Positions 1 through 64,000 of a stretch of DNA of 64,000 nucleotides are shown one piece after another. Positions within the stretch are counted from its first letter, which is position 1; every line of letters starts with the position of its first letter. Source of the DNA: Coleofasciculus sp. FACHB-T130 (GTDB lineage: Bacteria > Cyanobacteriota > Cyanobacteriia > Cyanobacteriales > FACHB-T130); the NCBI RefSeq assembly GCF_014695375.1, contig NZ_JACJOG010000046.1, positions 62,001 to 126,000 on the forward strand. The letters run 5' to 3'. The notes beneath the pieces are model-generated. The model searched no databases, was not told the DNA's origin, and was given only the letters and a program-made list of their open reading frames with translations. The position numbers were made by a program, and so were the translations under genes.

Positions 1-32
1 CGGCTATAGAAGGGGCAGTACCTTCCCAGTGG
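1..32 (+). tRNA. 3' end of a tRNA-like gene cut by the window edge
   Basis: Only the T arm and the 3' acceptor strand are inside the window. The T stem is GAAGG (9-13) with CCTTC (21-25), and the loop is GGCAGTA rather than the usual TTCRANY. The acceptor strand is CCAGTGG. Nearly the same arm recurs in the Val-TAC gene (655-678) and the Ile-GAT gene (2206-2229), so this is a third member of that set. The anticodon lies outside the window. Confidence 0.55.
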
Positions 33-36
33 ATTT

Positions 37-106
37 CCCTCTGCCAACGGAATAGGATCTGGTGCTACGAACGCCGGACTTGATGGTTCGACTCCATCCA
101 GAGGGG
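37..106 (+). tRNA. tRNA-Arg (ACG), short D arm
   Basis: The acceptor CCCTCTG (37-43) pairs fully with CAGAGGG (99-105). The anticodon stem TGGTG/CGCCG (60-64, 72-76) closes a 7-nt loop CTACGAA with U33 and anticodon ACG. The T arm is GATGG-TTCGACT-CCATC. The D arm is reduced (CC with GG around AACGGAATA). No CCA is encoded. It lies 4 nt from the partial tRNA before it and 3 nt from the next one, so the array is probably cut from one transcript. The sequence differs from standard housekeeping Arg-ACG tRNAs, so it may be a specialised or decaying copy. Confidence 0.75.
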
Positions 107-109
107 TTT

Positions 110-178
110 CCCTTGCCTGCGGGATGCAGACCTAGCCCTCCGAAGGCTGGCGACCAAGTTCGACTCTTGGGCGAGGGG
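110..178 (+). tRNA. tRNA-Arg (CCG), 5-nt D loop
   Basis: The acceptor CCCTTGC (110-116) pairs with GCGAGGG (171-177) with one G-U pair. The D arm is CTGC-GGGAT-GCAG, whose loop of only five bases is unusually small. The anticodon stem TAGCC/GGCTG closes CTCCGAA with anticodon CCG at 140-142. The T arm is CCAAG-TTCGACT-CTTGG. No CCA is encoded. The Arg-CCT gene at 373 has the same acceptor type, D arm and T arm, so the two are duplicates with different anticodons. Confidence 0.78.
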
Positions 179-182
179 TTAT

Positions 183-280
183 TCCGGGATAGCTCAATAG
201 CAGAGTTCGCGGCTGTTAACCGCGTTGTTGTAGGTACTCTCCCTTGAAGGCTGTGCCTACAAGTCCTACTCCCGGAGCCA
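183..280 (+). tRNA. tRNA-Asn (GTT) with a 23-nt insertion in the T loop, CCA encoded
   Basis: The acceptor TCCGGGA (183-189) pairs perfectly with TCCCGGA (270-276), followed by G and an encoded CCA (278-280). The D arm is GCTC/GAGT. The anticodon stem CGCGG/CCGCG is perfect, with loop CTGTTAA and anticodon GTT at 215-217. The T stem GTAGG (230-234) pairs with CCTAC (265-269), but 30 nt lie between them instead of 7. Removing 235-257 would leave the loop TACAAGT, and the insert is flanked by TAC on both sides. It could be an intron-like insert, a small duplication or a decayed gene. The perfect stems argue against simple decay. Confidence 0.65.
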
Positions 281-287
281 ATTTTCA

Positions 288-363
288 CCCGTGTCCTAAC
301 AGACAAAGCATACACACTCGGCTGTTAACCGACAAAACCAAATGCTTTTTCGACTTGCACGGG
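288..363 (+). ncRNA. Y-RNA-like stem-closed RNA carrying an Asn-type anticodon hairpin
   Basis: CCCGTG (288-293) pairs with CACGGG (358-363). Inside follow TCCTAAC on the 5' side and CGACTTG on the 3' side, then the inner stem AAAGCAT with ATGCTTT. This is the same scaffold as the seven elements at 16151-18977. The distal part is only a hairpin, TCGG-CTGTTAA-CCGA (318-332), whose 7-nt loop equals the tRNA-Asn(GTT) anticodon loop of the neighbouring genes. It lies between tRNA-Asn and tRNA-Arg(CCT) in the array, about 14 kb from the Ro60-like gene. Calling it a Y RNA is inference from the scaffold it shares with the elements beside that gene. Confidence 0.65.
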
Positions 364-372
364 ATAAAACTT

Positions 373-441
373 CCCTTACCTGCTGGATGCAGACTTATTC
401 CTCCTAAGAATGGTAGCCAAGTTCGACTCTTGGGTAAGGGG
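373..441 (+). tRNA. tRNA-Arg (CCT), 5-nt D loop
   Basis: CCCTTAC (373-379) pairs perfectly with GTAAGGG (434-440). The D arm is CTGC-TGGAT-GCAG, again with a five-base loop. The anticodon stem TATTC/GAATG closes CTCCTAA with anticodon CCT at 403-405. The T arm CCAAG-TTCGACT-CTTGG is identical to that of the Arg-CCG gene at 110. No CCA is encoded. Confidence 0.78.
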
Positions 442-445
442 TTAA

Positions 446-517
446 TGCCAGATAGCTCAATGGCGGAGCAAGCGGCTGTTAACCGCAAGGTTGTGGGTTC
501 GACCCCCACTCTGGCAG
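446..517 (+). tRNA. tRNA-Asn (GTT)
   Basis: A complete cloverleaf: acceptor TGCCAGA/TCTGGCA, D arm GCTC/GAGC with a GG in the loop, anticodon loop CTGTTAA with GTT at 478-480, and T arm GTGGG-TTCGACC-CCCAC. The top pair of the anticodon stem (A-A) is mismatched. The discriminator is G and CCA is not encoded. It starts four bases after the Arg-CCT gene. It is a second Asn gene in the array and is not identical to the one at 183. Confidence 0.85.
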
Positions 518-529
518 TTTCATTTGTGC

Positions 530-601
530 GGGTGGTTGGCATATCGGCTGTGCAGCTGGCTTTTAACCAGCACCAGATAGGTTCAACTCCTATACCACCC
601 A
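530..601 (+). tRNA. tRNA-Lys (TTT)
   Basis: GGGTGGT (530-536) pairs perfectly with ACCACCC (594-600). The anticodon stem GCTGG/CCAGC closes CTTTTAA with TTT at 562-564. The T arm is ATAGG-TTCAACT-CCTAT. The D stem is only three pairs (GCA/TGC). The discriminator is A and no CCA is encoded. Its anticodon loop, CTTTTAA, is the same one shown by the minimal Y-like RNA at 16151-16220. Confidence 0.85.
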
Positions 602-607
602 TTATTT

Positions 608-679
608 CCACTGGAGACCGAAAAGCGAGGTGCAATGCTTACAACATTGCTGTAGGAGGGGCAGTACCTCCCCGGTGGA
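608..679 (+). tRNA. tRNA-Val (TAC) with a T loop lacking TTC
   Basis: CCACTGG (608-614) pairs with CCGGTGG (672-678). The D arm is ACC/GGT. The anticodon stem CAATG/CATTG closes CTTACAA with TAC at 640-642. The T stem GGAGG/CCTCC is intact but its loop is GGCAGTA, which lacks U54 and U55. Because the same loop is kept in three separate genes of this window (1-32, here, 2159-2230), it looks like a maintained variant and not random decay. Whether it is charged or used by the ribosome cannot be told from sequence. Confidence 0.65.
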
Positions 680-745
680 CTGATTAATGAAATTTTGACT
701 GTTGAGTTTTAGGTTCAAGACGGCTGACACAGGTTTCTCAAGACT

Positions 746-854
746 GCTAATTATCCATTAGTTACGCTACTACTCTAGTCAGGGTATCCTTTGGGGAGGG
801 CAACTTACAGATAAGTGTGTTAAACCGTTCGATGCGGTTCAATAGATAATTAGC
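746..854 (+). ncRNA. Candidate structured RNA closed by a 10-bp stem, with a T-arm-like hairpin
   Basis: GCTAATTATC (746-755) is the perfect complement of GATAATTAGC (845-854). Inside, ACTTA/TAAGT (803-816) forms a tight hairpin. It is followed by AACCG-TTCGATG-CGGTT (823-839), a five-pair stem with a 7-nt loop that reads like a T arm. A diverged copy of the 3' half occurs near 3162-3205, where the stem is broken. I see no anticodon arm or ORF. It could be a tRNA-like RNA, a mobile hairpin, or chance pairing. Confidence 0.35.
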
Positions 855-887
855 GTATCAAAAAAAAATCAGAAAAATTATTAAGTA

Positions 888-1820
888 ATGCTGAAACTGA
901 ATTTGCTGCAAAATGGCTATCACAGCCTTTATCACGCAGTTGAACATTTAGAGTTAGCGGAGCAATCTGTTGATTTTGGCAAAGAATATGACGAAGATGG
1001 TTTTGTCTCATGGAGAGATGAGAAAGGCTGTCTAAAATCTTGGGGAGGAGAGCTTTTTACTAAGCCTCCAAATACTTATCACTACAAGTTTGCAATCTTG
1101 CATCTCATACAAGCACTTGAACTGATTATTAAGGGATACATATATCAGCAGAATCCTAATGATGTCTTCCGAAATAAATCCAGAACCTACACTATTGGGC
1201 TGCCAGATGCCCTAAACAAGCTCATAGCTCTCGAACCATCACTTCTTTCACCACAACAAGTAGCTCTAATCCAGCAGGCAAAAGATATACGTAATGCAAT
1301 TGAGCATTATATGTTTAGCTTTAGATTGGAGGAAGCGCGTGCTGTTTCTCTAGATTTCCTATCCCTGTGTAATTACTTAACCTATCGACTTTTTGGTGTG
1401 ACGCTCACCGAAGAATGGAGTTGGGAACCTTGGACAAATGATTTTGATCCAATTGTGGAGACTTTAGGTGGTTTACTTGCTGAACTTGGTTCAGCAGGCA
1501 CAGAGTCAAAGGAGGAAGTTGCTAAACTTTGGTCTTCCCGCAATGCAAAAGACACTATTTACCTATGTATGAATTGTGGAACCCGTAGTGCATCGATTTT
1601 ACAAGGTACCTGTGTTGTCTGTGGCGAAGTCACTGATGAAGAAGTGGGTAACTTAATAGATGAGCTGGAAGAAATTTCCACTCATATAAACCAACTGCGT
1701 GAAATAAGTATTAAACTCCGAGAAAAAGGTATTGAGCTGCCTTCTGAGATGAGTCAATTATTAGATGGTAATGGTGAAGCATTCTTAAACGAAGATGAAG
1801 ATGAGGAGGAGTACACCTAA
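888..1820 (+). CDS. HEPN-like protein with a C-terminal zinc ribbon
   Basis: A 310-residue cytoplasmic protein, helical for about its first 170 residues. Residues 135-140 read RNAIEH, matching the Rx4-6H motif of HEPN domains, many of which are metal-independent RNases acting on tRNA or mRNA. A CxxC...CxxC knuckle (Cys 227, 230, 242, 245) follows, then a helical, acidic tail. Upstream lie the tRNA array and the 746-854 candidate RNA; no clear ribosome-binding site is visible before the ATG. The HEPN assignment rests on the motif and helical context. Nuclease activity and a tRNA target are inference from the family and the neighbourhood. Confidence 0.6.
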   Translation: MLKLNLLQNGYHSLYHAVEHLELAEQSVDFGKEYDEDGFVSWRDEKGCLKSWGGELFTKPPNTYHYKFAILHLIQALELIIKGYIYQQNPNDVFRNKSRTYTIGLPDALNKLIALEPSLLSPQQVALIQQAKDIRNAIEHYMFSFRLEEARAVSLDFLSLCNYLTYRLFGVTLTEEWSWEPWTNDFDPIVETLGGLLAELGSAGTESKEEVAKLWSSRNAKDTIYLCMNCGTRSASILQGTCVVCGEVTDEEVGNLIDELEEISTHINQLREISIKLREKGIELPSEMSQLLDGNGEAFLNEDEDEEEYT

Positions 1821-2158
1821 CACTTTGCTGTATTGGACAGCTAGTGTCGTCCTAGTTTCCATTACTAGATGATAAGGAGGTTAGGTTTTGGATGTTACAC
1901 AAATGCTGAAAAATGCAGAAAATTCATTATGGGACTTCATAAATAATGTGCTGCAACAGAAGTGCGATCGCTCATCGTCATAGCTTGAGTTAATGCAAGG
2001 AAACCCAACCTATACTTCTGCTTTGCATATACGCCAAGATGAATTTTGCTCTTAGCATTCCAAGGATGCGATCGCTATCAGCTTGTCGATGTGGGATGGA
2101 AAGATGGCAGTACTCGTATTGATGGATGTGTGCTGAGGATGGTACGTCATTACATTAA

Positions 2159-2230
2159 GCACCGGAAGCCAAGAAACGACGCACTGTGCTGATAACGCAG
2201 AGGGAAGAGGGGCAGTACCTCCCCGGTGGT
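2159..2230 (+). tRNA. tRNA-Ile (GAT)-like gene with the GGCAGTA T loop
   Basis: GCACCGG (2159-2165) pairs with CCGGTGG (2223-2229) except at the first position. The anticodon stem CTGTG/CGCAG closes CTGATAA with GAT at 2191-2193. The T arm is AGAGG-GGCAGTA-CCTCC with one mismatch. The D arm is poorly formed. It stands alone, 50 bp before the ATP-grasp gene. It may be a decaying copy of the array tRNAs. Confidence 0.5.
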
Positions 2231-2279
2231 TTGCTTATAATTAGAGATTGCCTGCTAGCATTTAAAGACTTTGTAACTG

Positions 2280-3011
2280 ATGCCAACTCTGATTTTGACT
2301 CCACGCTACACTGACGATTCTCAGGCTTTATGGCGTGCAGCTAATCGTCTGGGTTGGCGAGTCGAGCGACTAATGAACTGGCGGCTACCTGATGAATTAA
2401 AACTTGTACCCGAACCAGTCTTGTATGTGGAAGCATTGATGACAGAGATGATAGCGGAGCAACTTGGACTTCACTTACTTGACGCACCAGATGATTGGCT
2501 ACCCAATTTACCTGAAGAATATCGGAAGCGTTGGGTTTATCTCAGTACCCTCGGTGAAGCACGGAGCATAGAAAAAGCAGCTTTTATCAAACCGCCAAAC
2601 GACAAAAGTTTCCCTGCCCGCGTTTATCAAGGTAAGGAATTGCCAAGCGATTATCCCGATGAGATGCCAGTGCTAATAGCGGAAATTGTGGAGTGGAAAA
2701 AGGAGTTTCGTTGTTTTATTTTGAATCGCTCTCTGAAAACATTCTCAGTCTATCTCCGCGATGGAGAGTTACAGCGAGAGAATGATTTTGTACATACTGA
2801 AGAGGAAGAGTGCGAGGTTCGGGAGTTCATCGAAACTCTACTATCAGATGAACAGGTAGAGATTATTCAGGCATCAGTAATTGACGTAGGTATGATTCAA
2901 GGAAGAGGATGGGCAGTTGTTGAACAAAATGCAGCCTGGGGAGCAGGTTTGTATGGTTGCGATCCCATTGAGGTTTTAGAAGTGCTACGGTATGCTGTTG
3001 TTGCTGCATAA
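2280..3011 (+). CDS. ATP-grasp domain protein (R2K/DUF4343-like)
   Basis: A 243-residue protein. An FIKPPNDKSFPARVY segment near residue 100 and a C-terminal VVEQNAAWGAGLYGCDP segment match the nucleotide- and metal-binding parts of small ATP-grasp ligases of the R2K type. Such enzymes couple ATP hydrolysis to amide or ester bond formation, and R2K members are often found in phage and conflict loci. The substrate is unknown. It directly follows the tRNA-Ile-like gene and lies in the same direction as the HEPN gene, which hints at an RNA- or peptide-modifying role. That link is inference. Confidence 0.65.
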   Translation: MPTLILTPRYTDDSQALWRAANRLGWRVERLMNWRLPDELKLVPEPVLYVEALMTEMIAEQLGLHLLDAPDDWLPNLPEEYRKRWVYLSTLGEARSIEKAAFIKPPNDKSFPARVYQGKELPSDYPDEMPVLIAEIVEWKKEFRCFILNRSLKTFSVYLRDGELQRENDFVHTEEEECEVREFIETLLSDEQVEIIQASVIDVGMIQGRGWAVVEQNAAWGAGLYGCDPIEVLEVLRYAVVAA

Positions 3012-3609
3012 CATATAGTTAGGCTGCAAGTATCACGGTATTTGTACGATGAGCAGTCAGGAAATCAACTAATAAGTTAGGTAGCGGAGCGAAGGAAGGT
3101 TCACTTAGAAAATCGAATGCTCTAAAGACGTTCATCGGTTCCGGTTTCCCTTCCCCATAAGCGTGTTAAACCTCTTCGTGCAGTTGAATAAATAGTTATA
3201 CCGTTAAGCTATTGGTGAGGATAATACTTGAGAATCCTATACCAGAACACAGCATCAGGCTATTCCCTTATTTATGGATAGCATCGCCACTCTCCTTTTA
3301 GTGCAATCAAGTCACCTCGTAGACTAGATTGAGTTATAAAACCAGCAATCCCAGGCTTTTGAATGCCTAACAAACGCTTAGACTAGATGGACGTGGGATA
3401 TCTGATGCTCTTTGAGTTGCGAGAAGCGACAACAGTTTCTCAACAAACACGCGATCGCGCCCACATGATTCAATCTTTATGATGACTGTTTTCTGACACC
3501 TCAGCGGCGTTACCGTTTGGACACTTCATTTCGGAAAAGGGGCGGACAGGTTAATTGTTCCATTTTGCTCAGGAAAGCATTCCTTTTTGAGCAACACCTA
3601 TAATCAATC
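3012..3609. other. Intergenic stretch with a diverged repeat of 812-851
   Basis: No convincing gene. Around 3162-3205 the sequence ATAAGCGTGTTAAACC and what follows aligns with 812-851, but the T-arm-like stem seen there is broken. The segment 3090-3157 has a GAATG/CGTTC pairing that could be an anticodon-arm relic. Nothing else is recognisable. Confidence 0.4.
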
Positions 3610-4245
3610 ATGAGTAAAAAAATGATGTTGCAACCTTTTGTAAGTTTTCTAAAACTGAGTCTTGTCTGCTTAGTTAGCTCCGCTGTCTTAGAGCCAGCGC
3701 AATCCTACGCCCAGTCAGCAGGTTCACTGTCAACCCCTGATGCTACTTTTAAAGGTGTTTTGCAGCAATCAGATGCAGTTCCTTCACAAACAAATGCACC
3801 GCTGAAAGCTCAGGTCAATCCCGAACCAGAATCTCGTCCCCGGCGCAGCTATATCGGTCTTGGAGGTGCTATCGGACTAGCGGGTGATACGACTACCCTA
3901 GGAACGGGAGGTCTAGCGATTCTGACCAAGGTCGGATTTACGGACAACCTGTCTTTGCACGATGCCACAATCATATTTGGCGATCGCACTGCAACTTCGA
4001 TGATTGCCCTAACTGGTGAGTTTCCCATTCGCGGTGCATCTGGACAAACTATTATCTCCCCTTTCCTTGGTGGAGGAGTCATGCTCAGGATTGCCGATGG
4101 TCTGAATATCAGTCCACTTATTTCTGGCGGCGTTGATGTTCCGTTATCAAGAGACTTAACGGGCACGGTACGGGCAAATGCAGGCTTCCCCGCTAATCGC
4201 AATGCTGATGTCGGACTTTTAATTGGAGTTGGTTATAATTTTTGA
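3610..4245 (+). CDS. Secreted or outer-membrane protein, unknown function
   Basis: A 211-residue protein with a signal peptide: a lysine-rich start, a hydrophobic stretch to about residue 26, and an AxA-type site near the QSYAQSAG segment. After a Ser/Gln-rich linker, the last 130 residues are Gly-rich alternating strands that end in GVGYNF with a terminal aromatic residue, as in small outer-membrane beta-barrels. I do not recognise the family more closely. Both neighbours are unrelated, so it is probably transcribed alone. Confidence 0.6.
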   Translation: MSKKMMLQPFVSFLKLSLVCLVSSAVLEPAQSYAQSAGSLSTPDATFKGVLQQSDAVPSQTNAPLKAQVNPEPESRPRRSYIGLGGAIGLAGDTTTLGTGGLAILTKVGFTDNLSLHDATIIFGDRTATSMIALTGEFPIRGASGQTIISPFLGGGVMLRIADGLNISPLISGGVDVPLSRDLTGTVRANAGFPANRNADVGLLIGVGYNF

Positions 4246-4545
4246 GTAACTGGCGTTAATTAGAATGAATTGATTAATTGGTGTTGAATAATTTTAGAAT
4301 AAAAGATATTTGTTTCTATTAACAAACCTTCGTCATTTTAAAAGGTACAGGCAGTAACCATTACCTATTGAAATGACATCTTTTTAAAGCTAAAATAATA
4401 AGTCCCTGTATGGGACGATCTGAAAAGGATGATTATCTAAATCCAAGTTGGGATTCTACAAGCTTTCAAGCTTTTTAGTCCGAGTGACAAGAAGTTTGTC
4501 GAGCGCAACAAATAATTTTTTATCCAACATCAACCGACCGCGCAA
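4246..4545. other. Intergenic, no gene seen
   Basis: AT-rich spacer between the barrel-like protein and dus. It holds a small hairpin, GTCCC-TGTAT-GGGAC (4402-4416), without a T tract. The dus promoter and leader must lie here, but I could not place a convincing -10/-35 pair. Confidence 0.4.
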
Positions 4546-5610
4546 ATGTCACAATCCGCTCTACTTCCGCCTCCTATGTATCCGGGACTGAAATTAACGG
4601 CGCTTGCTCCCATGCAGGATGTGACGGATCTGCTGTTCATGAGCGCGATCGCTAACTATGGCAGTCCTGATTATTTCTTTACTGAGTATTTTCGCGTCCA
4701 TACGAGTTCAAGTTTAGATAAAAATATCCTCAGATCAATTACAGAGAACTCCACCGGACGTCCCATCTTTGCTCAGCTCATTGGTGAGAGTGTTTCCGAT
4801 CTAGTACGCATTGCTAAAGAACTAAGCCGCTATCCTGTCGCGGGTATCGACCTGAATATGGGATGTCCTGCGCCAAGAATTTATCGCAAAAACGTGGGTG
4901 GAGGATTGTTACGCGATCCCGAAAAGATTAGCCAAATCCTTGGCGAGTTGAGGGGGGCTGTCGATGGGCTGTTGACGGTCAAAATGCGAATTGGCTTTGA
5001 AGATACCGCTAATTTCGATCGTATCCTCGACTTGATTAACCTGCACAAAATTGATTTGCTGAGCTTGCACGGTCGTACTGTCAAAGAAATGTATTATGGC
5101 AACGTGCATTACGATCTGATTGCCCATGCCGTACAACGGGTTAATTGCCCAGTTTTAGCCAACGGAAACGTGACATCTGCCGCAACAGCAGCAGCGGTTC
5201 TAGACACGACAGGAGCCGCAGGGGTGATGGTTGGTCGTGCTGCAATCCGAAATCCTTGGATTTTTAAGCAAATTCGCCAATACCTGAGCGGTCAACCTGT
5301 TTCGACCGTAACGCTGGGTGAAGTTCGCGGTTACATTGAGCTACTGCGTCGAACGATGACAGCATGGACAGTACCGGAGAAAGCGCGGGTTAGCTATATG
5401 AAGATGTATCTAAATTACATCGGTCAGAGTGTGGATGCCGCCGGATCTTTTTTAAAAGATATGCGCCTATCCCAGACTGAAGCGGAACTATTTGGAGTAT
5501 GCGATCGCTATTTATTAAGCAACCCCGACCAAGAATTTGCGTCGGAGCCGTATCCTAGACTTCTGGCTCGTCCTAGCTGCGAGACTGCCCGCGAATTGAT
5601 CGCAAACTGA
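4546..5610 (+). CDS. dus: tRNA-dihydrouridine synthase
   Basis: A 354-residue FMN-dependent enzyme that reduces uridines in tRNA D loops to dihydrouridine. The N-terminal APMQDVTD and the NMGCP motif with its conserved Cys (near residues 104-108) are present, followed by GGGLLRDP. VKMRIGFED, LHGRT and ANGNV with GVMVGRAAIRNPW are the usual TIM-barrel FMN-binding elements. A C-terminal helical RNA-binding region follows. Length is normal for the COG0042 family. The tRNA array lies 4 kb upstream, but a dus gene is a housekeeping gene in cyanobacteria, so the proximity may mean nothing. Confidence 0.9.
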   Translation: MSQSALLPPPMYPGLKLTALAPMQDVTDLLFMSAIANYGSPDYFFTEYFRVHTSSSLDKNILRSITENSTGRPIFAQLIGESVSDLVRIAKELSRYPVAGIDLNMGCPAPRIYRKNVGGGLLRDPEKISQILGELRGAVDGLLTVKMRIGFEDTANFDRILDLINLHKIDLLSLHGRTVKEMYYGNVHYDLIAHAVQRVNCPVLANGNVTSAATAAAVLDTTGAAGVMVGRAAIRNPWIFKQIRQYLSGQPVSTVTLGEVRGYIELLRRTMTAWTVPEKARVSYMKMYLNYIGQSVDAAGSFLKDMRLSQTEAELFGVCDRYLLSNPDQEFASEPYPRLLARPSCETARELIAN

Positions 5611-5660
5611 AAATAGAGAATCCAGTGCGATCGCAATCCTAAATGATTCGTGAAGGCGAA

Positions 5661-5690
5661 ATACCCGACAACTCTTACGAAGTCGGGTAT
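5661..5690. terminator. Hairpin between convergent genes
   Basis: ATACCCGAC (5661-5669) and GTCGGGTAT (5682-5690) form a perfect 9-bp stem between dus (+) and the minus-strand gene ending at 5741. There is no long T run, so it may be a weak bidirectional terminator. Confidence 0.5.
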
Positions 5691-5740
5691 CTGAAGGGTT
5701 GCCTCACAACTAAAATTGGATTGCTATTGTTGTAGCGTGT

Positions 5741-6550
5741 TTATTTTGCTGGCACAGCAGCAGTGCAACCAGTAAGAAGTGACGCAGGAACGGGTACATC
5801 AGAATTCGCCAAACCTCGTAATTGCTGTCGATAGGCTACTAACTGACTTTGAGTGTTTGGATCGCGGACAACTTTTCTCATTCGATCGATTACTTTGATC
5901 GCTTGCGTCCAATTTTGAGTGCAGACTGCCTTTTGTAAAGAGGCATTGAGGTTTTCCTTGGGGACGTTTCGGGCTGCCGATGAATTTTTAGTAAGTTTGA
6001 AAGAAGTCAAAAAACCATCAATACTTTTAACTAAGTCTTGTTCTTTATCTGTTACTACGAAGACCTGATAAAATCGTCTCCGGTCTACCAAATAAAATCT
6101 ACTTTTAACGATTACTCCTTGAGAGAGTTGCAGTTTAAATTCTCTTCCGGGGTAACTTCCTAAATTAATATTTCGTTGGCTTAAAAGCTTCCCTTTTGAA
6201 CTATTTGCAAATCCAGTAATTGCCCCAGCCAAGAAACTGTTAACATCACTAGGAGTCTTGATCAGATTAGCCGGGAGGTCGGAATAACCAACGACATAAC
6301 CGGCTTGATTCGGTCGGAAACTCTGGAAGAGTTGGACTTTAATTGGCCCACCTTTAGTCTGAATCGTTTCCTGACTTTGGTTCGGTGCACCGGGCATCAA
6401 CACGGTGAAGCCGCCTGCGCGTGAAGCGAAGGGCTTCCATACCGACTGAGCGAGTAGAATCGGTTGCTCAGCTTGCACTGCATTAATGATGGGAGAGCCA
6501 CCCACCAGGAAGGTGGTTAGGAAAAGAGAACAAAGAAGTGGATTTTTCAT
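5741..6550 (-). CDS. Secreted protein, unknown function
   Basis: Starts at the ATG encoding MKNPLLCSLF; an upstream in-frame ATG at 6580 lacks the signal-peptide context. The first ~26 residues are a typical signal peptide. A mixed alpha/beta domain follows, of a type common in cyanobacterial secreted proteins: it begins WKPFASRAGGFTVLMPG and continues with SYPGREFKL and RFYLVDRRRFYQVFV, then a Cys-containing helical tail. It may be periplasmic. It starts 11 bp from the divergent GTPase gene. No function can be assigned. Confidence 0.6.
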   Translation of the reverse strand: MKNPLLCSLFLTTFLVGGSPIINAVQAEQPILLAQSVWKPFASRAGGFTVLMPGAPNQSQETIQTKGGPIKVQLFQSFRPNQAGYVVGYSDLPANLIKTPSDVNSFLAGAITGFANSSKGKLLSQRNINLGSYPGREFKLQLSQGVIVKSRFYLVDRRRFYQVFVVTDKEQDLVKSIDGFLTSFKLTKNSSAARNVPKENLNASLQKAVCTQNWTQAIKVIDRMRKVVRDPNTQSQLVAYRQQLRGLANSDVPVPASLLTGCTAAVPAK

Positions 6551-6560
6551 TTCAGGTAGA

Positions 6561-8072
6561 GTGCAATCAAGCGATCGCAATGAGATATCGAGCGAAAATG
6601 GATCTGTAGCTTCTTCTAATCTAGCCTTGAGCCATCCTCAATTATCCCAAACCAATGCCGCTGTTGGGGGTCACACATCCTCTGCACGCAGCACTCTGCA
6701 AGAAACTCACTTCAATCGCGCTCGTGCCAGTCTGCGGCAAGCGCTGTCTTGGTATTCCCACTCTCGCAGCCAACGGCACCCTTCAAAATTAGAAGCAACC
6801 GCAGCGCTGCAAACTGAACTGGATTTTTTAAAGTCTACGCTGGATAAGTTAGACCAGGGTGTGATTCGGATAGCCGCTTTTGGTTTAGTCAGTCGCGGCA
6901 AATCAGCAGTGTTAAATGCCTTAGTGGGGCAGAAAATTCTGCAAACTGGGCCGCTGAATGGGGTGACTCAGTGGCCCCGTTCCGTGCGCTGGACGCCTAA
7001 CGCGGCGGGTAAGGTGCAGGTGGAATTGATTGATACGCCTGGATTGGATGAAATTCAGGGGCAAGCGCGAGCAGAAATGGCGCGGGAAGTAGCGCGTCAA
7101 TCTGACCTGATTTTGTTTGTGGTGGCAGGTGATATCACGCGAACGGAGTATCAGGCACTGTGCGAATTGCGCCTGAGCCAGAAGCCTTTAATTTTAGTAT
7201 TTAACAAGATTGACCTATATCCGGAGCAAGACCGACAAGCGATTTATCAACAGTTGCAAATTTTGGGTGCTGGCAGTCGGGAGACGCGATCGCTTCCGTC
7301 TTTACAAGAGGATGAAATTGTCATGGTGGCGGCGGAACCTGCACCCCTAGAGGTGCGTGTAGAGTGGCCCGATGGTCGCGTCACGCAGGAATGGGAGACG
7401 CCGCCGCCGCAGGTGGATGAATTGAAGCAGAAGATTTTGGGAATTCTGAATCGAGAAGGGCGATCGCTTTTAGCGCTCAATGCCTTAGTTCAGGCAAGAG
7501 AAGCTGAAGCAAGCATTGCTCAGAAAGTGGTGGCGGCTCGTGAAACTGAGGCGGAGCAGCTAATTTGGAGCTATGTGAGATACAAAGCGATCGCGGTTGC
7601 GCTCAATCCGATTGCTGTTCTGGATGTTTTGGCAGGAACGGTGGCGGATTTGGCGCTAATTCGCTCCTTGTCGCGGCTGTATGGGTTGCCGATGACGGGT
7701 TATGAAGTTGGAAAGCTTTGGAAAACCATTGTGTTTAGTTCGGGCGGCTTGCTGCTGGGTGAATTCGGCAGTAGTTTAGTTTTCGGGTTGGGCAAGAGTG
7801 CGGCAGCGATTGGGGCTGGGGAGAGTCCAACCAATATTACGGCTTATGGCGGTGCAGCGATCGCCCAAGCTGGTATCGCCGGATATGGAGCTTATGCAGT
7901 CGGTCGGGCGGCGCAGGTGTATCTAGAGCAAGGCTGCACGTGGGGACAGTTGGGAGCGAATACCGTCATTCAAGAGATTCTCAATCAGGTAGAACCGAAT
8001 ACAATTCTTTATCGCTTGCGGCAGGAATTGTTGCAATTCGGCGGAACATCTCCAAGCAATCAAAGCAAATAG
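6561..8072 (+). CDS. Dynamin-like GTPase with C-terminal membrane-associated domain
   Basis: The GTPase core is intact: G1 GLVSRGKS, G3 DTPGLDE, G4 NKID. A C-terminal region of about 180 residues with long hydrophobic helices (IAVALNPIAVLDVLAG, then glycine-rich stretches) resembles the DUF697 membrane module of cyanobacterial GTPases. A paralog lies at 38286-39761. The open frame extends upstream to 6486 but that part overlaps the divergent gene. The first usable start outside the overlap is a GTG at 6561, so the true start is uncertain. Role: probably membrane remodelling or an unassigned regulatory GTPase. Confidence 0.7.
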   Translation: MQSSDRNEISSENGSVASSNLALSHPQLSQTNAAVGGHTSSARSTLQETHFNRARASLRQALSWYSHSRSQRHPSKLEATAALQTELDFLKSTLDKLDQGVIRIAAFGLVSRGKSAVLNALVGQKILQTGPLNGVTQWPRSVRWTPNAAGKVQVELIDTPGLDEIQGQARAEMAREVARQSDLILFVVAGDITRTEYQALCELRLSQKPLILVFNKIDLYPEQDRQAIYQQLQILGAGSRETRSLPSLQEDEIVMVAAEPAPLEVRVEWPDGRVTQEWETPPPQVDELKQKILGILNREGRSLLALNALVQAREAEASIAQKVVAARETEAEQLIWSYVRYKAIAVALNPIAVLDVLAGTVADLALIRSLSRLYGLPMTGYEVGKLWKTIVFSSGGLLLGEFGSSLVFGLGKSAAAIGAGESPTNITAYGGAAIAQAGIAGYGAYAVGRAAQVYLEQGCTWGQLGANTVIQEILNQVEPNTILYRLRQELLQFGGTSPSNQSK

Positions 8073-8096
8073 ATGAACGCAAAACCTAACCCCCAA

Positions 8097-8119
8097 CCCC
8101 TTCCCTCACAGGGAAGGGG
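8097..8119. repeat. REP-like palindrome
   Basis: CCCCTTCCC (8097-8105) and GGGAAGGGG (8111-8119) form a 9-bp stem just after the GTPase stop codon. Similar pyrimidine/purine-rich palindromes occur at 14549 and inside the GTPase gene at 39249, so it is a dispersed family. It could also aid termination, though no T run follows. Confidence 0.55.
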
Positions 8120-8161
8120 CGCAGGAGAAGTTCTCAGTGTAATTCAACTTTTAAATTCAGA

Positions 8162-8425
8162 TCAAGATTGTACTTGGGAAGAATCAGCACCACGATCGGC
8201 AGCGCCTAATTCTGATTCTGCACGGCTTCGCATGGACTCTTGTAAGTGTTCGTCGTGGTGACGGTGCTGCGACATCAATTCCCGTGCCTGTTCTTGGGTA
8301 TGGGCGTCAGCAGGGTGAGTTTGATGTACCTCAGCCTCTGCACGGCTTCGCATGGACTCGTGTAAGTGTTCGTCGTGGTGACGGTGCTGCGCCATCAATT
8401 CCCGTGCTTGGTCTTGGGTACTCAT
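8162..8425 (-). CDS. Small histidine-rich tandem-repeat protein
   Basis: An 87-residue hydrophilic protein made of two near-identical units, each close to QARELMSQHRHHDEHLQES followed by MRSRAE. At the DNA level the two copies are almost perfect over about 80 bp, so the duplication is recent or kept alike. Each unit would form a charged helix with an RHHDEH cluster that could bind metal; this is inference. The start at 8425 is chosen because translation beyond it loses the repeat character. Family unknown to me. Confidence 0.55.
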   Translation of the reverse strand: MSTQDQARELMAQHRHHDEHLHESMRSRAEAEVHQTHPADAHTQEQARELMSQHRHHDEHLQESMRSRAESELGAADRGADSSQVQS

Positions 8426-8509
8426 GCTTTGACCCTCTACTTTTAAGGCTTGCTTCTGTCTCAATTTGACCTGAATAGAGCCAAACGGTATCAAAACTGA
8501 CAGAAAAAT

Positions 8510-9334
8510 TTACGATTTAAGATTATCTCGAAAGTGAGATGCAGCGGATTCGGTAATCTGTTTAATGGCTTGCAAACTCGGCGGTAGTGTGGCGCTATCC
8601 ATATCCAACCACAACAGATACTCGATATTACCAGCAGGCCCGGTCACTGGCGACCAACTTAAGCCGCGATATTGCCATCCCAACGGTTGCGCGGCTTGTA
8701 ATACTTGGAAAATAGCATCTGCTTGATCGTCAGGATCTCGCACCACACCTTTTTTACCAACACGCGATCGCCCGACTTCAAACTGCGGCTTTACTAGCAA
8801 TACCGCTTCTCTAGGAGGCTGTGTCAATTTCCACAAAGCATCGAGAATTTTGGTTAGGGAAATAAACGACACATCTACAACCGTTAAATCTGCTGGCTGT
8901 TCATCACCGTACAATTCCTCTGGTGTGAGATAGCGCAGATTAGTCCGTTCTTTCAACACTACCCGCGTATCATTGCGTAATTTCCAGTCAGCTTGTCCGT
9001 AACCGACATCAACGCCATAAACTTTTTTTGCCCCAGCTTGCAGCAAACAATCGGTGAATCCGCCAGTAGAAATTCCGCCATCTAAGCAAATTCGATCTTG
9101 TACGGAAATGCCAAATTCTTCAAGTGCTTTGGAGAGTTTTTCACCGCCTCTGGAAACAAAACGCGATCGCTCTTTAATTTTAATTTGCGCCTCGGTTTCT
9201 ACCTCCGTTCCCGGCTTATCAATGACTTGCTGATTAACCATTACTTCACCGGCACGTATTAGCCGTTGTGCTAACTGCCGGGAGGTGCATAAATCAAGTT
9301 CTACTAATAAGGTGTCAAGTCGTTGTTTCGCCAT
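8510..9334 (-). CDS. tlyA: TlyA-family rRNA 2'-O-methyltransferase
   Basis: 274 residues. An N-terminal S4 RNA-binding domain (LDTLLVELDLCTSRQLAQRL, residues about 5-65) is followed by an FtsJ-like Rossmann methyltransferase: SRGGEKLSKAL, then DGGISTGGFTD as the SAM-binding motif, VYGVDVGYGQ, and TVVDVSFISL. TlyA enzymes methylate ribose in 16S and/or 23S rRNA; many are still annotated as hemolysin A. The SAM motif has GGIS where most members have IGAS. Length is normal. It lies upstream of a spacer and appears to be transcribed alone. Confidence 0.88.
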   Translation of the reverse strand: MAKQRLDTLLVELDLCTSRQLAQRLIRAGEVMVNQQVIDKPGTEVETEAQIKIKERSRFVSRGGEKLSKALEEFGISVQDRICLDGGISTGGFTDCLLQAGAKKVYGVDVGYGQADWKLRNDTRVVLKERTNLRYLTPEELYGDEQPADLTVVDVSFISLTKILDALWKLTQPPREAVLLVKPQFEVGRSRVGKKGVVRDPDDQADAIFQVLQAAQPLGWQYRGLSWSPVTGPAGNIEYLLWLDMDSATLPPSLQAIKQITESAASHFRDNLKS

Positions 9335-9575
9335 TAATTATATATATTAGGGATTGCTTGCGTGCAAGTTAATAGAGCAAAGCGATCGCAATCGAAAAGG
9401 AACTCCGCTGGTTAGTTATTACACACTATTTAAAGGATAGCTACTTAATCGCTTACCTCCCAGGTTCTTCGCCCCTTCCTCCCACGTTCGCTGCTTCGAT
9501 CGAGTCGAAGCCACGGATACTTATCCTCTCGTAAACAGTATGTATGCTCTAAAAGTTAGGGCACGCAAGCATTAC

Positions 9576-10373
9576 CTAGACAATTAATGCCTCCAAAAAA
9601 CCACGCTTTCCAAGTCGCGCGATCGCAGATGCAACTTGCAGTCTTGGACAAGCGAGAGTTTCAGCAGTAGCGCTGATATCTAGAGAACCAAGACGCTGTA
9701 CCGTATCTAATACTTTACCGTCAAATTCCAAGTTACGGAATTCGCTAGTTAGCATAGCTACCATCTGACTGATCACATCTTTAGCATCGCGGACAGAGGC
9801 ACATTGTCCACTCGTGCCAGTTGCGATCGCGGTAAACGACTGCAACGTAGCGCGATCGCCTCCCATGCACAGCGCATGAACCGTTACTCGCTGATTTTCC
9901 GCCGCCGCCGTTACCGACTGCACCGTTAAACCATTAGGATATCGCGCCGGATCGGTATGCGTGAAGCCCTCAGCATCGCGATCTGCATGGAAACCGTGCG
10001 GCGGTGCATCACCCACCAACAAAATGAAACGACAACTGTTGCGTCTCCACTTCATCTGGTTAGCCGCATCCTGAACACCATCATAAACAGCTTCCGGATG
10101 ATCTCCACCCCCATTCGCTTCCAGTTTGTTGATGTTCTTCTGCATCTCCTGCAACTTTGCAGTCAGCGGATAGATGCGAGTTACAAAACTGGTGTCTTGT
10201 GGAGGGTGATCGCGGTATTCTACTAAACCGACTTGCAAATTGATATCACTGTCAGCTGACAACAAACGAATTGTATCCAGCAATTGTTGTTTTGCTTCTT
10301 GGATGAAACTACCCATACTGCCAGTTGTATCAATTACAAAGCAAACATCAACATGATTGAGAGCTTTTTTCAT
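9576..10373 (-). CDS. von Willebrand factor A domain protein
   Basis: About 265 residues. The start MKKALNHVDVCF is preceded by a GGTGGTGAG ribosome-binding site; a GTG four codons upstream is less likely. A complete vWA domain fills residues 8-190, with MIDAS motif DTTGSM at the N-terminus and a GGDHPEAVYDG segment providing the conserved acidic and Thr/Gly positions. A short winged-helix-like tail (LDISATAETLACPRLQVASAIARLGKRGF) follows. vWA domains assemble complexes through metal-bridged contacts. Its partner is unknown. The Ro60-like protein 4 kb upstream on the same strand also carries a vWA domain. Confidence 0.75.
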   Translation of the reverse strand: MKKALNHVDVCFVIDTTGSMGSFIQEAKQQLLDTIRLLSADSDINLQVGLVEYRDHPPQDTSFVTRIYPLTAKLQEMQKNINKLEANGGGDHPEAVYDGVQDAANQMKWRRNSCRFILLVGDAPPHGFHADRDAEGFTHTDPARYPNGLTVQSVTAAAENQRVTVHALCMGGDRATLQSFTAIATGTSGQCASVRDAKDVISQMVAMLTSEFRNLEFDGKVLDTVQRLGSLDISATAETLACPRLQVASAIARLGKRGFLEALIV

Positions 10374-10621
10374 CAGTCTCACCACCTTTAAAATTAGATA
10401 ATCGTTAAATACTTAAATGCGTAAGCGTTGCAGCGCCTTAGTGCGAAGCACTACACAAATCAAACCGCTTGGTGAGCAATTCCCCAAAGCAGTGCTGCTT
10501 TTTTGTAATACACATACTACAATATTGCCCTACTCTCCTGCGATCGTCAAGGCATCATCATAAAGCCGTTGACCAATGCGTGTAGCCGTTGGCTATCAAG
10601 TCATCTAGCACTTTTTTAACG

Positions 10622-10885
10622 CTAGAGATATGCGATCTCGCGTTGCAGTTCTTCCTTAGCGATCATGTCATCAAAAGGTGAGATGTCATAAACAAACATC
10701 AGTTCAGCTAGCTGCCACCGATCTATATCTAACAGTTTTGCTGCCCTTTCTGCACTGATGTTACTTTGCCTCAGCAGTTCCATCACAAACGCCTCATGCG
10801 CTTTGCATCGAGCTTGGGCTAGATGTTCTTCAGATACTTTAGGGACTGCTGCAGTAAACTTAACCTCAATCTTTGATGCTGTCAT
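10622..10885 (-). CDS. UPF0175-like small protein, possible antitoxin
   Basis: An 87-residue protein with a helix-turn-helix-like C-terminal half (QSNISAERAAKLLDIDRWQLAELMFVYDIS) of the UPF0175 type, which resembles type II antitoxins. No obvious PIN-type toxin lies beside it; the next gene upstream on this strand is the NERD helicase. It may be an orphan antitoxin or a small DNA-binding regulator. Confidence 0.55.
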   Translation of the reverse strand: MTASKIEVKFTAAVPKVSEEHLAQARCKAHEAFVMELLRQSNISAERAAKLLDIDRWQLAELMFVYDISPFDDMIAKEELQREIAYL

Positions 10886-10905
10886 TTCTTCTTAAAACTC
10901 GCTGT

Positions 10906-12915
10906 TCACTCAATCCATTCAATGAAGTCTGGACATTTGGCAGCTAAATTTCTCAAAATAAGAGCATATTCTGATTGTGGATTTTTTATAGTTATAACTA
11001 AAGTATCAATTGCTCTTGTAAATGGTATCATACACCATCTATACGCAGGTTCTTCTCTTACTTTTTGTGAGTTATTTAGATTAAGGCTCAGTTGCTCTTC
11101 TTCAAAATTGTTCAATTTAGACTTTTTGTATTCAAAAAATTCATCCATTCCCAGACATACAACAGTCCAGCCTTCCAAACCTCTACAAGAGTCATAAGGC
11201 AATACGCGAATCTCTTCCACCTCTTTCGGATAGTCCGATCTATTTCCAGAGTGGGTTCCATCCCATAACTTGATACCCCATTCATTCCATTTTGGGCTTA
11301 ATTTAAAACTGCTATTAGTAACTTTTCCCTCATCACTATAAGTTTTATCAACAAGGCTTGGTGGAACTAGGAAAAGCATTTCATAAGGTTTATTGCCAGA
11401 CTCTTCACACTCATCCAGTAACCTTTGGTGCAAAGAAGGATTATACTCTTCAGATGTAATAATAATTTTTCCTCCGAGTAAGTCATCTTTTGGCTCTAAG
11501 TCCCAGGTTAATCCAACCTGTGCAGCATAGTGTTTTTCAAATCGGCATAGGTTTGCTGTTTGTCTCAGTGACCTTTTCTGCGGGACTATTGGATGATGGT
11601 CAACGCCAGTCAACCAGTCAGTTCTATTTGTACTCCGAATTAATTGGTCTATCCCATCTGCAATAATAAAATTTTTAGTTTCAAAAATAGTGAACAGGAT
11701 TTCTTTTTCATCTTCTGGCCAATCTTGACATTCATCGATTAATACCTTATCCCAAGCAACCTCATCATGCTTTTTCTTCATTAGCCGCTGGATATCATTG
11801 GTATTTAAAAGTCCTTTCTTAATATAAGAAAGCATTTTCTGTTTTAAGTCGTCATAATGCTCTATAAAATATCCGTCTTCCTGCTCGTGTATATCAATTC
11901 CAAAGCCGATCATGAGACTTCGCATGAAAGAATGTACGGTTCTAACAGCAATAGTAGGAGCGGCAATGTCATCACTAACGTGAGCGAGAGCAATCATCCG
12001 TTTAAGATCAGATACAAGAGCTTTGTTATAAGTAAGAATTAGGCAACGTTGCTCATTTTTTACATACAAATTATAGGAAATGTGAAGCAGTTTCACTGTT
12101 TTGCCAGTGCCAGCTCTGCCACGTAACACTACCAATCTTTTGCCTATAGCGTTTGCATACTTTTGATTTTTTAAAATCTCTATTTTTGTAATATTATCAA
12201 GCCTGCTTTTTGTGAGCTTGCCTATACCTTTTTTCGCTTTCTCAAAAACAGAAAATACTTCATCAAGGCCATCAAATATTTCTGAAGATTTAATCCGGGT
12301 GCAAGAAATATCCCAGTAGCCTCCACCATCACCAGGATAAAAATAAGGAAAACATTGTTCACAGGCAAGTTCTAAAATTTGAATAAATGTTGGAGTTGAA
12401 TGCAATACATTATGAGGGTAGTTCGGTAGGTCAACTAAATTAATATTTCTAAACCAAATAAAATTACAAATATAAGGACTCCACCCAATTTTATCTTTAA
12501 AAAAATTTAGTAGTGAGTATTTTTGCTGTTCGTTTTGGTTGGTTGCATCATGCCATTTATTTTTATAAAGCACTAAACTGCGAAGTGCTTCAAAACTAAT
12601 CTTTTCTATAGGATGGTCTTTCACTTCAATTACAAAACAAAAGTTTTTGATGTTGACAATTTTCTTGGAATAATCGGTTATTTTTCTACCTTGTTTACCT
12701 TTAGAGTTTAACGTACAAGGAAACGTAGAAAATTGATTAAAAACCATGATGTCTATATCTTTGGTTTCCTGTCCATACAAAGTCAAATTAGGAGCAATTA
12801 AAATTCTGCCGTTCCTAGATGGCTCAATATCTCTTTCAAAAATTGCTTTTAAAGTTTTAGCAGCTTGGTATTCATTGCTGCCTGGATTACCAGGTGTTAT
12901 CTCTACTGTAATCAT
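10906..12915 (-). CDS. NERD-domain DNA/RNA helicase
   Basis: 669 residues from the start MITVEITPGNPGSNEYQA. The first ~170 residues match a NERD (nuclease-related) domain: GSNEYQAAK, a KDIDIMVF metal-binding-type strand, and CFVIEVKDHPI. A UvrD/Rep-type helicase core follows, with Walker A LRGRAGTGKT and Walker B LIDECQDW, and TRAID near the end as the last helicase motif. NERD-helicase fusions occur in defence islands and DNA repair. The region is AT-richer than its neighbours, fitting acquired DNA. A further 32 codons upstream are open but look unlike coding sequence. Confidence 0.75.
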   Translation of the reverse strand: MITVEITPGNPGSNEYQAAKTLKAIFERDIEPSRNGRILIAPNLTLYGQETKDIDIMVFNQFSTFPCTLNSKGKQGRKITDYSKKIVNIKNFCFVIEVKDHPIEKISFEALRSLVLYKNKWHDATNQNEQQKYSLLNFFKDKIGWSPYICNFIWFRNINLVDLPNYPHNVLHSTPTFIQILELACEQCFPYFYPGDGGGYWDISCTRIKSSEIFDGLDEVFSVFEKAKKGIGKLTKSRLDNITKIEILKNQKYANAIGKRLVVLRGRAGTGKTVKLLHISYNLYVKNEQRCLILTYNKALVSDLKRMIALAHVSDDIAAPTIAVRTVHSFMRSLMIGFGIDIHEQEDGYFIEHYDDLKQKMLSYIKKGLLNTNDIQRLMKKKHDEVAWDKVLIDECQDWPEDEKEILFTIFETKNFIIADGIDQLIRSTNRTDWLTGVDHHPIVPQKRSLRQTANLCRFEKHYAAQVGLTWDLEPKDDLLGGKIIITSEEYNPSLHQRLLDECEESGNKPYEMLFLVPPSLVDKTYSDEGKVTNSSFKLSPKWNEWGIKLWDGTHSGNRSDYPKEVEEIRVLPYDSCRGLEGWTVVCLGMDEFFEYKKSKLNNFEEEQLSLNLNNSQKVREEPAYRWCMIPFTRAIDTLVITIKNPQSEYALILRNLAAKCPDFIEWIE

Positions 12916-13047
12916 TTCAGAAGCTTCATCGGCATAACAGTTGTCCTCAATTATAGTGTAAGGGCTGCTGCTCCGAGAGTCAGTACGGCATCCAAGATGA
13001 CCGCCCCTCAAGAATTACAAGCTATAACCCTAAGTGCGATCGCATCC

Positions 13048-13713
13048 TCAGCAATCCTCTTTTTCCCGCAGTTTCTCTCTTACCCACTTACGCCAAGCAC
13101 GTATAAAAGTAGTATCGTCCTGGGTTTCTGCTTGCTGTAAAAATTGATTAATAATTTCTACTGATACAAATGGAAACGTTGGACTATTCTCACAGAGATT
13201 GTATGTTCCTGTCTGTAACTGGTTAATTTCTACCCGTTCCTTAACGTAACGCCAAACTTCAGAAACTCCTAATTGACTGTAAATTTGTAGTCTTCTACTA
13301 GAGGGACTGGTAATATCAACCTCAATTACTAAATCAGGTGCAGTATCTTTGGTAAGGTCTATCGTTCTACCCTGAATGCGCTCAATATTTTGGATGTAAT
13401 AGCAAGAATCTGGTTCTGCACCACGCTGCAAATCTTCTCGATTTAGAGTTGTTGAACGAAATCCTTTTATGGGTAAGTCCAACTCTTCAGTTAATGCCTC
13501 GATCATCCGTTCCAAAAGCTTCGTGTTAGTTTCGTGGCGGTCGGACGGCATTGTAATTTCTAATACACCTCGATCGTAGGCAAGACGAGAAGAACGATTA
13601 TCCCCCATTTCAGTTAACAATGCTTGATAAGTTTGCCAACTAACCCCTTGCAGGATAACTCGATGGGTGCGTTCTCTAGGTATATCTTGAACTGGCAGGG
13701 AAGGGCTTGCCAT
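13048..13713 (-). CDS. Uma2-family (DUF820) endonuclease-like protein
   Basis: 221 residues. The fold is a PD-(D/E)XK-type nuclease as in the Uma2 family, very numerous in cyanobacteria: SRLAYDRGVLEITMPS, EPDSCYYI, and APDLVIEVDITSPS with the catalytic-type Asp/Glu. Multi-copy Uma2 proteins are often linked to mobile DNA, though their role is not settled. It is separated from the NERD helicase by about 130 bp. Confidence 0.8.
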   Translation of the reverse strand: MASPSLPVQDIPRERTHRVILQGVSWQTYQALLTEMGDNRSSRLAYDRGVLEITMPSDRHETNTKLLERMIEALTEELDLPIKGFRSTTLNREDLQRGAEPDSCYYIQNIERIQGRTIDLTKDTAPDLVIEVDITSPSSRRLQIYSQLGVSEVWRYVKERVEINQLQTGTYNLCENSPTFPFVSVEIINQFLQQAETQDDTTFIRAWRKWVREKLREKEDC

Positions 13714-13841
13714 TGTTTCAACTTTTTATTATTGAGACTATCCTATCTTGGAAGTGCTGAGTGGTGAGTATAAGTAGCTTAACGATTCTGAAGAAAGTAG
13801 GGTAGACAAGATGCCCACCCCACAAGTATAAGCTCTCAGCT

Positions 13842-14501
13842 TTATTCCCTACCGACCATTTGTGCAGCCACTTCTTCGGCAAAGTTGCTTTCTGGCTTTT
13901 CAATGCCTTCGCCTAACTTAAAGCGGACAAAGCGACGCACTTGGATATTTTCGCCCAGTTGGGCGACGCTTTGCTTAACCAGTTCTTCCACCACAATACT
14001 TTGGTTGCGAACGTAAGGCTGATCCATCAAAGACATTTCTTTCAGGCGTTTTTCAATTCGTCCTTGAAGAATTTTTTCTTTGATGTTTGCTGGTTTGCTA
14101 GCCAAGTCATCGCGTCCCCTTTCGATTTCTGTTTCTTTCGCAACAATTTCAGTCGGAATGTCTGCTACCTTTACATACTCCACATTCGGACAAGCGGCAA
14201 TTTGCATGGCGATGTTCCGCACCAGGGTTTGAAATACTTCACTGCGACTTACAAAATCACTTTCGCAGTTCACTTCTACTAGCACCCCAACTTTACCGCC
14301 AGTATGAATGTAGCTGTCAATAATTCCTTCTGCCGAAATACGATGGCTGCCGCCGCATGTTCTACTCATACTTTTTTGGCGCAACCATGCGATCGCTTTG
14401 GTCATATCGCCATTGGTTTCATCCAGCGCCTTCTTACAATTCATCATGCCTGCACCTGTTTGTAGGCGCAGTTGTTTGACAACTTGTGCAGTTATTTCCA
14501 C
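13842..14501 (-). CDS. tsf-like: EF-Ts paralog (diverged)
   Basis: 219 residues, the short cyanobacterial/plastid EF-Ts form. The UBA-like N-terminus with [23 protein letters not shown] is followed by the core domain with [26 protein letters not shown], and the C-terminal [22 protein letters not shown]-Ts exchanges GDP on EF-Tu. Here TDFV, a main EF-Tu contact, is SDFV, and the loop before ISAEGII is altered ([13 protein letters not shown]). Housekeeping tsf normally follows rpsB, which is absent here. The gene instead follows the Ro60-like gene, 150 bp downstream on the same strand. I infer a second, locus-specific EF-Ts; if the genome has no other tsf this reading fails. Confidence 0.8.
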
Positions 14502-14548
14502 CAGATTTGATTCCTCGTTGACTAATAATTTTGTTGACCTCTTCCCAA

Positions 14549-14581
14549 CCCCTCTCCTGCGGGGAGAGGGGCTTTTTTCTT
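14549..14581. repeat. REP-like palindrome with a T tract on the + strand
   Basis: CCCCTCTCC (14549-14557) pairs with GGAGAGGGG (14563-14571), followed on the + strand by CTTTTTTCTT. It sits between the Ro60-like and EF-Ts genes. For minus-strand transcripts it would be a stable hairpin without a T run, perhaps protecting or separating the two messages. It belongs to the same repeat type as 8097-8119. Confidence 0.5.
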
Positions 14582-14653
14582 CCCCTTTCTTACAAGAGGA
14601 AGGGGTTAGAGGTTAGGCTTTCTATGCTTCGATTTAGCCACAAGTGAGCCTAT

Positions 14654-16220
<1,567 letters not shown>

Positions 16221-16265
16221 GACAACTGCCATTATAATTTGCCAAGCAAGAGACTGTCATCCCTG

Positions 16266-16700
16266 CTAATCTAAAGGTTTCAAATCCGGTTCAGTCCAAC
16301 TTATCCGAGCTTGCCAAGACATTAAGCGATCGCGACTGTAGTATTGCAAGGGAAAAGACTTATTTCCGTAAATTTTGATAAACTCGTTAACAATATCTAC
16401 GATAGAAAAATCTTTCCCCGCAATCGACAGATATCTACTGATGAGCCGAATCCAAAATAGAGTTATGGTTTCGTGATAGCCGCTGTCGTTGGTGGTTTGG
16501 ATGCCATTCACTTTGTTGTAGTGCTGGATGCGATCGCGTATGCAATTCGTCGCTTCTGCCTTCGAGTAACGAGTGAGATACCATACTGCAACCGTTAAGT
16601 GTGCATGATGATTCCACTCGTCTCGTGGCAATGTGCAATTCTTGAATGCTGCGATTAGATTTTCTATTTCATCGACTGTCTGGTATTTCACAACGACCAT
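16266..16700 (-). CDS. Conserved protein of unknown function, coupled to the L7/L12 paralog
   Basis: 144 residues, soluble and helical. Visible conserved-looking parts are LPRDEWNHHAHLTVAVWYL, NDSGYHETITLFW, and the C-terminal YYSRDRLMSWQARISWTEPDL. I recall similar hypothetical proteins in many bacteria but no function. The His cluster (WNHHAH, GYHET) could bind metal or be catalytic; this is inference. Its ATG overlaps the stop codon of the L7/L12-like gene as TAATG, so the two are translationally coupled and likely made in fixed ratio. Confidence 0.7.
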   Translation of the reverse strand: MVVVKYQTVDEIENLIAAFKNCTLPRDEWNHHAHLTVAVWYLTRYSKAEATNCIRDRIQHYNKVNGIQTTNDSGYHETITLFWIRLISRYLSIAGKDFSIVDIVNEFIKIYGNKSFPLQYYSRDRLMSWQARISWTEPDLKPLD

Positions 16701-17083
16701 TACTTAAGAGCTACTTTCGCACCTGCTACTTCTAGCTGTTGCTTGATGTCGTTGGCATCTGCGAGAGCGATCGCTTCTTTCACCACTTTCGGCGCTGAAT
16801 CAACAAAATCTTTTGCTGACTTCAGATCCAAATTAGTCAAAGTCCGTACAACTTTGAGGATTGCAATCTTCTTATCAGCAGGAACTTCCTCCAAAACTAC
16901 ATCAAACTCAGTTTTTACAGAAAGTTCTTCACCTTTTTCCTCGATTATTTCAATAATACCTGTCTGCTGGCGAGGCGAACCATCAACTCGAAAAGTGGCT
17001 TCAACTTGCTTAACTAATTCTGCCGCTTCGGTTAGTGTTAAAGATTTTACTTGCTCTAGAATCTTAATTGTTTTTACAGACAT
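16700..17083 (-). CDS. rplL-like: Ribosomal protein L7/L12 paralog (diverged)
   Basis: 127 residues from the ATG at 17083, preceded by a GAGGAG site. The N-terminal dimerisation/L10-binding part is close to bLI2 (ILEQVKSLTLTEAAELVKQVE), then a short hinge, then the C-terminal factor-binding domain (KTEFDVVLEEVPADKKIAILK, VVRTLTNLDLKSAKDFVDSAP). The usual TGLGLKEAK is TNLDLKSAK, so a conserved Gly of the factor-binding surface is changed. Housekeeping rplL lies with rplJ in the rplKAJL cluster; neither rplJ nor rpoB is here. It sits between two Y-like RNAs and upstream of the Ro60-like gene. I infer a paralog able to recruit translational GTPases to another particle. Confidence 0.85.
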   Translation of the reverse strand: MSVKTIKILEQVKSLTLTEAAELVKQVEATFRVDGSPRQQTGIIEIIEEKGEELSVKTEFDVVLEEVPADKKIAILKVVRTLTNLDLKSAKDFVDSAPKVVKEAIALADANDIKQQLEVAGAKVALK

Positions 17084-17121
17084 CTTTATACTTCTCCTCA
17101 TAATAAAAAATGAAATATTAT

Positions 17122-17249
<128 letters not shown>

Positions 17250-17255
17250 AAAAGT

Positions 17256-17990
17256 TTAACTATTTGCAAGCTGCTGCATAATGAACTTAATTTCCTTCTT
17301 GTTACACTGACGTTTATCGACAGCGTAACTTTTTCTGTAGATTCTTCTACCTTGCTTCTCCCGTACACTCCAACCGTCAGCAATTTCTTTTAAGACAATA
17401 TCTGTTACTGGCTTTGGTGGTGGTGTATTTTGAAGCTTTATTGCATACCACAAATTGTTAATTTTATGATATTCTAGGCAGTCATTAACAACCACTAGAC
17501 TGTCTTGCTTTTCGGGAGGTTTATTGGGTGCTTTCTTAGCTAAGCAGAGAACTTTAGTATCGGGATGGATATAAAGTTGCTCTCTCCAATAATTCAGCGG
17601 ATTTCTAGGTAAATACTTGCACGATTTAGTAGAATAAGGAACTCCATCAATTAGTTCAACATCCTTTTCCACAAAACCCCATACATGGGAGAGAATATGT
17701 TGTCCTGATAACGTTCTCGTTTCAAGCTGCTGGCATAATTCGCTGTAAACATTATCCCAAGATTCGCCTACTTTAGAATGCAACCAGCGACGTAATGGAC
17801 CAAGACAATCTGAGAAGTGTTTTGTGCGTTTTCTGGTCTTAATTAAATAAGGACAGAGTAACCCTTCTTCAATTGCCTCATTAGTAATCTTTTGCAGAGA
17901 TTTTTTATAGCCTGTAAGCTTTTTTACACTTATCCTCATTCCTCCACGAGGACGTTCAATGACAATTTCCCCCAAACGATGTTCGCTCAT
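17256..17990 (-). CDS. Conserved protein of unknown function in the Ro/Y-RNA locus
   Basis: 244 residues, basic N-terminus and basic C-terminus (KDKRQCNKKE type Lys/Arg-rich tail). The middle has GPLRRWLHSKVGESWDNVYSE followed by LSGQHILSHVWGFVE, which I recall from hypothetical proteins of diverse bacteria, but I know of no function. Later comes LWYAIKL. No nucleic-acid enzyme motif is visible, but the charge suggests RNA binding. It is flanked by Y-like RNAs on both sides (17122-17249 and 18141-18266) on the same strand. Confidence 0.7.
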   Translation of the reverse strand: MSEHRLGEIVIERPRGGMRISVKKLTGYKKSLQKITNEAIEEGLLCPYLIKTRKRTKHFSDCLGPLRRWLHSKVGESWDNVYSELCQQLETRTLSGQHILSHVWGFVEKDVELIDGVPYSTKSCKYLPRNPLNYWREQLYIHPDTKVLCLAKKAPNKPPEKQDSLVVVNDCLEYHKINNLWYAIKLQNTPPPKPVTDIVLKEIADGWSVREKQGRRIYRKSYAVDKRQCNKKEIKFIMQQLANS

Positions 17991-18140
17991 TACTCGATAT
18001 CGTCCCTAAATTTCTATTGATTCTGATAAATTGCCATTCAGTTATGGCTAGGTTTGTTGTAATTAGGGAAGAACTGCATAACATTGGAAAACCCTCCAGT
18101 AAATATCAAAAATAACGATAAATTTATTCGTATTTAGATT

Positions 18141-18266
18141 GCTCCGCGCAAGTCGAAAAAGCTGTTTGAATATACACGGGAATTGAACCCGTCACGGCTT
18201 GATTATGAGTCAAGTGCTCTAACCAACTGAGCTAGTATGTAAGCTTTATCTATTAGGGCGCGAAGC
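18141..18266 (-). ncRNA. Y-RNA-like RNA with a tRNA module in normal order (CAU anticodon)
   Basis: Closing stem GCTTCGCGC/GCGCGGAGC (9 bp, one G-U); inner stem AAAGCT with AGCTTTTT. The module at 18169-18241 begins TACATACTA, has D arm GCTC/GAGC with a GG in the loop, anticodon stem CTTGA/TCAAG with loop CTCATAA (CAU), and T arm ACGGG-TTCAATT-CCCGT. The acceptor TACATAC pairs only partly with GTATATT. The D, anticodon and T arms are as good as those of a real elongator Met or Ile tRNA, but the acceptor is absorbed into the Y stem. Confidence 0.75.
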
Positions 18267-18292
18267 GATTATTGCAGTCTCGAAAGTATTGG

Positions 18293-18438
18293 GTGTTCCG
18301 CGCAAGTTAAAAAAGCTATTCACTGGAGAGTTACCGTTACTCTACACTGCCAAATAATGGCAGCGGTAGGAATTGAACCTACATCTCCCGCTTATCAGGC
18401 GGATGTGTGTATGCTTTTCAGGTTAGGGCGCGGAACAC
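18293..18438 (-). ncRNA. Y-RNA-like RNA with a circularly permuted tRNA-Ile (GAU)
   Basis: Closing stem GTGTTCCGCGC/GCGCGGAACAC is perfect over 11 bp. In 5'-3' order the RNA has the anticodon arm TCCGC-CTGATAA-GCGGG, AGAT, the T arm GTAGG-TTCAATT-CCTAC, the 3' acceptor half CGCTGCC, a 7-nt linker ATTATTT, the 5' acceptor half GGCAGTG, TA, and the D arm GAGT-AACGGTA-ACTC. The two acceptor halves pair over 7 bp (one G-U). So the tRNA is complete but its ends are joined, and it is opened between the D and anticodon arms, where the Y stem is attached. Confidence 0.8.
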
Positions 18439-18504
18439 AAAATTTAAAGCTGAGTATCCATAAAACGCACTATTTAGTATCCAATCTGTTTTGGAAAGAA
18501 TTGT

Positions 18505-18624
18505 CACTTCGTACAAGTTAAGAAAGCTATAGTTAACGGGAGTTGAACCCGACCTATCGATTAATCAGTCGATTGCTCTACCACAGAGCTAGTATGTAAG
18601 CTTTTTAAGTTTGGGTACGAAGTG
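18505..18624 (-). ncRNA. Y-RNA-like RNA with a degenerate tRNA module in normal order
   Basis: Closing stem CACTTCGTAC/GTACGAAGTG is perfect over 10 bp and differs from the CGCGC type by compensating changes, good evidence that the stem is selected. The inner part has AAAAAGCT and TACATACTA as in the others. D arm GCTC/GAGC is intact. The anticodon-like stem ATCGA/TCGAT closes an 8-nt loop CTGATTAA, so no single anticodon can be read. The T arm is four pairs (CGGG-TTCAACT-CCCG) and the acceptor does not pair well. It may be decaying or freed from tRNA-like constraint. Confidence 0.65.
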
Positions 18625-18665
18625 GAAGCTTTATTTTTTATTTCCAGTTGGGATAAAGAGTAGTA

Positions 18666-18790
18666 GCTACGCGCAAGTTTAAGAAGCTTTTTTGACACCT
18701 CTCCATGCAGCGGAGAGGGTAGGAATCGAACCTACAATTCGGTTTCCCGAACGTTACCAGTTTGTATGCTTCTTACATCGGGGCGCGTGC
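18666..18790 (-). ncRNA. Y-RNA-like RNA with a rearranged tRNA-Ser-like body
   Basis: Closing stem ACGCGC/GCGCGT, inner stem GAAGC/GCTTC. In RNA order: ATACAAACTGGTAACG, a hairpin TTCGG-GAAA-CCGAA, T arm GTAGG-TTCGATT-CCTAC, 3' acceptor half CCTCTCC, linker GCTGCAT, 5' acceptor half GGAGAGG, TGTC, then the Y stem. The acceptor halves pair perfectly over 7 bp and G follows the 3' half, as in tRNA-Ser. The GAAA-capped hairpin stands where a class II variable arm would be. No D arm or full anticodon arm is left. It is a permuted, reduced tRNA. Confidence 0.7.
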
Positions 18791-18830
18791 CATTATTTTC
18801 AGATTAAATCAACAAGAAAATTGATTTTTA

Positions 18831-18977
18831 TCCCGCGCAAGTCAGCAAAGCTGTTATCACTTGGCGCTCTATCCGTTGAGCTACGACTGCATTAAGAAGC
18901 AGTCGGTGGGAGTCGAACCCACTACCTCCCCGACCGAAGCGGGAATGTGTGTAAGCTTCACAAATTAGGGCGCGGGA
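18831..18977 (-). ncRNA. Y-RNA-like RNA with a circularly permuted tRNA-Arg (UCG)
   Basis: Closing stem TCCCGCGC/GCGCGGGA is perfect over 8 bp. In RNA order: anticodon arm TCCCG-CTTCGGT-CGGGG (anticodon UCG), AGGTA, T arm GTGGG-TTCGACT-CCCAC, 3' acceptor half CGACTGC, linker TTCTTAAT, 5' acceptor half GCAGTCG, TA, D arm GCTC-AACGGATA-GAGC, then the 3' strand of the Y stem. The acceptor is a perfect 7-bp stem. All four tRNA arms are canonical, but the break is between D and anticodon arms. This is the first RNA after the small leading gene of the locus. Confidence 0.82.
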
Positions 18978-19036
18978 ATGAATAATTTTGAGTATTGGAT
19001 TTTGAGTTTTGAGTTCAATTTGTAATTCAAAATTAT

Positions 19037-19336
<300 letters not shown>

Positions 19337-19371
19337 GAGTTCGGCAGCAAGATTTTTAAGCAAGAGTCTAA

Positions 19372-20331
<960 letters not shown>

Positions 20332-21117
20332 AAAATTAGCTTAGATGCCTACTTTGCCGTAATTCCGGAAATTTAAGTTGCGCTTTACTACAGGCATACT
20401 ACAAAAACTTGCGGAAAGAACACCTCACCCGATTGGGTGACAAGCAGACATTGCAGATCGTAGTTTGCGATCGCGATGAATTTCTGCACTGCTTAAAGCG
20501 ATCTGCTTGCAGCTGCTGCTGAAGAAGCTTTCTTCCACTTGGCTAGCGTGAAGGCGTTAGTTAGATTGAGCGTTTCTTTAGAAGCAGAAGCTCGCGTTTT
20601 TAATGAGAGTGTGGTGCGTTATTAAGGCACCCTACAAGAGGTGCGATCGCACTCATCCGAATACGAAACAGTGTATCAATATCCTCTAACCTGGCGGGAC
20701 AAAGCAGTATAGATATAACCTAATGGCAACCCAGCTTTGGATAGTCAGTGACTGTTTGTACCCTTGTAAATTAATTAAAAATATAGACCCAGCGATCATT
20801 CTATGCTATAAAAATAGCCATGTATAGGTTTTCTGGCTTTAATAAGCGCTTCAAAAAGCCAAAACTTACTATACTCAAACTTTTTAGCCTTTCTAGGAAT
20901 TACTGAGGTATATCCAGTAAAATAGCAGTCCAAAACTGCGTCTATTTAGTCACACTAAGGCTTTTGAGTATTTTTTCCACAACAACTTCAGACTAGAAGC
21001 TCTCTTTCGTCCAGCCTAACGATTTGTTAGCCTATAAAGGTCTGGTAGTTTAATCTTCTCACCACCAATTCCAGTTATAATTTGGCTGCTTTATGAACTA
21101 GATAAGAGGTATTAAGG
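20332..21117. other. 786-bp intergenic stretch, no gene seen
   Basis: No long open frame with coding character. It holds several HIP1 sites and one inverted repeat (GGCTTT with AAAAGCC near 20838-20864). The stretch might contain remnants of an older gene or the promoter of the GNAT gene, but nothing can be named. Confidence 0.4.
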
Positions 21118-22071
21118 TCATATAAACAGGTTTATATCCCTAATATTTGATAGGCGATTTTCGGAGCAGGTGATAGTTTTTAAAAATATTCGCTTGACAG
21201 CATCTTGCTTCTCTGGAAGAAGTTTCTCCCATACCCTAGGAGATAACACTAAATTCTCAACATGACATAATAATATATTTGAAATAATTAGTTTCTGTTC
21301 TTGAAGGCTTTTTTTCATAAGCTGATTTCTTATAAATGAAAATAACTTTCGATTCTTCTTGTAGAAACTAAGAAGAACTAAAGTTTTGCTTTTTTGAGGA
21401 AATACACTTAAAAATATCCACTTTAATTCTTGATCAAGATCAGATAGATCATTGATAGGATTCCCTTGCAAATCCTCTTTAATTGCAAATAAAGATGAAG
21501 CTGCTATCTGATAATTGCCGTGGAACTCTATTATGTGTGTCCCAAAGATTCCAAAATCGGATTTTTTTAGAGCAGTATTAAGCTTTTCCTTTTCTTTTTC
21601 TAATTGTCGCAAAGTGTTGTTTGTGCCTTTTAGGACTAAATCAAAAAAATGTTTATTATCCTCTCTAGCTGCCTTTCTAGCATTCTCATAAAGATTTTTA
21701 GCTTCACGCTTCAGGTGATATTCTCTAGCAAAGGCTCGATATGCAAATATAAATTCCTGCTGCTTATCATTTTTACGATAGTCCTTTGATTCAATTGGGA
21801 GAAATATCTTTGTGTCATGGAAACCACAAAAATTGGTAGAAACTGTTGCTATCTTTCTACCTATCTCTTCTGATTCAATTATAAAATTACCGTCCAAATC
21901 CTCCGGTTTTAGCTGGACAACCAAACCATCGGTGGCTATTTCCCTCAAAATTTTATTGTTCTGGACTGAATGCGCTTTAATAACTGAAGAACATTCATCA
22001 CTAGCGCAAAAACACTCTTTTACTCTTGACTCTCGTTTGAGAGTATTTAATAACTTTCTGAAATCACTCAT
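21118..22071 (-). CDS. Cys/His-rich protein, possible HNH-like or SEC-C-like
   Basis: 317 residues, AT-rich codons. The N-terminus has CFCASDECSSVIKAHSVQNN and, about 55 residues later, NFCGFHD, which together give a Cys/Cys/His/Cys/His set that could bind zinc or form an HNH-like centre. The rest is helical and Lys-rich. I recall the AHSVQ...GFCxxHD pattern from uncharacterised bacterial proteins. It has no partner on the same strand. Low GC compared with its neighbours suggests acquisition. Confidence 0.5.
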   Translation of the reverse strand: MSDFRKLLNTLKRESRVKECFCASDECSSVIKAHSVQNNKILREIATDGLVVQLKPEDLDGNFIIESEEIGRKIATVSTNFCGFHDTKIFLPIESKDYRKNDKQQEFIFAYRAFAREYHLKREAKNLYENARKAAREDNKHFFDLVLKGTNNTLRQLEKEKEKLNTALKKSDFGIFGTHIIEFHGNYQIAASSLFAIKEDLQGNPINDLSDLDQELKWIFLSVFPQKSKTLVLLSFYKKNRKLFSFIRNQLMKKSLQEQKLIISNILLCHVENLVLSPRVWEKLLPEKQDAVKRIFLKTITCSENRLSNIRDINLFI

Positions 22072-22251
22072 AGCTTCTCCTTAAAAACGAACTAATTTTT
22101 TATTAGAAATTTTATAGATAATGCTAGATAAACAAAAGTTGCGTTGATTGCGAATTTTTAACGCAAATTAAACAAAGAATCGCATTTTTTTCAACGTCTT
22201 ACGTCCCACAGACAACTGTCAAATTGCGCCTTCGCCTTACCAACAATTGAA

Positions 22252-22442
22252 GACTAACAATTTATTCAACCGCACTAAGCCGTCTAACACGCTTATTTTT
22301 ATGTTAACTCACTGTTTTGCGTCTAACTTTGCCAAGCCTGGACTTATCCTGGGCTTTTGGAGTCTAACAGCCTTTATCCACCAAGATTATCCGGCACCTT
22401 GGCGGTCTAACTTTAGGGTATTTTGGGAATTATCCAGACTAA
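22252..22442 (+). repeat. Direct-repeat array of ~40-bp units with GTCTAAC cores
   Basis: GACTAAC at 22252 and GTCTAAC at 22282, 22321, 22362 and 22405 are spaced 30-43 bp. Several units carry a hairpin and a TTATCC motif (for example CCAAG...CTTGG at 22381-22402). A weaker AGACTAAA follows at about 22437 and an inverted GTTAGAC at 22499-22505. The open frame that runs through it is an effect of the repeats. It is too short-period for CRISPR, and no integrase is nearby. Confidence 0.5.
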
Positions 22443-22593
22443 AACTTTTCGTATATCCTCATTTTCTCCTCTGTAATGACTTTGCTTTCAATCATCCTGT
22501 TAGACTGCTGGCTTATGAACAATAGCCATAAGGTGACTACTCATCCCTAACGTAAAAAGTTCCGTTTCCAGCCAGCGAATCGTTTTTCCTCAT

Positions 22594-23076
22594 TCAGGTG
22601 TCTAATGCTCCAAACGGTTTGGCATCTGACACGTCAAAAATTTCAATAGCATCTTCACGGCGAAACATGCGTTTTCCAAGGTGCGGAAAATCGGCAATTT
22701 CTATATCGAGGTTTTCTCCTCCCATTAGGTAAACTAAGTCTTCATCGCCTGCATTCCTCAGATGATGAGCGACTGAAGGAGTTGGGAATGCCATGAAGTC
22801 TCCTGCACCAACCTCAAATTCTTCGCCATCAATTTCCGCAATTCCGCAACCGGATAGGATGTAAATCCATTCTTCCTCGCGGTAATGAGAATGATAGACA
22901 AAGGATTCCTTTCCGGGAGGGACTTTTGCAAAGTTGACTCCGGTGCGCTTTAGTCCGAGCAAACGCCCCATTTGTGTCCCTGAAATTTCGGATTTCGGAT
23001 TCCAGGGGTGTGAGAATGTTTGCATATTGTCTTCTATTTGTTGACGCCGCAAAATCAAAGATTTCTTCTCTGCCAT
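22594..23076 (-). CDS. Cupin-domain protein
   Basis: About 160 residues from MAEKKSLILRR. A single conserved cupin barrel is present: SFVYHSHYREEEWIYILSG (motif 1 with the metal-binding His and Glu) and FMAFPTPSVAHHLRNAGDE (motif 2). Family members bind a metal and act as dioxygenases, isomerases or sugar-binding sensors. The substrate is unknown. Confidence 0.8.
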   Translation of the reverse strand: MAEKKSLILRRQQIEDNMQTFSHPWNPKSEISGTQMGRLLGLKRTGVNFAKVPPGKESFVYHSHYREEEWIYILSGCGIAEIDGEEFEVGAGDFMAFPTPSVAHHLRNAGDEDLVYLMGGENLDIEIADFPHLGKRMFRREDAIEIFDVSDAKPFGALDT

Positions 23077-23193
23077 GTTCGTAACTCTCAGATGGTTTAC
23101 TGGATACCTAATAGCTAAGTTCAGCGATCGCAATATGGGGTTTCATAGAGGTTTCTCCTCGCAAGCAAAATATAAGTCAGGATAGCGACACTG

Positions 23194-23727
23194 TTACTCC
23201 TTTACTGAAGACACACACCACTCTGCCGCTTTTTGGTCAATGGTTTTGATAAAGTCGTCTTTCCCGTCCATATATCCCTCTATATCATCGGGATACATCT
23301 CGGCTAATTTCCGCTTAAGGTTACTGTATTGCTGTGCATCGTCAGGATGAGCAATCATGTAATCTCGAAATGCTAAGTGACGCTTTACCTGTGCTGAACC
23401 AATCTCGAATGTGTGAATGTGATGTGTTCTGATACCTGCTTGGCTATTCTTAAGGAAGAATCGACGACCGGGAATTCCATATTCACCCATCACTTCATAA
23501 CCCAGTGACTCCATTGCTGCACTCTGCTCATCTACACGAGAAATGTCTTTCACTTCAACCAGCAGATCGATGATGGGCTTTGCGTAAATATTAGGAATTG
23601 CCGTGCTACCAATATGATGTATTGCAACCATATTTTCACCCATTGCCTCGGCAACTTGCTGCGACTCAGCCTCAAACGCATCTCGCCACTGTAGATTGTG
23701 TGGAACTACTTCAACTTTGAACGGCAT
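23194..23727 (-). CDS. GrpB/UPF0157 family protein
   Basis: About 177 residues from MPFKVEVVPHN. Typical sequence: WRDAFEAESQQVAEAMG, VAIHHIGSTAIPNIYAKPIIDLLVEV, and RTHHIHTFEIGS with HLAFRDYM. GrpB proteins have a nucleotidyltransferase-like fold (GSTAxP and DxxVEV) and unknown substrates, and some occur as domains fused to CoaE. It is an accessory gene next to the cupin. Confidence 0.85.
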   Translation of the reverse strand: MPFKVEVVPHNLQWRDAFEAESQQVAEAMGENMVAIHHIGSTAIPNIYAKPIIDLLVEVKDISRVDEQSAAMESLGYEVMGEYGIPGRRFFLKNSQAGIRTHHIHTFEIGSAQVKRHLAFRDYMIAHPDDAQQYSNLKRKLAEMYPDDIEGYMDGKDDFIKTIDQKAAEWCVSSVKE

Positions 23728-23976
23728 GACTGGCACCTGTAGTAATGTAAGATTCTGGGAATGAGGAGCAATTTTTGGCTACACTCGCAGATTCTCTAAT
23801 TGCGAAATTCTTGATTTGTAGATAAGTGCTGTCTGAGGTCATTAATCTTGTGTCAGTTTGAGAGGGTCTGGCATTTCGGTGTATTCAGTTGGGGAACCGC
23901 TAATTTTAAGTCAGGAATTTGGAAGCAACAAAGAGGCAGATATCGCGATCGCAATTAACCTGGATTTTGTGCAACT

Positions 23977-26900
23977 TTACTGGCAAATCGACAGGCTGTT
24001 TGTTTGCAGATAATCCCGCATCCAGGCACAGTTTAGAACCAGTAGGGCATCCAGATCCAAATTCCATAAAATAATTGTGCGATCGCTACTAGCTGAAGCG
24101 ATTGTTTGACCATCTGGGCTAAAACTTATCCCCAAAACGCTATCAGTATGCCCACGTAAGGTTTTGAGCAATTTCCCACTCAGGCTCCAGAGTTTCACCG
24201 TTCCGTCAGAACTGGCAGAAGCTAGAGTTTGACCATTCGGGCTGAAGCTGATGCTATTGACTCGATTGGTATGTCCGGTTAAGGTTTTGAGCAACTGACC
24301 GTTGCTCCAAAGTTTTACGATTCCATCAGCACTGGCAGAAGCGAAGGTACTACCATTGGGACTGAAGCTGACATCTAAGATACCAGCACTATGTCCCGGT
24401 AGAGTGCTGAGCAAACTTCCGTTATGCCAAAGCTTCACTGTTTCGTCAGCACTCACAGAAGCTAAAGTCTGACCGTCAGAGCTGAAACTCACGCTTGTTA
24501 CCGAATCCTGATGTCCGATTAAGGTATCCACCAGAGTTCCATCCCGATTCCAGAGTTTCACAGTTCTGTCAGCACTCGCTGAGGCTAAAGTCTGACCATC
24601 TGGACTGAAACGAACACTCAAGACACTAGCAGTATGTCCCTGGAAGGTCTTCAGAAGCGTGCCGTCTTTGTGCCACAATTTTATCGTTTTGTCTGCACTC
24701 GCTGAAGCAAACGTCTGTCCATCCGGGCTAAAACTGATGCTGGAAATCTCCCCATTGTGTCCTTTGAGAGTTTTTAGCAGCTTCCCGTCTTGATGCCAAA
24801 GCTTCACTGTTTTGTCGGCGCTGGCGGAAACCAAAGTCTGACCATCTGGACTAAAACTTACACCCCGCACCTCAGAATCATGCTTCTGCAAAGTGGGAAG
24901 TTTCTCAGCGTTAGGGTGCCAAAGTTTAACTGTAGTATCGGCGCTGGCAGAAGCCAAACTCTGACCATCGGGGCTGAAACTCACACTGTAAATCGAAGCG
25001 CTGTGTCCTTTGAGAGTAGAAACAAGCGTGCCATCCAGACGCCAGAGTTGCACCGTTTTGTCCGCACCGGCAGAAGCCACGGTTTGACCGTCTGGGCTAA
25101 AACTAACCGCCCAAACGAGATCCTTGTGTTCGGTGAAAGTTCTGTAGGGACGAGTTTCAAAACCTCCCAGACTCCGATTCTGACGCCAGAGTTTCACTGT
25201 AGTATCTGCACTAGCAGAAGCCAAAGTCTGACCGTCGGGGCTGAAACTGACGCTATTAACTGAAGCGGTATGTCCTTTTAAAATCCCTAGCAATTTACCA
25301 TTGCGGTGCCACAGTCTAATTGTTTTGTCGGTGCTAGCGGTCGCTAAGGTTTGGCTGTCTGGGCTGAAGTGAATACTTGTTACCCAAGAGCGATGACCCT
25401 TTAAGGTAACAATTAGGCTGCCGTTCCGCCGCCAAAGTTTCACCGTTTTATCCGCACTGGCAGAGGCGAGAAACTGACCATCTGGGCTAAAAGCAACGCT
25501 ATTGACTTTGCCAGCGTGCCCTTTGAGAGTAGTTATGAGTGTACCGTCCCGGTGCCAGAGTTTCACCGTTTTGTCATAACTTGCAGAAGCCACCATTTGG
25601 CTGTCTGGGCTGAAGCTGACGCTTTTTACTTTGTCTCGATGTCCTTCCAGCGTCGTCAACAGCGTGCCATCCCGTTGCCAAAGTTTCACTGTCCCGTCAT
25701 CACTCGCAGATGCGATGGTTTGACCATCCGGGCTAAAACTGAGGCTAATGACTGTTCTTTGATGTCCCTCCAGACGGTTATACTCTCTGACGCCGTAGAC
25801 GGCTTGCTGTAGAACCGTTACCACTCGAATGCGAGTGTCGGGTTTGGCTTCGATAGATTGTTGTAGCTGTCTACCTGCCTTTAAACTTTCCAGCAATGCT
25901 TCTAGTTCTTTATTTGAGGCTAGGAGTTCATCTGAGGAGGCACTTAAAGCATTGAGTTGGGCATCGATTTCACCCGTTTCAGCTCGCTGCCATTGCTTTG
26001 TGGCAATTCCCACTAGCAATCCTAGTCCTATCAAACCGCTCGTGAGTCCCAGGATAACTTGTCTTCGTTGGCGATCGCGTACTCTCTGCTCTCGTGCTTG
26101 CAGAGCCAAACTTGCCTGTATAAAAGTTTGCTCCGTTGAACTCAGATCCGCTGAACGTTCGGCGTACCAATGTTGAGCTTCTAATAACGGCGCACCTCGC
26201 CACAGTACCCCCTCATCTTGCTGGCTATCCCATTGTCGCAAAGCTATCCGCAATCGCTCCTGCCAAGTCCGGAAGCTGCGGTTATCTTCTAGCCACTGGC
26301 GCAAGCGTTGCCACTCTCGAATCAGCGCTTCATGGACGATTTCGACAGTTTCAACGCTTGTTGCTTCATCTTGTCTGGTGACAACCAAACGTGCATCCGC
26401 TAGGCGCGTAACTAAGTTCCAATTGTCTTGTCCTACGTCGGTGCGGGTAGCGATGCGGCGAGTATCGGCGGTGCCTTCACCGGGATGCACTAATTGGAGA
26501 AAGATACGCTTTGCCTGTTGCTGTGCTTCCGGTTTGAGTGCCGCGTACACCTGTTCGGCATAACTGGCGAGTGCTTGTTCGACACCTCCAATGGCATCAT
26601 AAGCAGCATGAGTGAGGATACCATTGCATTGTTGTTCCCACAGCAAGGTTAGGGCAAACTCCAGTAAAGGCAAAGAACCGGGTTCGCAGCTAACGGCATC
26701 TAGTATGCGCGATCGCAATCCTTCCTCGATCTGTACACCTAAATTTTGGGCTGGTTTTGCGATCGCTGCTTGCAGTTCTAAGCGGCTCATTTGCCCTAAA
26801 AATTCTGGAGGGAAGCGCTGCAATGCAGAGGCAAAGGGATGGTAAGAAAGGGCGTATTCGCAGAAATCCGCTCGTAAAGTGAGAATTAGGGTAAAACTGG

Positions 26901-28560
26901 GTATCTGGTTGACAGCAGTTAACAATTCATCTTGAAAGCGTTGACGGATTTCAGCTTCCTGACAAAGCGCGTACAATTCCTCAAACTGATCGGCAAATAA
27001 AAGCAGATGGTCAGTTGTGGGAGTTTTATCTAGAATTCGCTCTAACACAGCGATTAATGGCAAGTCACCCTGCTGAATTGCTGTTGCTAGTTTGTTGATT
27101 TCAACCAAACGATCTGTTTCACGCAACTGCGGTTCTAATAGGGGAATTAGCTGTTCTGCCAGTTTTAAAAAAGGACGATTCCCCGGACGAAAGCTAACAA
27201 TTAGCCAGTTTTCTATCTGACGCAGACGTGGAATTAAGCCTGCAAATACTGCGGAAGATTTGCCGCTACCGGAAGGACCAATCGCAGCGACGAGTGGCTG
27301 ATTATATACCGCTTTCAACAGTTTCTCAGTGAAAGCTTCTCTACCGAAGAAAAACGGTGCATCGGCTTCTTGAAATGCAGACAAACCCCGATAGGGACAG
27401 GGAACTTGCCCAGTTTGTACGGGCACAACACTGCCGTGCTCGTACCCGTCAAGAGACCCTTTTCCTCTATCATGTAATCCTTGCCAAATGATGGGCACCG
27501 CCGTGGGATTTTGGCATATTACTGGCAACCAACTGGCGCAGGGACATCGATCCTCTAAAGCTTGCAGATGTTCTCGCGCTTCTCGCACAGATGTATAAAA
27601 AGACTCGCCCCTAGAAAAAGCAGTGAGAAAAGACTTGAGAAATTCCTGAGCAACCAAGTCAGGGACTGGTTCCCGCATAACAACGATTTGGGGAATATGG
27701 AGGCTTTCAAGGGAACGTGCTAAGCCTAGTCCATCGCAGGAATTGAAAACTGCCAGTTGTAAGCCGCGTTCTATTGCTCTTCTCAGAGCATAGGTTAACT
27801 CGGTGATGGATAAGCGATCGCTACCATTAATTTCAATCTCGCCCGTTTCGCCACAAGCAAGGCTAGAACTATGTCCAGCAAAAAATAAAATATCCCACCC
27901 ATCTGAGTCCCAAAGTTGTTGATATAACTGGCGGCGTTGCGGTTCGACTAAAAAGACAATTTCTGCATCACAAAGAAAACTTGAAAGCAACTGTCGGTCT
28001 GCTTCAATATCAATACCGTTACCGTTGCCCAAAATCGCTAAAATTCTAGGCTTTTCCCGAAATTGCCCTAAATTTTCCACCCGTTCGTAAGCTGTTGCCC
28101 CCAGCGCTACTTCTGCCTTGGGGTAACGCTCAAAAAAATCCCATAAATGCCAGGGGAGTCGTCGCAGTTGGTTGTCTTCTATTTGCAGAATCAACCGCAC
28201 TGTATCGGTTGGTAATAATTTTTCGAGTAATTTTTCTCGAATCGGGCGAAAAGACTCAGCTTTGAGCCAGATTGTCAAACTATCTGCTAAGGTCTGAGCA
28301 GACTCGCGGCAAGCGTCAAGTAAATCTTTTGGAGAACCCTGAGTAATTTGTCCCCCTCTTTCTTCCAAGCGAAACAGGAACGACAAACTGCGATAGAGAG
28401 ACTGCCAGTGTTCGTATTGTTCCAGTAACTGAGTTGCTGGAGGCAATTTACCTTTGGCACGGGTGGTAACAGCATGGTTGCCTTCTTCCCGAATTTCCAG
28501 CGTTGCGACTGCTCCCAGATGCAAGTCACCATCGATATCCAGGATGACTAATTTTTCCAT
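23977..28560 (-). CDS. CHAT protease - STAND NTPase - 14x WD40 protein
   Basis: 1527 residues. Residues about 130-350 form a CHAT (caspase-like) domain with catalytic His230 in FFAGHSS and Cys275 in FNSCDG. A STAND-type NTPase follows, starting PYRGLSAFQEADAPFFFGRE, with Walker A GPSGSGKS near 428-436 and LLLFADQFEELYAL as Walker B. A single hydrophobic segment (VILGLTSGLIGLGLLVGIAT) precedes 14 WD40 repeats, each ending ...SADKTVKLW or similar, enough for two seven-bladed propellers. CHAT-STAND-WD40 proteins are sensor-triggered proteases common in cyanobacteria. The repeats are very alike, so sensing specificity may change by recombination. The next gene cluster, on the other strand, is a MazF toxin pair. 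Confidence 0.9.
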   Translation of the reverse strand: MEKLVILDIDGDLHLGAVATLEIREEGNHAVTTRAKGKLPPATQLLEQYEHWQSLYRSLSFLFRLEERGGQITQGSPKDLLDACRESAQTLADSLTIWLKAESFRPIREKLLEKLLPTDTVRLILQIEDNQLRRLPWHLWDFFERYPKAEVALGATAYERVENLGQFREKPRILAILGNGNGIDIEADRQLLSSFLCDAEIVFLVEPQRRQLYQQLWDSDGWDILFFAGHSSSLACGETGEIEINGSDRLSITELTYALRRAIERGLQLAVFNSCDGLGLARSLESLHIPQIVVMREPVPDLVAQEFLKSFLTAFSRGESFYTSVREAREHLQALEDRCPCASWLPVICQNPTAVPIIWQGLHDRGKGSLDGYEHGSVVPVQTGQVPCPYRGLSAFQEADAPFFFGREAFTEKLLKAVYNQPLVAAIGPSGSGKSSAVFAGLIPRLRQIENWLIVSFRPGNRPFLKLAEQLIPLLEPQLRETDRLVEINKLATAIQQGDLPLIAVLERILDKTPTTDHLLLFADQFEELYALCQEAEIRQRFQDELLTAVNQIPSFTLILTLRADFCEYALSYHPFASALQRFPPEFLGQMSRLELQAAIAKPAQNLGVQIEEGLRSRILDAVSCEPGSLPLLEFALTLLWEQQCNGILTHAAYDAIGGVEQALASYAEQVYAALKPEAQQQAKRIFLQLVHPGEGTADTRRIATRTDVGQDNWNLVTRLADARLVVTRQDEATSVETVEIVHEALIREWQRLRQWLEDNRSFRTWQERLRIALRQWDSQQDEGVLWRGAPLLEAQHWYAERSADLSSTEQTFIQASLALQAREQRVRDRQRRQVILGLTSGLIGLGLLVGIATKQWQRAETGEIDAQLNALSASSDELLASNKELEALLESLKAGRQLQQSIEAKPDTRIRVVTVLQQAVYGVREYNRLEGHQRTVISLSFSPDGQTIASASDDGTVKLWQRDGTLLTTLEGHRDKVKSVSFSPDSQMVASASYDKTVKLWHRDGTLITTLKGHAGKVNSVAFSPDGQFLASASADKTVKLWRRNGSLIVTLKGHRSWVTSIHFSPDSQTLATASTDKTIRLWHRNGKLLGILKGHTASVNSVSFSPDGQTLASASADTTVKLWRQNRSLGGFETRPYRTFTEHKDLVWAVSFSPDGQTVASAGADKTVQLWRLDGTLVSTLKGHSASIYSVSFSPDGQSLASASADTTVKLWHPNAEKLPTLQKHDSEVRGVSFSPDGQTLVSASADKTVKLWHQDGKLLKTLKGHNGEISSISFSPDGQTFASASADKTIKLWHKDGTLLKTFQGHTASVLSVRFSPDGQTLASASADRTVKLWNRDGTLVDTLIGHQDSVTSVSFSSDGQTLASVSADETVKLWHNGSLLSTLPGHSAGILDVSFSPNGSTFASASADGIVKLWSNGQLLKTLTGHTNRVNSISFSPNGQTLASASSDGTVKLWSLSGKLLKTLRGHTDSVLGISFSPDGQTIASASSDRTIILWNLDLDALLVLNCAWMRDYLQTNSLSICQ

Positions 28561-28822
28561 CGCTGCCTGCTTTCGGGAACTTCCAGAATTAAGTCATTAC
28601 AGCATTAATATAGGCTTAAACCTTGCCGAGATGAGACCAGGGGAGAGCGTTTCTATTCCACCGAGATTAGAGGATGTTTTAAAAGTGAGGGCAATGCAGG
28701 CGCTTGCTGTGTCAATAGATCGCCAAAATGTAGGCGATCGCTCGTTGATGTCGGTGGACTTCAAGAAGTGGTGGGAGAAGCGATCACCTACAATAGAGTC
28801 AAAAATCCTCTGTGCCAACATC

Positions 28823-29074
28823 ATGCAAATCGTTCTACCACCTGAAGTTGAAGCCCTTGTGCAGCGCCAACTTATCAGTGGCAAATACAATAGCGCGATC
28901 GAAGTCATCCTTGCAGGTGTCAAACTCCTTGAACAACAGCAAGACATCTACCAAGGACGACTACAAGAACTCCAACAGGACGCACTTGAGGAGGCTTACC
29001 GACAAGCATCACAAGAAATTGACCCAACTTGGGATGTAACAATTGCGGATGGATTGACTAATGAAACGTGGTGA
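28823..29074 (+). CDS. Antitoxin of a MazF/PemK-type pair
   Basis: 83 residues from MQIVLPPEVEAL. The N-terminal half reads like a ribbon-helix-helix of the ParD/CopG type (LPPEVEALVQRQLISGKYNSAIEVILAGVKLLEQQ), and the acidic C-terminal half would wrap the toxin. A longer open frame upstream lacks coding character. Its last 14 bp overlap the toxin gene, as in coupled toxin-antitoxin operons. Confidence 0.75.
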   Translation: MQIVLPPEVEALVQRQLISGKYNSAIEVILAGVKLLEQQQDIYQGRLQELQQDALEEAYRQASQEIDPTWDVTIADGLTNETW

Positions 29075-29399
29075 AATTTATTATGCTAATCTCAGTCCTG
29101 CGGTTGGTTCTGAGATGGATAAACGTCGCCCGGTGCTAATAGTCAGCAATGATATTAATAACCGCGCCGCCACAACAGTAACAATTTTGCCAATTACATC
29201 TAATATTAGCCGTGTCTATGCTTTTGAAATTTTACTGAATCCAGATGATAGCGGTCTAGCCAAACCTTCTAAGGTGCAGGCGCAGCAAGTAAGGACAATT
29301 TCTAAGCAGCGAATTGAGGGCGAACCCGTGGGAACTTTGAGTGAGGAAGTGATGCAATTGGTGGATGCTGCACTTAAATTACATTTAGGGTTGAATTGA
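29061..29399 (+). CDS. mazF: MazF/PemK-family mRNA endoribonuclease toxin
   Basis: 112 residues. MKRGEIYYANLSPAVGSEMDKRRPVLIVSND carries the family-typical start and the conserved basic loop; AATTVTILPITSNI and KVQAQQVRTISKQRI follow, with the Thr/Gln positions of the active site. MazF toxins cut single-stranded RNA at short motifs and sometimes tRNA or rRNA. It overlaps the antitoxin by 14 bp. Confidence 0.9.
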   Translation: MKRGEIYYANLSPAVGSEMDKRRPVLIVSNDINNRAATTVTILPITSNISRVYAFEILLNPDDSGLAKPSKVQAQQVRTISKQRIEGEPVGTLSEEVMQLVDAALKLHLGLN

Positions 29400-29507
29400 A
29401 AATAAATGTAATTTAAGAAACTTTTCATTTTCCCTTACTACTGTACCTGGGTTATTTGAAAACTGCTATAAACCCACTCAGACAAGACCTTTATTATCTA
29501 GAAATCC

Positions 29508-30455
29508 TTAGATGACAAAAGCTTCTGTGATGCTAGTATCTCCTAACGCTACTTTGACACTAAATTGTTCCCCCACTTGTCCGCTGAATTCATATTGCAT
29601 AAAGGTGTCAGTCCCGCTAGCAGTAATTTCTCGGAAGACTTCCCCAGATTCTGTTAATACCATCAATTTCAGTTGAGGTGGCAGTGTCATTTGTGGATTG
29701 ACAGAACAAACTTGCAGATGGATGCTTAATCTTTGGCGGTTTTCTGGCTGGATGGTGACAATTAAAACAACTGTATTTGTTTGCAACTCAATTTGCTTTG
29801 CTCGTCTTACAGTTAATCTGCGTAATGCGAAAAGAGGCGTTTGGGGCGTCAACACCTCCTCAACTGTCTGCCAACCAGACTCGAAGAGATTTTGTAACCA
29901 GTTGTTTAGTTGCGATCGCGTCTTGTTGGGTGCAGCTGACAGCGCCGATTCGAGTTGATCTAAATACTCAATCAGTGCATCCAGAGATTGCAAGTCATTA
30001 AGTTGCAGTTCCTCTGGCGGATCGATAGTAGCGATCGCAGGGGTAAATCCAATTAGCTGTGCTTCCTGTAAGTAAACTGGTTCCCCTGGAGTAGAACGCG
30101 ATCCAAACTGAACTGCCACATAGCCAACTCGGTCTTGCATCGCTTCTGGCGGTAGTGTAACAGATGTCTCCCCAGGCAGGACGGGACGGCACTCTAACTT
30201 ACCTAAGTTGGGCAAAACCAGATCCGCCACATCAAACATTGCTCGCATACCAGGATGCCAACTGTCGCTTGAGGAGAGATTTGGTTCGTATCTCAGCCAT
30301 TTTAGATAGCGGTGAACTGCCCAGACAGCTAGGGTATTGAGATATACCCGCACCCCTTTTTCAGGAGTCGCTTGCTCTTGTGCAAATTGTCGCGCCAGCT
30401 GATGGGCGGTGTCACTCAGGGGAACGGTAAGAGAAGCAGGTGCAATACTATTCAT
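29508..30455 (-). CDS. DUF1822 protein
   Basis: 315 residues of the cyanobacterial DUF1822 family: an N-terminal AVHRYLKWLRYEPNLSSSDSW, then GYVAVQFGS and FTPAI segments, and a C-terminal beta-rich part. The start codon overlaps the stop of the preceding gene by 4 bp, so it is co-translated with the sigma-like protein. DUF1822 genes typically neighbour CHAT or sigma-like genes in cyanobacteria, which fits the CHAT protein 1 kb away. The function is not known. Confidence 0.8.
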   Translation of the reverse strand: MNSIAPASLTVPLSDTAHQLARQFAQEQATPEKGVRVYLNTLAVWAVHRYLKWLRYEPNLSSSDSWHPGMRAMFDVADLVLPNLGKLECRPVLPGETSVTLPPEAMQDRVGYVAVQFGSRSTPGEPVYLQEAQLIGFTPAIATIDPPEELQLNDLQSLDALIEYLDQLESALSAAPNKTRSQLNNWLQNLFESGWQTVEEVLTPQTPLFALRRLTVRRAKQIELQTNTVVLIVTIQPENRQRLSIHLQVCSVNPQMTLPPQLKLMVLTESGEVFREITASGTDTFMQYEFSGQVGEQFSVKVALGDTSITEAFVI

Positions 30456-31219
30456 AAGTTTTCTACATTTGGTTGATAGCCCAAACTTCTAGCGATCGCT
30501 TGCAGTAATGGGAGTCCTTTGTTTTTCCAATGCCAGTTCAGGGTGTTGTAATTAATGTTGAGATCCCGTGCTACAAGAGCGAGTTTGTCGGGTGGATACT
30601 TTAAGAGCAGCCGCTGGCTGAGGATTTGGCAGTTACACTCTGGATAAGCTTGGGGATGACAACGGCGAAGTTTGCCTTCCGGATCTCGATCAATATATTG
30701 CTTTAGCTGAACCCCAATTCTTTGATTTTTCCGCTGTTCCTGTTCTAGCCGGGTTTGGGCTTCTATTTCTAAAAGCGTACAGGGAACTGAAGCCGCCAAG
30801 CGATCGCCAAAAGTTTCGCTCCCCTCATCCCCCAAGGGCACATCAAGCGAGAGGGGTGGTTTCCTCAGTTGTTCTTGAAATTCCGCTTGAGGATTCTTGG
30901 GATTTTTGGCGCGAGTCTGCTGGGAGGAATGCAAGTCGCGCACTTCATATTTCAGGCGTAATTTCAGGTTAATCCAAGCCACCAAACTCTTCTCTAAAGA
31001 AGGCTGTCTGGGTTCAAATTCGTGTATTTCATCAGCCAATTTCAGCAATGTATCATCCAAAGCTTCCAAGTAATCCGGGTGAGCGGATCTCGCCAATCCT
31101 GGCAATTGCTGAATTTCTATCAACAGCTGATTCATCGCTTTTCGCCAGCTAAGGCTCCCAGATGGATGCTGACGGACTGCTTCAATTAGTTTGCCAAGCC
31201 GCTCATCCCGTTCGTTCAT
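30452..31219 (-). CDS. Sigma-70-like regulatory protein, partner of DUF1822
   Basis: 255 residues. A helical N-terminal half (ALDDTLLKLADEIHEFEPRQPSLEKSLVAWINLKLRLKYEVRD) resembles sigma region 2, and the end (LALVARDLNINYNTLNWHWKNKGLPLLQ) is helix-turn-helix-like as in region 4. It probably directs or modulates transcription of linked genes, but it lacks a full canonical sigma sequence. It is co-translated with the DUF1822 gene. Confidence 0.65.
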   Translation of the reverse strand: MNERDERLGKLIEAVRQHPSGSLSWRKAMNQLLIEIQQLPGLARSAHPDYLEALDDTLLKLADEIHEFEPRQPSLEKSLVAWINLKLRLKYEVRDLHSSQQTRAKNPKNPQAEFQEQLRKPPLSLDVPLGDEGSETFGDRLAASVPCTLLEIEAQTRLEQEQRKNQRIGVQLKQYIDRDPEGKLRRCHPQAYPECNCQILSQRLLLKYPPDKLALVARDLNINYNTLNWHWKNKGLPLLQAIARSLGYQPNVENL

Positions 31220-31393
31220 AACAGGGAATTCAGTAAGATTCTCTCCTCTGGGTGTTGAGTCCTATCGAATCCGTCTTCGCTTTTCACAGATTTTATAAAC
31301 TTTTGTAACAAATATCGGGGATATCCCCACAAGTTTGAGGCAGGTGCCTGAGAGATTTGTAGAGCGATACCTGAATTGATAGGAGGAGATGCC

Positions 31394-32074
31394 ATGAATC
31401 ATTTTGCGATCCTAATGCACTTTTTGCGCGATCGCCAGAAATTTCTGGAAGAGATTAGTAAAGGGATAAGACTTGAAAACAAGATTGTTTCCTTATTAAT
31501 TAGTAGTTCCGCGTTTTTTGCACTTTATGGAGCAATTATCGGTTCGTTTAGTGGCGGATTGCAAATGGTTGCTTCAGCAATTAAACTACCTGCTTTGTAT
31601 TTAATCACGTTGGCTATTTGTTTGCCTACTTTATATTTTTTCGATGTGATTACTGGCTCCAAGCGCAGCTTTGGACAATACCTAGCGTTGCTGTTAGCGT
31701 CTATGTCAATCATTGGTGTGATGCTGTTCAGCTTTGCACCCATTATCCTGTTTTTTCGTCTTTCCATTAACGACTATCGATTTTTTCAGCTTTTGAATGT
31801 ACTGGTTTTTACGATTACTGGTTTGATAGGTATTAATGGTTTTTACCGAGGCATGATATTTATCAACGAACAAGATTCTGATAACCCGAAAAAACGCACA
31901 GGAATGATTCGAGGTTGGTTAGTGCTATATGGCTTTGTCGGGAGCCAACTGGGATGGACACTCAGACCTTTTTTTGGGACTCCTGATAAACCTTTCGAGC
32001 TATTTCGTAATATTGAAAGTAACTTTTATTTTCACATTTGGCACGTAATTAGTAGCGCACTAGGTTTTCGTTAA
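31394..32074 (+). CDS. Multi-pass membrane protein, unknown function
   Basis: 226 residues with about five transmembrane helices (for example LISSSAFFALYGAIIGSF, YLITLAICLPTLYFFDV, YLALLLASMSIIGVMLF). The start is the ATG after GGAGGAGATGCC. The loop RPFFGTPDKPFELFR near the C-terminus is reminiscent of actin-bundling-type or Yip1-like membrane proteins, but I cannot name the family with confidence. It is likely co-transcribed with the next gene, 23 bp downstream. Confidence 0.65.
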   Translation: MNHFAILMHFLRDRQKFLEEISKGIRLENKIVSLLISSSAFFALYGAIIGSFSGGLQMVASAIKLPALYLITLAICLPTLYFFDVITGSKRSFGQYLALLLASMSIIGVMLFSFAPIILFFRLSINDYRFFQLLNVLVFTITGLIGINGFYRGMIFINEQDSDNPKKRTGMIRGWLVLYGFVGSQLGWTLRPFFGTPDKPFELFRNIESNFYFHIWHVISSALGFR

Positions 32075-32097
32075 GCACGTAACAGGAAGCAACTGAT

Positions 32098-32799
32098 ATG
32101 CAAGCTGACTTAGAAAATTTGCAAATAACAGCAGAGGATCTTGAGAACCTAGTTGATTTAGATACTAGCACTGCCCTAGCAGTTGATATCTATAGAGGGT
32201 TGACCCTCAAAAATCCCAAGCAGATGCTATCAGTTCTCCTGACAGAAATATTGATTTTTATCTTGGTCTTAATTTTTGTTATGCCGGTGAGCCTGATTCT
32301 AATCCGCAATGCTGGAACTTTACCTGGAAATACAGATGGTGTCATTAAATTATTAACCCTAATTTCTACTATTTCTCTGTTGGGTGTCTCGATTTGGAAT
32401 TATTATCTGTGGCAACAAGTTAAACAAGTCAAATCTTTAGCTAGGTTGATAGATAAAGTCGATAAATACAATCGGGTAATTCAAGCGATCGCTCTCATCG
32501 ATGAACTAGAATCAGCAAGTCGTTCACCCTCTCGCTGTAATAACCTCAGCACTAGAAAAGAAGTCATCCAAGCTTTGAGCATTACTAAAGAAACCTTGAG
32601 CAGCGCTTTACAAGCGGAAATGCTCATGAGGAAACATCGTCAATTTCTGAGCAATCATTATGAGTTATTTGCAAATCTTGAAGAAAATCTCACTTCGTTG
32701 ATGTCATTTAGTCTGAACGATCGCGTAGATGAATATAGTTGTTTGCTCAATGAATCTTTGCAAATTGGGATTAGCGTACATAAGGAATTGAAGAATTAA
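32098..32799 (+). CDS. Membrane protein with two helices, unknown function
   Basis: 233 residues. Two transmembrane segments (LLTEILIFILVLIFVMPVSLILI and LLTLISTISLLGVSIWNYYLW) are followed by a long cytoplasmic helical domain with acidic and basic residues. It lies 23 bp after the other membrane protein, so the pair may act together. No family recognised. Confidence 0.6.
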   Translation: MQADLENLQITAEDLENLVDLDTSTALAVDIYRGLTLKNPKQMLSVLLTEILIFILVLIFVMPVSLILIRNAGTLPGNTDGVIKLLTLISTISLLGVSIWNYYLWQQVKQVKSLARLIDKVDKYNRVIQAIALIDELESASRSPSRCNNLSTRKEVIQALSITKETLSSALQAEMLMRKHRQFLSNHYELFANLEENLTSLMSFSLNDRVDEYSCLLNESLQIGISVHKELKN

Positions 32800-33006
32800 A
32801 GAAACGCCTTAGCAAAGCATAGGCATTAGCGCTTTAGGAGGCTAAAAAAAGAAAATGAAGATAGTTTTACGAAATATCCAGAATCGCAGTTGAAGAAATC
32901 ATGGTTAATGAGAATTTAATTTCGGGTTGATTGAAACCAAAATTATCAATGGTTTATCAATCATTTTCTAAATAATCGAAAATTTGTTCCTAGGTGTACT
33001 TGCATT

Positions 33007-35805
33007 ATGAAGAATCTGCTTCATGCCACATATCACGGCATATTTTGGTTCTGTAATATTACATTTTTGCTGGTTGTCTGCGCTGGGTATTGGCCTGCAT
33101 ATACAGGCGAAATCATTAAGGCTGCGTCGAATAGTCCGATCGAAAGAGAATTTTTCATTACCCTTGCAGTTCTGATTGTGATATCGATTATCTGTACGGT
33201 GCTGGGACTGCGGCGTTTCCGTAAGCAACCTTTACAGCTGATGCGTTTGTTTTATGGCGTGGAAGCACCCCTGTTTCTCCTGTGCCTACTCTTCTTTTTC
33301 CTCAGACAGGGACTCCGCCTCCGGCTTGCGGAACTCACCCCCGCTAGCGCTTTGATTTTGGGCACAGTGGGCGTTTGTATCGTTGCTTTTTACCTCGAAG
33401 TGCTATACGGCTATGCAAAACGTCATCGAGCGATCGCATGGTTGCAAATGATGGCTCACAGTCTGATGCCGGGGGTTGGTGTGTACCTAGGGTTGCTGCT
33501 GCTATTTTATGCCGCACCCGCAGCCGCCTTTCTCGTGTACAACTTCTTCCAATTTCAGTGGATAAGGGACTTTGGGTATATATGGGCTTCCGGAAACTGG
33601 TGGATGCCCGTCTCTTTTATGCTCTTTTGCGTAAGCGTTATCCTATCCCTGTTCATGCCTTGGATATTGGCAAGCTACTACATTCAATCTGGGCAGCGAA
33701 TCTTACGTGCTTTTGCGGCTCAGCATGGGCGAAACCGCACTGTTATTGGTTCGGGGACGGTGGTGACTGCTTGGATGATTCTGTGCCTCTCATTCAATGC
33801 CCAGCCTCAGATTCAGGCATTTAAACTGTTAGAGAACCCAGCACCATCAGACAGCGAAAAGGCAGCACTTGTAGCCAAGTCCGACTTGATTCGGGATGGA
33901 CTCCTGAACGCTTACTTTTCTTCTTATCGGTATCTGGGCACTTCAGAAGAAAATGACCATATCCGCGTTATGTATGAGAGCGTTTTTGGCTTACCAGAGC
34001 TGCTTTCCCAGTTCTTCCAAGACAGCTACAATCACCTGATGTCGCCGTTTTTATACAACGGTTCCCTAAGAGATATGGAAAAAGCTGGAAAGCTGTACGC
34101 CCAGTTTTTTGACAAGCCAATTCAAAAAGCAGAACGACAAGCAATTCAACACGCTTTGCAATCTAGTGGAAATTTGGACGACGCAAAGGCAGGATTGCTA
34201 AATATTAACCAGGAAAAGGTGTGGTTGCGATCGCAAAAAGTCACCGTTAAACCACAGGGCGATTGGGCAGATGTGGAACTCTACGAAGTATATGCCAACA
34301 AAACCACTGATGTTGAGGAAATTTTCTATTCTTTTTCTTTGCCAGAAAGCGCTGCAATTACAGGAGTTTGGCTGGGCGACAGCGAGAACTTAGCCAAGCG
34401 CTTCCCCTTTAAGGTTTCGCCACGCGGTGCCGCTCAGAAAGTTTATACTTCACAGGTAAGGCGCTGGCGTCCCGTCGATCCAGCTTTACTTGAGCAAGTT
34501 GGGCCACTTCAATATCGCTTGCGAGCCTTTCCCATTCCTCCCCGTTTATCACCGCAGGAACAAGCGGAGTCAGAAGATCGACCAACCGAAATGCATCTGT
34601 GGCTGACTTATAAAGTCATGCGACAACAGAAGGGGTGGGCGTTACCTCAGCTAGGCGAGAAGCGTAACATTTTTTGGAATCAGGACACCCAGCGTATCCG
34701 CAATGGAGAAGTTTTAGCACGGGTTGGTGATGAATGGTTGGAACCTTTTTTACCAGCAACTGGGCAATATCAGCCAAGTCTGCATCAGGTTAACTTGCCA
34801 GATGGCTACCAAATCTTAGCCAAGCCGTTAGCTGCAAAAAATTACTTGATGCCCCAAGGGAAGCGGTTTGCAGTCATTGTCGATGCTTCCCGGAGTATGG
34901 CAGTACACACCAAAGAACTGACGGAAACATTGAGCTGGTTGGAACAACACGGCTTTGCTGACAACATCTTCGCGAATAATGATGCTGATTTGTACATCAG
35001 TGCGTCCCCTGGTGCAAAACCGCAGCGCATCGATGATATCAGTCGCTTCAATGCCAGGAAGATGACATTCTACGGCAGCATACAACCCAAGGAAATGCTG
35101 CGGCAGTTTACGCAACTGCGAGGGAATACGTCTTACGACGGCATCTTATTGGTGACGGATGAAAGCGGTTACGAGTTATCAGACAATCGTAAAGATGTGC
35201 CAGTAATGCCTGCACCGTTGTGGATGGTGCATCTAGGATCGCTGCCACCTGCTTACGACGATGCAACTCTTAAAGCCATTCAAGACAGTGGTGGCGGTGT
35301 GTGTACTAAAATTTCCGAAGTTTTGCAGCGACAGGCAACGAAGGCAGCGTTAGGGTCATCTGTCGTCAGCGTAGTGGATGGCTATGCTTGGGTTCTGGAA
35401 AAAGCCCCGGAGAACAGTCAGAGTGCTGATACAACTCAAAAGCCCGACAGTAAAGGTTTTGAAGCTCTGGCGGCGCGGCAAATGGTTTTGGGGCTGAGCA
35501 AACAGATAAAGGGAAAGCAGATTGCTCAACTGGATGCCATTCATGCGATCGCTAAAACTTACAAAATTGTCACGCCTTACTCGTCCATGATTGTACTGGT
35601 CAATGACGAGCAACGACAGGCTCTTAAAATTGCGGAAGCTCAGAAAGACCGTTTTAATCGTTCGGTTGAAGATGGAAAAGAGCAGCTGAGGCAACAGAAC
35701 AATCGTTTTAACGCTAGTGTACCCGAACCGTCTGCGATTATCGGGTTGGTAGCGATCGCCTTGTTCCTGATTCGCACTCGTCAACGCAGCGTCAAACTAC
35801 AATAG
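33007..35805 (+). CDS. PEP-CTERM integral membrane protein with VIT and vWA-like domains
   Basis: 932 residues. Seven or so transmembrane helices fill the first ~280 residues. A VIT-like domain (VWLRSQKVTVKPQGDWADVELYEVYANKTTDVEEIFYSFSLPE) follows. A vWA-like domain starts near FAVIVDASRSMAV, with MIDAS DASRS. The end is PEPSAIIGLVAIALFLIRTRQRS, a PEP-CTERM sorting signal. This matches the TIGR02921-type PEP-CTERM family membrane proteins linked to exosortase and exopolysaccharide systems. No exosortase lies within the window. Confidence 0.8.
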   Translation: MKNLLHATYHGIFWFCNITFLLVVCAGYWPAYTGEIIKAASNSPIEREFFITLAVLIVISIICTVLGLRRFRKQPLQLMRLFYGVEAPLFLLCLLFFFLRQGLRLRLAELTPASALILGTVGVCIVAFYLEVLYGYAKRHRAIAWLQMMAHSLMPGVGVYLGLLLLFYAAPAAAFLVYNFFQFQWIRDFGYIWASGNWWMPVSFMLFCVSVILSLFMPWILASYYIQSGQRILRAFAAQHGRNRTVIGSGTVVTAWMILCLSFNAQPQIQAFKLLENPAPSDSEKAALVAKSDLIRDGLLNAYFSSYRYLGTSEENDHIRVMYESVFGLPELLSQFFQDSYNHLMSPFLYNGSLRDMEKAGKLYAQFFDKPIQKAERQAIQHALQSSGNLDDAKAGLLNINQEKVWLRSQKVTVKPQGDWADVELYEVYANKTTDVEEIFYSFSLPESAAITGVWLGDSENLAKRFPFKVSPRGAAQKVYTSQVRRWRPVDPALLEQVGPLQYRLRAFPIPPRLSPQEQAESEDRPTEMHLWLTYKVMRQQKGWALPQLGEKRNIFWNQDTQRIRNGEVLARVGDEWLEPFLPATGQYQPSLHQVNLPDGYQILAKPLAAKNYLMPQGKRFAVIVDASRSMAVHTKELTETLSWLEQHGFADNIFANNDADLYISASPGAKPQRIDDISRFNARKMTFYGSIQPKEMLRQFTQLRGNTSYDGILLVTDESGYELSDNRKDVPVMPAPLWMVHLGSLPPAYDDATLKAIQDSGGGVCTKISEVLQRQATKAALGSSVVSVVDGYAWVLEKAPENSQSADTTQKPDSKGFEALAARQMVLGLSKQIKGKQIAQLDAIHAIAKTYKIVTPYSSMIVLVNDEQRQALKIAEAQKDRFNRSVEDGKEQLRQQNNRFNASVPEPSAIIGLVAIALFLIRTRQRSVKLQ

Positions 35806-35890
35806 ATGCACGTTTCGACTGCGAGAAACAGAAGGCTCAAAGGCTCACTACTATAGCCATTCAAGGGTTGGGTGCGATACATCAGTAAGG

Positions 35891-35933
35891 GCTTTTTGAA
35901 TGCCATGCTTCTACAATGACATTCAAAAAGCCG
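35891..35933. terminator. 13-bp inverted repeat after the PEP-CTERM gene
   Basis: GGCTTTTTGAATG (35891-35903) pairs perfectly with CATTCAAAAAGCC (35921-35933) around a 17-nt loop. The 5' arm carries five Ts. It may terminate the 33007-35805 transcript, or be a palindromic repeat. Confidence 0.5.
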
Positions 35934-35983
35934 CTACTGAACGTTAGAACCGCAATCTATTCCACCCAACCGAGAAACGCTCT

Positions 35984-36847
35984 ATGCTCTATCGTAATTT
36001 CTCAACGCAAGCCGAGCTGGATGCTGAATATAACGTAGAAAAGTCAGTACCAGATTTCACTGTGTACGCAGATTTCTACGTGAAAACAAGCGCTAGCGTA
36101 CGCTCTGCGTTGTACTGCAAACTCCAGGTTCCCTTTGGTCCCACCCTAGCCGAACATCTGGATATCTTTCCAGCCGCTCAACCGGATGCCCCCATCTTGG
36201 TGTTTATTCACGGTGGCTACTGGCGACTGCTCAGCAGCCAGGATTTTAGTTTAGTCGCCAAAGCCCCTGTGGAAGCAGGAGTGACAGTAGTGGTTACCAA
36301 CTATGCTTTGTGTCCTTCCGTGACAATGGATGAGATCGTGCGTCAGAGTCGAGCAGCGGTTGCCTGGATTTACAAAAATGCTTCTAGTTTTGGAGGCGCT
36401 CGCGATCGAATTTATGTCTCCGGTCACTCGGCTGGCGGTCAATTAACAGCAATGCTGATGGCAACTGACTGGGAAGGAACCTACGGTTTACCCGCCGATA
36501 TCATTAAAGGAGGCTGCGCGATTAGTGGTTTATTTGACCTGATGCCCTTTCCCTACACCTGGCTGCAACCCGCTTTACAATTAACTTGGGGAGAAGTTCT
36601 CCGCAACAGCCCCATCCTGCATATTCCCGACAAAGCCGGATCGCTGATTGTCACCTACGGCGGGGATGAATCTAAAGAATTTCAACGCCAGTCCGAGGAG
36701 TTTCTAGCAGCCTGGAAAGCGAAAGGTTTAAAAGGCGAATATCTACCCCAACCTGGTAAAAACCACTTTACTGCCATTGATGGTTTTCTGGATGTCAATA
36801 GCAACCTGTGTACTGCTATCCTCCGACAGATGGGCGTTAAGGCGTAG
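35984..36847 (+). CDS. Alpha/beta-hydrolase (arylformamidase-like)
   Basis: 287 residues. The oxyanion hole sequence VFIHGGYW near residue 70 and the nucleophile elbow GHSAGG (nucleophile Ser near 145) identify an esterase of the HSL/kynurenine formamidase-like group. A Glu/Asp after GSLIVTYGGDESKEF and a final KNHFTAIDGF with the catalytic His complete the triad. Substrate uncertain; kynurenine formamidase, or another amide/ester hydrolase, is possible. Confidence 0.8.
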   Translation: MLYRNFSTQAELDAEYNVEKSVPDFTVYADFYVKTSASVRSALYCKLQVPFGPTLAEHLDIFPAAQPDAPILVFIHGGYWRLLSSQDFSLVAKAPVEAGVTVVVTNYALCPSVTMDEIVRQSRAAVAWIYKNASSFGGARDRIYVSGHSAGGQLTAMLMATDWEGTYGLPADIIKGGCAISGLFDLMPFPYTWLQPALQLTWGEVLRNSPILHIPDKAGSLIVTYGGDESKEFQRQSEEFLAAWKAKGLKGEYLPQPGKNHFTAIDGFLDVNSNLCTAILRQMGVKA

Positions 36848-36895
36848 CGCTAATTTAGGGTTGGGTTATGAGCCGATCTCCTCTGCAAACAAAAA

Positions 36896-36917
36896 TGCCC
36901 TCTCTGGTGAGAGGGCA
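36896..36917 (-). terminator. Intrinsic terminator of ilvE
   Basis: TGCCCTCTC/GAGAGGGCA (36896-36904, 36909-36917) is a 9-bp stem with a 4-nt loop. On the minus strand it is followed by TTTTTGTTT, giving a classical terminator after the ilvE stop codon at 37115. Confidence 0.75.
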
Positions 36918-37114
36918 GCATTGCTTTTATGGATTGAGGAGTTTCATCGATACAAATAAAAGCGTAAGCCGTGGATGTGACGCGGGAGTGGCAATCAGAT
37001 ATCAATGTTGCGATCGCCTTCGAGTCTCGCCGCTGATGCTGTTCTTGTAGCCTGCGAAGGCAGTTTGGTTTGTAGAGATGCGATCGCCTTTGTCTCTCTG
37101 TCTGACGGATTTTC

Positions 37115-38029
37115 TTATTCAAGCGCGATCTCATCCACCCAATCTTGATAATCGGGATCTCGATTTTCTGTAATCGCTATAAGTTTTTCTCGCAGTTTTG
37201 TAGTAATCGGTTTGCTCTCTGGTAATTGATAATTTTCAATTTTTTTGACTGGCGCAACCTTGGCAGCAGTCCCACTCAGAAAAACTTCGTCAGCGATAAA
37301 AAGCTCTGATTTATCAACGGGTCTTTCTATCGTTTTAATTCCTAGATTTCTGGCAATTGTTAGGACGCTATCTCTGGTAATTCCTTCTAAAATATCCTGT
37401 TCAAATCCAGGGGTAATCAGTTGCCCATTTCTCACTAAAAATATATTCATCCCAGAGGCTTCGCAAATTTTTCCCTGCGAATTCATCATAATTGCCTCAT
37501 CAAAGCCTGACTCTACCGCCTCAGTTTTCGCTAAGGCAGAAGTAATATATGCGGCGCTGATTTTACCTCTCAGAGGCAAGCTGCGATCTTCTTGTCGATA
37601 CCAGGAACTAATTCGACAGCTGACTCCTTCCGGAGATAAATAATCTGCTAGTTCAATTCCATAAACTAAAAAATCTTTCTCAACATTATGAAGCCTAGGA
37701 GCAATTCCTAACCCCGAAGTATATACGAGAGGGCGGATATAAAAAGACTTATTTGGTTGATTTTTTTTTATAAAATCAACGATAGTTTCTCGAATTTTAG
37801 AGGCTGGTATATCGTAGTGTAAATACTTAGCACTATCACTTAACCTTTGGCAATGACGGTCTAATCTAAATAGTAAAATTTGCTTATCATTTTGAGGATC
37901 GGGAATCCCTCTTAATCCCCCAATTGCGCCAGTTCCATAGTGCAAAGCTTGGGTAGCAATAGAAACTTTGGCTTCGTTAAAAGGGACAAATTTATTCTGA
38001 AAGTAAGCAATGGGTAAAAAATTATTCAT
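37115..38029 (-). CDS. ilvE: Branched-chain amino acid aminotransferase
   Basis: About 304 residues from MNNFLPIAYFQNKFVPFNEAKVS. Class IV PLP aminotransferase: early ATQALHYGTGAIGGLRG, the PLP lysine in RGKISAAYITSALAK, then FDEAIMMNSQGKICEASGMNIFLV and EVFLSGTAAKVAPV. IlvE transfers the amino group from Glu to the keto acids of Val, Leu and Ile. Length is normal. An upstream in-frame start would add 27 non-conserved residues. Confidence 0.9.
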   Translation of the reverse strand: MNNFLPIAYFQNKFVPFNEAKVSIATQALHYGTGAIGGLRGIPDPQNDKQILLFRLDRHCQRLSDSAKYLHYDIPASKIRETIVDFIKKNQPNKSFYIRPLVYTSGLGIAPRLHNVEKDFLVYGIELADYLSPEGVSCRISSWYRQEDRSLPLRGKISAAYITSALAKTEAVESGFDEAIMMNSQGKICEASGMNIFLVRNGQLITPGFEQDILEGITRDSVLTIARNLGIKTIERPVDKSELFIADEVFLSGTAAKVAPVKKIENYQLPESKPITTKLREKLIAITENRDPDYQDWVDEIALE

Positions 38030-38236
38030 AAGCTTAAAGAAGTTTTTCCAGATGTTTTTCGATTTGCCGATTGCGATTCTACACATTCGGCTTCCTGAAC
38101 TTTCTTTCAAAATCCAAAAGGAATGTGTGTTCCGACTGAATTAGGAAATTCAAGAACGTTAGTGACTATTACTATATAATGATGTCTTGATTTCGAGCTA
38201 GTACAGATTTCGATAGTTTGAATAAAACATTTTAAT

Positions 38237-38263
38237 AGTAGGGTGGGCATTGCTCACCCTACT
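38237..38263. repeat. Short palindromic repeat
   Basis: AGTAGGGTG/CACCCTACT (38237-38245, 38255-38263), a common type of dispersed cyanobacterial hairpin. A related degenerate copy lies at about 13797-13823. It sits between ilvE and the GTPase gene. Confidence 0.5.
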
Positions 38264-38285
38264 GTTGGGCTAACCTGCTACTTGG

Positions 38286-39761
38286 CTAACAACTAGCAAT
38301 CTCGTTACCCGCGATCGCAGGCTGGGGTGATTCTGGCACCAGACGCGCCACAGCTTGCTTGACAAATCCTTGCAAGAAAGCAACTCGTTGATTTTGCTGA
38401 AACACTTTTTGCAGGGTTTCGCGCAACTGATCCAGATTCAAGGGACGCCCTTCGGATGTCGTAGCGGCTTCCTGCGCTTGGAAATATTCAATCAAGCTCA
38501 AACCCGCTAACCGGGTTAGATAGGCAGCGCTGACCCCCTGAACCGCTCCTCCGGCGACAAATGTGATTGCATTGCTCTTGAGAACCCCACCTACGGTTTG
38601 AGTCGTTAGCTCGACTAAACCAAGCTTGAGCATCAAGCTACCCATTGTCCCAGCGATCGCTTGCGCTTGTTGAATAGAGAATTTTTGCTGATATAAATTA
38701 CCGAGATCCATGACTAGCTGACCGTTAATGGCAGCAGTTGCCAGCAAGTCCAAGGCGGGGACGGGGTTCGCAAAGGCGGTGGCGGCGGCAATCCACTGAT
38801 ATTGCTCGATAACGGGAAGGGCGCGATCGCGTCTCACTTCATTTAAGGCGGATTTCGCTTCGGCTTTCAGCGCATAAGCTGCCCTCCAAGCCGTTGCCCA
38901 AACCAGCTGTTGACTTTCTTGAGCTAAAATTTGGCTTAACCGAGTTGCGATCGCACTCATCTCAGGGGCGGGGGTTTCCATCCACTCCCGCACCGAACCA
39001 TCCGGTTGATGCTGACGCACTTTGATGGGGGTAGGAGAAGCAGCGATCGCTACAACGTCTTCTCCGTTCAGCGTTCCTTGCATTCGTTGCCGCAATTGCT
39101 GCAACACCGTGGCGCGTTCTTCAGGTAAATACCGATCTTGCTTGTTAAGCACTAGCACTGCGCGCTGTTTAGATGCCGCTAGTTGCTGTAAGGTTTGATA
39201 TTCCGGATCGGTCAAATCTCCATTGGTAAGAAATAGCACAAAATCTGACCTCTCCCCGATTCGGGAAGGGGGCGGGGAGGTGGGGTCAATTGCAGTAAAT
39301 AAAGCGGGTGTCTCTTGCAAGCCGAGTTTTTGCGGCTGTTGCGAAACCCAGTTGGACTCTAAAACTTGAATTAAGGTGGATTTGCCGACTGACTTTCCGC
39401 CAGTGACAGCCAGATGCATCTCCTGGCGGTCGATTTCAGTCGTAATTTTGGCGAGTTGTTCTCTTAGCGGGGCATTTGCCGGATGGTTTTCTGCCTCTGC
39501 CTCTAGCTGGCTAATCGTACCTTCGGTTTGAGCGATCGCTTTTTCTACTGTTTCCCTATCCATCTGGCTGACATCTGGCAGATGAAGCTCTTTGGCTGTC
39601 TGTTTCTGGAATAACCAGAAACCAGCGCCGAGTGCGATCGCGCCAATTACACTAAACTCACCGACTGTCCCCGCTGAGTCATGAAAACTCTGCAACAGCC
39701 AAAGTGAGAATGATAGACCAATTCCCCCGACTAAAATCGGACGCCGCAAATTCACAGCCAT
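38286..39761 (-). CDS. Dynamin-like GTPase with DUF697-type domain and altered G3
   Basis: 491 residues. Two N-terminal hydrophobic segments (GGIGLSFSLWLLQSF, GEFSVIGAIALGAGFWLF), P-loop GGKSVGKS near residue 120, G4 NKQD, and a hydrophobic C-terminal half (VIEQYQWIAAATAFANPVPALDLLATAAI). It is a paralog of the 6561-8072 protein. The DTPG of motif G3 is missing: in its place a PPPSRIGER stretch is encoded by a palindromic repeat (39249-39280). The gene lies between ilvE and tRNA-fMet. Confidence 0.75.
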   Translation of the reverse strand: MAVNLRRPILVGGIGLSFSLWLLQSFHDSAGTVGEFSVIGAIALGAGFWLFQKQTAKELHLPDVSQMDRETVEKAIAQTEGTISQLEAEAENHPANAPLREQLAKITTEIDRQEMHLAVTGGKSVGKSTLIQVLESNWVSQQPQKLGLQETPALFTAIDPTSPPPSRIGERSDFVLFLTNGDLTDPEYQTLQQLAASKQRAVLVLNKQDRYLPEERATVLQQLRQRMQGTLNGEDVVAIAASPTPIKVRQHQPDGSVREWMETPAPEMSAIATRLSQILAQESQQLVWATAWRAAYALKAEAKSALNEVRRDRALPVIEQYQWIAAATAFANPVPALDLLATAAINGQLVMDLGNLYQQKFSIQQAQAIAGTMGSLMLKLGLVELTTQTVGGVLKSNAITFVAGGAVQGVSAAYLTRLAGLSLIEYFQAQEAATTSEGRPLNLDQLRETLQKVFQQNQRVAFLQGFVKQAVARLVPESPQPAIAGNEIASC

Positions 39762-39852
39762 AAATATTTAAATGTAACCGAATCGCTGCTAACCAGCCTA
39801 CAACAAATCCCTGCAACCTTTTGGGATTGCAGGGATTGTTTACTTTTGTATT

Positions 39853-39929
<77 letters not shown>

Positions 39930-39975
39930 TCGTTGCCAACTTATTTACTATAACGCAAATTCAAGAATGTGGCAA

Positions 39976-40929
39976 CTACAACATCGAAAGTTCTCCAACG
40001 ACATCTAGGCGCTTGAATTTGCTCAAGCTCATAAAGGTTTCCGATAGGGTTTCCGCCACCGTGGGACTAATCCAACCCATTTGCTTAAGTAAATGAATGG
40101 CAACGGCACACTTTGCCCGTCCTGCTCCATCTGCCACCTTAATTGCTAGTCCCATCCCTTCGCCAACGCGACCGATGCACTGAATCCCTTCAGCACCCCC
40201 TTTGCTGATGATTTCACCTTCGGTCAGACGCATGAGTTCTGTATCAAATAAACCTTCTCCTGCCACCATATTTGGGTGATGGGTCATGGCACGGACGATG
40301 CGCTCCATATCCAAATTATTCCCAGAGGCAAGCTGACCGTACAAGGTACCCATTTGCCCCAGCTGCATGAAGTAAGTCGGAGCGCCACAATCATCGTGGG
40401 CACTGATGAACTCTACAGCGGGCATTCGCAGCAATTCGGCAACTTTGCCTAAAATTAGCTGCTGAACGGGGTGGTTGCGCTGCAAATAGGTATTCAGAGG
40501 CCAATGCCTTGCTTGGCAAACGGCAAGCATTCCAGCGTGTTTCCCGGAACAGTTATACTCCAGCGGACTCCGTTTACCTTCTGGAATTGGACACTGAAGT
40601 GCTGATGGGTCAACATCCGAGCGCCAAAGAACGTTAAAAGCCTGTCGGACTTGGGCAGTCGTACCTTGGTGGGAGCTACAGATAATGGCTAAGTCTCGAT
40701 CCGTTAGCTTGTAGCGTTCTAGGGTGCCGGTAGTCGTAATTGCCAACGCCTGGAATGGCTTGAGGGCGGAACGAACAAAAGCAGCGGTTTCCGAACTGCC
40801 TGCCACGGATAGGACGCGCCCTCGGTTGTCACAGACGACTGCTTGGGCGCGATGCGTTGATTCAATAATGCCTTCTCGCAGCAACCGAACTTCCAGTTCT
40901 GCGGATTGATTTCTTTTTCCCCTTGTCAT
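39976..40929 (-). CDS. L-asparaginase II-type asparaginase (PF06089)
   Basis: 317 residues. Characteristic segments are VRLLREGIIESTHRAQAVV, VRSALKPFQALAITTTG, ICSSHQGTTAQVRQ, EYNCSGKHAGMLAVC and HDDCGAPTYFM. This is the Rhizobium etli-type asparaginase family, which turns L-Asn into aspartate and ammonia; it is distinct from the AnsA and plant-type enzymes. It follows the tRNA-fMet gene. Confidence 0.85.
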   Translation of the reverse strand: MTRGKRNQSAELEVRLLREGIIESTHRAQAVVCDNRGRVLSVAGSSETAAFVRSALKPFQALAITTTGTLERYKLTDRDLAIICSSHQGTTAQVRQAFNVLWRSDVDPSALQCPIPEGKRSPLEYNCSGKHAGMLAVCQARHWPLNTYLQRNHPVQQLILGKVAELLRMPAVEFISAHDDCGAPTYFMQLGQMGTLYGQLASGNNLDMERIVRAMTHHPNMVAGEGLFDTELMRLTEGEIISKGGAEGIQCIGRVGEGMGLAIKVADGAGRAKCAVAIHLLKQMGWISPTVAETLSETFMSLSKFKRLDVVGELSML

Positions 40930-41062
40930 GGGTAAGACTTTATCACTTTTTGTTAGTTGTTCAGTAGCCTGCGATCGCTTGTTCTGAGGTCGTCGGTAGA
41001 CTGTGCAGCCTTTCCTTACTATCCACTACCTCTCGCTCAATGACCTAATGCCTAATGACTCA

Positions 41063-41563
41063 TTACAGAAAATACCAAGTTAGACTACCTGCAAAGAAAA
41101 ATAAGGCAAGCAAGACAAAGGTTCGCTGTAACCGCTGAAGGATTGGTTGAACTTGGTAAGTGACGATCAAGCGATCGCGTGTCAAAATTTCTTCTGGCTT
41201 TGTCCAGCACTGACCGTCATACCAACCGGATTCTTCATAAAACACTTGTTGATTCTCTAGGCGCGATCGCACGTAAGACCAACCCAAGTACAGTCGCACC
41301 AGTGCCAACACCACTCCCAAGCTCGCTCCTGCTGCACCCATGAGGATAAACTTGCTCGGATACTTTCCTGGCGCAAAGCTTGCCGCTGCCATTGGACCTG
41401 CGACGAACCAGCCGAGACCCCAAATCCAAGCCAGCTTTTTGATGTATCCTCCCAGTTCCAGCGTCACCCAGCGAAAAGACCAAGAATCCTTCAACTCCTG
41501 GTACTCATTGAGCGGTTGTTGTTCGGCGGGAACTGGGCAAACTGAAACTGGAGTTTCCATCAT
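41063..41563 (-). CDS. CGLD27 family protein (DUF1230)
   Basis: About 166 residues from MMETPVSVCPVPAEQQPLNEY. Two membrane helices (LAWIWGLGWFVAGPMAAASF, FILMGAAGASLGVVLALVRLYLGW) and a later one at the C-terminus. The SYVRSRLENQQVFYEESGWYDGQ segment is typical of CGLD27, conserved in cyanobacteria, green algae and diatoms, and linked to chloroplast iron use in plants. It starts about 20 bp after rsfS. Confidence 0.85.
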   Translation of the reverse strand: MMETPVSVCPVPAEQQPLNEYQELKDSWSFRWVTLELGGYIKKLAWIWGLGWFVAGPMAAASFAPGKYPSKFILMGAAGASLGVVLALVRLYLGWSYVRSRLENQQVFYEESGWYDGQCWTKPEEILTRDRLIVTYQVQPILQRLQRTFVLLALFFFAGSLTWYFL

Positions 41564-41583
41564 GTTTTTACTCTCCCATCGGC

Positions 41584-42045
41584 TCACGATGCTGAGAAAT
41601 CGATTTTTTCAGCATGACCCCAGAATGCTTCCAGATTATAGAATTCCCGCTCTGGAGGCAACAAGATGTGAATGATGACATCCCCGTAATCCAACAGTAT
41701 CCAGCTGCCTTCTGCCTTTCCTTCCACGCGCAGAGGCAGGCGTTGCCACTCCGTTTCTACTTTCTGTTCAATTGATTGGGCGATCGCTCTCACCTGGACT
41801 CTGGAGAAGCCGGTTGCGATCGCAAAGTAATCCGCCAGATAGGATACCTCTCCTACCTGTAGCAATACGATGTCAGCCGCTTTGCGGTCATCAGCAGCTC
41901 TGGCAGCCGTTAAAGCCAGCTCTTTGCTTGCTTTTTGTTTATCTGCATTGACAGCCAGTCGAGCAGAAGCATTCGCGTCGTCTCCGTTGGAGATGAATGC
42001 TTCGTTCCCAGTAGAGGAGGACTGTATCTTGAACTGTTCTGACAT
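41584..42045 (-). CDS. rsfS: Ribosome silencing factor RsfS
   Basis: About 153 residues from MSEQFKIQSSS. The C-terminal ~110 residues match RsfS: KAADIVLLQVGEVSYLADYFAIATGFSRVQVRAIAQSI, and LLDYGDVIIHILLPPEREFYNLEAFW. RsfS binds uL14 and stops subunit joining. The N-terminal ~40 residues are a polar extension. Gene order YqeK-RsfS-CGLD27 is the usual cyanobacterial arrangement. Confidence 0.9.
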   Translation of the reverse strand: MSEQFKIQSSSTGNEAFISNGDDANASARLAVNADKQKASKELALTAARAADDRKAADIVLLQVGEVSYLADYFAIATGFSRVQVRAIAQSIEQKVETEWQRLPLRVEGKAEGSWILLDYGDVIIHILLPPEREFYNLEAFWGHAEKIDFSAS

Positions 42046-42195
42046 TAAATCCTGATTTCCTTGTTCAAAAACACCTATAAATTCCTTCAAAGTTGGTTCA
42101 ACTCACAGCACTGTACTAGAGAGATGCTGAAGTTTCTATTTTAATTTTTGAAGTTTCGAGCCTCAGCTTTTTATGGCTTTTTTTAACTTTTCATT

Positions 42196-42801
42196 TCATT
42201 TATCCTTCATCCTTTCAGCTTCAGGTTGCTGCTTTTTGCTAGCGATTTGAAGTGCCCAATTACGGCTACGGATCGTTCGAGGGTGAATTAAGCAACGAGT
42301 TTCGAGGAGATATTTCAGGGAATAATCACAAGTTAGCCAAACAGCTTTGTAGAGATTTTGCCAAGCAACTTGTCTTAAAGCTTCTAACTCAGGAGTGTTA
42401 CCTCTGCCTGGTTCCAGAGTATCAGCCAAAAACACGATACAACTCAATTCACTCATTCCTGGTCTGCCTAAGGTGTGATCCTGGATTGCCTGCAAAATTT
42501 CTTCATCAAATATTCCAAATTTGTCTCTAGCAACAATTGCACTAACATCTGCGTGCAATAAATGCGGATTTTCTTCATCCACCGGGTCTAATTCCAATCC
42601 TTCTTCTCGTGCCATTTGTAACAGCAGCGAAGGCTTAAAGTATTTTGCGAGATCGTGCATCAACCCCGCTGTCCCTGCTTTTTTCTCGTCGAGTTGATAA
42701 TGCAGCGCTAGCTCAATAGACATCCGCTCGACGCCTAATATATGTTTGATTCGAGCGGCAGGGACACGATCTGCTAACCAGGCTAAGACCTGTTCGCGCA
42801 T
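42196..42801 (-). CDS. yqeK: HD-domain YqeK (Ap4A hydrolase type)
   Basis: 201 residues. HD domain with HILGVERMSIELA and the catalytic LMHDLAK, then HLLHADVSAIVAR and DHTLGRPGMSELSCIVFLADTLEPGR. YqeK proteins hydrolyse diadenosine tetraphosphate symmetrically. It lies immediately upstream of rsfS. Confidence 0.88.
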   Translation of the reverse strand: MREQVLAWLADRVPAARIKHILGVERMSIELALHYQLDEKKAGTAGLMHDLAKYFKPSLLLQMAREEGLELDPVDEENPHLLHADVSAIVARDKFGIFDEEILQAIQDHTLGRPGMSELSCIVFLADTLEPGRGNTPELEALRQVAWQNLYKAVWLTCDYSLKYLLETRCLIHPRTIRSRNWALQIASKKQQPEAERMKDK

Positions 42802-42947
42802 TGGGCGAGGAACTCCATAGGGCTATCGGGACAGAAGCAAAGGGCAAAGCCTAAGGCTTTGGGCGATCGCTAGTTCCCAGGATAATAAACGCTAGGCATC
42901 GCGCGATCGCTACTTCAACCCGACAACCATTTTGCTTTCATTCTAGA

Positions 42948-44177
42948 TCAATGAAGCCTAACCTCATCAAACAGCTTCTCATACTGCTCCAAGGCGTGCT
43001 TAAAGGAGTAATTTTCGATAGCATATTGTCTGCCTTGCTGACCCAGTCTTTCCGCTTTGTCAGGGTTTTTATATAAGTCTAAAATTGCTGCTGCCAGAGC
43101 CTCAGGATCTTCTGGGGGAACGACGACACCGCCGCCGCTATGCTGCACCGCTTTAGCTGCCGTACCACTAGCAGGAACAGAAGCCAAAATTGCCCGACCG
43201 CTGGCTAGCAGCACCTGAATTTTAGAAGGCATATTGAAGGAAATCACGTTTTCCTTTTGCATCACCAACCCTACATCCGCCGCTGCCAGTAGTTCCGGTA
43301 ATTTTTCGCGGGGTTGAAATGGCAGTAGCAAAACGTTTGGCGCATCCACTTTTTGACAATAAAGCTCCAGGTCTTGTAAGGCTTTATCTTCTCCCACAAT
43401 CACCACAGCAATGTCGGGAATATGTCGCAGGCAAGTCGCCGCATCGATCAGGGTCTTTAAGGGTTGGGTGCGACCAATGTTACCGGAATACAGAACCACA
43501 AATTTGCCGTCGAGTTGGTGAACGGCTCGAAAATAATTATTTTCTTTAGGCAAAGGTTGGATAAAGTTAACATCAACCCAGTTAGGAATCAACCTAATTT
43601 TACTTTTTGGGACTCCTTTACCAACTAAATTATCAACAAATCCATCAGCAATGACGCTAATCTTCGTCGCTGTTCGGTAAGCAAAATTTTCCAGCTTTTC
43701 AAAGATGGCAATCATCCGTTTGTTGGTGAGCAACCCCGTATGAACTGCGGCTTCCGGCAAAATATCCTGGAGGTTCAAGACTACCGGACAGCGGTGCAAC
43801 CATCCTAGGAGCGCGGCTGGAACGGAAACTGGCAGGGGCGGTACGGTTAACAAAATTACATCTGGTCGCCTGCCTTTGAGGGCATGGACTAAGCTGATCA
43901 GGACAAAGCTGGCATCCAATAGAATTCGATCTATCAAACCCGGTTTCGGGCGAATCCAGACATAATTGCGCTGAATGGCTACGCCATTTTCGAGTTCTGT
44001 TAGGTACAATTTCCCCTTATATTTCTCGTAGATGCGCCGTTGCGGATAGTTTGGCATGGCAGTGACAACTCGCACTTGATGACCTTGTGCTACCAAACCT
44101 TCCGCTAGTTCGGTCATCAAGGGGGCAATGCCGATTGGTTCGGGATGGTAGTTGTAGGAGTAAATCAATATCCGCAT
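42948..44177 (-). CDS. Glycosyltransferase family 4 (WcaI-like)
   Basis: 409 residues. GT4 fold: N-terminal YSYNYHPEPIGIAPLMTELAEGLVAQGHQVRVVTAMPNYPQ and the C-terminal nucleotide-sugar domain VVLYSGNIGRTQPLKTLIDAA, FNMPSKIQVLLASGRAILA, and GVVVPPEDPEALAAAI. The WcaI type adds fucose or a similar sugar in exopolysaccharide synthesis. It is near a polyprenyl-phosphate sugar transferase fusion (44866), which suggests an exopolysaccharide cluster. Confidence 0.88.
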   Translation of the reverse strand: MRILIYSYNYHPEPIGIAPLMTELAEGLVAQGHQVRVVTAMPNYPQRRIYEKYKGKLYLTELENGVAIQRNYVWIRPKPGLIDRILLDASFVLISLVHALKGRRPDVILLTVPPLPVSVPAALLGWLHRCPVVLNLQDILPEAAVHTGLLTNKRMIAIFEKLENFAYRTATKISVIADGFVDNLVGKGVPKSKIRLIPNWVDVNFIQPLPKENNYFRAVHQLDGKFVVLYSGNIGRTQPLKTLIDAATCLRHIPDIAVVIVGEDKALQDLELYCQKVDAPNVLLLPFQPREKLPELLAAADVGLVMQKENVISFNMPSKIQVLLASGRAILASVPASGTAAKAVQHSGGGVVVPPEDPEALAAAILDLYKNPDKAERLGQQGRQYAIENYSFKHALEQYEKLFDEVRLH

Positions 44178-44393
44178 GATCTAGGTCTTACCAAATATTT
44201 AGCACCAAGCTTTTACCTAGTCTAATCGGGGGTTGCGGTATGTTGGTACAATCGCGCATCTTCTTTGAGGAATAATGTGGCTTTTTCTCGGTCTATTTCT
44301 CGGTCTATAAGTGCGATCGCGCTTGTAGATGAGATTTATTCCCAGTTGTCAGAAGCAGCAGCACATCTAGGAGAAAGCGAATACTCTCCAGTT

Positions 44394-44843
44394 TTAGCGA
44401 ATTTTTCTTCGCATCAGCAAGCAATTTCGTTCGTCAGGCATCCGCGTGTAATCGAGTTCATCTGTGAATTGTTGCATAAATATCAACCCGCGACCTCCTT
44501 CATTCTCCAGGGGGTCAAAATCCTTTTGACCCACCACTTGCAACTTTGATTGCAGCTTGGCTTGCAAGTTAAACGGTTTTCCGTAGTCCCAAATCCGCAT
44601 TTCCAGATAGCTAATATAGACTTTCACCTCAATCTGTATTGGGGTGGTTGGGGGCAATGAAGAATGAGCGTGGCGAATGACGTTCGTAAACCCTTCAGTC
44701 AAGGCTACCTGGGACTGCCACCATAATTCATAGGGCAGTAGCGGTAGAGTAAGTTGCTCAAACCATTGCAAAACTTCTGTTAAAGCATTTAGATCCGTCT
44801 CCACCTGAAGGCGGGATTGTGCTATTGGTTGTTCCTTTGTCAT
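44394..44843 (-). CDS. RsbW-like anti-sigma factor / histidine-kinase-type ATPase
   Basis: About 149 residues from MTKEQPIAQSRL. GHKL ATP-binding motifs: ALTEGFTNVIRHAH (N box), RIWDYGKPF (G1) and NEGGRGLIFM (G2). RsbW-type proteins switch sigma factors by binding and phosphorylating STAS proteins. Its stop-start region overlaps within 25 bp the gene 44866-45864, which holds a STAS domain, the typical partner. Confidence 0.8.
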   Translation of the reverse strand: MTKEQPIAQSRLQVETDLNALTEVLQWFEQLTLPLLPYELWWQSQVALTEGFTNVIRHAHSSLPPTTPIQIEVKVYISYLEMRIWDYGKPFNLQAKLQSKLQVVGQKDFDPLENEGGRGLIFMQQFTDELDYTRMPDERNCLLMRRKIR

Positions 44844-44865
44844 TAACAGAAGTAATTGAGGTTTC

Positions 44866-45864
44866 CTAATAAGCACCACTGTTTTTGCGAAATAAAATTA
44901 GGATTGTTTTAACAATTAACTTGAGGTCGTAAATCAGGCTCCAATTCTCTTGATAGCGCAAATCTAAGCGAATCACGTCTTCAAAATTGCGTACTTGCGA
45001 TCGCCCATTTACCTGCCACTCACCCGTCATTCCTGGTTTCACATCTAAACGCTGCCATTCCGGAACTTCGTATCGTTCTACTTCATCAGGTGTCGGGGGT
45101 CTCGTACCGACTAAACTCATCTCCCCTTTCAGAACATTCCAAAACTGCGGCAGTTCATCCAGGCTTGTCTTCCGTAAAATTCGACCCACCCGTGTTACTC
45201 GCGGATCGTTTTCATTCTTGAAAAAGGCACCGCTGGCTTGATTCTCGATTTTGTCTTTCAGTGCTTCCGCGTTTACGCACATCGAACGGAATTTCCACAC
45301 CTGAAACCGTCTTCCCATCCAACCGCAACGGATTTGACTGAAAAAAATCGGGCCAGGATCGTCGAGCTTAATCACAATGACGATGGGAATAAACAAAATT
45401 GCCGTAATCCCTAAACCCACCAGCGATCCCACCACATCAATACCACGTTTAATCCACGAGCGGACGGAAGGATGAGTCGTTGGTAGCTGAATTTCTGATT
45501 TTTTCCCAGGGATTGTGGTTGTGCTTTGGCTTGGCGGCTCGATCGTTAAAACTTGATCCAGCCCCGTCATCGCTAACACTGCCATCACTTGAGGATGGAC
45601 ACCCCGAAGTACTAATTCGACTTGTTTCTCCCGCGCTAGCTTTACATTACTGACCAGCGCACCAATACCACTGCTATCAATAAATGTGGTCTGACTCAAA
45701 TCAAAAACTAATTGCTGGGTATCGGCACTCTCTTGTAAGAATTGCTGACAGCTTTTCTTAAAAGCCACGGCCTCAAGAACAGTAAGGCGAGGGGGTAGCT
45801 GGACTACAGGAGTGTCGTTGAAGAACGTAATCCGAAAATCTGCATCGGGGATCGGTCCAACCAT
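44866..45864 (-). CDS. STAS domain fused to a polyprenyl-phosphate sugar transferase
   Basis: 332 residues. Residues 1-105 are a STAS (anti-anti-sigma) domain, with the target-type serine in [14 protein letters not shown]. The rest is a bacterial sugar transferase: a membrane segment ([28 protein letters not shown]), then [42 protein letters not shown] and [17 protein letters not shown]. The enzyme starts lipid-linked polysaccharide synthesis. The fusion may let the neighbouring RsbW-like kinase gate exopolysaccharide synthesis. The fusion itself is direct; the regulation is inference. Confidence 0.88.
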
Positions 45865-46340
45865 GTAAACCTAGTGCTAAGGTGCCATCTTATATTTTGA
45901 AAAATATTTGAGATTAGTCAATTCAACTTCATTAAAAGTTTTTGTAAAGAATTATTTTATTGTTTTGATATAATTCTACCTAAATCAAATTCATCGAGTG
46001 TCCATAGTAGCACTGAAATAGCGAATTGTACCAAGAATTTTTTAAACTGCTTCTAAGGGTACCAAAGAGCAAACAGCTTGGCGGTGGTTAAAAATTGTAG
46101 TTATCGTGAGTTATCCTCAGGGACCGACCGGAATCATCAATATTGACAGAATTATCAAGCGGTGAGAAGGCTGACTGGGGAACCCCCTGCCAACAGCGAT
46201 CGCTGTTGGCAGCACGCGCAGAGCCAAGCATACTTCCCGCGTGGTTAATCTAGGAACTCAAGGCAGATAATGAGATTAGTAGAAACCTTAAAGTAAACCG
46301 AGTCCGGAGCGAACCAGTCGCATCTCAAGTCAGAGCAACA
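45865..46340. other. Intergenic, no gene seen
   Basis: Separates two divergent transcripts (STAS-transferase minus, queE plus). No gene or RNA recognised; both promoters must lie here. Confidence 0.4.
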
Positions 46341-47129
46341 ATGACCCCTAACACTGCCGACTATCCCACTGCGCGGCTAATTGAAGTCTTCTCCGCCATT
46401 CAAGGGGAAGGACTGAATGTAGGCACCCGCCAAATATTTATCCGCTTTGCCATCTGCGACCTGCGCTGCCATTTTTGCGACAGTGCCCACACCTGGTTAG
46501 CTCCAGATAAATGTACTGTGGAGCAAACACCTGGCCAAAGAGACTTTGAAACCCACTCCAATCCAGTGTCTAGCTCGGTGTTACTAGAATGGATTGAACG
46601 GCAAAATCAACCTGGTTTGCACGACAGCATCAGCCTCACGGGTGGCGAACCGCTGCTTCATGCTCCCTTCCTAGCTAAATTTCTGCCTGTTTTGCGCCAC
46701 TCCACAGGGTTGCCAGTCTACCTAGAAACTGGCGGTCATCGTCCAGAACAACTAGCCCCGATTTTGCCCTTCCTGGACTCTGTAGGCATGGATATGAAGC
46801 TGCCTAGCGTCAGTGGAGAACAAAGGTGGGAAGCGCACAGGGAATTTCTCCAGCTTTGCCATGACTCACGGGTTGATAGTTTTGTCAAATTAATTATTTC
46901 TAGCCAAACTGAGTCATCTGAGCTGGAACAGGCATCTGAATTGGTGGCAGCAGTTAGCCCTGCTATCCCGGTGTTCTTACAGCCAGTAACACCCCTACAA
47001 ATGCCCCATCATCTGCCAGTGTTTGCTCCAACCCCCGAGCAGGTTCTGGAGTGGCAGGCATTAATGAAGCGAAGCCTCAAACAAGTACGAGTTGTGCCAC
47101 AGACTCACAAAATGCTGGGTCAACTTTAG
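46341..47129 (+). CDS. queE: 7-carboxy-7-deazaguanine synthase
   Basis: 262 residues. Radical SAM enzyme with CDLRCHFC (CxxxCxxC) near residue 40, preceded by FSAIQGEGLNVGTRQIFIRF, as in QueE. It turns 6-carboxy-tetrahydropterin into the deazaguanine precursor of queuosine in tRNA. LTGGEPLLH and the C-terminal VVPQTHKMLG are typical. No other queuosine genes lie next to it. Confidence 0.92.
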   Translation: MTPNTADYPTARLIEVFSAIQGEGLNVGTRQIFIRFAICDLRCHFCDSAHTWLAPDKCTVEQTPGQRDFETHSNPVSSSVLLEWIERQNQPGLHDSISLTGGEPLLHAPFLAKFLPVLRHSTGLPVYLETGGHRPEQLAPILPFLDSVGMDMKLPSVSGEQRWEAHREFLQLCHDSRVDSFVKLIISSQTESSELEQASELVAAVSPAIPVFLQPVTPLQMPHHLPVFAPTPEQVLEWQALMKRSLKQVRVVPQTHKMLGQL

Positions 47130-47330
47130 AATTGTTCATGGTTCATAAGGAATTCTCAGGAACCACGAATCCTGATTAGTAAATTTGTGTAGTTGAATAA
47201 AGAATTGATGAAGAACCGGAATACTTATGTGAAATTACTGTGTGGAAGACCGCTTTAAAGTTATCTTTAACCAGCTTTTAAAGTAACCGTCTGATGCTCG
47301 TGATAGTAAAAGTTCTGAGGCTAAGACATT

Positions 47331-48806
47331 ATGAAAGCAAAGCATTGGCTTTGGACGGTTAGTTGCTCGCTGGCACTATCTACGCTCTCTATCACGGCAA
47401 ATACCACCTCTACTTATGCTGCTTCCCTGGTTAATACTCTGGCGATTCCGGGGGAAAGTACGGATCTATTCCCGACTAATGGCGACAATGGTGGTGCTAA
47501 CATCAATCGCTTAGGTTTTTTCTCGGATCTATATTACGATCGCTACGAGAATGTGTACTACGGTTTGGGCGATCGCGGTGCAGGAGGCGGTGTACTTTCC
47601 TACGAAACCCGAGTTCAGAAATTTTCGCTGGATGTTGACCCAAACACGGGGACGATTAGCAACTTTAAGCTGCTGAAGACCATTTTATTTACTAAGGACG
47701 GTGAGAACCTCAACGGGTTGAACCCCCAGTTACTCAACGGCGATACCGGAATTCTTGGTCTTAGCTTCGATCCAGAAGGCTTTGCAGTTGCACCCAACGG
47801 CAACTTCTACGTTTCAGACGAGTATGGCCCCTCTGTTTATGAGTTCACTTCGACTGGTTCGTTCATTCGGGCCTTTGCCACTCCAAGCAACATACTTCCT
47901 CTAGCTGGAAGCGTTCCCAATTATGTCGATGGTCGCCCAATCCTTACTAGCGGTCGCCAGGATAACCGAGGCTTTGAGGGAGTGACTCTTAGCCCAGACG
48001 GTAGAAAACTGTATGCGATGCTGCAAGACCCGCTCGTAACTGAGGGAAGTCCCGATGGACGACGCAGCCAGAACTTGAGAATTGTGGAGTTTGATACGGC
48101 AACAGGTGATAGCGTTGCCCAATATATTTACCAGCTAGAAAGTCTTGCCGCTATTAACGATCGCATTCCCGGAACTGATGACGATTTTGGGCAGAATTCT
48201 CAAGGTCGTAATATTGGTATTAGCGCCATTACCGCCCTCAATAACAATGAGTTCCTGGTACTGGAACGCGATAATCGCGGCGTGGGCGAAGCCGATCCTC
48301 TAAGTGAAGCCCCAGTCGCCAGTAAGCGGGTTTACAAAATTGATCTCACAGGTGCCACAGATGTCAGCAACATCAGCTTGATAGGTACAAATACTTTACC
48401 ATCTGGCGTAATACCTGTTAGCAAGTCTCTGTTTTTAGATGTTGCAGCGCAGCTGAAGGCGAGTGGTCAAGTAATCCCTGAGAAGTTGGAAGGTTTGACA
48501 ATCGGGCCTAAGCTAACGGATGGTTCCTACGCAATTATCCTTGGCACGGATAACGACTTTAGTGTGACTCAGGGGAATGCTGGTCAGCAGGATGTTTGCA
48601 CAGATGGTACAGCCTTTACTCTCGTATCTATTGATAGCGGCTGTCCCGCCGGACAAAAATTACTTCCAGGCTACCTCTACTCGTTCAAAGCTAGTGCTAC
48701 AGAGTTAGAGGGGTTTGTACCTCCGGAAAAAGTGCCAGAACCAGCGGCAACGGCTGGATTAATGCTACTGGGTTTTGGCGGTTTGTTGCTTAAGCGGCGG
48801 CAATAA
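47331..48806 (+). CDS. Esterase-like/phytase-type protein with PEP-CTERM signal
   Basis: 491 residues. A signal peptide (LWTVSCSLALSTLSITANTTSTYA) leads to a beta-propeller of the 'esterase-like activity of phytase' family: FSDLYYDRYENVYYGLGDRGAGGG, GLSFDPEGFAVAPNGNFYVSDEYGP and SRQDNRGFEGVTLSPDGRKLYAML. It ends with VPEPAATAGLMLLGFGGLLLKRRQ, a PEP-CTERM signal for exosortase sorting. It is secreted, probably to the cell surface. Confidence 0.85.
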   Translation: MKAKHWLWTVSCSLALSTLSITANTTSTYAASLVNTLAIPGESTDLFPTNGDNGGANINRLGFFSDLYYDRYENVYYGLGDRGAGGGVLSYETRVQKFSLDVDPNTGTISNFKLLKTILFTKDGENLNGLNPQLLNGDTGILGLSFDPEGFAVAPNGNFYVSDEYGPSVYEFTSTGSFIRAFATPSNILPLAGSVPNYVDGRPILTSGRQDNRGFEGVTLSPDGRKLYAMLQDPLVTEGSPDGRRSQNLRIVEFDTATGDSVAQYIYQLESLAAINDRIPGTDDDFGQNSQGRNIGISAITALNNNEFLVLERDNRGVGEADPLSEAPVASKRVYKIDLTGATDVSNISLIGTNTLPSGVIPVSKSLFLDVAAQLKASGQVIPEKLEGLTIGPKLTDGSYAIILGTDNDFSVTQGNAGQQDVCTDGTAFTLVSIDSGCPAGQKLLPGYLYSFKASATELEGFVPPEKVPEPAATAGLMLLGFGGLLLKRRQ

Positions 48807-48825
48807 AAAGGCAATGTAAACAGTG

Positions 48826-48864
48826 CCCAAATTCGGGTGTACCAAAGCTACACCCGAATTTGGG
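48826..48864. terminator. 16-bp perfect hairpin after the PEP-CTERM gene
   Basis: CCCAAATTCGGGTGTA (48826-48841) pairs perfectly with TACACCCGAATTTGGG (48849-48864), loop 7 nt. It lies just after the stop at 48806. No T run follows; it probably ends or stabilises the mRNA. Confidence 0.6.
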
Positions 48865-48964
48865 GAAAGACAGGCACTCATGTAAAACAGAAGAATTCTT
48901 CAATCTCGTTACTCAGCTTACGCCTGGTAACGAAGATTTGGATGCGATCGCATCCGAAGAGTCT

Positions 48965-49609
48965 TTATATTGAGTCCTCGCGTGCGCCTTTGACTTTAGC
49001 TTTGGCTTTGGCAGCACTACGCTTGAGGGCAGAAAGCCGCGTTTCGTATTTGCTCCGTTGCCGTTTGTTTGGGGTTAGCTCTAGCAAAGCTTTCAAAGCG
49101 CTACCCAAACTTTTGTAGGCGTTGGGGAGGGAATAACCAAAGCGGGTGGCAAGCGCGATCGCTTTCTCATCCGCTTCAATCATCTCTTTTACCTGCTTCT
49201 CTCCACTATTTTTTTGATACAATCTCCAGCCTGAGACACCACACAATGCCAAGGCTAATATCAACAGCAAGCCATCCTGCACCCACAGTTCGCCGACAGC
49301 ACCGCCTAAACCAATTGCTAGCGCCGCCATTTCCCAGCCATCTCTAGGGATGGTGTCGTTTTGAATTCGGGCAACTTCGTGCCAAAACAGCAAATTCCGC
49401 TGATCGAGTGCTAGCTGATCCCATTTCACCAGATCAATTTGAACCTCAATTTGATCCTTGCCAATTTCTTCACAGCGGATCAGGGGTGGATTCACTTCAG
49501 TCGTTCCTTCGACTGTTACCCAGCTTTGCAATTCTGGCGGCAGTAAGGTTTTTAACCGCCGGAGTTCGCTCATCTCAGCTCTAGCAGAAGAGGTTGCATA
49601 GGATGTCAT
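48965..49609 (-). CDS. DUF3318 family membrane protein
   Basis: About 214 residues from MTSYATSSARAEM. SELRRLKTLLPPELQSWVTVE and LALDQRNLLFWHEVARIQ suggest the cyanobacterial DUF3318 family. Two hydrophobic stretches (ALAIGLGGAVGELWVQDGLLLILALAL) are followed by a basic Lys/Arg/Ala-rich tail. It follows the YbjN-like gene with a small gap. Function unknown. Confidence 0.7.
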   Translation of the reverse strand: MTSYATSSARAEMSELRRLKTLLPPELQSWVTVEGTTEVNPPLIRCEEIGKDQIEVQIDLVKWDQLALDQRNLLFWHEVARIQNDTIPRDGWEMAALAIGLGGAVGELWVQDGLLLILALALCGVSGWRLYQKNSGEKQVKEMIEADEKAIALATRFGYSLPNAYKSLGSALKALLELTPNKRQRSKYETRLSALKRSAAKAKAKVKGAREDSI

Positions 49610-49692
49610 AGTCGTCCAGCCCCAGGAAATTCGCTTTTCAATCGTAAGGTTATTACTTTGGAGTATAGCGATCTTCGTGCCCGGATTCAGAT

Positions 49693-50250
49693 TCACTCAG
49701 ATGGGAATAGTCCCCGCTTCTTACGCGCTTCCATCGCTCTCTCCAACATTTGCAGTAATCCAGGAGCTTCTTCTTGAAGGGTAAGCAGTAGCCTTTCTCC
49801 CAATTCTCGATCGCCTGGATCTTTGCCGGTTTCCATCACCTCTTTCAGTCGAGGCATCGCTACATTATCAATAATTTGAATTAAACCTGACAAACAACGG
49901 TTGAATTGTTTTTCGGTAAGACTTGAATCTTCTAAGGGAAACTCAATGATGGCACGAATTTCGCCATCGTTTGGGTCATATTCCCATTGCAGCATTTTGG
50001 TTTCCCAAGAAATGCACAGCATTGTCTGGAGGATCGCTTCTTTGTAAGGATGATCTTTAACTCCAGATATAACTTGGGGCGCAAATACCTTGAAAAATTC
50101 CCCATCCTCATCCAGCTGGACAACAATCAAGAATTCGTCTACGTTTTCAGCTTGTACACCCGTCAGAATCCGGTACGCTTCTTCGTCGATGTGATATTTC
50201 CAACCTTGATTGTCTAGATACGTGGCAATCTGTCGTAAAGTAGCGCCCAT
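49693..50250 (-). CDS. YbjN-like protein
   Basis: 185 residues. IATYLDNQGWKYHIDEEAYRILTGVQ followed by LIVVQLDEDGEFFKVFAPQV and LLQWEYDPNDGEIRAIIEFPLEDSSL are typical of the T3S-chaperone-like YbjN fold. Cyanobacterial members are chaperone-like factors of unknown target. It is upstream of the DUF3318 gene and probably co-transcribed. Confidence 0.75.
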   Translation of the reverse strand: MGATLRQIATYLDNQGWKYHIDEEAYRILTGVQAENVDEFLIVVQLDEDGEFFKVFAPQVISGVKDHPYKEAILQTMLCISWETKMLQWEYDPNDGEIRAIIEFPLEDSSLTEKQFNRCLSGLIQIIDNVAMPRLKEVMETGKDPGDRELGERLLLTLQEEAPGLLQMLERAMEARKKRGLFPSE

Positions 50251-50485
50251 GACAGCCTCGCTGCGTCAGGTGGAGCAGGAATAACACGACACAGTATAAC
50301 GTGCTATCTGACAACGGCATAGAGAAAGCCGTCTTTAGTTAGGGCTTGGGGCGATCGCTTGCTTCTAACGCTGTTCCGATCGGGGTTTGGTTTGGAGCTA
50401 GGATAGCGATCGCGTCTTTTGTTTCTCAAGCAATTTTGCTCCGAAAAACCCAACGCCAGATGCCTGCGGTACAGTTCAAATTTGC

Positions 50486-50716
50486 CTAGCGCTGGTGGGA
50501 ACGACCGCCAAGATAGAGTGCCGCGGCAAGGGCGATTCCAGGTAATGTAATGACTGCTGCCAATGGAGAACGTAACCAACTCGCTTGCTCGTACCGTTCT
50601 CGATAATAAGTAGACCTAAGCGAACAGGGTTGAGCGGAACTGACTGAACCCAACAAAATGCTACTAGCGATCGCAGTGCTAGAAGCGATCGTAACCAAAG
50701 ATAATTTTGTTTTCAT
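50486..50716 (-). CDS. Small secreted protein
   Basis: 76 residues, start after a GGAG site. A signal peptide (MKTKLSLVTIASSTAIASSILLG) precedes a basic stretch, and a second hydrophobic helix (LAAVITLPGIALAAALYLGG) lies near the end. No family recognised. Confidence 0.5.
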   Translation of the reverse strand: MKTKLSLVTIASSTAIASSILLGSVSSAQPCSLRSTYYRERYEQASWLRSPLAAVITLPGIALAAALYLGGRSHQR

Positions 50717-51087
50717 ACAGTTTTTTCTCCTACCGCGTTTTAGTGCAGGGAACGATCCTGAGCGATCGCGCAAAGTTTCATTTAATTCTAGCTGCCTCTG
50801 ACTAAACTGGGGTGGAATGCTACGCAAGTGCAAAAAAAGGGGAGTGCGATCGCTCTAACTCAGACAAGCTAAAACTAAAGTGGTTTTTGTAACTGCACAA
50901 CCCTTCCGGAAGCCTTTGTAGCATTTCAAGCCAGTACGTTTTCTGACAAAAATGCCTTTTCCTATCTAATTCGCACAGTCAAACTACCAACTGAAAACTG
51001 AAGAACTAACAAAAACTTGGAAAGCATTTATTGATGGTGCCATACAATTAGGTTGAAATTCAGTATTACTCCTGAATCGGAGCGTCT
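50717..51087. other. Intergenic, no gene seen
   Basis: About 370 bp between two divergent genes. It contains HIP1 copies and no RNA or ORF that I can support. Confidence 0.4.
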
Positions 51088-51990
51088 TTGAGGACTGTTA
51101 AAATACCCAGCAGTTTAGCTGTGTATATTGATATGAACTTAGAGCGATCGCTCATGAAGCTAGCCAATGCCGTATCTAAGCTTAATGAACTTTCATCAAT
51201 GGAAATTTGTACTGAACCAAAATGTACTAAACAAGTTTCTAAACCAGGTCATAAATTGTGTTACGAGCATTGGAAGGCTAACAACACTCAAGCGTCACCC
51301 ACACCAAAACCTAAACCGAAGCCTCAGCCATCGTCTTCCCCATCGCTGTTGTCCGCTACCAGCATCAGCGAGAAACTGGCAATACCCAAGCACAAAGTTA
51401 ACCCCATTTTGGCTGAATTAGGATTGTTGAGCAAAGACCAGAACGGCTGGGTTGCTACCAAGTTAGGAATTAACTTCGGTGCGGTGCAAAAAACTTATTC
51501 GCAAGACGGCATGCTATACGTTCTCTGGTCTGAGTCGATTCTGACGAATCAAGCGTTCCTCACGACTATCCAAAGTATCAATGGTGATAGTTTAGAAGCA
51601 AGTACCAAGGAAGCAACCAGCGAACAAGGGTTTCGCGAGAAGTTTCGGGCTAGCGCACAGCATCGCACCACTGATGGGCATTGGGTTCGATCAAAGGCTG
51701 AAGCTCTGATTGATAATTGGTTGTATGTTTCGGGAATCGTTCATGCTTACGAACGACGACTACCCATTGAGGAAGAAGCGTACTGTGACTTTTATCTTCC
51801 ATCAGGGAGAGTGTATATCGAGTATTGGGGATACGACAACGATCAAGAGTATGCGGCACGTAAGCGAGTTAAGCAGGAGCTATATCAGAAGTACCAGCTC
51901 AACTTAATCGAATTATCGGATGAACATATCAAGAATTTGGATGATTGCCTGCCCAGAATATTACTGAAGTTTGGTGTAGTTATTAGTTAA
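51088..51990 (+). CDS. PD-(D/E)XK-type nuclease-like protein with a zinc-knuckle N-terminus
   Basis: 300 residues. Near the start, CTEPKCTKQVSKPGHKLCYEHW looks like a zinc knuckle. A Pro/Lys linker leads to a winged-helix-like part (SISEKLAIPKHKVNPILAELGLL). The C-terminal ~110 residues have VRSKAEALIDNWLYVSGI, a catalytic-type CDFYLPSGRVYIEYWG (D...ExW) and a following Lys-rich helix, as in restriction-endonuclease-fold nucleases. The true start may be the ATG at 51133. Role unknown. Confidence 0.6.
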   Translation: MRTVKIPSSLAVYIDMNLERSLMKLANAVSKLNELSSMEICTEPKCTKQVSKPGHKLCYEHWKANNTQASPTPKPKPKPQPSSSPSLLSATSISEKLAIPKHKVNPILAELGLLSKDQNGWVATKLGINFGAVQKTYSQDGMLYVLWSESILTNQAFLTTIQSINGDSLEASTKEATSEQGFREKFRASAQHRTTDGHWVRSKAEALIDNWLYVSGIVHAYERRLPIEEEAYCDFYLPSGRVYIEYWGYDNDQEYAARKRVKQELYQKYQLNLIELSDEHIKNLDDCLPRILLKFGVVIS

Positions 51991-52119
51991 AGAACTCATA
52001 TAGTTATCCTGTGTTTGCGATCGCTTCCTCTCTTCCTTCGCGTCCTCTGTAGTTGGGTAAAAAAGCGATCGCAATTCGACCCTTCTATCAAGATGACCTA
52101 ACTTTACTGATAAAAGTAA

Positions 52120-52148
52120 TAGGAGCGATCGCATCTAGATCGCTCCTA
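52120..52148. terminator. Hairpin between convergent genes
   Basis: TAGGAGCGATC (52120-52130) pairs perfectly with GATCGCTCCTA (52138-52148), loop 7. It separates the + gene ending at 51990 from chlN on the minus strand and may serve as a bidirectional terminator. Confidence 0.6.
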
Positions 52149-52207
52149 CTATTTATTATCTATTACGCCCCTCACCGAAAAGCGGAAAGGGGCAAGGGGC
52201 GAGGTTC

Positions 52208-53629
<1,422 letters not shown>

Positions 53630-53726
53630 TCAAATTTTTAATTGATTGTTAGTCAAAAGGTGATTAGTTATTAGTCATTCCAGAGACTAAGAAATTCTGA
53701 CTTAATGACTCATAACTATTGACAAA

Positions 53727-53864
53727 TTACTCAGGCTCTGGGATTAGAGCGACAATCTCTGCATCCTTAAGCTTCATTTGCAGAGCGATCCAGGAACGAT
53801 TCGCTTGAAAATATTCCAACCACTTCTGCTTCAAAGCAGATGTAAAGTTTTCAAAAAAAGTCAT
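53727..53864 (-). CDS. DUF5331-like small protein (short)
   Basis: 45 residues beginning MTFFENFTSALKQKWLEYF and ending IPEPE. The N-terminus matches the start of DUF5331 proteins, and it lines up with the LRESVRAKWLDYYRKNHHWL of the next gene. A good ribosome-binding context (GGATG start area) is visible. It lacks the usual Gly/Arg-rich and acidic continuation, so it may be a truncated copy. Confidence 0.6.
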   Translation of the reverse strand: MTFFENFTSALKQKWLEYFQANRSWIALQMKLKDAEIVALIPEPE

Positions 53865-53903
53865 CCTTTCTGTTAGCTCATCCTGCCAATACTGGGTTAA
53901 CTT

Positions 53904-54488
53904 TTAGCGCTGCCAAGGAAAGCGATGCTTTTTATAAACTCCCTCGCAAGATTCATCCACCTTAGCAGCGATACGACTGGCTGATTGAGCAACATTGACA
54001 GCAGCCGGAGGTAGCATTCTGACTTCCTCTGTATCTGTTTTTTCAGCCGATAGTGCCTCTAGCTCATCGTCGGGAGCCGCCGGTAATGCCTCTAGCTCAT
54101 CGTCGGGATCGAAGTCTAGCCCAAAGCTCGCCACAATTCGGTCGGGGTCTGCATTGAGGTCCACAATCAGGGGAAGCATCTCATTAAATTGCGGGTCTAG
54201 AGTCGATAGCGTCGCCAAAATGAAGCTGGAGGTAGGGCGTCTTTGTCCTTCAGATGTCACCCAGACTTGCAGACGATTGAGCCAGTGGTGATTTTTTCGA
54301 TAGTAGTCTAGCCATTTGGCTCTGACCGATTCCCGTAGCTGCTCAGGACGTAGCTGCTCAGGACATAGCTGCTCGGTGTTCACAGTTGGGCTTGATGCTG
54401 ATGCTGGTGAAAATAATTTGGTTTGGAGAATGGTGCATAACAATACGCACGTCAAGATTGACACTAAAAGCATTGATCCATTCTCCAT
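53904..54488 (-). CDS. DUF5331-like protein
   Basis: 194 residues with an N-terminal membrane segment (SMLLVSILTCVLLCTILQTKLF). Then LRESVRAKWLDYYRKNHHWLNRLQVWV, GQRRPTSSFILATLSTLDPQ and an acidic FDPDDELEAL repeat, as in the cyanobacterial DUF5331 family often found by chlL/chlN. Function unknown; genes of this family appear in the chl cluster, so a role in dark chlorophyll synthesis or assembly is possible. Confidence 0.6.
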   Translation of the reverse strand: MENGSMLLVSILTCVLLCTILQTKLFSPASASSPTVNTEQLCPEQLRPEQLRESVRAKWLDYYRKNHHWLNRLQVWVTSEGQRRPTSSFILATLSTLDPQFNEMLPLIVDLNADPDRIVASFGLDFDPDDELEALPAAPDDELEALSAEKTDTEEVRMLPPAAVNVAQSASRIAAKVDESCEGVYKKHRFPWQR

Positions 54489-54498
54489 CCTTAGCTCC

Positions 54499-55365
54499 CT
54501 AAACCATCATCATATCTAGCTCTTGTTCTTCAGTCTTCACCTCTGGCTTGGTGGGATTGAGGTAGAAATCAGACAGCAAGGAGAACAACTCGCGGTCTGG
54601 AGCATCGTTCGGCACAACACCCTCTGGACGCGCCAGAATTTGGTCGGCAATGTTGAGGTAGTAATCGCAGACGTAGTTCAGCGAGGGGTCAGTCTCTGCC
54701 ATTTCAAACAGAGTTTTGCCCTTAACACGGGAAACGCGAATGTCTTCAATCAGCGGCAACACTTCCAGCACTGGCATCGGTACCGCAGAAATGTATTTCT
54801 CGATCAGGTCGCGCTTAGCAGTGCGGTTGCCAATCAATCCGGCGAGACGCAGGGGGTGAGTCCGAGCTTTTTCACGGACAGAAGCGGCAATCCGGTTGGC
54901 TGCAAACAAGGCGTCAAAGCCGTTGTCAGTGACAATCAAGCAGTAGTCCGAATAGTTGAGGGGAGCTGCAAAGCCACCGCATACCACGTCACCGAGTACG
55001 TCAAACAGAATGATATCGTACTCATCGAAGGCGTTCAGTTCCTTGAGTAACTTCACGGTTTCGCCTACCACGTAACCGCCGCAACCGGCACCAGCTGGGG
55101 GACCCCCTGCTTCTACGCAATCAACGCCGCCATAGCCTTTGTAGATGACATCTTCAGCCCAGACATCTTCGTAGTGGTAGTCCTTTTCTTGAAGCGTGTC
55201 GATAATTGTGGGAATCAGGAAGCCGGTCAGGGTGAAGGTGCTGTCGTGCTTGGGGTCACAGCCAATTTGCAGGACTTTCTTGCCGCGCTTGGCTAGAGCC
55301 ACAGAGATATTGCAGCTGGTTGTGGATTTGCCGATTCCGCCTTTTCCGTATACTGACAGTTTCAC
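54499..55365 (-). CDS. chlL: Light-independent protochlorophyllide reductase ATPase subunit L
   Basis: 288 residues, the NifH-like electron donor of the dark enzyme. P-loop [14 protein letters not shown], switch segments and the two Cys ligands of the bridging [4Fe-4S] cluster in AGAGCGG and [10 protein letters not shown] are in place. ATP hydrolysis drives electron transfer to ChlN/ChlB. First gene of the local chlL-DUF5331-DUF5331-chlN set. Confidence 0.97.
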
Positions 55366-56193
55366 GCGCTTCGTCTCCTATAGTTTCATTTCAAACCAGG
55401 ATGGTTGTCTTTGGTGTTAGGCAGGGCATGAATAAAGTCGCTGCCGAAGAAAGCCAGCCGTAGATTGCTTTTTATCTGGGTATGAACTGCATTATTGTCC
55501 AACTGCCGCAGAAAATAAAGGGGATGGAGGAATGGATTAGGTACTAATCGCGATTATTGAGAAGATAGATAAGTTTTTAATGTTTTCCGTTTCCTAAAAA
55601 TGCTTATAAAGCTGCAATTTAAATTTTTAAGAGGTTTTGTACTCTCCTAATTAATAATGTGGAACAAAAGACAAAAAGCTCGGGGCGAAGAGAAGACGCT
55701 CACGCTACAACGTGAAACCGATAATTTGAGGCTATTTAGGACTCTGCGAACAACGGCGCTCGTCGAGAAAGTCTTAAACTGTACCTATAACTCGGATTGA
55801 CTTCGCCTAATCGGCTACACTGCCTGAAGCAGATGGCTAATCAAAAGGGTCACAGAGGCATCTGCAAGTAAAGTGGGGATTTTGATGAATAATTATTAAT
55901 TTTTGAGAGACAGTTTTCTAGGAATCCGAGTTGAGTTCACAGTCAGGGAGAAGATCGCAGAGGGGCGGGAAGAGGCTAACATCAATCACCGAAAGGGGAG
56001 GAGGGATGGTTTTGCGGAGCGCCTGGTGTTCCGAAGCAATCCGTCGTCATGACCAAGACTAAAGCGATCGCTATCTCTCATCGGGAACGCTTCTTGACTA
56101 GGCTTAAATTAGGACGCCATCTTTTTCTAAAGCGTATGCGTTGATTTATGGAAAGCCTTAGAGTCGGATTTTAGTTAAAGCAACTATATCTAT
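55366..56193. other. 828-bp intergenic stretch, no gene seen
   Basis: Between divergent chlL and thiO-thiG. It must contain the chlL promoter and leader. I looked for a TPP riboswitch before thiO-thiG and did not see one. No ORF of coding character. Confidence 0.4.
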
Positions 56194-58182
56194 ATGAATA
56201 CAGAAAGTGACATTCTCATCATCGGCGGCGGTGCGATTGGCTTAGCGATCGCCCTCGAACTTCGCTTGCGGGGGGCAACCGTCACCGTCTTGTGCCGCGA
56301 CTTCAACTCCGCAGCGGCTTATGCTGCTGCTGGAATGCTAGCACCCCAAGCAGAAGGGATTCCGACGGGCGCAATGCTGGATTTATGTCTGCGGAGTCGG
56401 GATTTGTATCCGGACTGGGCAAGCAAACTGGAAGCGATCGCAGGGGTATCTATCGGCTACTGGCCTAGTGGCATCTTGGCACCCGTTTATCTCAATCCTC
56501 AGTCCTCAGCCCTCAGTCCTCACTCCTCAGCACATTGGTTAGATAAAGATGCAATCCATCAAATTCAACCCGGACTGGGTTCAGATGTTGTTGGTGGTTG
56601 GTGGTATCCCGAAGATGGTCAAGTAGACAATCGGGCTTTAGTTCAAGCCTTGCGGGTGGCAGTGAGGGAATCAGGTGTAGATATCCGTGAAGGCGTGGCA
56701 GCTGAAGCCCTCCAGCAACAGAACCGGAGAATCAACTGCGTCAGAACAGCATCTGGGGATTTTCGCGCTCAACACTATGTCTTAGCCACCGGGGCTTGGT
56801 CAAATGAATTATTGCCAATTCCGGTCAGCCCGAAAAAGGGTCAAATGTTATCCGTGCAAGCGCCTGGGGGTAGTCAGGAGGGATTGCCTCTCAAGCGGGT
56901 ACTGTTTGGTGAGGAAATCTACATCGTGCCGCGTCGGAATGGACAACTGATCGTGGGAGCCACTAGCGAGGATGTGGGATTCACACCCCATAACACTCCA
57001 GCCGGAATCAGAACCTTATTGGAAAGCGCGATTCGCCTTTATCCCACCTTGCAGAACTTTCCCATCCAAGAATTTTGGTGGGGATTTCGACCGGCGACAC
57101 CCGATGAGTTGCCGATTCTCGGTTCTAGCGCCTGCGAGAATTTAACGCTGGCAACGGGTCATTACCGCAACGGAATTTTGCTGGCACCCGTGACGGCTTC
57201 GTTAGTGGCAGACCTGATTTGGGAGCAAAAGTCCGATCCCCTGTTAGACCATTTTCACTACTCCAGGTTCTACGCTGGATCTAAACCCATCAATGCAACC
57301 CCCAAAATGCTTCAAATAAGCCATCCTTCTGAATCCGGGAGAATTCAAGGCTCGTCCCTACAGATGAATCATTCCTTGGAAACCCTGCCATCCGATCCTT
57401 TAATTATTGCGGGTCGGACTTTTCGCTCTCGCCTGATGACTGGTACCGGCAAGTATCGCAGCATCGAAGAAATGCAGCAAAGTATTGCTGCTAGCGGTTG
57501 CGAAATTGTGACAGTGGCGGTGCGCCGGGTACAAACAAAAGCGCCCGGACATGAAGGGCTGGCTGAAGCGCTGGATTGGACAAAAATCTGGATGCTACCC
57601 AACACTGCTGGCTGCAAAACCGCTGAAGAGGCGATTCGAGTGGCGCGTCTGGGGCGGGAGATGGCAAAACTTTTGGGTCAAGAAGACAATAACTTTGTCA
57701 AGTTAGAGGTGATTCCTGACTTAAAGTATCTCCTGCCCGACCCAATTGGCACTTTGGAAGCGGCAGAGCAACTGGTGAAGGAAGGCTTTGCGGTTCTGCC
57801 TTATATCAATGCTGACCCGTTACTGGCTAAACGATTGGAAGAGGTTGGCTGTGCGACGGTGATGCCTTTGGGTTCTCCGATTGGTTCCGGACAGGGCATC
57901 AAGAATGCAGCGAATATTGAAATCATTATTGAGAATGCTGGGGTGCCAGTGGTGGTGGATGCCGGACTGGCTACGCCCAGTGAGGCAGCGCAGGCAATGG
58001 AGATGGGGGCTGATGCCGTGTTGATCAATAGTGCGATCGCTGGGGCAAAAAATCCTGCTGCGATGGGTCGCGCAATGGCTCTGGGTGTTGAGGCTGGGCG
58101 TCTCGCCTATCAAGCCGGACGAATCCCTGTAAAAGTCTACGCCAACCCCAGTTCTCCCCTGACTGGCACGATTACCAGTTAA
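56194..58182 (+). CDS. thiO/thiG: Fused glycine oxidase ThiO - thiazole synthase ThiG
   Basis: 662 residues. Residues 1-370 are Thi[22 protein letters not shown] (FAD Rossmann), GMLAPQAEG and the C-terminal [14 protein letters not shown]. The rest is ThiG, starting near [22 protein letters not shown]; its Schiff-base lysine lies in NNFVKLEV, and [14 protein letters not shown] and [13 protein letters not shown] follow. ThiO makes dehydroglycine used by ThiG to build the thiazole of thiamine. The fusion occurs in many cyanobacteria. Confidence 0.95.
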
Positions 58183-58365
58183 AGGCTAAAGGGGCTGAGG
58201 AGAATGTAAGTTCAACCTCTCCTTGGCACTCCTGCACTTAGTCGGTACCAAGATTCTCTCCTCTGGCGGAAGTAGTGTAAATAATTCATGCAAAAGATAG
58301 AGTACATTGACCCGATTCTTTGTTACAATTATTTACAAAATAAATCCCAGATAAGGATATCATTC

Positions 58366-58545
58366 ATGCGATATACAACCGAAGACGGCGGACGTTTGAA
58401 CAATTTTGCAGTAGAACCAAAAGTTTACAAAGCAGAACCGCCAACCCAGGATCAAAAGCGCAACTATCTCTTCATGGGAATTGGCGCGATCGCTTTGCTT
58501 AGCAGCTTAATATTTGTTGCTATTTCGGCATCCAATGTAGGCTAA
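58366..58545 (+). CDS. psb34: Psb34-like photosystem II assembly protein
   Basis: 59 residues from MRYTTEDGGRLNNFAVEPKVY, with one membrane helix (YLFMGIGAIALLSSLIFVAIS). Psb34 (ssl1498 in Synechocystis) binds PSII intermediates through the long N-terminal arm. The size and both halves fit. A longer frame upstream is not coding. Confidence 0.85.
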   Translation: MRYTTEDGGRLNNFAVEPKVYKAEPPTQDQKRNYLFMGIGAIALLSSLIFVAISASNVG

Positions 58546-58665
58546 GCACCCACCTGATACTTTTCAGGAACGGGTGAAATAAGGCAAAAGTAAAAAGTTA
58601 AACGTAAAAAGAAACAGAATTTCGTTTTTTTGTCTTTTGCCTTCTACTTTGAATTGAACGTAGGT

Positions 58666-59469
58666 TTACCGTTGAAGGTTTTTTGTCGCTTCTAGGGCGT
58701 CTTGGTAACTTTCTGTTCTTCCTTGGGACTTGAAAAGGTCTGCGGATTTCTTAAAATCTGCAACTGCCGCTTGACGATTATTCAATCGTAAGTAGGTGAT
58801 TGCGCGGTTGTAATAGGCTTCAGCAAATTTAGAATCTAAATTTACCGTCTGAGTATAATCGTCAAGCGCTTTGGCATGTTGTCCTAGCCGGTTGTAAGCT
58901 AAACCCCGATTGTAATAAGCTCTGGCATTCTTGGGGTCGATTTGTAAAGCTTGGTTAAAATCGGCAATTGCGGCTTGAGTTTCTCCTAGATCGTCGCGAG
59001 CATTGCCTCGGTTAATATAGACACTTGCATCTTTGGGATTGAGTCGGATGGCCTCCGTAGAATCAGCGATCGCTTGTTGATAATTTTCGAGAAGATAGTA
59101 GGAATATCCCCGGTTGCCGTAAGCATTTCCGTACTCAGGATTAATCCGAATCGCCTCAGTGTAATCTGCGATCGCTTGCTGATAAGCTCCGAGGATGTGA
59201 CGGGCATACCCCCGGTTGTAATAAGACTCTGCATCCTGGGGAGCAAGACGGATCGCTTCGTCAAAGTCTGCGATCGCCCCCTCATAATCACCGGCGTCTA
59301 GTTTATCAACGCCCCGGTTGTATAAATCAACCGCGCTCATCGTTGCCTTATTATTATCAGCTGCACTCAGTAACTGGCTGGGCGGCAACTGAGCGTAGAC
59401 AGCAGTAGGAATTCCACCAATTACTGTGGTGATTCCGACAATGGCGATAGTTTTGCGAATGTTATTCAT
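58666..59469 (-). CDS. TPR-repeat secreted protein
   Basis: 267 residues: a signal peptide (IAIVGITTVIGGIPTAVYAQ) and about six TPR units of 34 residues, for example DYEGAIADFDEAIRLAPQDAESYYNRGYA. It is a periplasmic scaffold-type protein with unknown partner. Confidence 0.85.
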   Translation of the reverse strand: MNNIRKTIAIVGITTVIGGIPTAVYAQLPPSQLLSAADNNKATMSAVDLYNRGVDKLDAGDYEGAIADFDEAIRLAPQDAESYYNRGYARHILGAYQQAIADYTEAIRINPEYGNAYGNRGYSYYLLENYQQAIADSTEAIRLNPKDASVYINRGNARDDLGETQAAIADFNQALQIDPKNARAYYNRGLAYNRLGQHAKALDDYTQTVNLDSKFAEAYYNRAITYLRLNNRQAAVADFKKSADLFKSQGRTESYQDALEATKNLQR

Positions 59470-59650
59470 AGCTTGTCTTTTCTCGCCCCGCTGGAAAGGA
59501 CTGAGGACTGAAAGCTGAAGACCGATCGCTGAGGTAAAAAATAAACATCAGGGGAAACGTGAAATCTATTTTCTGTTTCTTCCTCTTGAGGTAGTCCTCA
59601 GCACTATTTTCTCACTCAGTCCTGTCGAATCAATCCTTTGCACTATTTTT

Positions 59651-61711
59651 TTACGTGCCAGCTGGCTGAGCTTCCTGATCGATAAGCTGGCGGAACTGAA
59701 TGACATCTTGCCGGGGATCGGCATGGCTGACTCGGACTTCTAAGCGATCGCCAAGTGCCACTGAGTGGGTGAACCGCATCGCCAACTCTAATCCCAAATC
59801 TTCTAACAAAATTAATCCTAATCGGTCATCTTCTCGCAACCATCGCAGCATCAGCGCTTGCCAAACCTGATCGCCATGACGCCGCAGGTACTCTAACCCC
59901 CAATAACGATTTGTCTGGCGTTCCACTAACCTTGCTTCTTGGGAGGCGGTGCCGATACCCAGCATAACTTCTTGTAACTCTTGCGCTGAGAATGGCGTGG
60001 GTTCGCCGCGTAAATGCGCCTTTATTTGGAAATGCGCCAGCAAGTCGCTGTAGCGGCGGATTGGAGATGTTACCTGAGCGTAGGTTTCCAGCCCCAAACC
60101 GGCGTGTCGTCCCGGCGTGAGGCTCATTTCGCTACGAGGCATACATCCCCGCATTGCACAAAATCTCACAGGTCCTGCGGGCAGCTGCAATAGTTCCTCT
60201 TCTGAGGGAAGTTCGGGTTGGGGTTGACTGCGAAAGGGCAGAGGAATATTGTGAGTTTTGCCGTAGTGGGCAGCCACTTCACCCGTGAGAATCATCATCT
60301 CCGCTACTAATTGGCGTGCGGGTGAGTCTTCCAAAATTTCAATGATGATTTCGTCACCATTTACTTTAATCATCGCCTCTGGCATATGGATGTTAATCGA
60401 GCCTTGGGACTGCCGCCATGATTGGCGACGTTTCGCCCAAGAAGCGATCGCTGTTATCTCTGGTTCTGCCTGGATACCCAGTTGCAGCATCTCATCCACA
60501 TCGTCGTAAGTCAGGCGATAGGTCGGCTTAATTAAGCTGGCACTGATGCAATAGTCCTCTACGGCACCTTTTTCATCCAAAAGCACGCCAAAGCTCAGCG
60601 CCCAACAAATTTTTCCTTGCACTAAGCTCATCGGCCCGGTTGCCAAACTCGGCGGGAACATCGGAATCATCCCCGTCGGTAAATACAACGTTGTGGTACG
60701 CCGTCTAGCTTCTAAGTCTAATTCATCTCCTGGGGAAACCAAGCGCGAGGGGTCGGCAATGTGTATCCAAAGCCGCTGACGCCCATCGGCGAGGGTTTCC
60801 ATACTCAATCCATCGTCTATTTCCTTTGTACTTTCATCATCAATCGTGTACACCTTCAAATGAGTCAGATCTAATCGGTGCTCATCCGAATCGTTCGGCG
60901 CGAACTCAGCATACTGCTTAGCCACTTCTATCACCTTGTCTGGAAAGTGAACGGGGATCTGACTGCGCCGCAGATATAGATTTTCGTGAGGACTCCACAA
61001 TCCCAAATCCACCAGCAGTTGAAACGCAGCTTGGGGAGTTCCAGGGCGTCCAAGCTCGCTCATTGTTTCCAAAACAGGTGCTGGAGGGGGATAGGCGCGA
61101 TTCAGAGATTCTTGATTGAGTCCAGCACGAACGACATCTGTCAACAGAGCCGCATATTTTTCAATGGCTTCCAGGCGTTGACGTTCGCGGCGTTCCCACT
61201 TTACCTGTTCGCCAGAGAGCGCCTTTTGCACGCGCTCTACAAATTCTTGCCGCCGCAAGAGCCGTTCTTTTTCGACTTCTATCTGATGTTTTAGTTCTGC
61301 TACCTGAGTAGCAGGACGCGGCTCGTAGCGATCGCCTTTTTGCTTGAAATAAAGTCTATCTTCAGATAGCAAATAGTACGCTGCGTAACATAGGGGGGCA
61401 CTTTTGTCAGAAAACAGCACTGACGCCATTTCCACATCTGTAACGCTCGTTCCATCCTCTACCAATAATTCCCATGCTACCTCCAAGCCAGTTGGGTCCA
61501 GATAGCGCTGTACCTCTTGGAGGAAGCTGGAAATTTGTGCAGGTTTATAGCTTTCACCTGCAATCTTATAGGTCATTTGTCGGGGATGGATGGTGTGGGA
61601 TTGACCTTTCTCGTCTACCACAATCCAGTGCGTTTTGCCTTCTTGACGTTCTGCAACAGCAAGACGCCGCTCTCCATGCAGCCGAAACTCAATTAACGTT
61701 CCTTTCTCCAC
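59651..61711 (-). CDS. rnr: Exoribonuclease of the RNase II/R family
   Basis: 686 residues, short for RNase R, usual for cyanobacterial RNase II-like enzymes. The RNB catalytic core has TIDDESTKEIDDG with the Asp metal ligands, HIADPS and YLPTGMIPMFPPSLA, and an S1-like C-terminus (RFTHSVALGDRLEVRV). It degrades RNA 3' to 5'. It lies downstream of rpsR. Such enzymes mature and scavenge tRNA-like RNAs in other bacteria. Confidence 0.93.
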   Translation of the reverse strand: MEKGTLIEFRLHGERRLAVAERQEGKTHWIVVDEKGQSHTIHPRQMTYKIAGESYKPAQISSFLQEVQRYLDPTGLEVAWELLVEDGTSVTDVEMASVLFSDKSAPLCYAAYYLLSEDRLYFKQKGDRYEPRPATQVAELKHQIEVEKERLLRRQEFVERVQKALSGEQVKWERRERQRLEAIEKYAALLTDVVRAGLNQESLNRAYPPPAPVLETMSELGRPGTPQAAFQLLVDLGLWSPHENLYLRRSQIPVHFPDKVIEVAKQYAEFAPNDSDEHRLDLTHLKVYTIDDESTKEIDDGLSMETLADGRQRLWIHIADPSRLVSPGDELDLEARRRTTTLYLPTGMIPMFPPSLATGPMSLVQGKICWALSFGVLLDEKGAVEDYCISASLIKPTYRLTYDDVDEMLQLGIQAEPEITAIASWAKRRQSWRQSQGSINIHMPEAMIKVNGDEIIIEILEDSPARQLVAEMMILTGEVAAHYGKTHNIPLPFRSQPQPELPSEEELLQLPAGPVRFCAMRGCMPRSEMSLTPGRHAGLGLETYAQVTSPIRRYSDLLAHFQIKAHLRGEPTPFSAQELQEVMLGIGTASQEARLVERQTNRYWGLEYLRRHGDQVWQALMLRWLREDDRLGLILLEDLGLELAMRFTHSVALGDRLEVRVSHADPRQDVIQFRQLIDQEAQPAGT

Positions 61712-61840
61712 AAGTTTTTGGCTTACGCAGTAGCATTCATTGGACAGCCCATCTATCTACCAGTTTAGCGGCGTGGCGATTGTAAATTGTAGATTTTCGA
61801 TCTAAGTCCAAAATCCACCCATCCCCAATCCAAAATTGAG

Positions 61841-62056
61841 TTAACCTTCAGGGTTAATAAAGGGCAACAGAGCCAAAAGGCGTGCCCGCTTAATTGCTAC
61901 GGTTAAATCTCGTTGTTGCTTTGCTGTTAAACCTGTAATTCGGCGAGGCAGTATTTTACCCCGCTCTGTAATAAATTTCCGCAACAAATCGACATCTTTG
62001 TAGTCGATAGGTTCGTCAGGTTTAATTGGGGAAAGGCGGCGACGGAAGTAAGTCAT
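61841..62056 (-). CDS. rpsR: Ribosomal protein bS18
   Basis: 71 residues from [28 protein letters not shown], with [11 protein letters not shown] at the end. Typical for bS18 in length and sequence. Follows rpmG and precedes the RNase R gene on the same strand, the usual cyanobacterial order. Confidence 0.95.
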
Positions 62057-62142
62057 CGTTGGTGATTCGTTGTTAATTGTCAGCACTCAGCACTCAGCAG
62101 TCATTGGTCATTAATCAAAAACTAATGACTCAGGACTGATGA

Positions 62143-62337
62143 TTACTTAATTTCTTTGTGGACGGTATGTTGGTTGCAGTGGGTGCAAAACTTTTTCAGT
62201 TCAATCCGCGCCGTCGTGTTCCGGCGGTTCTTGGTGGTTGTGTATCGGGAAACACCCGGCGATCGCTTGGCGATGTTGGTGCGACAGTCGGTGCATTCCA
62301 ACGTCACAATCAGGCGCGCCCCCTTCTTACTTGCCAT
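62143..62337 (-). CDS. rpmG: Ribosomal protein bL33
   Basis: 64 residues, CxxC...CxxC zinc form (LECTDCR, FCTHCN) with [12 protein letters not shown]. Typical length. First gene of the rpmG-rpsR-rnr set. Confidence 0.95.
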
Positions 62338-62387
62338 AATGCTATTTCTACAAAATTCAAGAGGACAAAATTAAACACAAACCAATA

Positions 62388-62930
62388 TTATTTCATACGA
62401 CGAGTCACTTGAGCAAGTAATTTTTTGACGCGGATATCTAAAGAATAACCTCGGCGCGTCTGCACGATACAAGTTCGCCCGACGCGATCGTGAAAAGCTT
62501 GTTGCCACTCAGCATCTGCAAAAGCCACCCCGCAATCCACCGCTAGAGGGCTGATCAGCAGCAGCAAAGAGACCCCGTTCGACACCCCAATGGTCAGTCC
62601 CACCATCGCCAAAACAGCAGCGAATCCCAGAATCCCTTCGCGCTTGCATAACTCAAAAAGCCCAGGAGTTTTGCGGTATTTGGGATCGACGACTTTCATA
62701 TCCAAAGCCCAGCGTCCCACACTCTGTCCCTGATTTCGCGCAACCAGAAGCACTCGCCCAGCTAGCCATGCGATAATGAAAACCAAGATTTGTGCAATCG
62801 GGATACCCGGAGTATTTGCCCCAAAGGGCAAGCTAAAGAGCCAAATAATTAGAAAATCAATCGCAAAAGCAATACACCGTCGCTCAATTGGCACCTTAGG
62901 TAATCGGCGGTTGGTCAGTTCGTTACGCAT
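62388..62930 (-). CDS. RDD family membrane protein
   Basis: 180 residues with several transmembrane segments (IAFAIDFLIIWLFSLPFG, LVFIIAWLAGRVLLVARNQGQSVGRWALDMKVVD). The RDD fold's Arg and paired Asp residues are placed as expected. Transport or stress-related function is known for some members. Upstream of rpmG on the same strand. Confidence 0.8.
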   Translation of the reverse strand: MRNELTNRRLPKVPIERRCIAFAIDFLIIWLFSLPFGANTPGIPIAQILVFIIAWLAGRVLLVARNQGQSVGRWALDMKVVDPKYRKTPGLFELCKREGILGFAAVLAMVGLTIGVSNGVSLLLLISPLAVDCGVAFADAEWQQAFHDRVGRTCIVQTRRGYSLDIRVKKLLAQVTRRMK

Positions 62931-63217
62931 GAAAAATAGCTTTTCCGACGGTCTATTTCCATATTAAGCTTTCACCTAACCGCTTTTTGTCTGTTGTCCG
63001 TGAATGTGTTGATAGCGACGACTCTAGGGGTACGGCTCTCCAAACAGTGCCCACCAACTAACTGGCATCGGCGGGTTTCATTGGATAGACAAAAGCGACT
63101 CACCGATATCTTGGTTAAAAGAGCCGCTAGGCAATGCAACTAACCTGTAGATGCGATGAATCAGCGTCTCTACTAACTGACAATTTTTTAGACAATTCTT
63201 GAGAAGAGGCTGGATTG

Positions 63218-64000
63218 ATGGCGATGCTGTTGGTTAAAGAAGCAGAGGCAATCATTTTCGATTTAGTGCAACCTCTAGATAACCAGATGGATGCTGAGGT
63301 TGTAGACCTCTCTCGTGCCAATAGTCGGATTCTAGCGGCTGCGGTGACGAGCGAGTTGGATTTTCCCCACTGGACGAATTCAGCAATGGATGGGTATGCG
63401 GTGCAATTTTCTGATGTGCAGGGAGCTAGCGCCGAACAGCCAGTGGTGCTGGAAATTGTAGAAGAGATTCCAGCCGGATATCAACCGCAGCGATCGCTCC
63501 AAACTGGGCAAACCGCCCGCATTTTGACAGGTGCGGTGATGCCAGAGGGCGCTGATACTGTAGTGATGCAGGAAGTAACGCGGCGGGAGGAGAAGCAAGT
63601 GTTTATCTTTGCTGCTCCAGCAGAATTAGGAGCCTTTGTGCGTCACCGGGCAGCTTTTTACCAGGCGGGAACTGCCCTTTTGCCAGGGGGAATTAGACTC
63701 AATGCTCCGGAAATCGCTATCTTAGCAGCGGCTCAGTGTACTCAATTGCCCGTTTACCGACGCCCTCGCGTGGCAATTCTGTCCACTGGCGACGAATTGG
63801 TGACACCGGATCGACCCCTGAAGCCCGGTCAGATCGTGGACTCCAATCAATACGCCCTCGCTGCATTAGTGGCACAGACGGGGGCAGAACCTCAGATGCT
63901 GGGGATTGTCAGGGATGAACCAGAGGCACTCAAGAAAGCGATCGAGCAAGCTGTCGCCACCGCTGACGTGGTCATTTCTTCCGGCGGCGTTTCCGTAGGC
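63218..64000 (+). CDS. moeA: Molybdopterin molybdenumtransferase MoeA (3' end outside window)
   Basis: 261 codons visible, running off the window end. The start ATG at 63218 follows an AAGAGG site. The sequence has MoeA features: HWTNSAMDGYAV, TGAVMPEGADTVVMQE, RVAILSTGDELV and DSNQYALAALVAQTGAEPQ, ending at the GGVSVG motif. MoeA inserts molybdenum into molybdopterin. Confidence 0.92.
   Translation, partial: MAMLLVKEAEAIIFDLVQPLDNQMDAEVVDLSRANSRILAAAVTSELDFPHWTNSAMDGYAVQFSDVQGASAEQPVVLEIVEEIPAGYQPQRSLQTGQTARILTGAVMPEGADTVVMQEVTRREEKQVFIFAAPAELGAFVRHRAAFYQAGTALLPGGIRLNAPEIAILAAAQCTQLPVYRRPRVAILSTGDELVTPDRPLKPGQIVDSNQYALAALVAQTGAEPQMLGIVRDEPEALKKAIEQAVATADVVISSGGVSVG

Follow-up and report, generated by a model that had tools for sequence, protein, structure and literature searches.

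The window, a stretch of 64,000 nucleotides from the cyanobacterium Coleofasciculus sp. FACHB-T130, carries on its minus strand a gene for a protein of 476 amino acids with HEAT-type and vWA regions (14654-16084), which we assign to the Ro60/Rsr family, and upstream of it a cluster of short structured elements that we interpret as Y RNAs. The open reading frame of the Ro60 protein spans 14654-16159, with a probable start at 16084. Along the minus strand, the heads of the clustered elements resemble a permuted tRNA-Arg(UCG) (18832-18976, with a sub-threshold match to the Rfam YrlA model), a permuted tRNA of Ser type broken in the D loop (18668-18789, isotype assigned by eye), a non-permuted tRNA (18508-18621), a circularly permuted tRNA-Ile(GAU) (18297-18434), a non-permuted tRNA-Met(CAU) (18143-18264) and a non-permuted tRNA-Leu(UAA) (17125-17246), and closely upstream of the Ro60 gene lies a minimal element with a short hairpin head (16151-16220). 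Two more elements were found elsewhere in the window: at 9359-9567 on the minus strand, the head begins like a sarcin-ricin loop and copies the GTPase-associated centre of 23S rRNA, and at 288-363 on the plus strand, within a tRNA array, it is an Asn(GUU)-type anticodon arm only. Also on the minus strand are paralogues of ribosomal protein L7/L12 (16700-17176, among the Y RNAs) and EF-Ts (13842-14501, downstream of Ro60), and a TrcR-type operator TGTAGTAT upstream of the Y cluster (19307-19314). A gene for an FtsJ + S4 (TlyA-like) rRNA methyltransferase was observed at 8513-9334, 24 nt past the rRNA-headed Y RNA.

Read from 18434 to 18297 on the minus strand, the element with the tRNA-Ile(GAU)-like head consists of the outer stem (P1, 18434-18428), a conserved CCUAA loop, the inner stem (P2, 18419-18413), ACACAC, an anticodon arm (18387-18403; loop CUGAUAA, GAU at 18396-18394), a T arm (18366-18382), the closed acceptor (18345-18365), a D arm (18328-18342), the partner of P2 (18316-18310), a conserved ACUUG and the partner of P1 (18303-18297), so that the 5' and 3' strands of the Y stem occupy 18413-18434 and 18297-18316, respectively. 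The closed acceptor is composed of the 3' half CGCTGCC (18365-18359), the linker ATTATTT (18358-18352) and the 5' half GGCAGTG (18351-18345), and forms 7 of 7 pairs. The outer stem reaches 18293-18438, a span defined by its perfect 11-bp pairing GTGTTCCGCGC/GCGCGGAACAC. The original prediction had claimed this order of arms at 18293-18438, and every part that it named was located; the outer stem enclosing the permuted tRNA was missing from it. An unconstrained fold of 18434-18297 agreed with the order, giving the tRNA hairpins and two outer helices (-49.4 kcal/mol, z -4.99, equalled by 0 of 200 shuffles). ARAGORN called no tRNA at 18297-18434. The Rfam tRNA model matched only the non-permuted part of the element (25.0 bits in a 14-kb search and 30.7 bits when 171 bases were searched, for a cut-off of 29), and the Rfam YrlA model (RF02553) matched it in T-acceptor-D order with an E value of 0.0095, under the gathering cut-off (22.1 vs 69 bits). 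In Trichocoleus sp. FACHB-40, a homologue (L090:8603-8770, where L090 denotes the locus) keeps the acceptor halves, the linker and the D arm, and its T arm carries an insertion.

In a stem scan, one flank and stem was common to the nine elements of the window (scores of at least 5.8) around quite different inserts, and three more matches in the window scored at most 3.6 and were chance-like. In all, the scan listed 98 hits, those below about 4.5 being partly chance, and the reversed control gave 5 hits with a top score of 3.9. The 5' motif had 8 matches in the organism's own genome, all in the Y cluster or the adjoining array, compared with 0 in the backward control; a match to the 3' motif at G000:C59:227295 was taken as chance, being a protein-coding-like stretch with no paired 5' partner in a loose scan. 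The adjoining array comprises 36 tRNAs (G000:C46:57583-62602, locus L007, continued in window 1-601), lies beside the Ro60 locus and holds two Y elements (L007:5291-5499 and window 288-363). The same genome has a second Ro60 gene (G000:C4:10855-12300) with two Y RNAs of its own (L050:9808-10046) and a remnant (C4:9083-9298). ARAGORN calls a tRNA-Leu at 17149-17223 and a tRNA-Met at 18168-18241; these are Y RNA heads, and such annotations are likely to be false tRNA genes.

Searches of the Ro60 open reading frame against Pfam and NCBIfam gave no TROVE/Ro60 match and only a weak vWA match, and a profile built from 13 of its relatives had two matches among PDB sequences, both of them TROVE proteins (E 0.3). 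The AlphaFold model of the protein (pLDDT 79.4, pTM 0.67) has a HEAT-repeat ring and a vWA fold; the 11 best PDB matches found with Foldseek were all Ro60 structures (E 1e-10 to 1e-7), and VIA-align gave Z values of 18.9-21.7 for ten Ro60/TROVE entries (residues 5-471), the next entry, vWA-only, scoring 13.8. Judged by this modelled fold, the product of 14654-16084 is a diverged Ro60/Rsr protein.

A genome search found the Ro60 protein in 18 of 292 genomes of the phylum. The Rfam YrlA cut-off was reached in 0 of 18 genomes; another permuted element was matched by the YrlA model end to end, at 37.8 bits. A scan of GTDB contigs yielded 251 Ro60 relatives, the nearest being that of the cyanobacterium Trichocoleus sp. 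FACHB-40 (98% identity), and the best 80 of the 251 were used, of which 79 have a cyanobacterial label and one that of an acidobacterial MAG. In the loci of these best 80 (1.40 Mb), the stem scanner found 372 elements scoring at least 4.5, distributed over 78 of the 80 loci; all except one (371/372) were on the Ro60 strand, and the reversed sequence of the 80 loci gave 0 elements at that score. A Y element ends 18-244 nt upstream of the Ro60 start in 58 of the 80 loci, and most elements lie farther off, some of them within tRNA arrays or past the Ro60 gene. The protein was also seen on two plasmid records, and a part of a 122-kb viral-database contig (L170) encodes a Ro60 of 49% identity with one clear and two weaker tRNA-headed Y elements on the same strand.

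Canonical T arms were present in 187 elements, and 64 of these 187 had a closed acceptor with at least 6 of 7 pairs (61 at 7/7, with 32 different 3' halves); when acceptor halves were swapped among the 32, 7/7 pairing was obtained in 5.5% and 6/7 in 32%. For covariation, the set of 32 non-redundant permuted elements was reduced to 24, with 8 omitted, and these were aligned and scored at 30 pairs: 96.0% of cells were standard pairs vs 81.1% after shuffling, 20 of the 30 pairs had changed on both sides vs 11.4, and the covariation score was 0.494 vs 0.188 for shuffled and 0.091-0.142 for slid partners. For the acceptor, where the original prediction had proposed a search for compensatory changes, 7 of 7 pairs were changed on both sides in these 24 elements and 95.2% of cells pair, a percentage that, like that of the outer stem, is conditioned by selection, the permuted class having been chosen at 6/7 or more acceptor pairs and the scanner hits at 6/7 or more outer-stem pairs. 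The D stem, outside this selection, was 85.7% paired, and the inner stem, selected only via the fixed RAGC/GCT motif, 95.8%. The halves flanking the linker pair and covary, which together with the same acceptor halves and linker in the FACHB-40 homologue bears out the predicted permuted tRNA architecture. Self-splicing or ribozyme flanks were considered and dropped, given the Ro60 fold and the covariation of the stem.

A survey of the heads drew on the window, on L007 and L032-L051, and on the loci of the best 80 of the 251 relatives. Its 423 distinct elements (4.4 per locus) were sorted into classes with rough labels: linear tRNA (138), short (74), permuted tRNA (62, and 16 more by a relaxed rule), 23S helix 69-71 (40), sarcin-ricin loop with GTPase centre (38), pseudoknot-like (8, compared with 6 of the 423 in another sorting) and other (47), where many of the 47 are visibly tRNA-like and at least one pseudoknot-like element was placed in the relaxed permuted class. 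The break in the permuted heads lies at the junction of the D and anticodon arms, within the D loop or within the anticodon region. The statement that the permuted tRNAs share one break point holds for the pair 18297-18434 and 18832-18976 and goes no further, since the break falls within the D loop in 18668-18789 and at other points of the anticodon region in further elements; likewise, the element at 18297-18434, earlier taken as evidence independent of its neighbour at 18831-18977, is so only in part, because the two have the flanking stem in common and are members of a single repeated family. An anticodon arm was parsed in 104 of 108 linear heads, with U33 in 99 and 29 different anticodons, 16 of the 104 reading stop codons; 48 of 64 permuted heads had no parsed anticodon arm. 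Palindromic T-loop insertions were seen in an array tRNA (window 181-290) and in 17 of the 423 elements, such as L090:8061-8227 and L040:7060-7217.

The heads that copy rRNA are retained in many loci; examples of 23S-copying heads are window 9359-9567 (minus strand), L033:7380-7562 and L034:6674-6853. The 23S head in the organism's own genome gave an Rfam LSU match at window 9395-9477 (E 1.7e-12, model positions 1077-1160). Compared with E. coli 23S rRNA, 3 of 3 GTPase-centre heads scored 49-72 over 1021-1119, above shuffled maxima of 34-39, and the sarcin-ricin loop matches in the three heads were 10, 12 and 18 nt long, only the 18-nt one exceeding all shuffles. The heads of the helix 69-71 class scored 32-51 in 4 of 4 cases, above shuffled maxima of 26-28. 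Their 5' part is clear, and it is only suggestive that this head is permuted with a break in the helix 69 loop, the 3' part scoring 27 in the best example, where shuffles reached 28, and 18-25 vs 28-29 in the other three. By eye, a head with two apparent pseudoknots (GGUGCGU...ACGCUGCAAGCCUGA.ACC...CAGGC) was also recognized closely upstream of Ro60 at L036:7949-8092, L138:9847-9989, L160:9847-9989 and L131:3543-3661; an Rfam search of the L090 copy of the pseudoknot-like head gave no match.

Among 41 Ro60 loci with full flanks, the recurrent same-strand neighbours were an orphan gene (27), a ThiF/E1-like gene (26), a second orphan (26), a small orphan (15), the L7/L12 paralogue (12) and the RNA 2'-phosphotransferase KptA (6); the EF-Ts paralogue was found in the window and in L090, and neither a PNPase gene nor rtcBA was among the neighbours tested. 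Over the 1.5 kb that precede the first Y element, TGTAGTAT occurred 78 times in sense vs 12 times in antisense orientation, in 52 of 74 loci, where the background predicts 6.6 occurrences and letter-permuted motifs gave a mean of 2.8 and a top value of 25. None was found close before the first tRNA of the 36-tRNA array, the nearest being at L007:1140 and 1151. According to passages of PMC10272220, this motif is the site of TrcR in the trn promoter of Anabaena; there TrcR acts as a repressor of rtcB and of a 26-tRNA operon, which ribosome antibiotics induce. The Anabaena system resembles the present one in its translational-stress tRNA array and its operator, and here the 36-tRNA array additionally holds two Y elements; a text search of PMC10272220 gave 0 matches for Ro60, and the passages on the trn operon do not mention Y RNA.

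Since the element at 18297-18434 has the shared end-paired stem and an adjacent Ro60 gene on the same strand, it is almost certainly a bacterial Y RNA of YrlA type, with a permuted tRNA-like head. Like YrlA (RF02553) with Rsr/Ro60, it has a long stem formed by its paired ends, a head with T arm, closed acceptor and D arm in that order, and a gene of the Ro60/Rsr family at its locus; as the order in the model shows, a permuted tRNA-like head is already known from YrlA itself. It differs from YrlA in its additional intact anticodon arm, and its family differs in counting linear tRNAs, anticodon arms and pieces of 23S rRNA among its heads, in having several elements per locus and in the absence of rtcBA among the neighbours tested. 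As its score is under the RF02553 cut-off, we place it beside that Rfam family, as a variant outside it. In red algae and archaea, circularly permuted tRNA genes give working tRNAs via bulge-helix-bulge splicing. They too have the 3' tRNA part before the 5' part and a linker at the acceptor, whereas here the break is filled by the Y stem and the break points vary. Ribosomal-protein leader RNAs are known for rRNA mimicry, i.e. RNA copies of the protein-binding sites of rRNA, whereas the rRNA copies described here sit on a Ro60-type Y stem. A literature search found no title or abstract opening on rRNA-mimicking or cyanobacterial Y RNAs; as far as this search shows, in which the core Y RNA papers (Chen 2014, Sim and Wolin 2018, Wang 2018) stood outside the comparison, the rRNA heads and multi-head sets are undescribed.

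Taken as a whole, the locus very probably encodes Y RNAs with interchangeable heads copied from the translation machinery, which would be bound by Ro60 and would act as decoys or sensors under translational stress. The 5' and 3' ends of each RNA pair into the long stem that the neighbouring Ro60 would bind, and the heads of the set copy exposed functional parts: of tRNAs, the anticodon and acceptor/elbow ends, and of 23S rRNA, helices 69-71 as well as the sarcin-ricin loop with the GTPase-associated centre. A linear head shows the anticodon end with its acceptor hidden, and a permuted head shows the elbow with its acceptor closed; in the tRNA-Ile-like head the acceptor is closed by ATTATTT, which leaves no free 3' end for an amino acid, and judging from such closed ends neither kind of head could be charged. 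Translational stress would turn the operon on, and Ro60 would then display the copies to agents that target tRNAs and ribosomes, be they nucleases, rRNA modifiers or drugs, a decoy/sensor step to which we give nearly even chances. We further propose, tentatively and at rather less than even chances, that the Ro60 RNP serves as a display panel whose exchangeable heads copy the RNA sites attacked in translation (anticodon loops, acceptor ends, the sarcin-ricin loop with the GTPase centre, and helices 69-71), where damage to or capture of the bait would protect translation or trigger repair, together with the stress tRNA array. For the tRNA-like domain of YrlA, passages of PMC7790460 describe an earlier proposal that it might competitively inhibit an anticodon nuclease. 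Counting against decoys, the rRNA heads copy some parts that play, to our knowledge, no role as toxin targets, and the known Y RNAs, in the relevant passages of PMC8394870, tether PNPase, which favours another use of the same RNA. There, in RYPER, Y RNA tethers PNPase to Rsr, and tRNA-modifying enzymes act on YrlA. The heads could likewise be adapters that bring PNPase, tRNA/rRNA-modifying enzymes, or proteins resembling L11/L7-L12 or EF-Ts, to Ro60, where damaged tRNA and rRNA would undergo quality control or decay. The L7/L12, EF-Ts and KptA genes at such loci, as well as a GTPase-centre head that could bind stalk proteins, are consistent with these adapters, whereas the variety of heads at each locus, bare anticodon arms included, exceeds the need of a single tether and PNPase is absent among the neighbours tested; we regard adapters as a serious possibility, though one that we lean against.

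Other explanations are much harder to reconcile with the family. A position shortly before the Ro60 start in most loci would suit autoregulatory leaders, in which Ro60 binds stems within the transcript that encodes it and the heads are of minor importance, but the greater number of elements lie farther off, in some cases within tRNA arrays or past the Ro60 gene, and the heads are structurally constrained, which makes this reading improbable. The earlier description as a tRNA gene, with RNase P and RNase Z cutting at the linker to give a tRNA used in translation, is not supported and is very improbable in our estimation: in spite of the intact cloverleaf parts, the GAU, the fully paired acceptor and the Rfam tRNA score above the cut-off in the short search, processing would leave the Y stem as a large insertion between the D and anticodon arms, most permuted heads have no parsed anticodon arm, some linear heads read stop codons, the T arm of the homologue carries an insertion, and the same stem also bears heads of other kinds, from non-permuted tRNAs and bare anticodon arms to short hairpins and pieces of 23S rRNA. 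When the permuted tRNA is read as the head of a Y RNA, such cutting is not needed. It is equally improbable that a palindromic mobile element has dispersed these sequences as tRNA pseudogenes; the repeated flanks with inverted ends and the T-loop insertions resembling that of the array tRNA fit such a spread, but it is contradicted by the compensatory changes in stem and heads and by the strand bias, and the elements are nearly restricted to Ro60 loci, many of which retain rRNA heads.

The reading as Y RNA heads accounts for permuted tRNA-like sequences in a bacterium without any need of permuted tRNAs, and it is a warning that tRNA finders report such heads as tRNA genes. The family joins heads copying both ends of tRNA and two functional centres of 23S rRNA with a Ro60 gene and a stress-type operator. 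Few functions are known for bacterial Y RNAs, and this cyanobacterial family makes the function of their heads directly testable.

Follow-up and report, generated by a model that had tools for sequence, protein, structure and literature searches.

What kind of molecule is a short RNA-like element that carries parts of a tRNA in the wrong order, and for what is it kept? This question is raised by the minus strand of the window analysed here, a stretch of 64,000 nucleotides from Coleofasciculus sp. FACHB-T130. The initial annotation described positions 18666-18790 as a reduced, permuted tRNA-Ser-like element; this description was upheld, with an exact span of 18668-18790 on the minus strand. The RNA reads GCACGCGCCCCGAUGUAAGAAGCAUACAAACUGGUAACG-UUCGG-GAAA-CCGAA-UU-GUAGG-UUCGAUU-CCUAC-CCUCUCC-GCUGCAU-GGAGAGG-UGUC-AAAAAAGCUUCUUAAACUUGCGCGUAGC, and its module comprises a T arm, a closed 7-bp acceptor, a GAAA-capped hairpin and a D-loop-like ACUGG stretch with no D stem. 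The minimum free energy was -46.4 kcal/mol, against -30.05 +/- 3.57 for shuffles (z -4.58), and 0/200 shuffles reached a value as low. The best fold contains the T arm, the 5-bp hairpin with its GAAA cap and the acceptor CCUCUCC/GGAGAGG, which a short linker closes. Around the module lies an outer stem (GCACGCGC/GCGCGUAGC and GAAGC/GCUUC), hereafter the handle, which is the key to the element because it is common to all members of the family described below.

Neither ARAGORN nor Rfam identified a tRNA with a complete cloverleaf at 18668-18790. Un-permuting the sequence did not restore one: no junction tried yielded an ARAGORN tRNA, whereas the neighbouring Arg and Ile elements did yield one, and the joined halves of the element do not add up to the complete tRNA that a permuted tRNA gene should give. 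Even so, the structure has been maintained. In an alignment of 14 Ser-type cyanobacterial loci, a small sample of related sequences, the structure named above pairs 95.0% of the cells, a figure that drops to 29-47% when the structure is slid along the alignment; double-compensated cells number 15, against 2.5 in shuffles (0/500). Every pair of handle helices 1 and 2 forms in 14/14 sequences, which is not independent evidence because pairing of the arms was required by the search. The inner hairpin does provide independent evidence, with double changes at 3/5 of its pairs, and the T arm, UACAAAC, UGG and AC (the ACUGG..AAC stretch) are near-invariant. Judged from these sequences, the element is not a degraded tRNA: the possibility that this copy had simply decayed was checked and fails on the fold kept in the 14 loci and on the compensated cells, a count that none of the 500 shuffles matched.

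The same alignment modifies two other points of the initial annotation. The GAAA-capped hairpin, which it had taken for a replacement of the class II variable arm, does belong to the minimum free energy fold, but its sequence is better read as an anticodon-type hairpin that is sometimes capped by a tetraloop, because among the homologues the aligned arm of 5 bp ends in an anticodon-like loop of 7 nt in 8/14, and a tetraloop stands there in 6/14. The acceptor is also variable. In six loci, mostly from relatives of Microcoleus, it is cut to a hairpin of 3-4 bp closed by a short loop, mostly a tetraloop, whereas most of the remaining loci have it at full length; among these 14 related loci, the reduction of the hairpin and that of the acceptor never co-occur. 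The annotation had suggested selection for binding to tRNA-handling proteins and not for decoding. Decoding is indeed unlikely, but an acceptor that is not kept everywhere speaks against common partners such as SerRS, RNase P or the CCA-adding enzyme.

The handle defines a family much larger than the Ser-type. Its consensus is CGCGCCCUAAC-N-AAAGCU-UACAUAC ... AGCUUU-N-RACUUGCGCG or, in short, the arms CGCGCCCUAAC...AAAGCUUACA / AGCUUU...RACUUGCGCG around interchangeable modules, and in its fold an asymmetric internal loop separates a lower stem from an upper one. Arm-type matches numbered 455, against 47 in reversed sequence, which amounts to hundreds of elements. The 5' and 3' ends of these elements pair, as in the conserved stem of Y RNAs, although such pairing was presupposed by the search. 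Two other identities for the handle were considered and rejected. In integron attC sites the core sites are expected to be paired across the internal loop; the handle shares with them the outer complementary stem, the internal loop, the inner stem and the variable tip, but has no such paired core sites. As for a self-cleaving ribozyme, no Rfam family of this kind matched at the gathering score.

Eight further copies of the handle occur in the window, seven on the minus strand and one on the plus strand, and their modules differ. Next to the Ser-type element, 18832-18976 (minus) contains a circularly permuted tRNA-Arg(UCG)-type module in which the handle enters between the D and anticodon arms; ARAGORN recognizes a tRNA only once the module is un-permuted, and positions 18863-18929 give a sub-threshold Rfam YrlA match of 31.6 bits. 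The tRNA-Ile(GAU)-type module at 18297-18434 (minus) is likewise permuted and is an ARAGORN tRNA only after un-permutation. Normal-order modules are found, all on the minus strand, at 18508-18621 (Rfam tRNA, 30.3 bits at 18529-18598, none by ARAGORN; the anticodon loop has 8 nt, CUGAUUAA), at 18143-18264 (tRNA with a CAU anticodon) and at 17125-17246 (tRNA-Leu(UAA) type without the long variable arm), the last two being detected by both ARAGORN and Rfam between handle arms. A short 'empty' element, recognized by its handle arms, occupies 16151-16222 (minus), directly upstream of a Ro60-like gene, and the arm scan and the sequence itself identify a lone anticodon arm of the Asn GUU type at 289-362 (plus), within a tRNA array.

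A census of 351 distinct elements, all shorter than 240 nt and with a UACA/UACU motif, generalizes this picture. A normal-order tRNA was detected by ARAGORN in 109 of them, and in 80 the T arm is followed by a closed acceptor; un-permuting turns 70/80 of the latter into ARAGORN tRNAs, and cutting 25 nt away does so in 0/80. The anticodon loops of normal-order modules have U33 in 93/100 cases and a purine at position 37 in 99/100. The proposal that different elements retain different parts of the tRNA is borne out across the modules of the family. Rfam matches on the opposite strand, such as Plastid-ycf2, were discarded as tRNA antisense.

Other modules derive from 23S rRNA. The element at 9360-9566 (minus) combines the sarcin-ricin loop core ACGAGAGGA, found as the exact sequence, with the GTPase-associated centre, which matches the Rfam LSU model (46.7 bits, E 1.7e-12, positions 1077-1160) and, by BLAST, E. 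coli 23S 1027-1112; the E. coli sequence was used as the reference because the 23S genes of the organism itself were not found in its assembly. BLAST against this reference distinguishes a GTPase-centre type (1036-1113) and a helix 69 type (1909-1941). The tail of the latter, by eye, resembles 23S at about 1893-1905, which would make the helix 69 type permuted too. In 18 inserts the sarcin-ricin core shares one RNA with the GTPase-associated centre; the sarcin-ricin type occurs at 17 loci and the helix 69 type at 19, and most loci have tRNA-type modules only. A search of the elements for 16S or 5S modules found none, save one weak 16S match that we do not trust. A gene for a TlyA-type rRNA methyltransferase (8510-9334) adjoins the 23S-type element, an arrangement seen in only 1/80 loci.

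The gene at 14654-16102 (minus) encodes a protein of 482 aa with a predicted helical-repeat domain and a C-terminal vWA domain bearing the MIDAS motif DKSSSM. Pfam TROVE (PF05731) matches neither this protein nor any other of its genome, the TROVE HMMs missing it, and a PDB profile search reached TROVE chains only at E 0.11, a weak hint to the same family. With the AlphaFold model (pLDDT 82), in contrast, the top 13 Foldseek matches were all Ro60/Rsr/TROVE proteins (E 1.5e-12 to 1.7e-9), among which Rsr of Deinococcus radiodurans (2nvo) had an E of 4e-11. In VIA, whole-chain matches came only from the Ro60 family (Z 18.9-22.0, the highest over 438 residues), and the next ones, confined to the vWA domain, had a Z of about 15. 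By its predicted fold, the product is a divergent Ro60 protein that lies outside Pfam TROVE.

Gene and handle go together. The gene is present in 25/60 relatives. A wider scan yielded 206 related places, and from these we collected 80 Ro60-like loci, which belong to Nostoc, Microcoleus, Fischerella, Oscillatoria, Okeania and other genera. Handle elements lie near the gene in 77/80 of these loci, as is expected of a Y RNA, and in 49/80 an element ends at most 120 nt upstream of it. The genome of the window has two Ro60-like loci, with an element directly upstream of each. Across 244 cyanobacterial genomes the 3' arm pattern was found in 13/18 with a Ro60-like gene and in 10/226 without (Fisher p 6e-12, a value that overstates independence because the genomes are related), and at least two handle matches occurred in 8/18 gene-bearing genomes and in 0/226 lacking the gene. 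The exact 3' arm pattern was absent from 5/18 gene-bearing genomes, in some of which the gene is broken or the arms are variant. As a control, the pattern with one base added matched nothing in the organism's own genome. Several matches to the 3' arm with one extra base, possibly another variant of the handle, come from three genomes of one genus (G164, G204 and G116) that have a truncated or broken Ro60-like gene or none at all. A contig labelled as an Acidobacteria MAG (L080) carries a Ro60-like gene together with handle elements, through either transfer or mis-binning. In eight loci (L014, L016, L017, L031, L034, L046, L080 and L102) a different conserved 5' leader precedes the Ro60-like gene, GGUGCG...CGCUGCAAGCCUGA..CC...GCAGGC, and no Rfam match was found for it in the three loci scanned.

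Taken by their layout, their linkage to the gene and their modules, the elements are very probably Ro60-linked Y RNAs. Their closest counterparts are the bacterial Y RNAs of the YrlA type (Rfam RF02553), the partners of Rsr/Ro60 proteins, with which they share a stem of paired ends, an adjoining Ro60-type gene and an inner tRNA-like domain with permuted D, T and acceptor arms and a closed acceptor (PMC8394870). The 70/80 closed-acceptor elements that become tRNAs once un-permuted have this organization; the Ser-type has it only in part. None of the scanned elements reached the gathering score of YrlA or of any other Y RNA model in Rfam, and the best YrlA match, a permuted-tRNA element aligned over the whole model, had 37.8 bits (E 9e-5; gathering score 69). 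The cyanobacterial family differs from YrlA in that a genome has many copies, of different isotypes, that the partner lies outside Pfam TROVE, and that there are additional modules: pieces of 23S rRNA, tRNAs in normal order, and anticodon arms that are authentic and in some elements stand alone. Y RNAs are known to bind Ro60 by the stem and to act through the inner part, which in YrlA mimics tRNA and is modified as a tRNA (PMC8394870). In vertebrates the site of Ro60 is a helix in which a bulged C faces a bulge of 3 nt (PMC4726728), and the handle has a C and ACUU at comparable places. The handle is the probable binding site of the adjoining Ro60-like ring protein.

A promoter lies ahead of the array. 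At 19307-19336 (minus), upstream of the gene at 19037-19300 and of the array, TTGACA is followed by TGTAGTAT, a TrcR-type operator that overlaps the -10 box. In Anabaena, TrcR represses a tRNA array and rtcB through the site TGTAGTAT, and translation inhibitors relieve this repression (PMC10272220). Sites of the form TTGACA-N-TGTAGTAT occur across the loci 54 times on the gene strand and 5 times on the other; such a promoter heads most of the homologous arrays except in the main Nostoc group, where the first gene already has an element in front of it, and a similar one lies ahead of the second Ro60-like locus of the window's genome. Because the promoter matches the published operator, the arrays would be expected to be on when translation is disturbed, and control of the Y RNA arrays by translational stress appears likely from the sequence. 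The Anabaena regulon offers further parallels, as it has the same operator over the -10 box and a many-isotype tRNA array like the one adjoining this locus, but no Ro60-like genes or Y RNAs appear in the regulon table examined (PMC10272220). In the Salmonella rsr-yrlBA-rtcBA operon, Ro60 and Y RNAs are likewise combined with induction by RNA or translation trouble, namely by broken tRNAs (PMC7790460), induction in the cyanobacterial case being our inference; there the regulator is RtcR instead of a TrcR-type repressor, and here an RtcB gene is located elsewhere in the genome.

Several other genes recur in these loci; those given here with window coordinates are on the minus strand. At the array head, 19037-19300 encodes a small conserved protein (66-87 aa, 64/80 loci); between elements, 17256-17990 encodes a conserved protein of 244 aa (38/80), for which no Pfam or fold match was found, its model (pLDDT 69) having no PDB match at E 0.001; and 16266-16700 encodes a conserved protein of 144 aa (32/80). 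An extra copy of ribosomal protein L7/L12 at 16700-17176 (TIGR00855, 100.4 bits) is shared by 27/80 loci, and a short additional elongation factor Ts gene at 13842-14501 (TIGR00116, 202.7 bits) by 7/80. Further neighbours among the 80 loci are a ThiF-like protein (39), a 276-aa protein (41), a second vWA protein (8) and, in 10/80, a KptA/Tpt1-type RNA 2'-phosphotransferase near the Ro60-like gene, as in L102 (13135-13692). PADLOC gave only weak helicase and dynamin-type matches among the neighbours.

We propose that the handle of each Y RNA would bind the divergent Ro60-like ring protein, while the inner module would imitate a surface of the translation apparatus, which in 18668-18790 would be a reduced, permuted tRNA elbow made of the T arm, the closed acceptor hairpin and the anticodon-type hairpin. 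The set of RNAs would be made from one array and induced by release of TrcR under translational stress. On the resulting RNPs the modules, which imitate anticodon arms and elbows of tRNA, helix 69 of 23S rRNA or the sarcin-ricin/GTPase-centre region, could serve as baits or decoys, drawing in nucleases, toxins and any other factor by which these surfaces are attacked or bound. We favour this purpose because the inner parts are pieces of the translation machinery that proteins bind and toxins cut; a similar idea was put forward for Salmonella, where the tRNA-like part of YrlA was suggested to compete for an anticodon nuclease (PMC7790460). As a bait or decoy for attack directed at tRNA or rRNA, a purpose suggested by the appearance of the modules, the reading is quite possible though far from assured, and the explanation as a whole, blending identity, stress control and bait or decoy, seems to us reasonably probable. 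Tentatively, the system might be pictured as a stress-induced Ro60 RNP whose library of imitation translation parts would bait or sense the toxins and nucleases that attack the genuine ones.

Tethering, sequestration of factors or regulation of quality control would fit the same anatomy. The modules might dock the Ro60-like ring onto enzymes that handle tRNA or rRNA (PNPase, modification enzymes, RtcB or ribosome factors), with damaged RNAs being passed on to decay or repair. The RYPER complex of D. radiodurans (Rsr-Y RNA-PNPase), in which Rsr and a Y RNA tether PNPase (PMC8394870), sets the example, sharing with our system a Ro60-fold protein and the handle/effector layout of the Y RNA; it differs in that the cyanobacterial side has arrays with many modules. 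The published biology of YrlA and RYPER (PMC8394870, PMC7790460), the YrlA match of the permuted elements, the Ro60 fold and the presence of KptA near some loci all speak for tethering, but six Ser-type homologues have lost a tRNA-like acceptor and the modules range widely, which would demand many different docking partners, and we regard tethering as rather doubtful. Sequestration, by which both kinds of 23S module (sarcin-ricin/GTPase-centre and helix 69), together with the additional L7/L12 and EF-Ts proteins, would bind translation GTPases or ribosome-recycling factors and slow translation in stress, gains from the joining of both 23S parts of the factor-binding site in one module (in E. 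coli numbering) and from the 27/80 loci with L7/L12 and 7/80 with EF-Ts; most loci, however, have tRNA-type modules alone (17 with the sarcin-ricin type, 19 with helix 69), and we think it improbable.

The bait or decoy reading must also be set against explanations in which the modules are tRNA genes. The permuted order with a closed acceptor, and the tRNAs restored by un-permuting, might mean that the permuted elements are circularly permuted tRNA genes, to be spliced into working tRNAs. In the genes of this kind known from algae and archaea the 3' half also precedes the 5' half; there the product is a mature tRNA, whereas here the handle fills the junction and the module stays enclosed. The junction ends lie inside a handle that unpermuted, empty and rRNA elements have as well, no tRNA is obtained from the Ser-type, the Leu-type copy has no long variable arm, and normal-order copies carry the handle where free ends belong, which makes this explanation very improbable. 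Decay of tRNA genes within functionless repeats would account for the reduced state of some modules, but it is hard to believe in view of the compensatory changes, the linkage to one gene and promoter and the retention of U33 and purine 37.

Y RNAs have been known for decades from bacteria to humans, and the roles of their variable inner part are unclear. That bacterial Y RNAs can be tRNA mimics is already known; in the open-access papers searched we found no report of rRNA-type Y RNA modules or of such a repertoire. In the family described here, which occurs in many genera of cyanobacteria, recognizable pieces of the translation apparatus take turns as the inner part and, because the pieces are recognizable, the partners can be guessed and tested one piece at a time. 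The sarcin-ricin loop and the GTPase-associated centre lie far apart in the 23S sequence and form one factor-binding site, and their joining in one RNA constitutes a ready-made mimic. Such a system would also be a case in which permuted and reduced tRNA-like RNAs are selected for being bound and not for decoding. The initial annotation mentioned neither the constant outer handle nor the adjoining Ro60-like gene, and it left out both the modules of rRNA type and the promoter that probably responds to translational stress.

The tRNA array comprises more than 30 genes for most isotypes, with handle elements inside, and extends over positions 1-680 of the window and 7583-12500 of L124, ending at the left of the window. 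Within it, to the left of the window, L124 11295-11500 holds a second sarcin-ricin/GTPase-centre element (LSU model, 44.3 bits). Some of its tRNA genes have unusual T loops (GGCAGUA), and at L124 9998-10843 the array encloses a 281-aa ORF, which we take to be of the TIGR02452 type.

What the first reader, a model, noticed from the sequence alone, without database searches (positions are those of the whole stretch)
18831..18977. Circularly permuted tRNA-Arg(UCG) closed inside a Y-like stem
Read 5'-3' on the minus strand, the RNA runs anticodon arm, T arm, 3' acceptor half, 8-nt linker, 5' acceptor half, D arm. The acceptor halves form a perfect 7-bp stem and all arms are canonical, so a complete tRNA fold is encoded in permuted order, opened between positions 26 and 27 where the Y stem is attached. 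Permuted tRNA genes are known from some algae and archaea, matured by splicing. A bacterial permuted tRNA held in a Y-type stem would be new.
Basis: seen in the sequence. Interest (0 to 1): 0.92.

Follow-up and report, generated by a model that had tools for sequence, protein, structure and literature searches.

The report
tRNA- and rRNA-mimicking Y RNA cluster
The "scrambled tRNA gene" is a real and conserved RNA, but it is most likely not a tRNA: it is one of a set of small RNAs sitting beside a Ro60-type protein gene in cyanobacteria, which carry imitation tRNAs and imitation pieces of ribosomal RNA on a shared handle, probably to bait or recruit proteins that recognise the translation machinery.

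Summary
On the minus strand, 18830-18977 encodes anticodon arm, T arm, 3' acceptor half, 8-nt linker, 5' acceptor half and D arm inside a two-part stem. Rotated to normal order it is called tRNA-Arg(TCG). Sixteen homologues support every helix; all 7 acceptor pairs covary.

It is best read as a Y RNA, not a permuted tRNA gene. Its T-acceptor-D part matches Rfam YrlA, whose tRNA-like module is already known to be a circularly permuted tRNA. The gene next door encodes a protein with a full Ro60 fold that Pfam TROVE misses. What is unusual is the closed anticodon arm (complete cloverleaf), and the family around it: seven such RNAs in 2.8 kb, and 425 distinct units collected, almost all from cyanobacteria. 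Heads are straight-order tRNAs (128), permuted tRNAs (86) opened at different points, 23S H69-71 pieces (29), or a chimera of two distant 23S parts, sarcin-ricin loop plus GTPase-associated centre (28). Anticodons switch rapidly, some reading stop codons, and close relatives have the T loop interrupted, so decoding is very unlikely. Best mechanism: Ro60-held mimics that decoy or recruit translation-RNA-recognising proteins. Function is inferred; no expression data.

The parts
18830..18977 (-). U1, the finding: Y-like RNA with permuted tRNA-Arg(TCG) head (anticodon arm, T arm, acceptor hairpin, D arm)
18831..18842 (-). 3' strand of Y lower stem (CGCGGGA, 18831-18837) with ACTTG core 18838-18842
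   Evidence: family-wide
18965..18977 (-). 5' strand of Y lower stem plus CCCTAA core
18928..18944 (-). closed anticodon arm, loop CTTCGGT (anticodon TCG); extra to the YrlA plan
18906..18922 (-). T arm
18884..18905 (-). acceptor hairpin: 7-bp stem closed by 8-nt linker; no free CCA end
18866..18881 (-). D arm
18666..18790 (-). U2: Y-like RNA, permuted tRNA-Ser-like head (GGAGAGG/CCTCTCC acceptor hairpin, D arm lost)
18506..18622 (-). U3: Y-like RNA with straight-order tRNA head (Asn-like, 8-nt anticodon loop)
18295..18435 (-). U4: Y-like RNA with permuted head; rotated = tRNA-Ile(gat)
18141..18265 (-). U5: Y-like RNA with straight tRNA-Met(CAT)-like head (18168-18241)
17123..17247 (-). U6: Y-like RNA with straight tRNA-Leu(TAA)-like head (17149-17223)
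16149..16221 (-). U7: short-headed Y-like RNA just upstream of the Ro60-fold gene
14654..16159 (-). divergent Ro60 (HEAT ring + vWA), probable start 16087
   Evidence: AF2 model; Foldseek/VIA matches are Ro60/Rsr; weak TROVE sequence match
19037..19237 (-). 66-aa conserved protein upstream of the Y array, homologue in 67 of 84 Ro60 loci
19307..19336 (-). TTGACA-18-TAGTAT promoter-like site overlapped by TGTAGTAT, the TrcR-type site
   Evidence: site from PMC10272220
16700..17176 (-). ribosomal protein L7/L12 paralogue between Y units
13842..14501 (-). EF-Ts paralogue downstream of Ro60
9357..9569 (-). Y-like RNA whose head fuses 23S sarcin-ricin loop and GTPase-associated centre
287..365 (+). 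Y-like RNA whose head is only a tRNA-Asn(GTT) anticodon arm, inside the tRNA array
34..601 (+). end of a 36-gene tRNA array that runs in from upstream of the window

Best explanation
18830-18977 is a Y RNA of a divergent cyanobacterial Ro60 system. Shown: a two-part Y stem with a conserved CCCYRA/ACUUG core carries a tRNA-shaped head, here a circularly permuted complete cloverleaf whose acceptor end is a closed hairpin and whose backbone enters between positions 26 and 27; the adjacent gene encodes a Ro60 fold. Inferred: the Y stem is held by the Ro60-like ring, and the head is a mimic, not a precursor of tRNA. The array presents several tRNA shapes and ribosomal RNA sites on the same handle, so that proteins which recognise tRNA anticodon arms, the sarcin-ricin loop, the GTPase-associated centre or H69-71 are bound and either titrated (decoy) or brought to Ro60 (tether), probably under translational stress. 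Likelihoods: Y RNA identity 0.92; tRNA/rRNA mimicry for protein binding rather than decoding 0.75; decoy or bait as the main role 0.4, tether or adaptor 0.35.
For: Covarying structure. Ro60 fold of the neighbour: the 13 best PDB matches are Ro60/Rsr/TROVE proteins, E to 1.3e-11, Z 21.8 over 431 residues. 269 of 272 units lie on the Ro60 strand; 73 of 84 Ro60 loci carry them. 544 unit hits against 3 in reversed sequence. U1 matches Rfam YrlA over T-acceptor-D (31.6 bits, E 2e-5 in a 201-base search); an anticodon-loop-opened unit matches YrlA over its full length. Heads are not only tRNA: 23S GAC scores up to 61 and H69-71 up to 51 against a shuffled maximum of 26; SRL motif conserved in 27 heads. 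Near-identical straight heads differ at anticodon positions 34/35/36 in 59/34/55% of pairs but at U33 in 5%; 18 of 132 anticodons read stop codons. L7/L12 and EF-Ts paralogues, tRNA arrays and a TrcR-type promoter site lie nearby.
Against: No expression or binding data. The YrlA score is below Rfam's gathering threshold (31.6 vs 69) and Pfam TROVE does not hit the protein, so both partners are divergent and their contact is inferred. Exact TGTAGTAT is upstream in only 11 of 67 loci (2.5% background). Some permuted heads keep a 7-nt loop with U33, which a pure shape mimic would not need.
Confidence: 0.8

Rival explanations
1. It is a genuine permuted tRNA gene: the acceptor loop is cut by RNase P and a 3' nuclease, the Y stem is removed and positions 26 and 27 are ligated (RtcB), giving a functional tRNA-Arg(UCG).
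For: Complete cloverleaf, rotated form accepted by ARAGORN and 76% identical to a genomic tRNA-Arg(ccg); RtcB genes in the genome.
Against: No CCA in the linker; orthologues in G001 and G005 have an insert in the T loop; homologues have 4-nt or opened anticodon loops, stop-reading anticodons occur in the family, and the same stem carries rRNA pieces. No splice motif was identified and none was searched for systematically.
Confidence: 0.03
2. The head is chiefly a tether, as in Deinococcus where Y RNA joins Rsr to PNPase: different heads recruit PNPase, tRNA-modifying enzymes, translational GTPases or ribosomal proteins to the Ro60 ring.
For: Known Y RNA biology (PMC8394870, PMC7790460); heads that copy the GAC and SRL could bind L11/L10-L12 or translation factors, and an L7/L12 paralogue lies in the array.
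Against: Diversity and rapid switching of anticodons are not needed for a PNPase tether.
Confidence: 0.35
3. The head is a decoy or bait for enzymes that cut or modify tRNA anticodon loops and vulnerable rRNA sites (anticodon nucleases, SRL or H69-71 attackers), held in an RNP and induced by translational stress.
For: Hypervariable anticodons on constant stems, a head that is only an anticodon arm, SRL and GAC fused, tRNA arrays next to it in hosts and viral contigs, TrcR-type site. A competitive-inhibitor role for YrlA was suggested by others (PMC7790460).
Against: Permuted heads with tetraloops or opened anticodon loops would not bait anticodon nucleases. Salmonella YrlA was not cut by the nuclease tested.
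Confidence: 0.4
4. Decaying tRNA pseudogenes captured in a mobile repeat, without function.
For: Small repeats insert into T loops of some heads; some heads have lost arms (U2, U3).
Against: All helices are maintained by compensating changes; the unit is conserved across many cyanobacterial genera and an Acidobacteria MAG and keeps strand and position by Ro60.
Confidence: 0.03

Closest known systems
YrlA bacterial Y RNA (Rfam RF02553; Salmonella structure 6CU1)
   Same: Y stem with a circularly permuted tRNA module in the order T arm, acceptor hairpin, D arm; gene beside a Ro60 protein
   Different: YrlA opens the tRNA at the anticodon stem and has no closed anticodon arm in its Rfam consensus; U1 keeps a complete anticodon arm. 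Score below the family threshold.
Deinococcus Y RNA / vertebrate Y RNAs
   Same: Two-part stem bound by Ro60; the ACUUG strand and a bulged C-rich opposite strand resemble the Ro60 site (from memory of hY1)
   Different: Heads there are not arrays of tRNA and rRNA copies; Rfam Deinococcus_Y_RNA matches U5 only at E 2.6
Ro60 / Rsr (TROVE)
   Same: Whole-length HEAT-ring plus vWA fold
   Different: 14-16% identity; not recognised by Pfam TROVE
Permuted tRNA genes of algae and archaea
   Same: tRNA halves in permuted gene order
   Different: Those are processed to tRNAs; here a Y stem, no CCA, decayed or stop-reading anticodons in homologues
Anabaena trn operon and TrcR regulon
   Same: Long tRNA array and a promoter with TGTAGTAT over the -10 box (PMC10272220)
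   Different: Y RNAs and Ro60 are not mentioned in that paper; here both the array and the Y cluster are on one contig

Membership tests
Bacterial Y RNA (YrlA type) | Encoded beside a Ro60 orthologue | tested here: met
   Ro60 fold; 73 of 84 loci
Bacterial Y RNA (YrlA type) | 5' and 3' ends pair in a long stem with the Ro60-binding core | tested here: met
   Stem covaries; invariant ACUUG and CC core. Protein binding itself not tested
Bacterial Y RNA (YrlA type) | tRNA-like module in permuted order T-acceptor-D | tested here: met
   RF02553 alignment
Bacterial Y RNA (YrlA type) | Score at or above Rfam RF02553 gathering threshold | tested here: not met
   31.6 against 69 bits, so it is not filed as a YrlA in the strict Rfam sense, only as Y-like with YrlA-type module
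Bacterial Y RNA (YrlA type) | Binds Ro60/Rsr in vivo | not testable with these tools
   needs pull-down
Permuted tRNA gene | All cloverleaf arms in permuted order | tested here: met
Permuted tRNA gene | Elements conserved as needed for a functional tRNA (T loop, anticodon loop) in orthologues | tested here: not met
   T-loop insert in G001 and G005; shortened or opened anticodon loops in homologues
Permuted tRNA gene | Processed, ligated, CCA-ended product | not testable with these tools
   needs RNA sequencing
Ro60 / TROVE | Pfam TROVE match | tested here: not met
Ro60 / TROVE | HEAT-repeat ring plus vWA fold | tested here: met
TrcR regulon | TGTAGTAT over the -10 box | tested here: inconclusive
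   present in the window (19307-19314) but exact site in 11 of 67 loci

The most novel reading that the evidence does not exclude
A stress-induced RNP library: one Ro60-like ring carries interchangeable Y RNAs that display imitation tRNAs (grafted at the acceptor end, between D and anticodon arms, in the anticodon loop and probably in the D loop), lone anticodon arms, a sarcin-ricin loop fused to the GTPase-associated centre, and 23S H69-71, acting as baits against enzymes that attack the translation machinery; also carried by viral contigs next to tRNA arrays.
Probability: 0.35. Interest if true: 0.93.

Novelty: new variant of a known kind. Interest (0 to 1): 0.8.

Why it matters
Y RNAs have been known for decades without a clear reason for the shape of their heads. 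A cluster in which the same Ro60 handle carries copies of many tRNAs and of the ribosome's most-attacked rRNA sites makes the question testable: what binds each head. It also shows that tRNAs annotated in such loci (here the Met and Leu calls) are probably not tRNAs, and that Ro60 systems are missed by the standard Pfam model in cyanobacteria.

Tried and rejected
Pfam TROVE in the whole genome gave nothing; the Ro60 nature came only from the predicted fold. A first genome pattern had the wrong spacing and found nothing; corrected. A loose permuted-head classifier (225 calls) relabelled straight heads and was discarded for a strict one (86, with 6/1335 false calls on shuffled heads). Automatic assignment of the opening point left 34 of 86 unresolved, so only the existence of several opening points is claimed, not their proportions; D-loop opening is clear by eye in a few (L005, L031, L064, L096). 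The head GGTGCGTA..TACGCTGCAAGCC (20 units) was not identified. The 66-aa protein (beta-beta-alpha-beta-beta) has no confident structural match. The key Y RNA papers (Chen 2014, Wang 2018, Sim 2020) are not held, so prior mention of cyanobacterial cases could not be excluded. Searches for rRNA-mimicking small RNAs with SRL/GAC found no prior report in the held library.

Full report
Observation. The minus strand at 18830-18977 was read and parsed. ARAGORN and Rfam tRNA at gathering threshold do not see it in genomic order; rotated, ARAGORN names it tRNA-Arg(tcg), 76% identical to a genomic tRNA-Arg(ccg). The fold has z -4.56 with 0 of 200 shuffles as stable.

It is one of a set. Six more units with the same arms follow on the same strand down to 16149: permuted (U2 Ser-like; U4, rotated tRNA-Ile gat), straight-order (U3, U5, U6) and a short head (U7). 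Two tRNA genes called by ARAGORN in the window, Leu(taa) at 17149-17223 and Met(cat) at 18168-18241, are heads of such units.

The neighbour is Ro60. The 501-aa ORF 14654-16159 has no Pfam TROVE match. Its AlphaFold2 model (mean pLDDT 74.9, 14 sequences) matches Ro60/Rsr/TROVE structures in all 13 top Foldseek rows (E down to 1.3e-11, TM 0.66) and at Z 21.8 over 431 residues by VIA-align; the next best, single vWA domains, reach 14. A profile search against PDB sequences also gives TROVE proteins first, weakly (E 0.18).

Distribution. The 5' arm pattern occurs in 55 of 390 genomes of the class, usually in clusters, against 7 hits in 6 genomes for the reversed pattern. Relatives of the Ro60-like protein: 209 in GTDB genomes, the 80 best fetched, all from cyanobacteria except one Acidobacteria MAG, and 4 viral contigs. 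In the fetched DNA (2.55 Mb) an arm-pairing search gives 544 units, 425 distinct, against 3 in reversed sequence. In 84 Ro60 loci, 269 of 272 units are on the Ro60 strand.

Heads. A strict classifier finds 128 straight tRNAs, 86 permuted tRNAs (43 distinct acceptor pairs, 83 fully paired; 6 of 1335 shuffled heads misfire), 86 short heads, 29 with 23S H69-71, 28 with SRL+GAC and 20 with an unidentified conserved motif. The 23S assignments rest on alignment to a cyanobacterial 23S gene: GAC at about 1057-1123, scores to 61, H69-71 at about 1893-1925, scores to 51, shuffled maximum 26. The SRL piece is short (12-14 nt) and its single scores are hardly above chance, but it sits at the same head position in 27 aligned heads with the TAGTACGAGAGGA motif nearly invariant. 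SRL and GAC are about 1500 nt apart in 23S but adjacent in the ribosome (established knowledge), so this head is a composed mimic rather than a simple captured gene. In the window's own genome the only LSU rRNA model hits are two such heads (the rRNA genes themselves appear to be missing from the assembly).

Structure evidence for U1. RNAalifold on 16 permuted heads, with no structure imposed, returns the two Y stems, anticodon arm, T arm, acceptor hairpin and D arm; 22 of 36 pairs have compensated double changes. With the structure imposed, 95.6% of cells pair, against at most 48% when slid; all 7 acceptor pairs vary on both sides and never break. So the two halves coevolve.

Known relative. 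U1 18863-18929 aligns to Rfam YrlA positions 24-84, that is T arm, acceptor hairpin, D arm (31.6 bits; E 6.5e-4 in a 6.5-kb search and 2e-5 in a 201-base search). A Kovacikia unit opened in the anticodon loop aligns to YrlA from 1 to 114 (the organism follows from the identical plasmid length). The YrlA crystal structure superposes on tRNA with a circular permutation (PMC11472068), and a review describes D, T and acceptor arms in its tRNA-like domain (PMC8394870). Hence a permuted tRNA in a Y stem is known; the closed anticodon arm of U1, completing the cloverleaf, is the variant. Other heads are opened in the anticodon loop, and a few in the D loop.

Why it is not a tRNA. Orthologues in G001 and G005 carry an insert of about 20-27 nt in the T loop. 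Nostoc-type homologues reduce the anticodon loop to GCAA or GAAA. The acceptor end is a closed loop without CCA. Among pairs of straight heads at least 90% identical in stems and T arm, positions 34, 35 and 36 differ in 59, 34 and 55% and U33 in 5%; 18 of 132 anticodons (CTA, TTA) read stop codons. The pairs are not independent and the 90% threshold was mine. RtcB is encoded in the genome, so ligation is not impossible, only unsupported.

Context. Near the array lie an L7/L12 paralogue (homologues in 29 of 84 loci), an EF-Ts paralogue (7), a 66-aa protein (67 of 84) and two further ORFs (32 and 41). A 36-gene tRNA array ends at the left edge of the window and itself contains an SRL+GAC unit and a unit whose head is only a tRNA-Asn anticodon arm. 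In Kovacikia an array of tRNAs lies next to the Y units and Ro60. Contigs classed as viral, and a 595-kb uncultured phage genome, carry the Ro60-like gene, in part with the 66-aa protein and units of the form GTCC-CC..A/ACTTGGAC with straight tRNA heads, next to tRNA genes (units read by eye). Upstream of the 66-aa gene is TTGACA-18-TAGTAT overlapped by TGTAGTAT, the arrangement by which TrcR represses the Anabaena trn operon (PMC10272220); across loci the exact 8-mer is enriched (11 of 67 against 2.5%) but not general.

Mechanism. Shown: structure, conservation, linkage to a Ro60 fold, variety of heads. Inferred from Y RNA biology: the Ro60-like ring holds the stem. Inferred from the heads: they are recognised by proteins that normally see tRNA or those rRNA sites. 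Decoy and tether cannot be separated here; others proposed competitive inhibition of an anticodon nuclease for YrlA and also found YrlA not cut by it (PMC7790460). I put decoy at 0.4 and tether at 0.35, other roles making up the rest.

Noticed in passing
window 9357-9569 (-); L177 6290-6501 (+): Y-like RNAs whose heads fuse the 23S sarcin-ricin loop with the GTPase-associated centre, two distant parts of 23S that touch in the ribosome; 28 distinct in the fetched DNA.
   Followed up: yes
L061 7862, L108 7998, L010 96 and others: Y-like RNAs with 23S H69-71 heads (29 distinct); the 3' end of several resembles the sequence 5' of H69, suggesting that this rRNA piece is permuted too.
   Followed up: partly
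L183 9171, L182 9484, L005 1370, L102 3549: A third conserved head, GGTGCGTA..TACGCTGCAAGCC..GCAGGC, often just upstream of the Ro60-like gene; no match to 23S or Rfam.
   Followed up: partly
L005, L061 8067, L067 9180, L100, L127, L185, L191, L195 8566, L203: Small dispersed repeats interrupt the T loop of many heads between GGT and AC(A/G)A, as if T loops were their target site.
   Followed up: no
window 19037-19237: 66-aa protein ending in RPEAVYG, conserved upstream of the Y array in cyanobacteria, an Acidobacteria MAG and viral contigs; predicted beta-beta-alpha-beta-beta, no confident PDB match.
   Followed up: partly
L142, L143 9200-9920, L223 6800-7310: Viral contigs, one a 595-kb uncultured phage genome, with a Ro60-like gene, tRNA genes and Y-like RNAs with straight tRNA or short heads.
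   Followed up: partly
window 17149-17223 and 18168-18241 (-): ARAGORN and Rfam call these tRNA-Leu and tRNA-Met; they are heads of Y-like RNAs, so tRNA annotation in such loci is probably wrong.
   Followed up: yes
straight and permuted heads: Anticodons favour A or U at position 36 and A at 37 and 38, which may reflect recognition by tRNA-modifying enzymes.
   Followed up: no
window 10906-13011 and 13048-13713 (-): Helicase-like protein (weak AAA/UvrD/Schlafen matches) and Uma2 nuclease-like gene beside the EF-Ts paralogue; rarely or not found in the other Ro60 loci.
   Followed up: no
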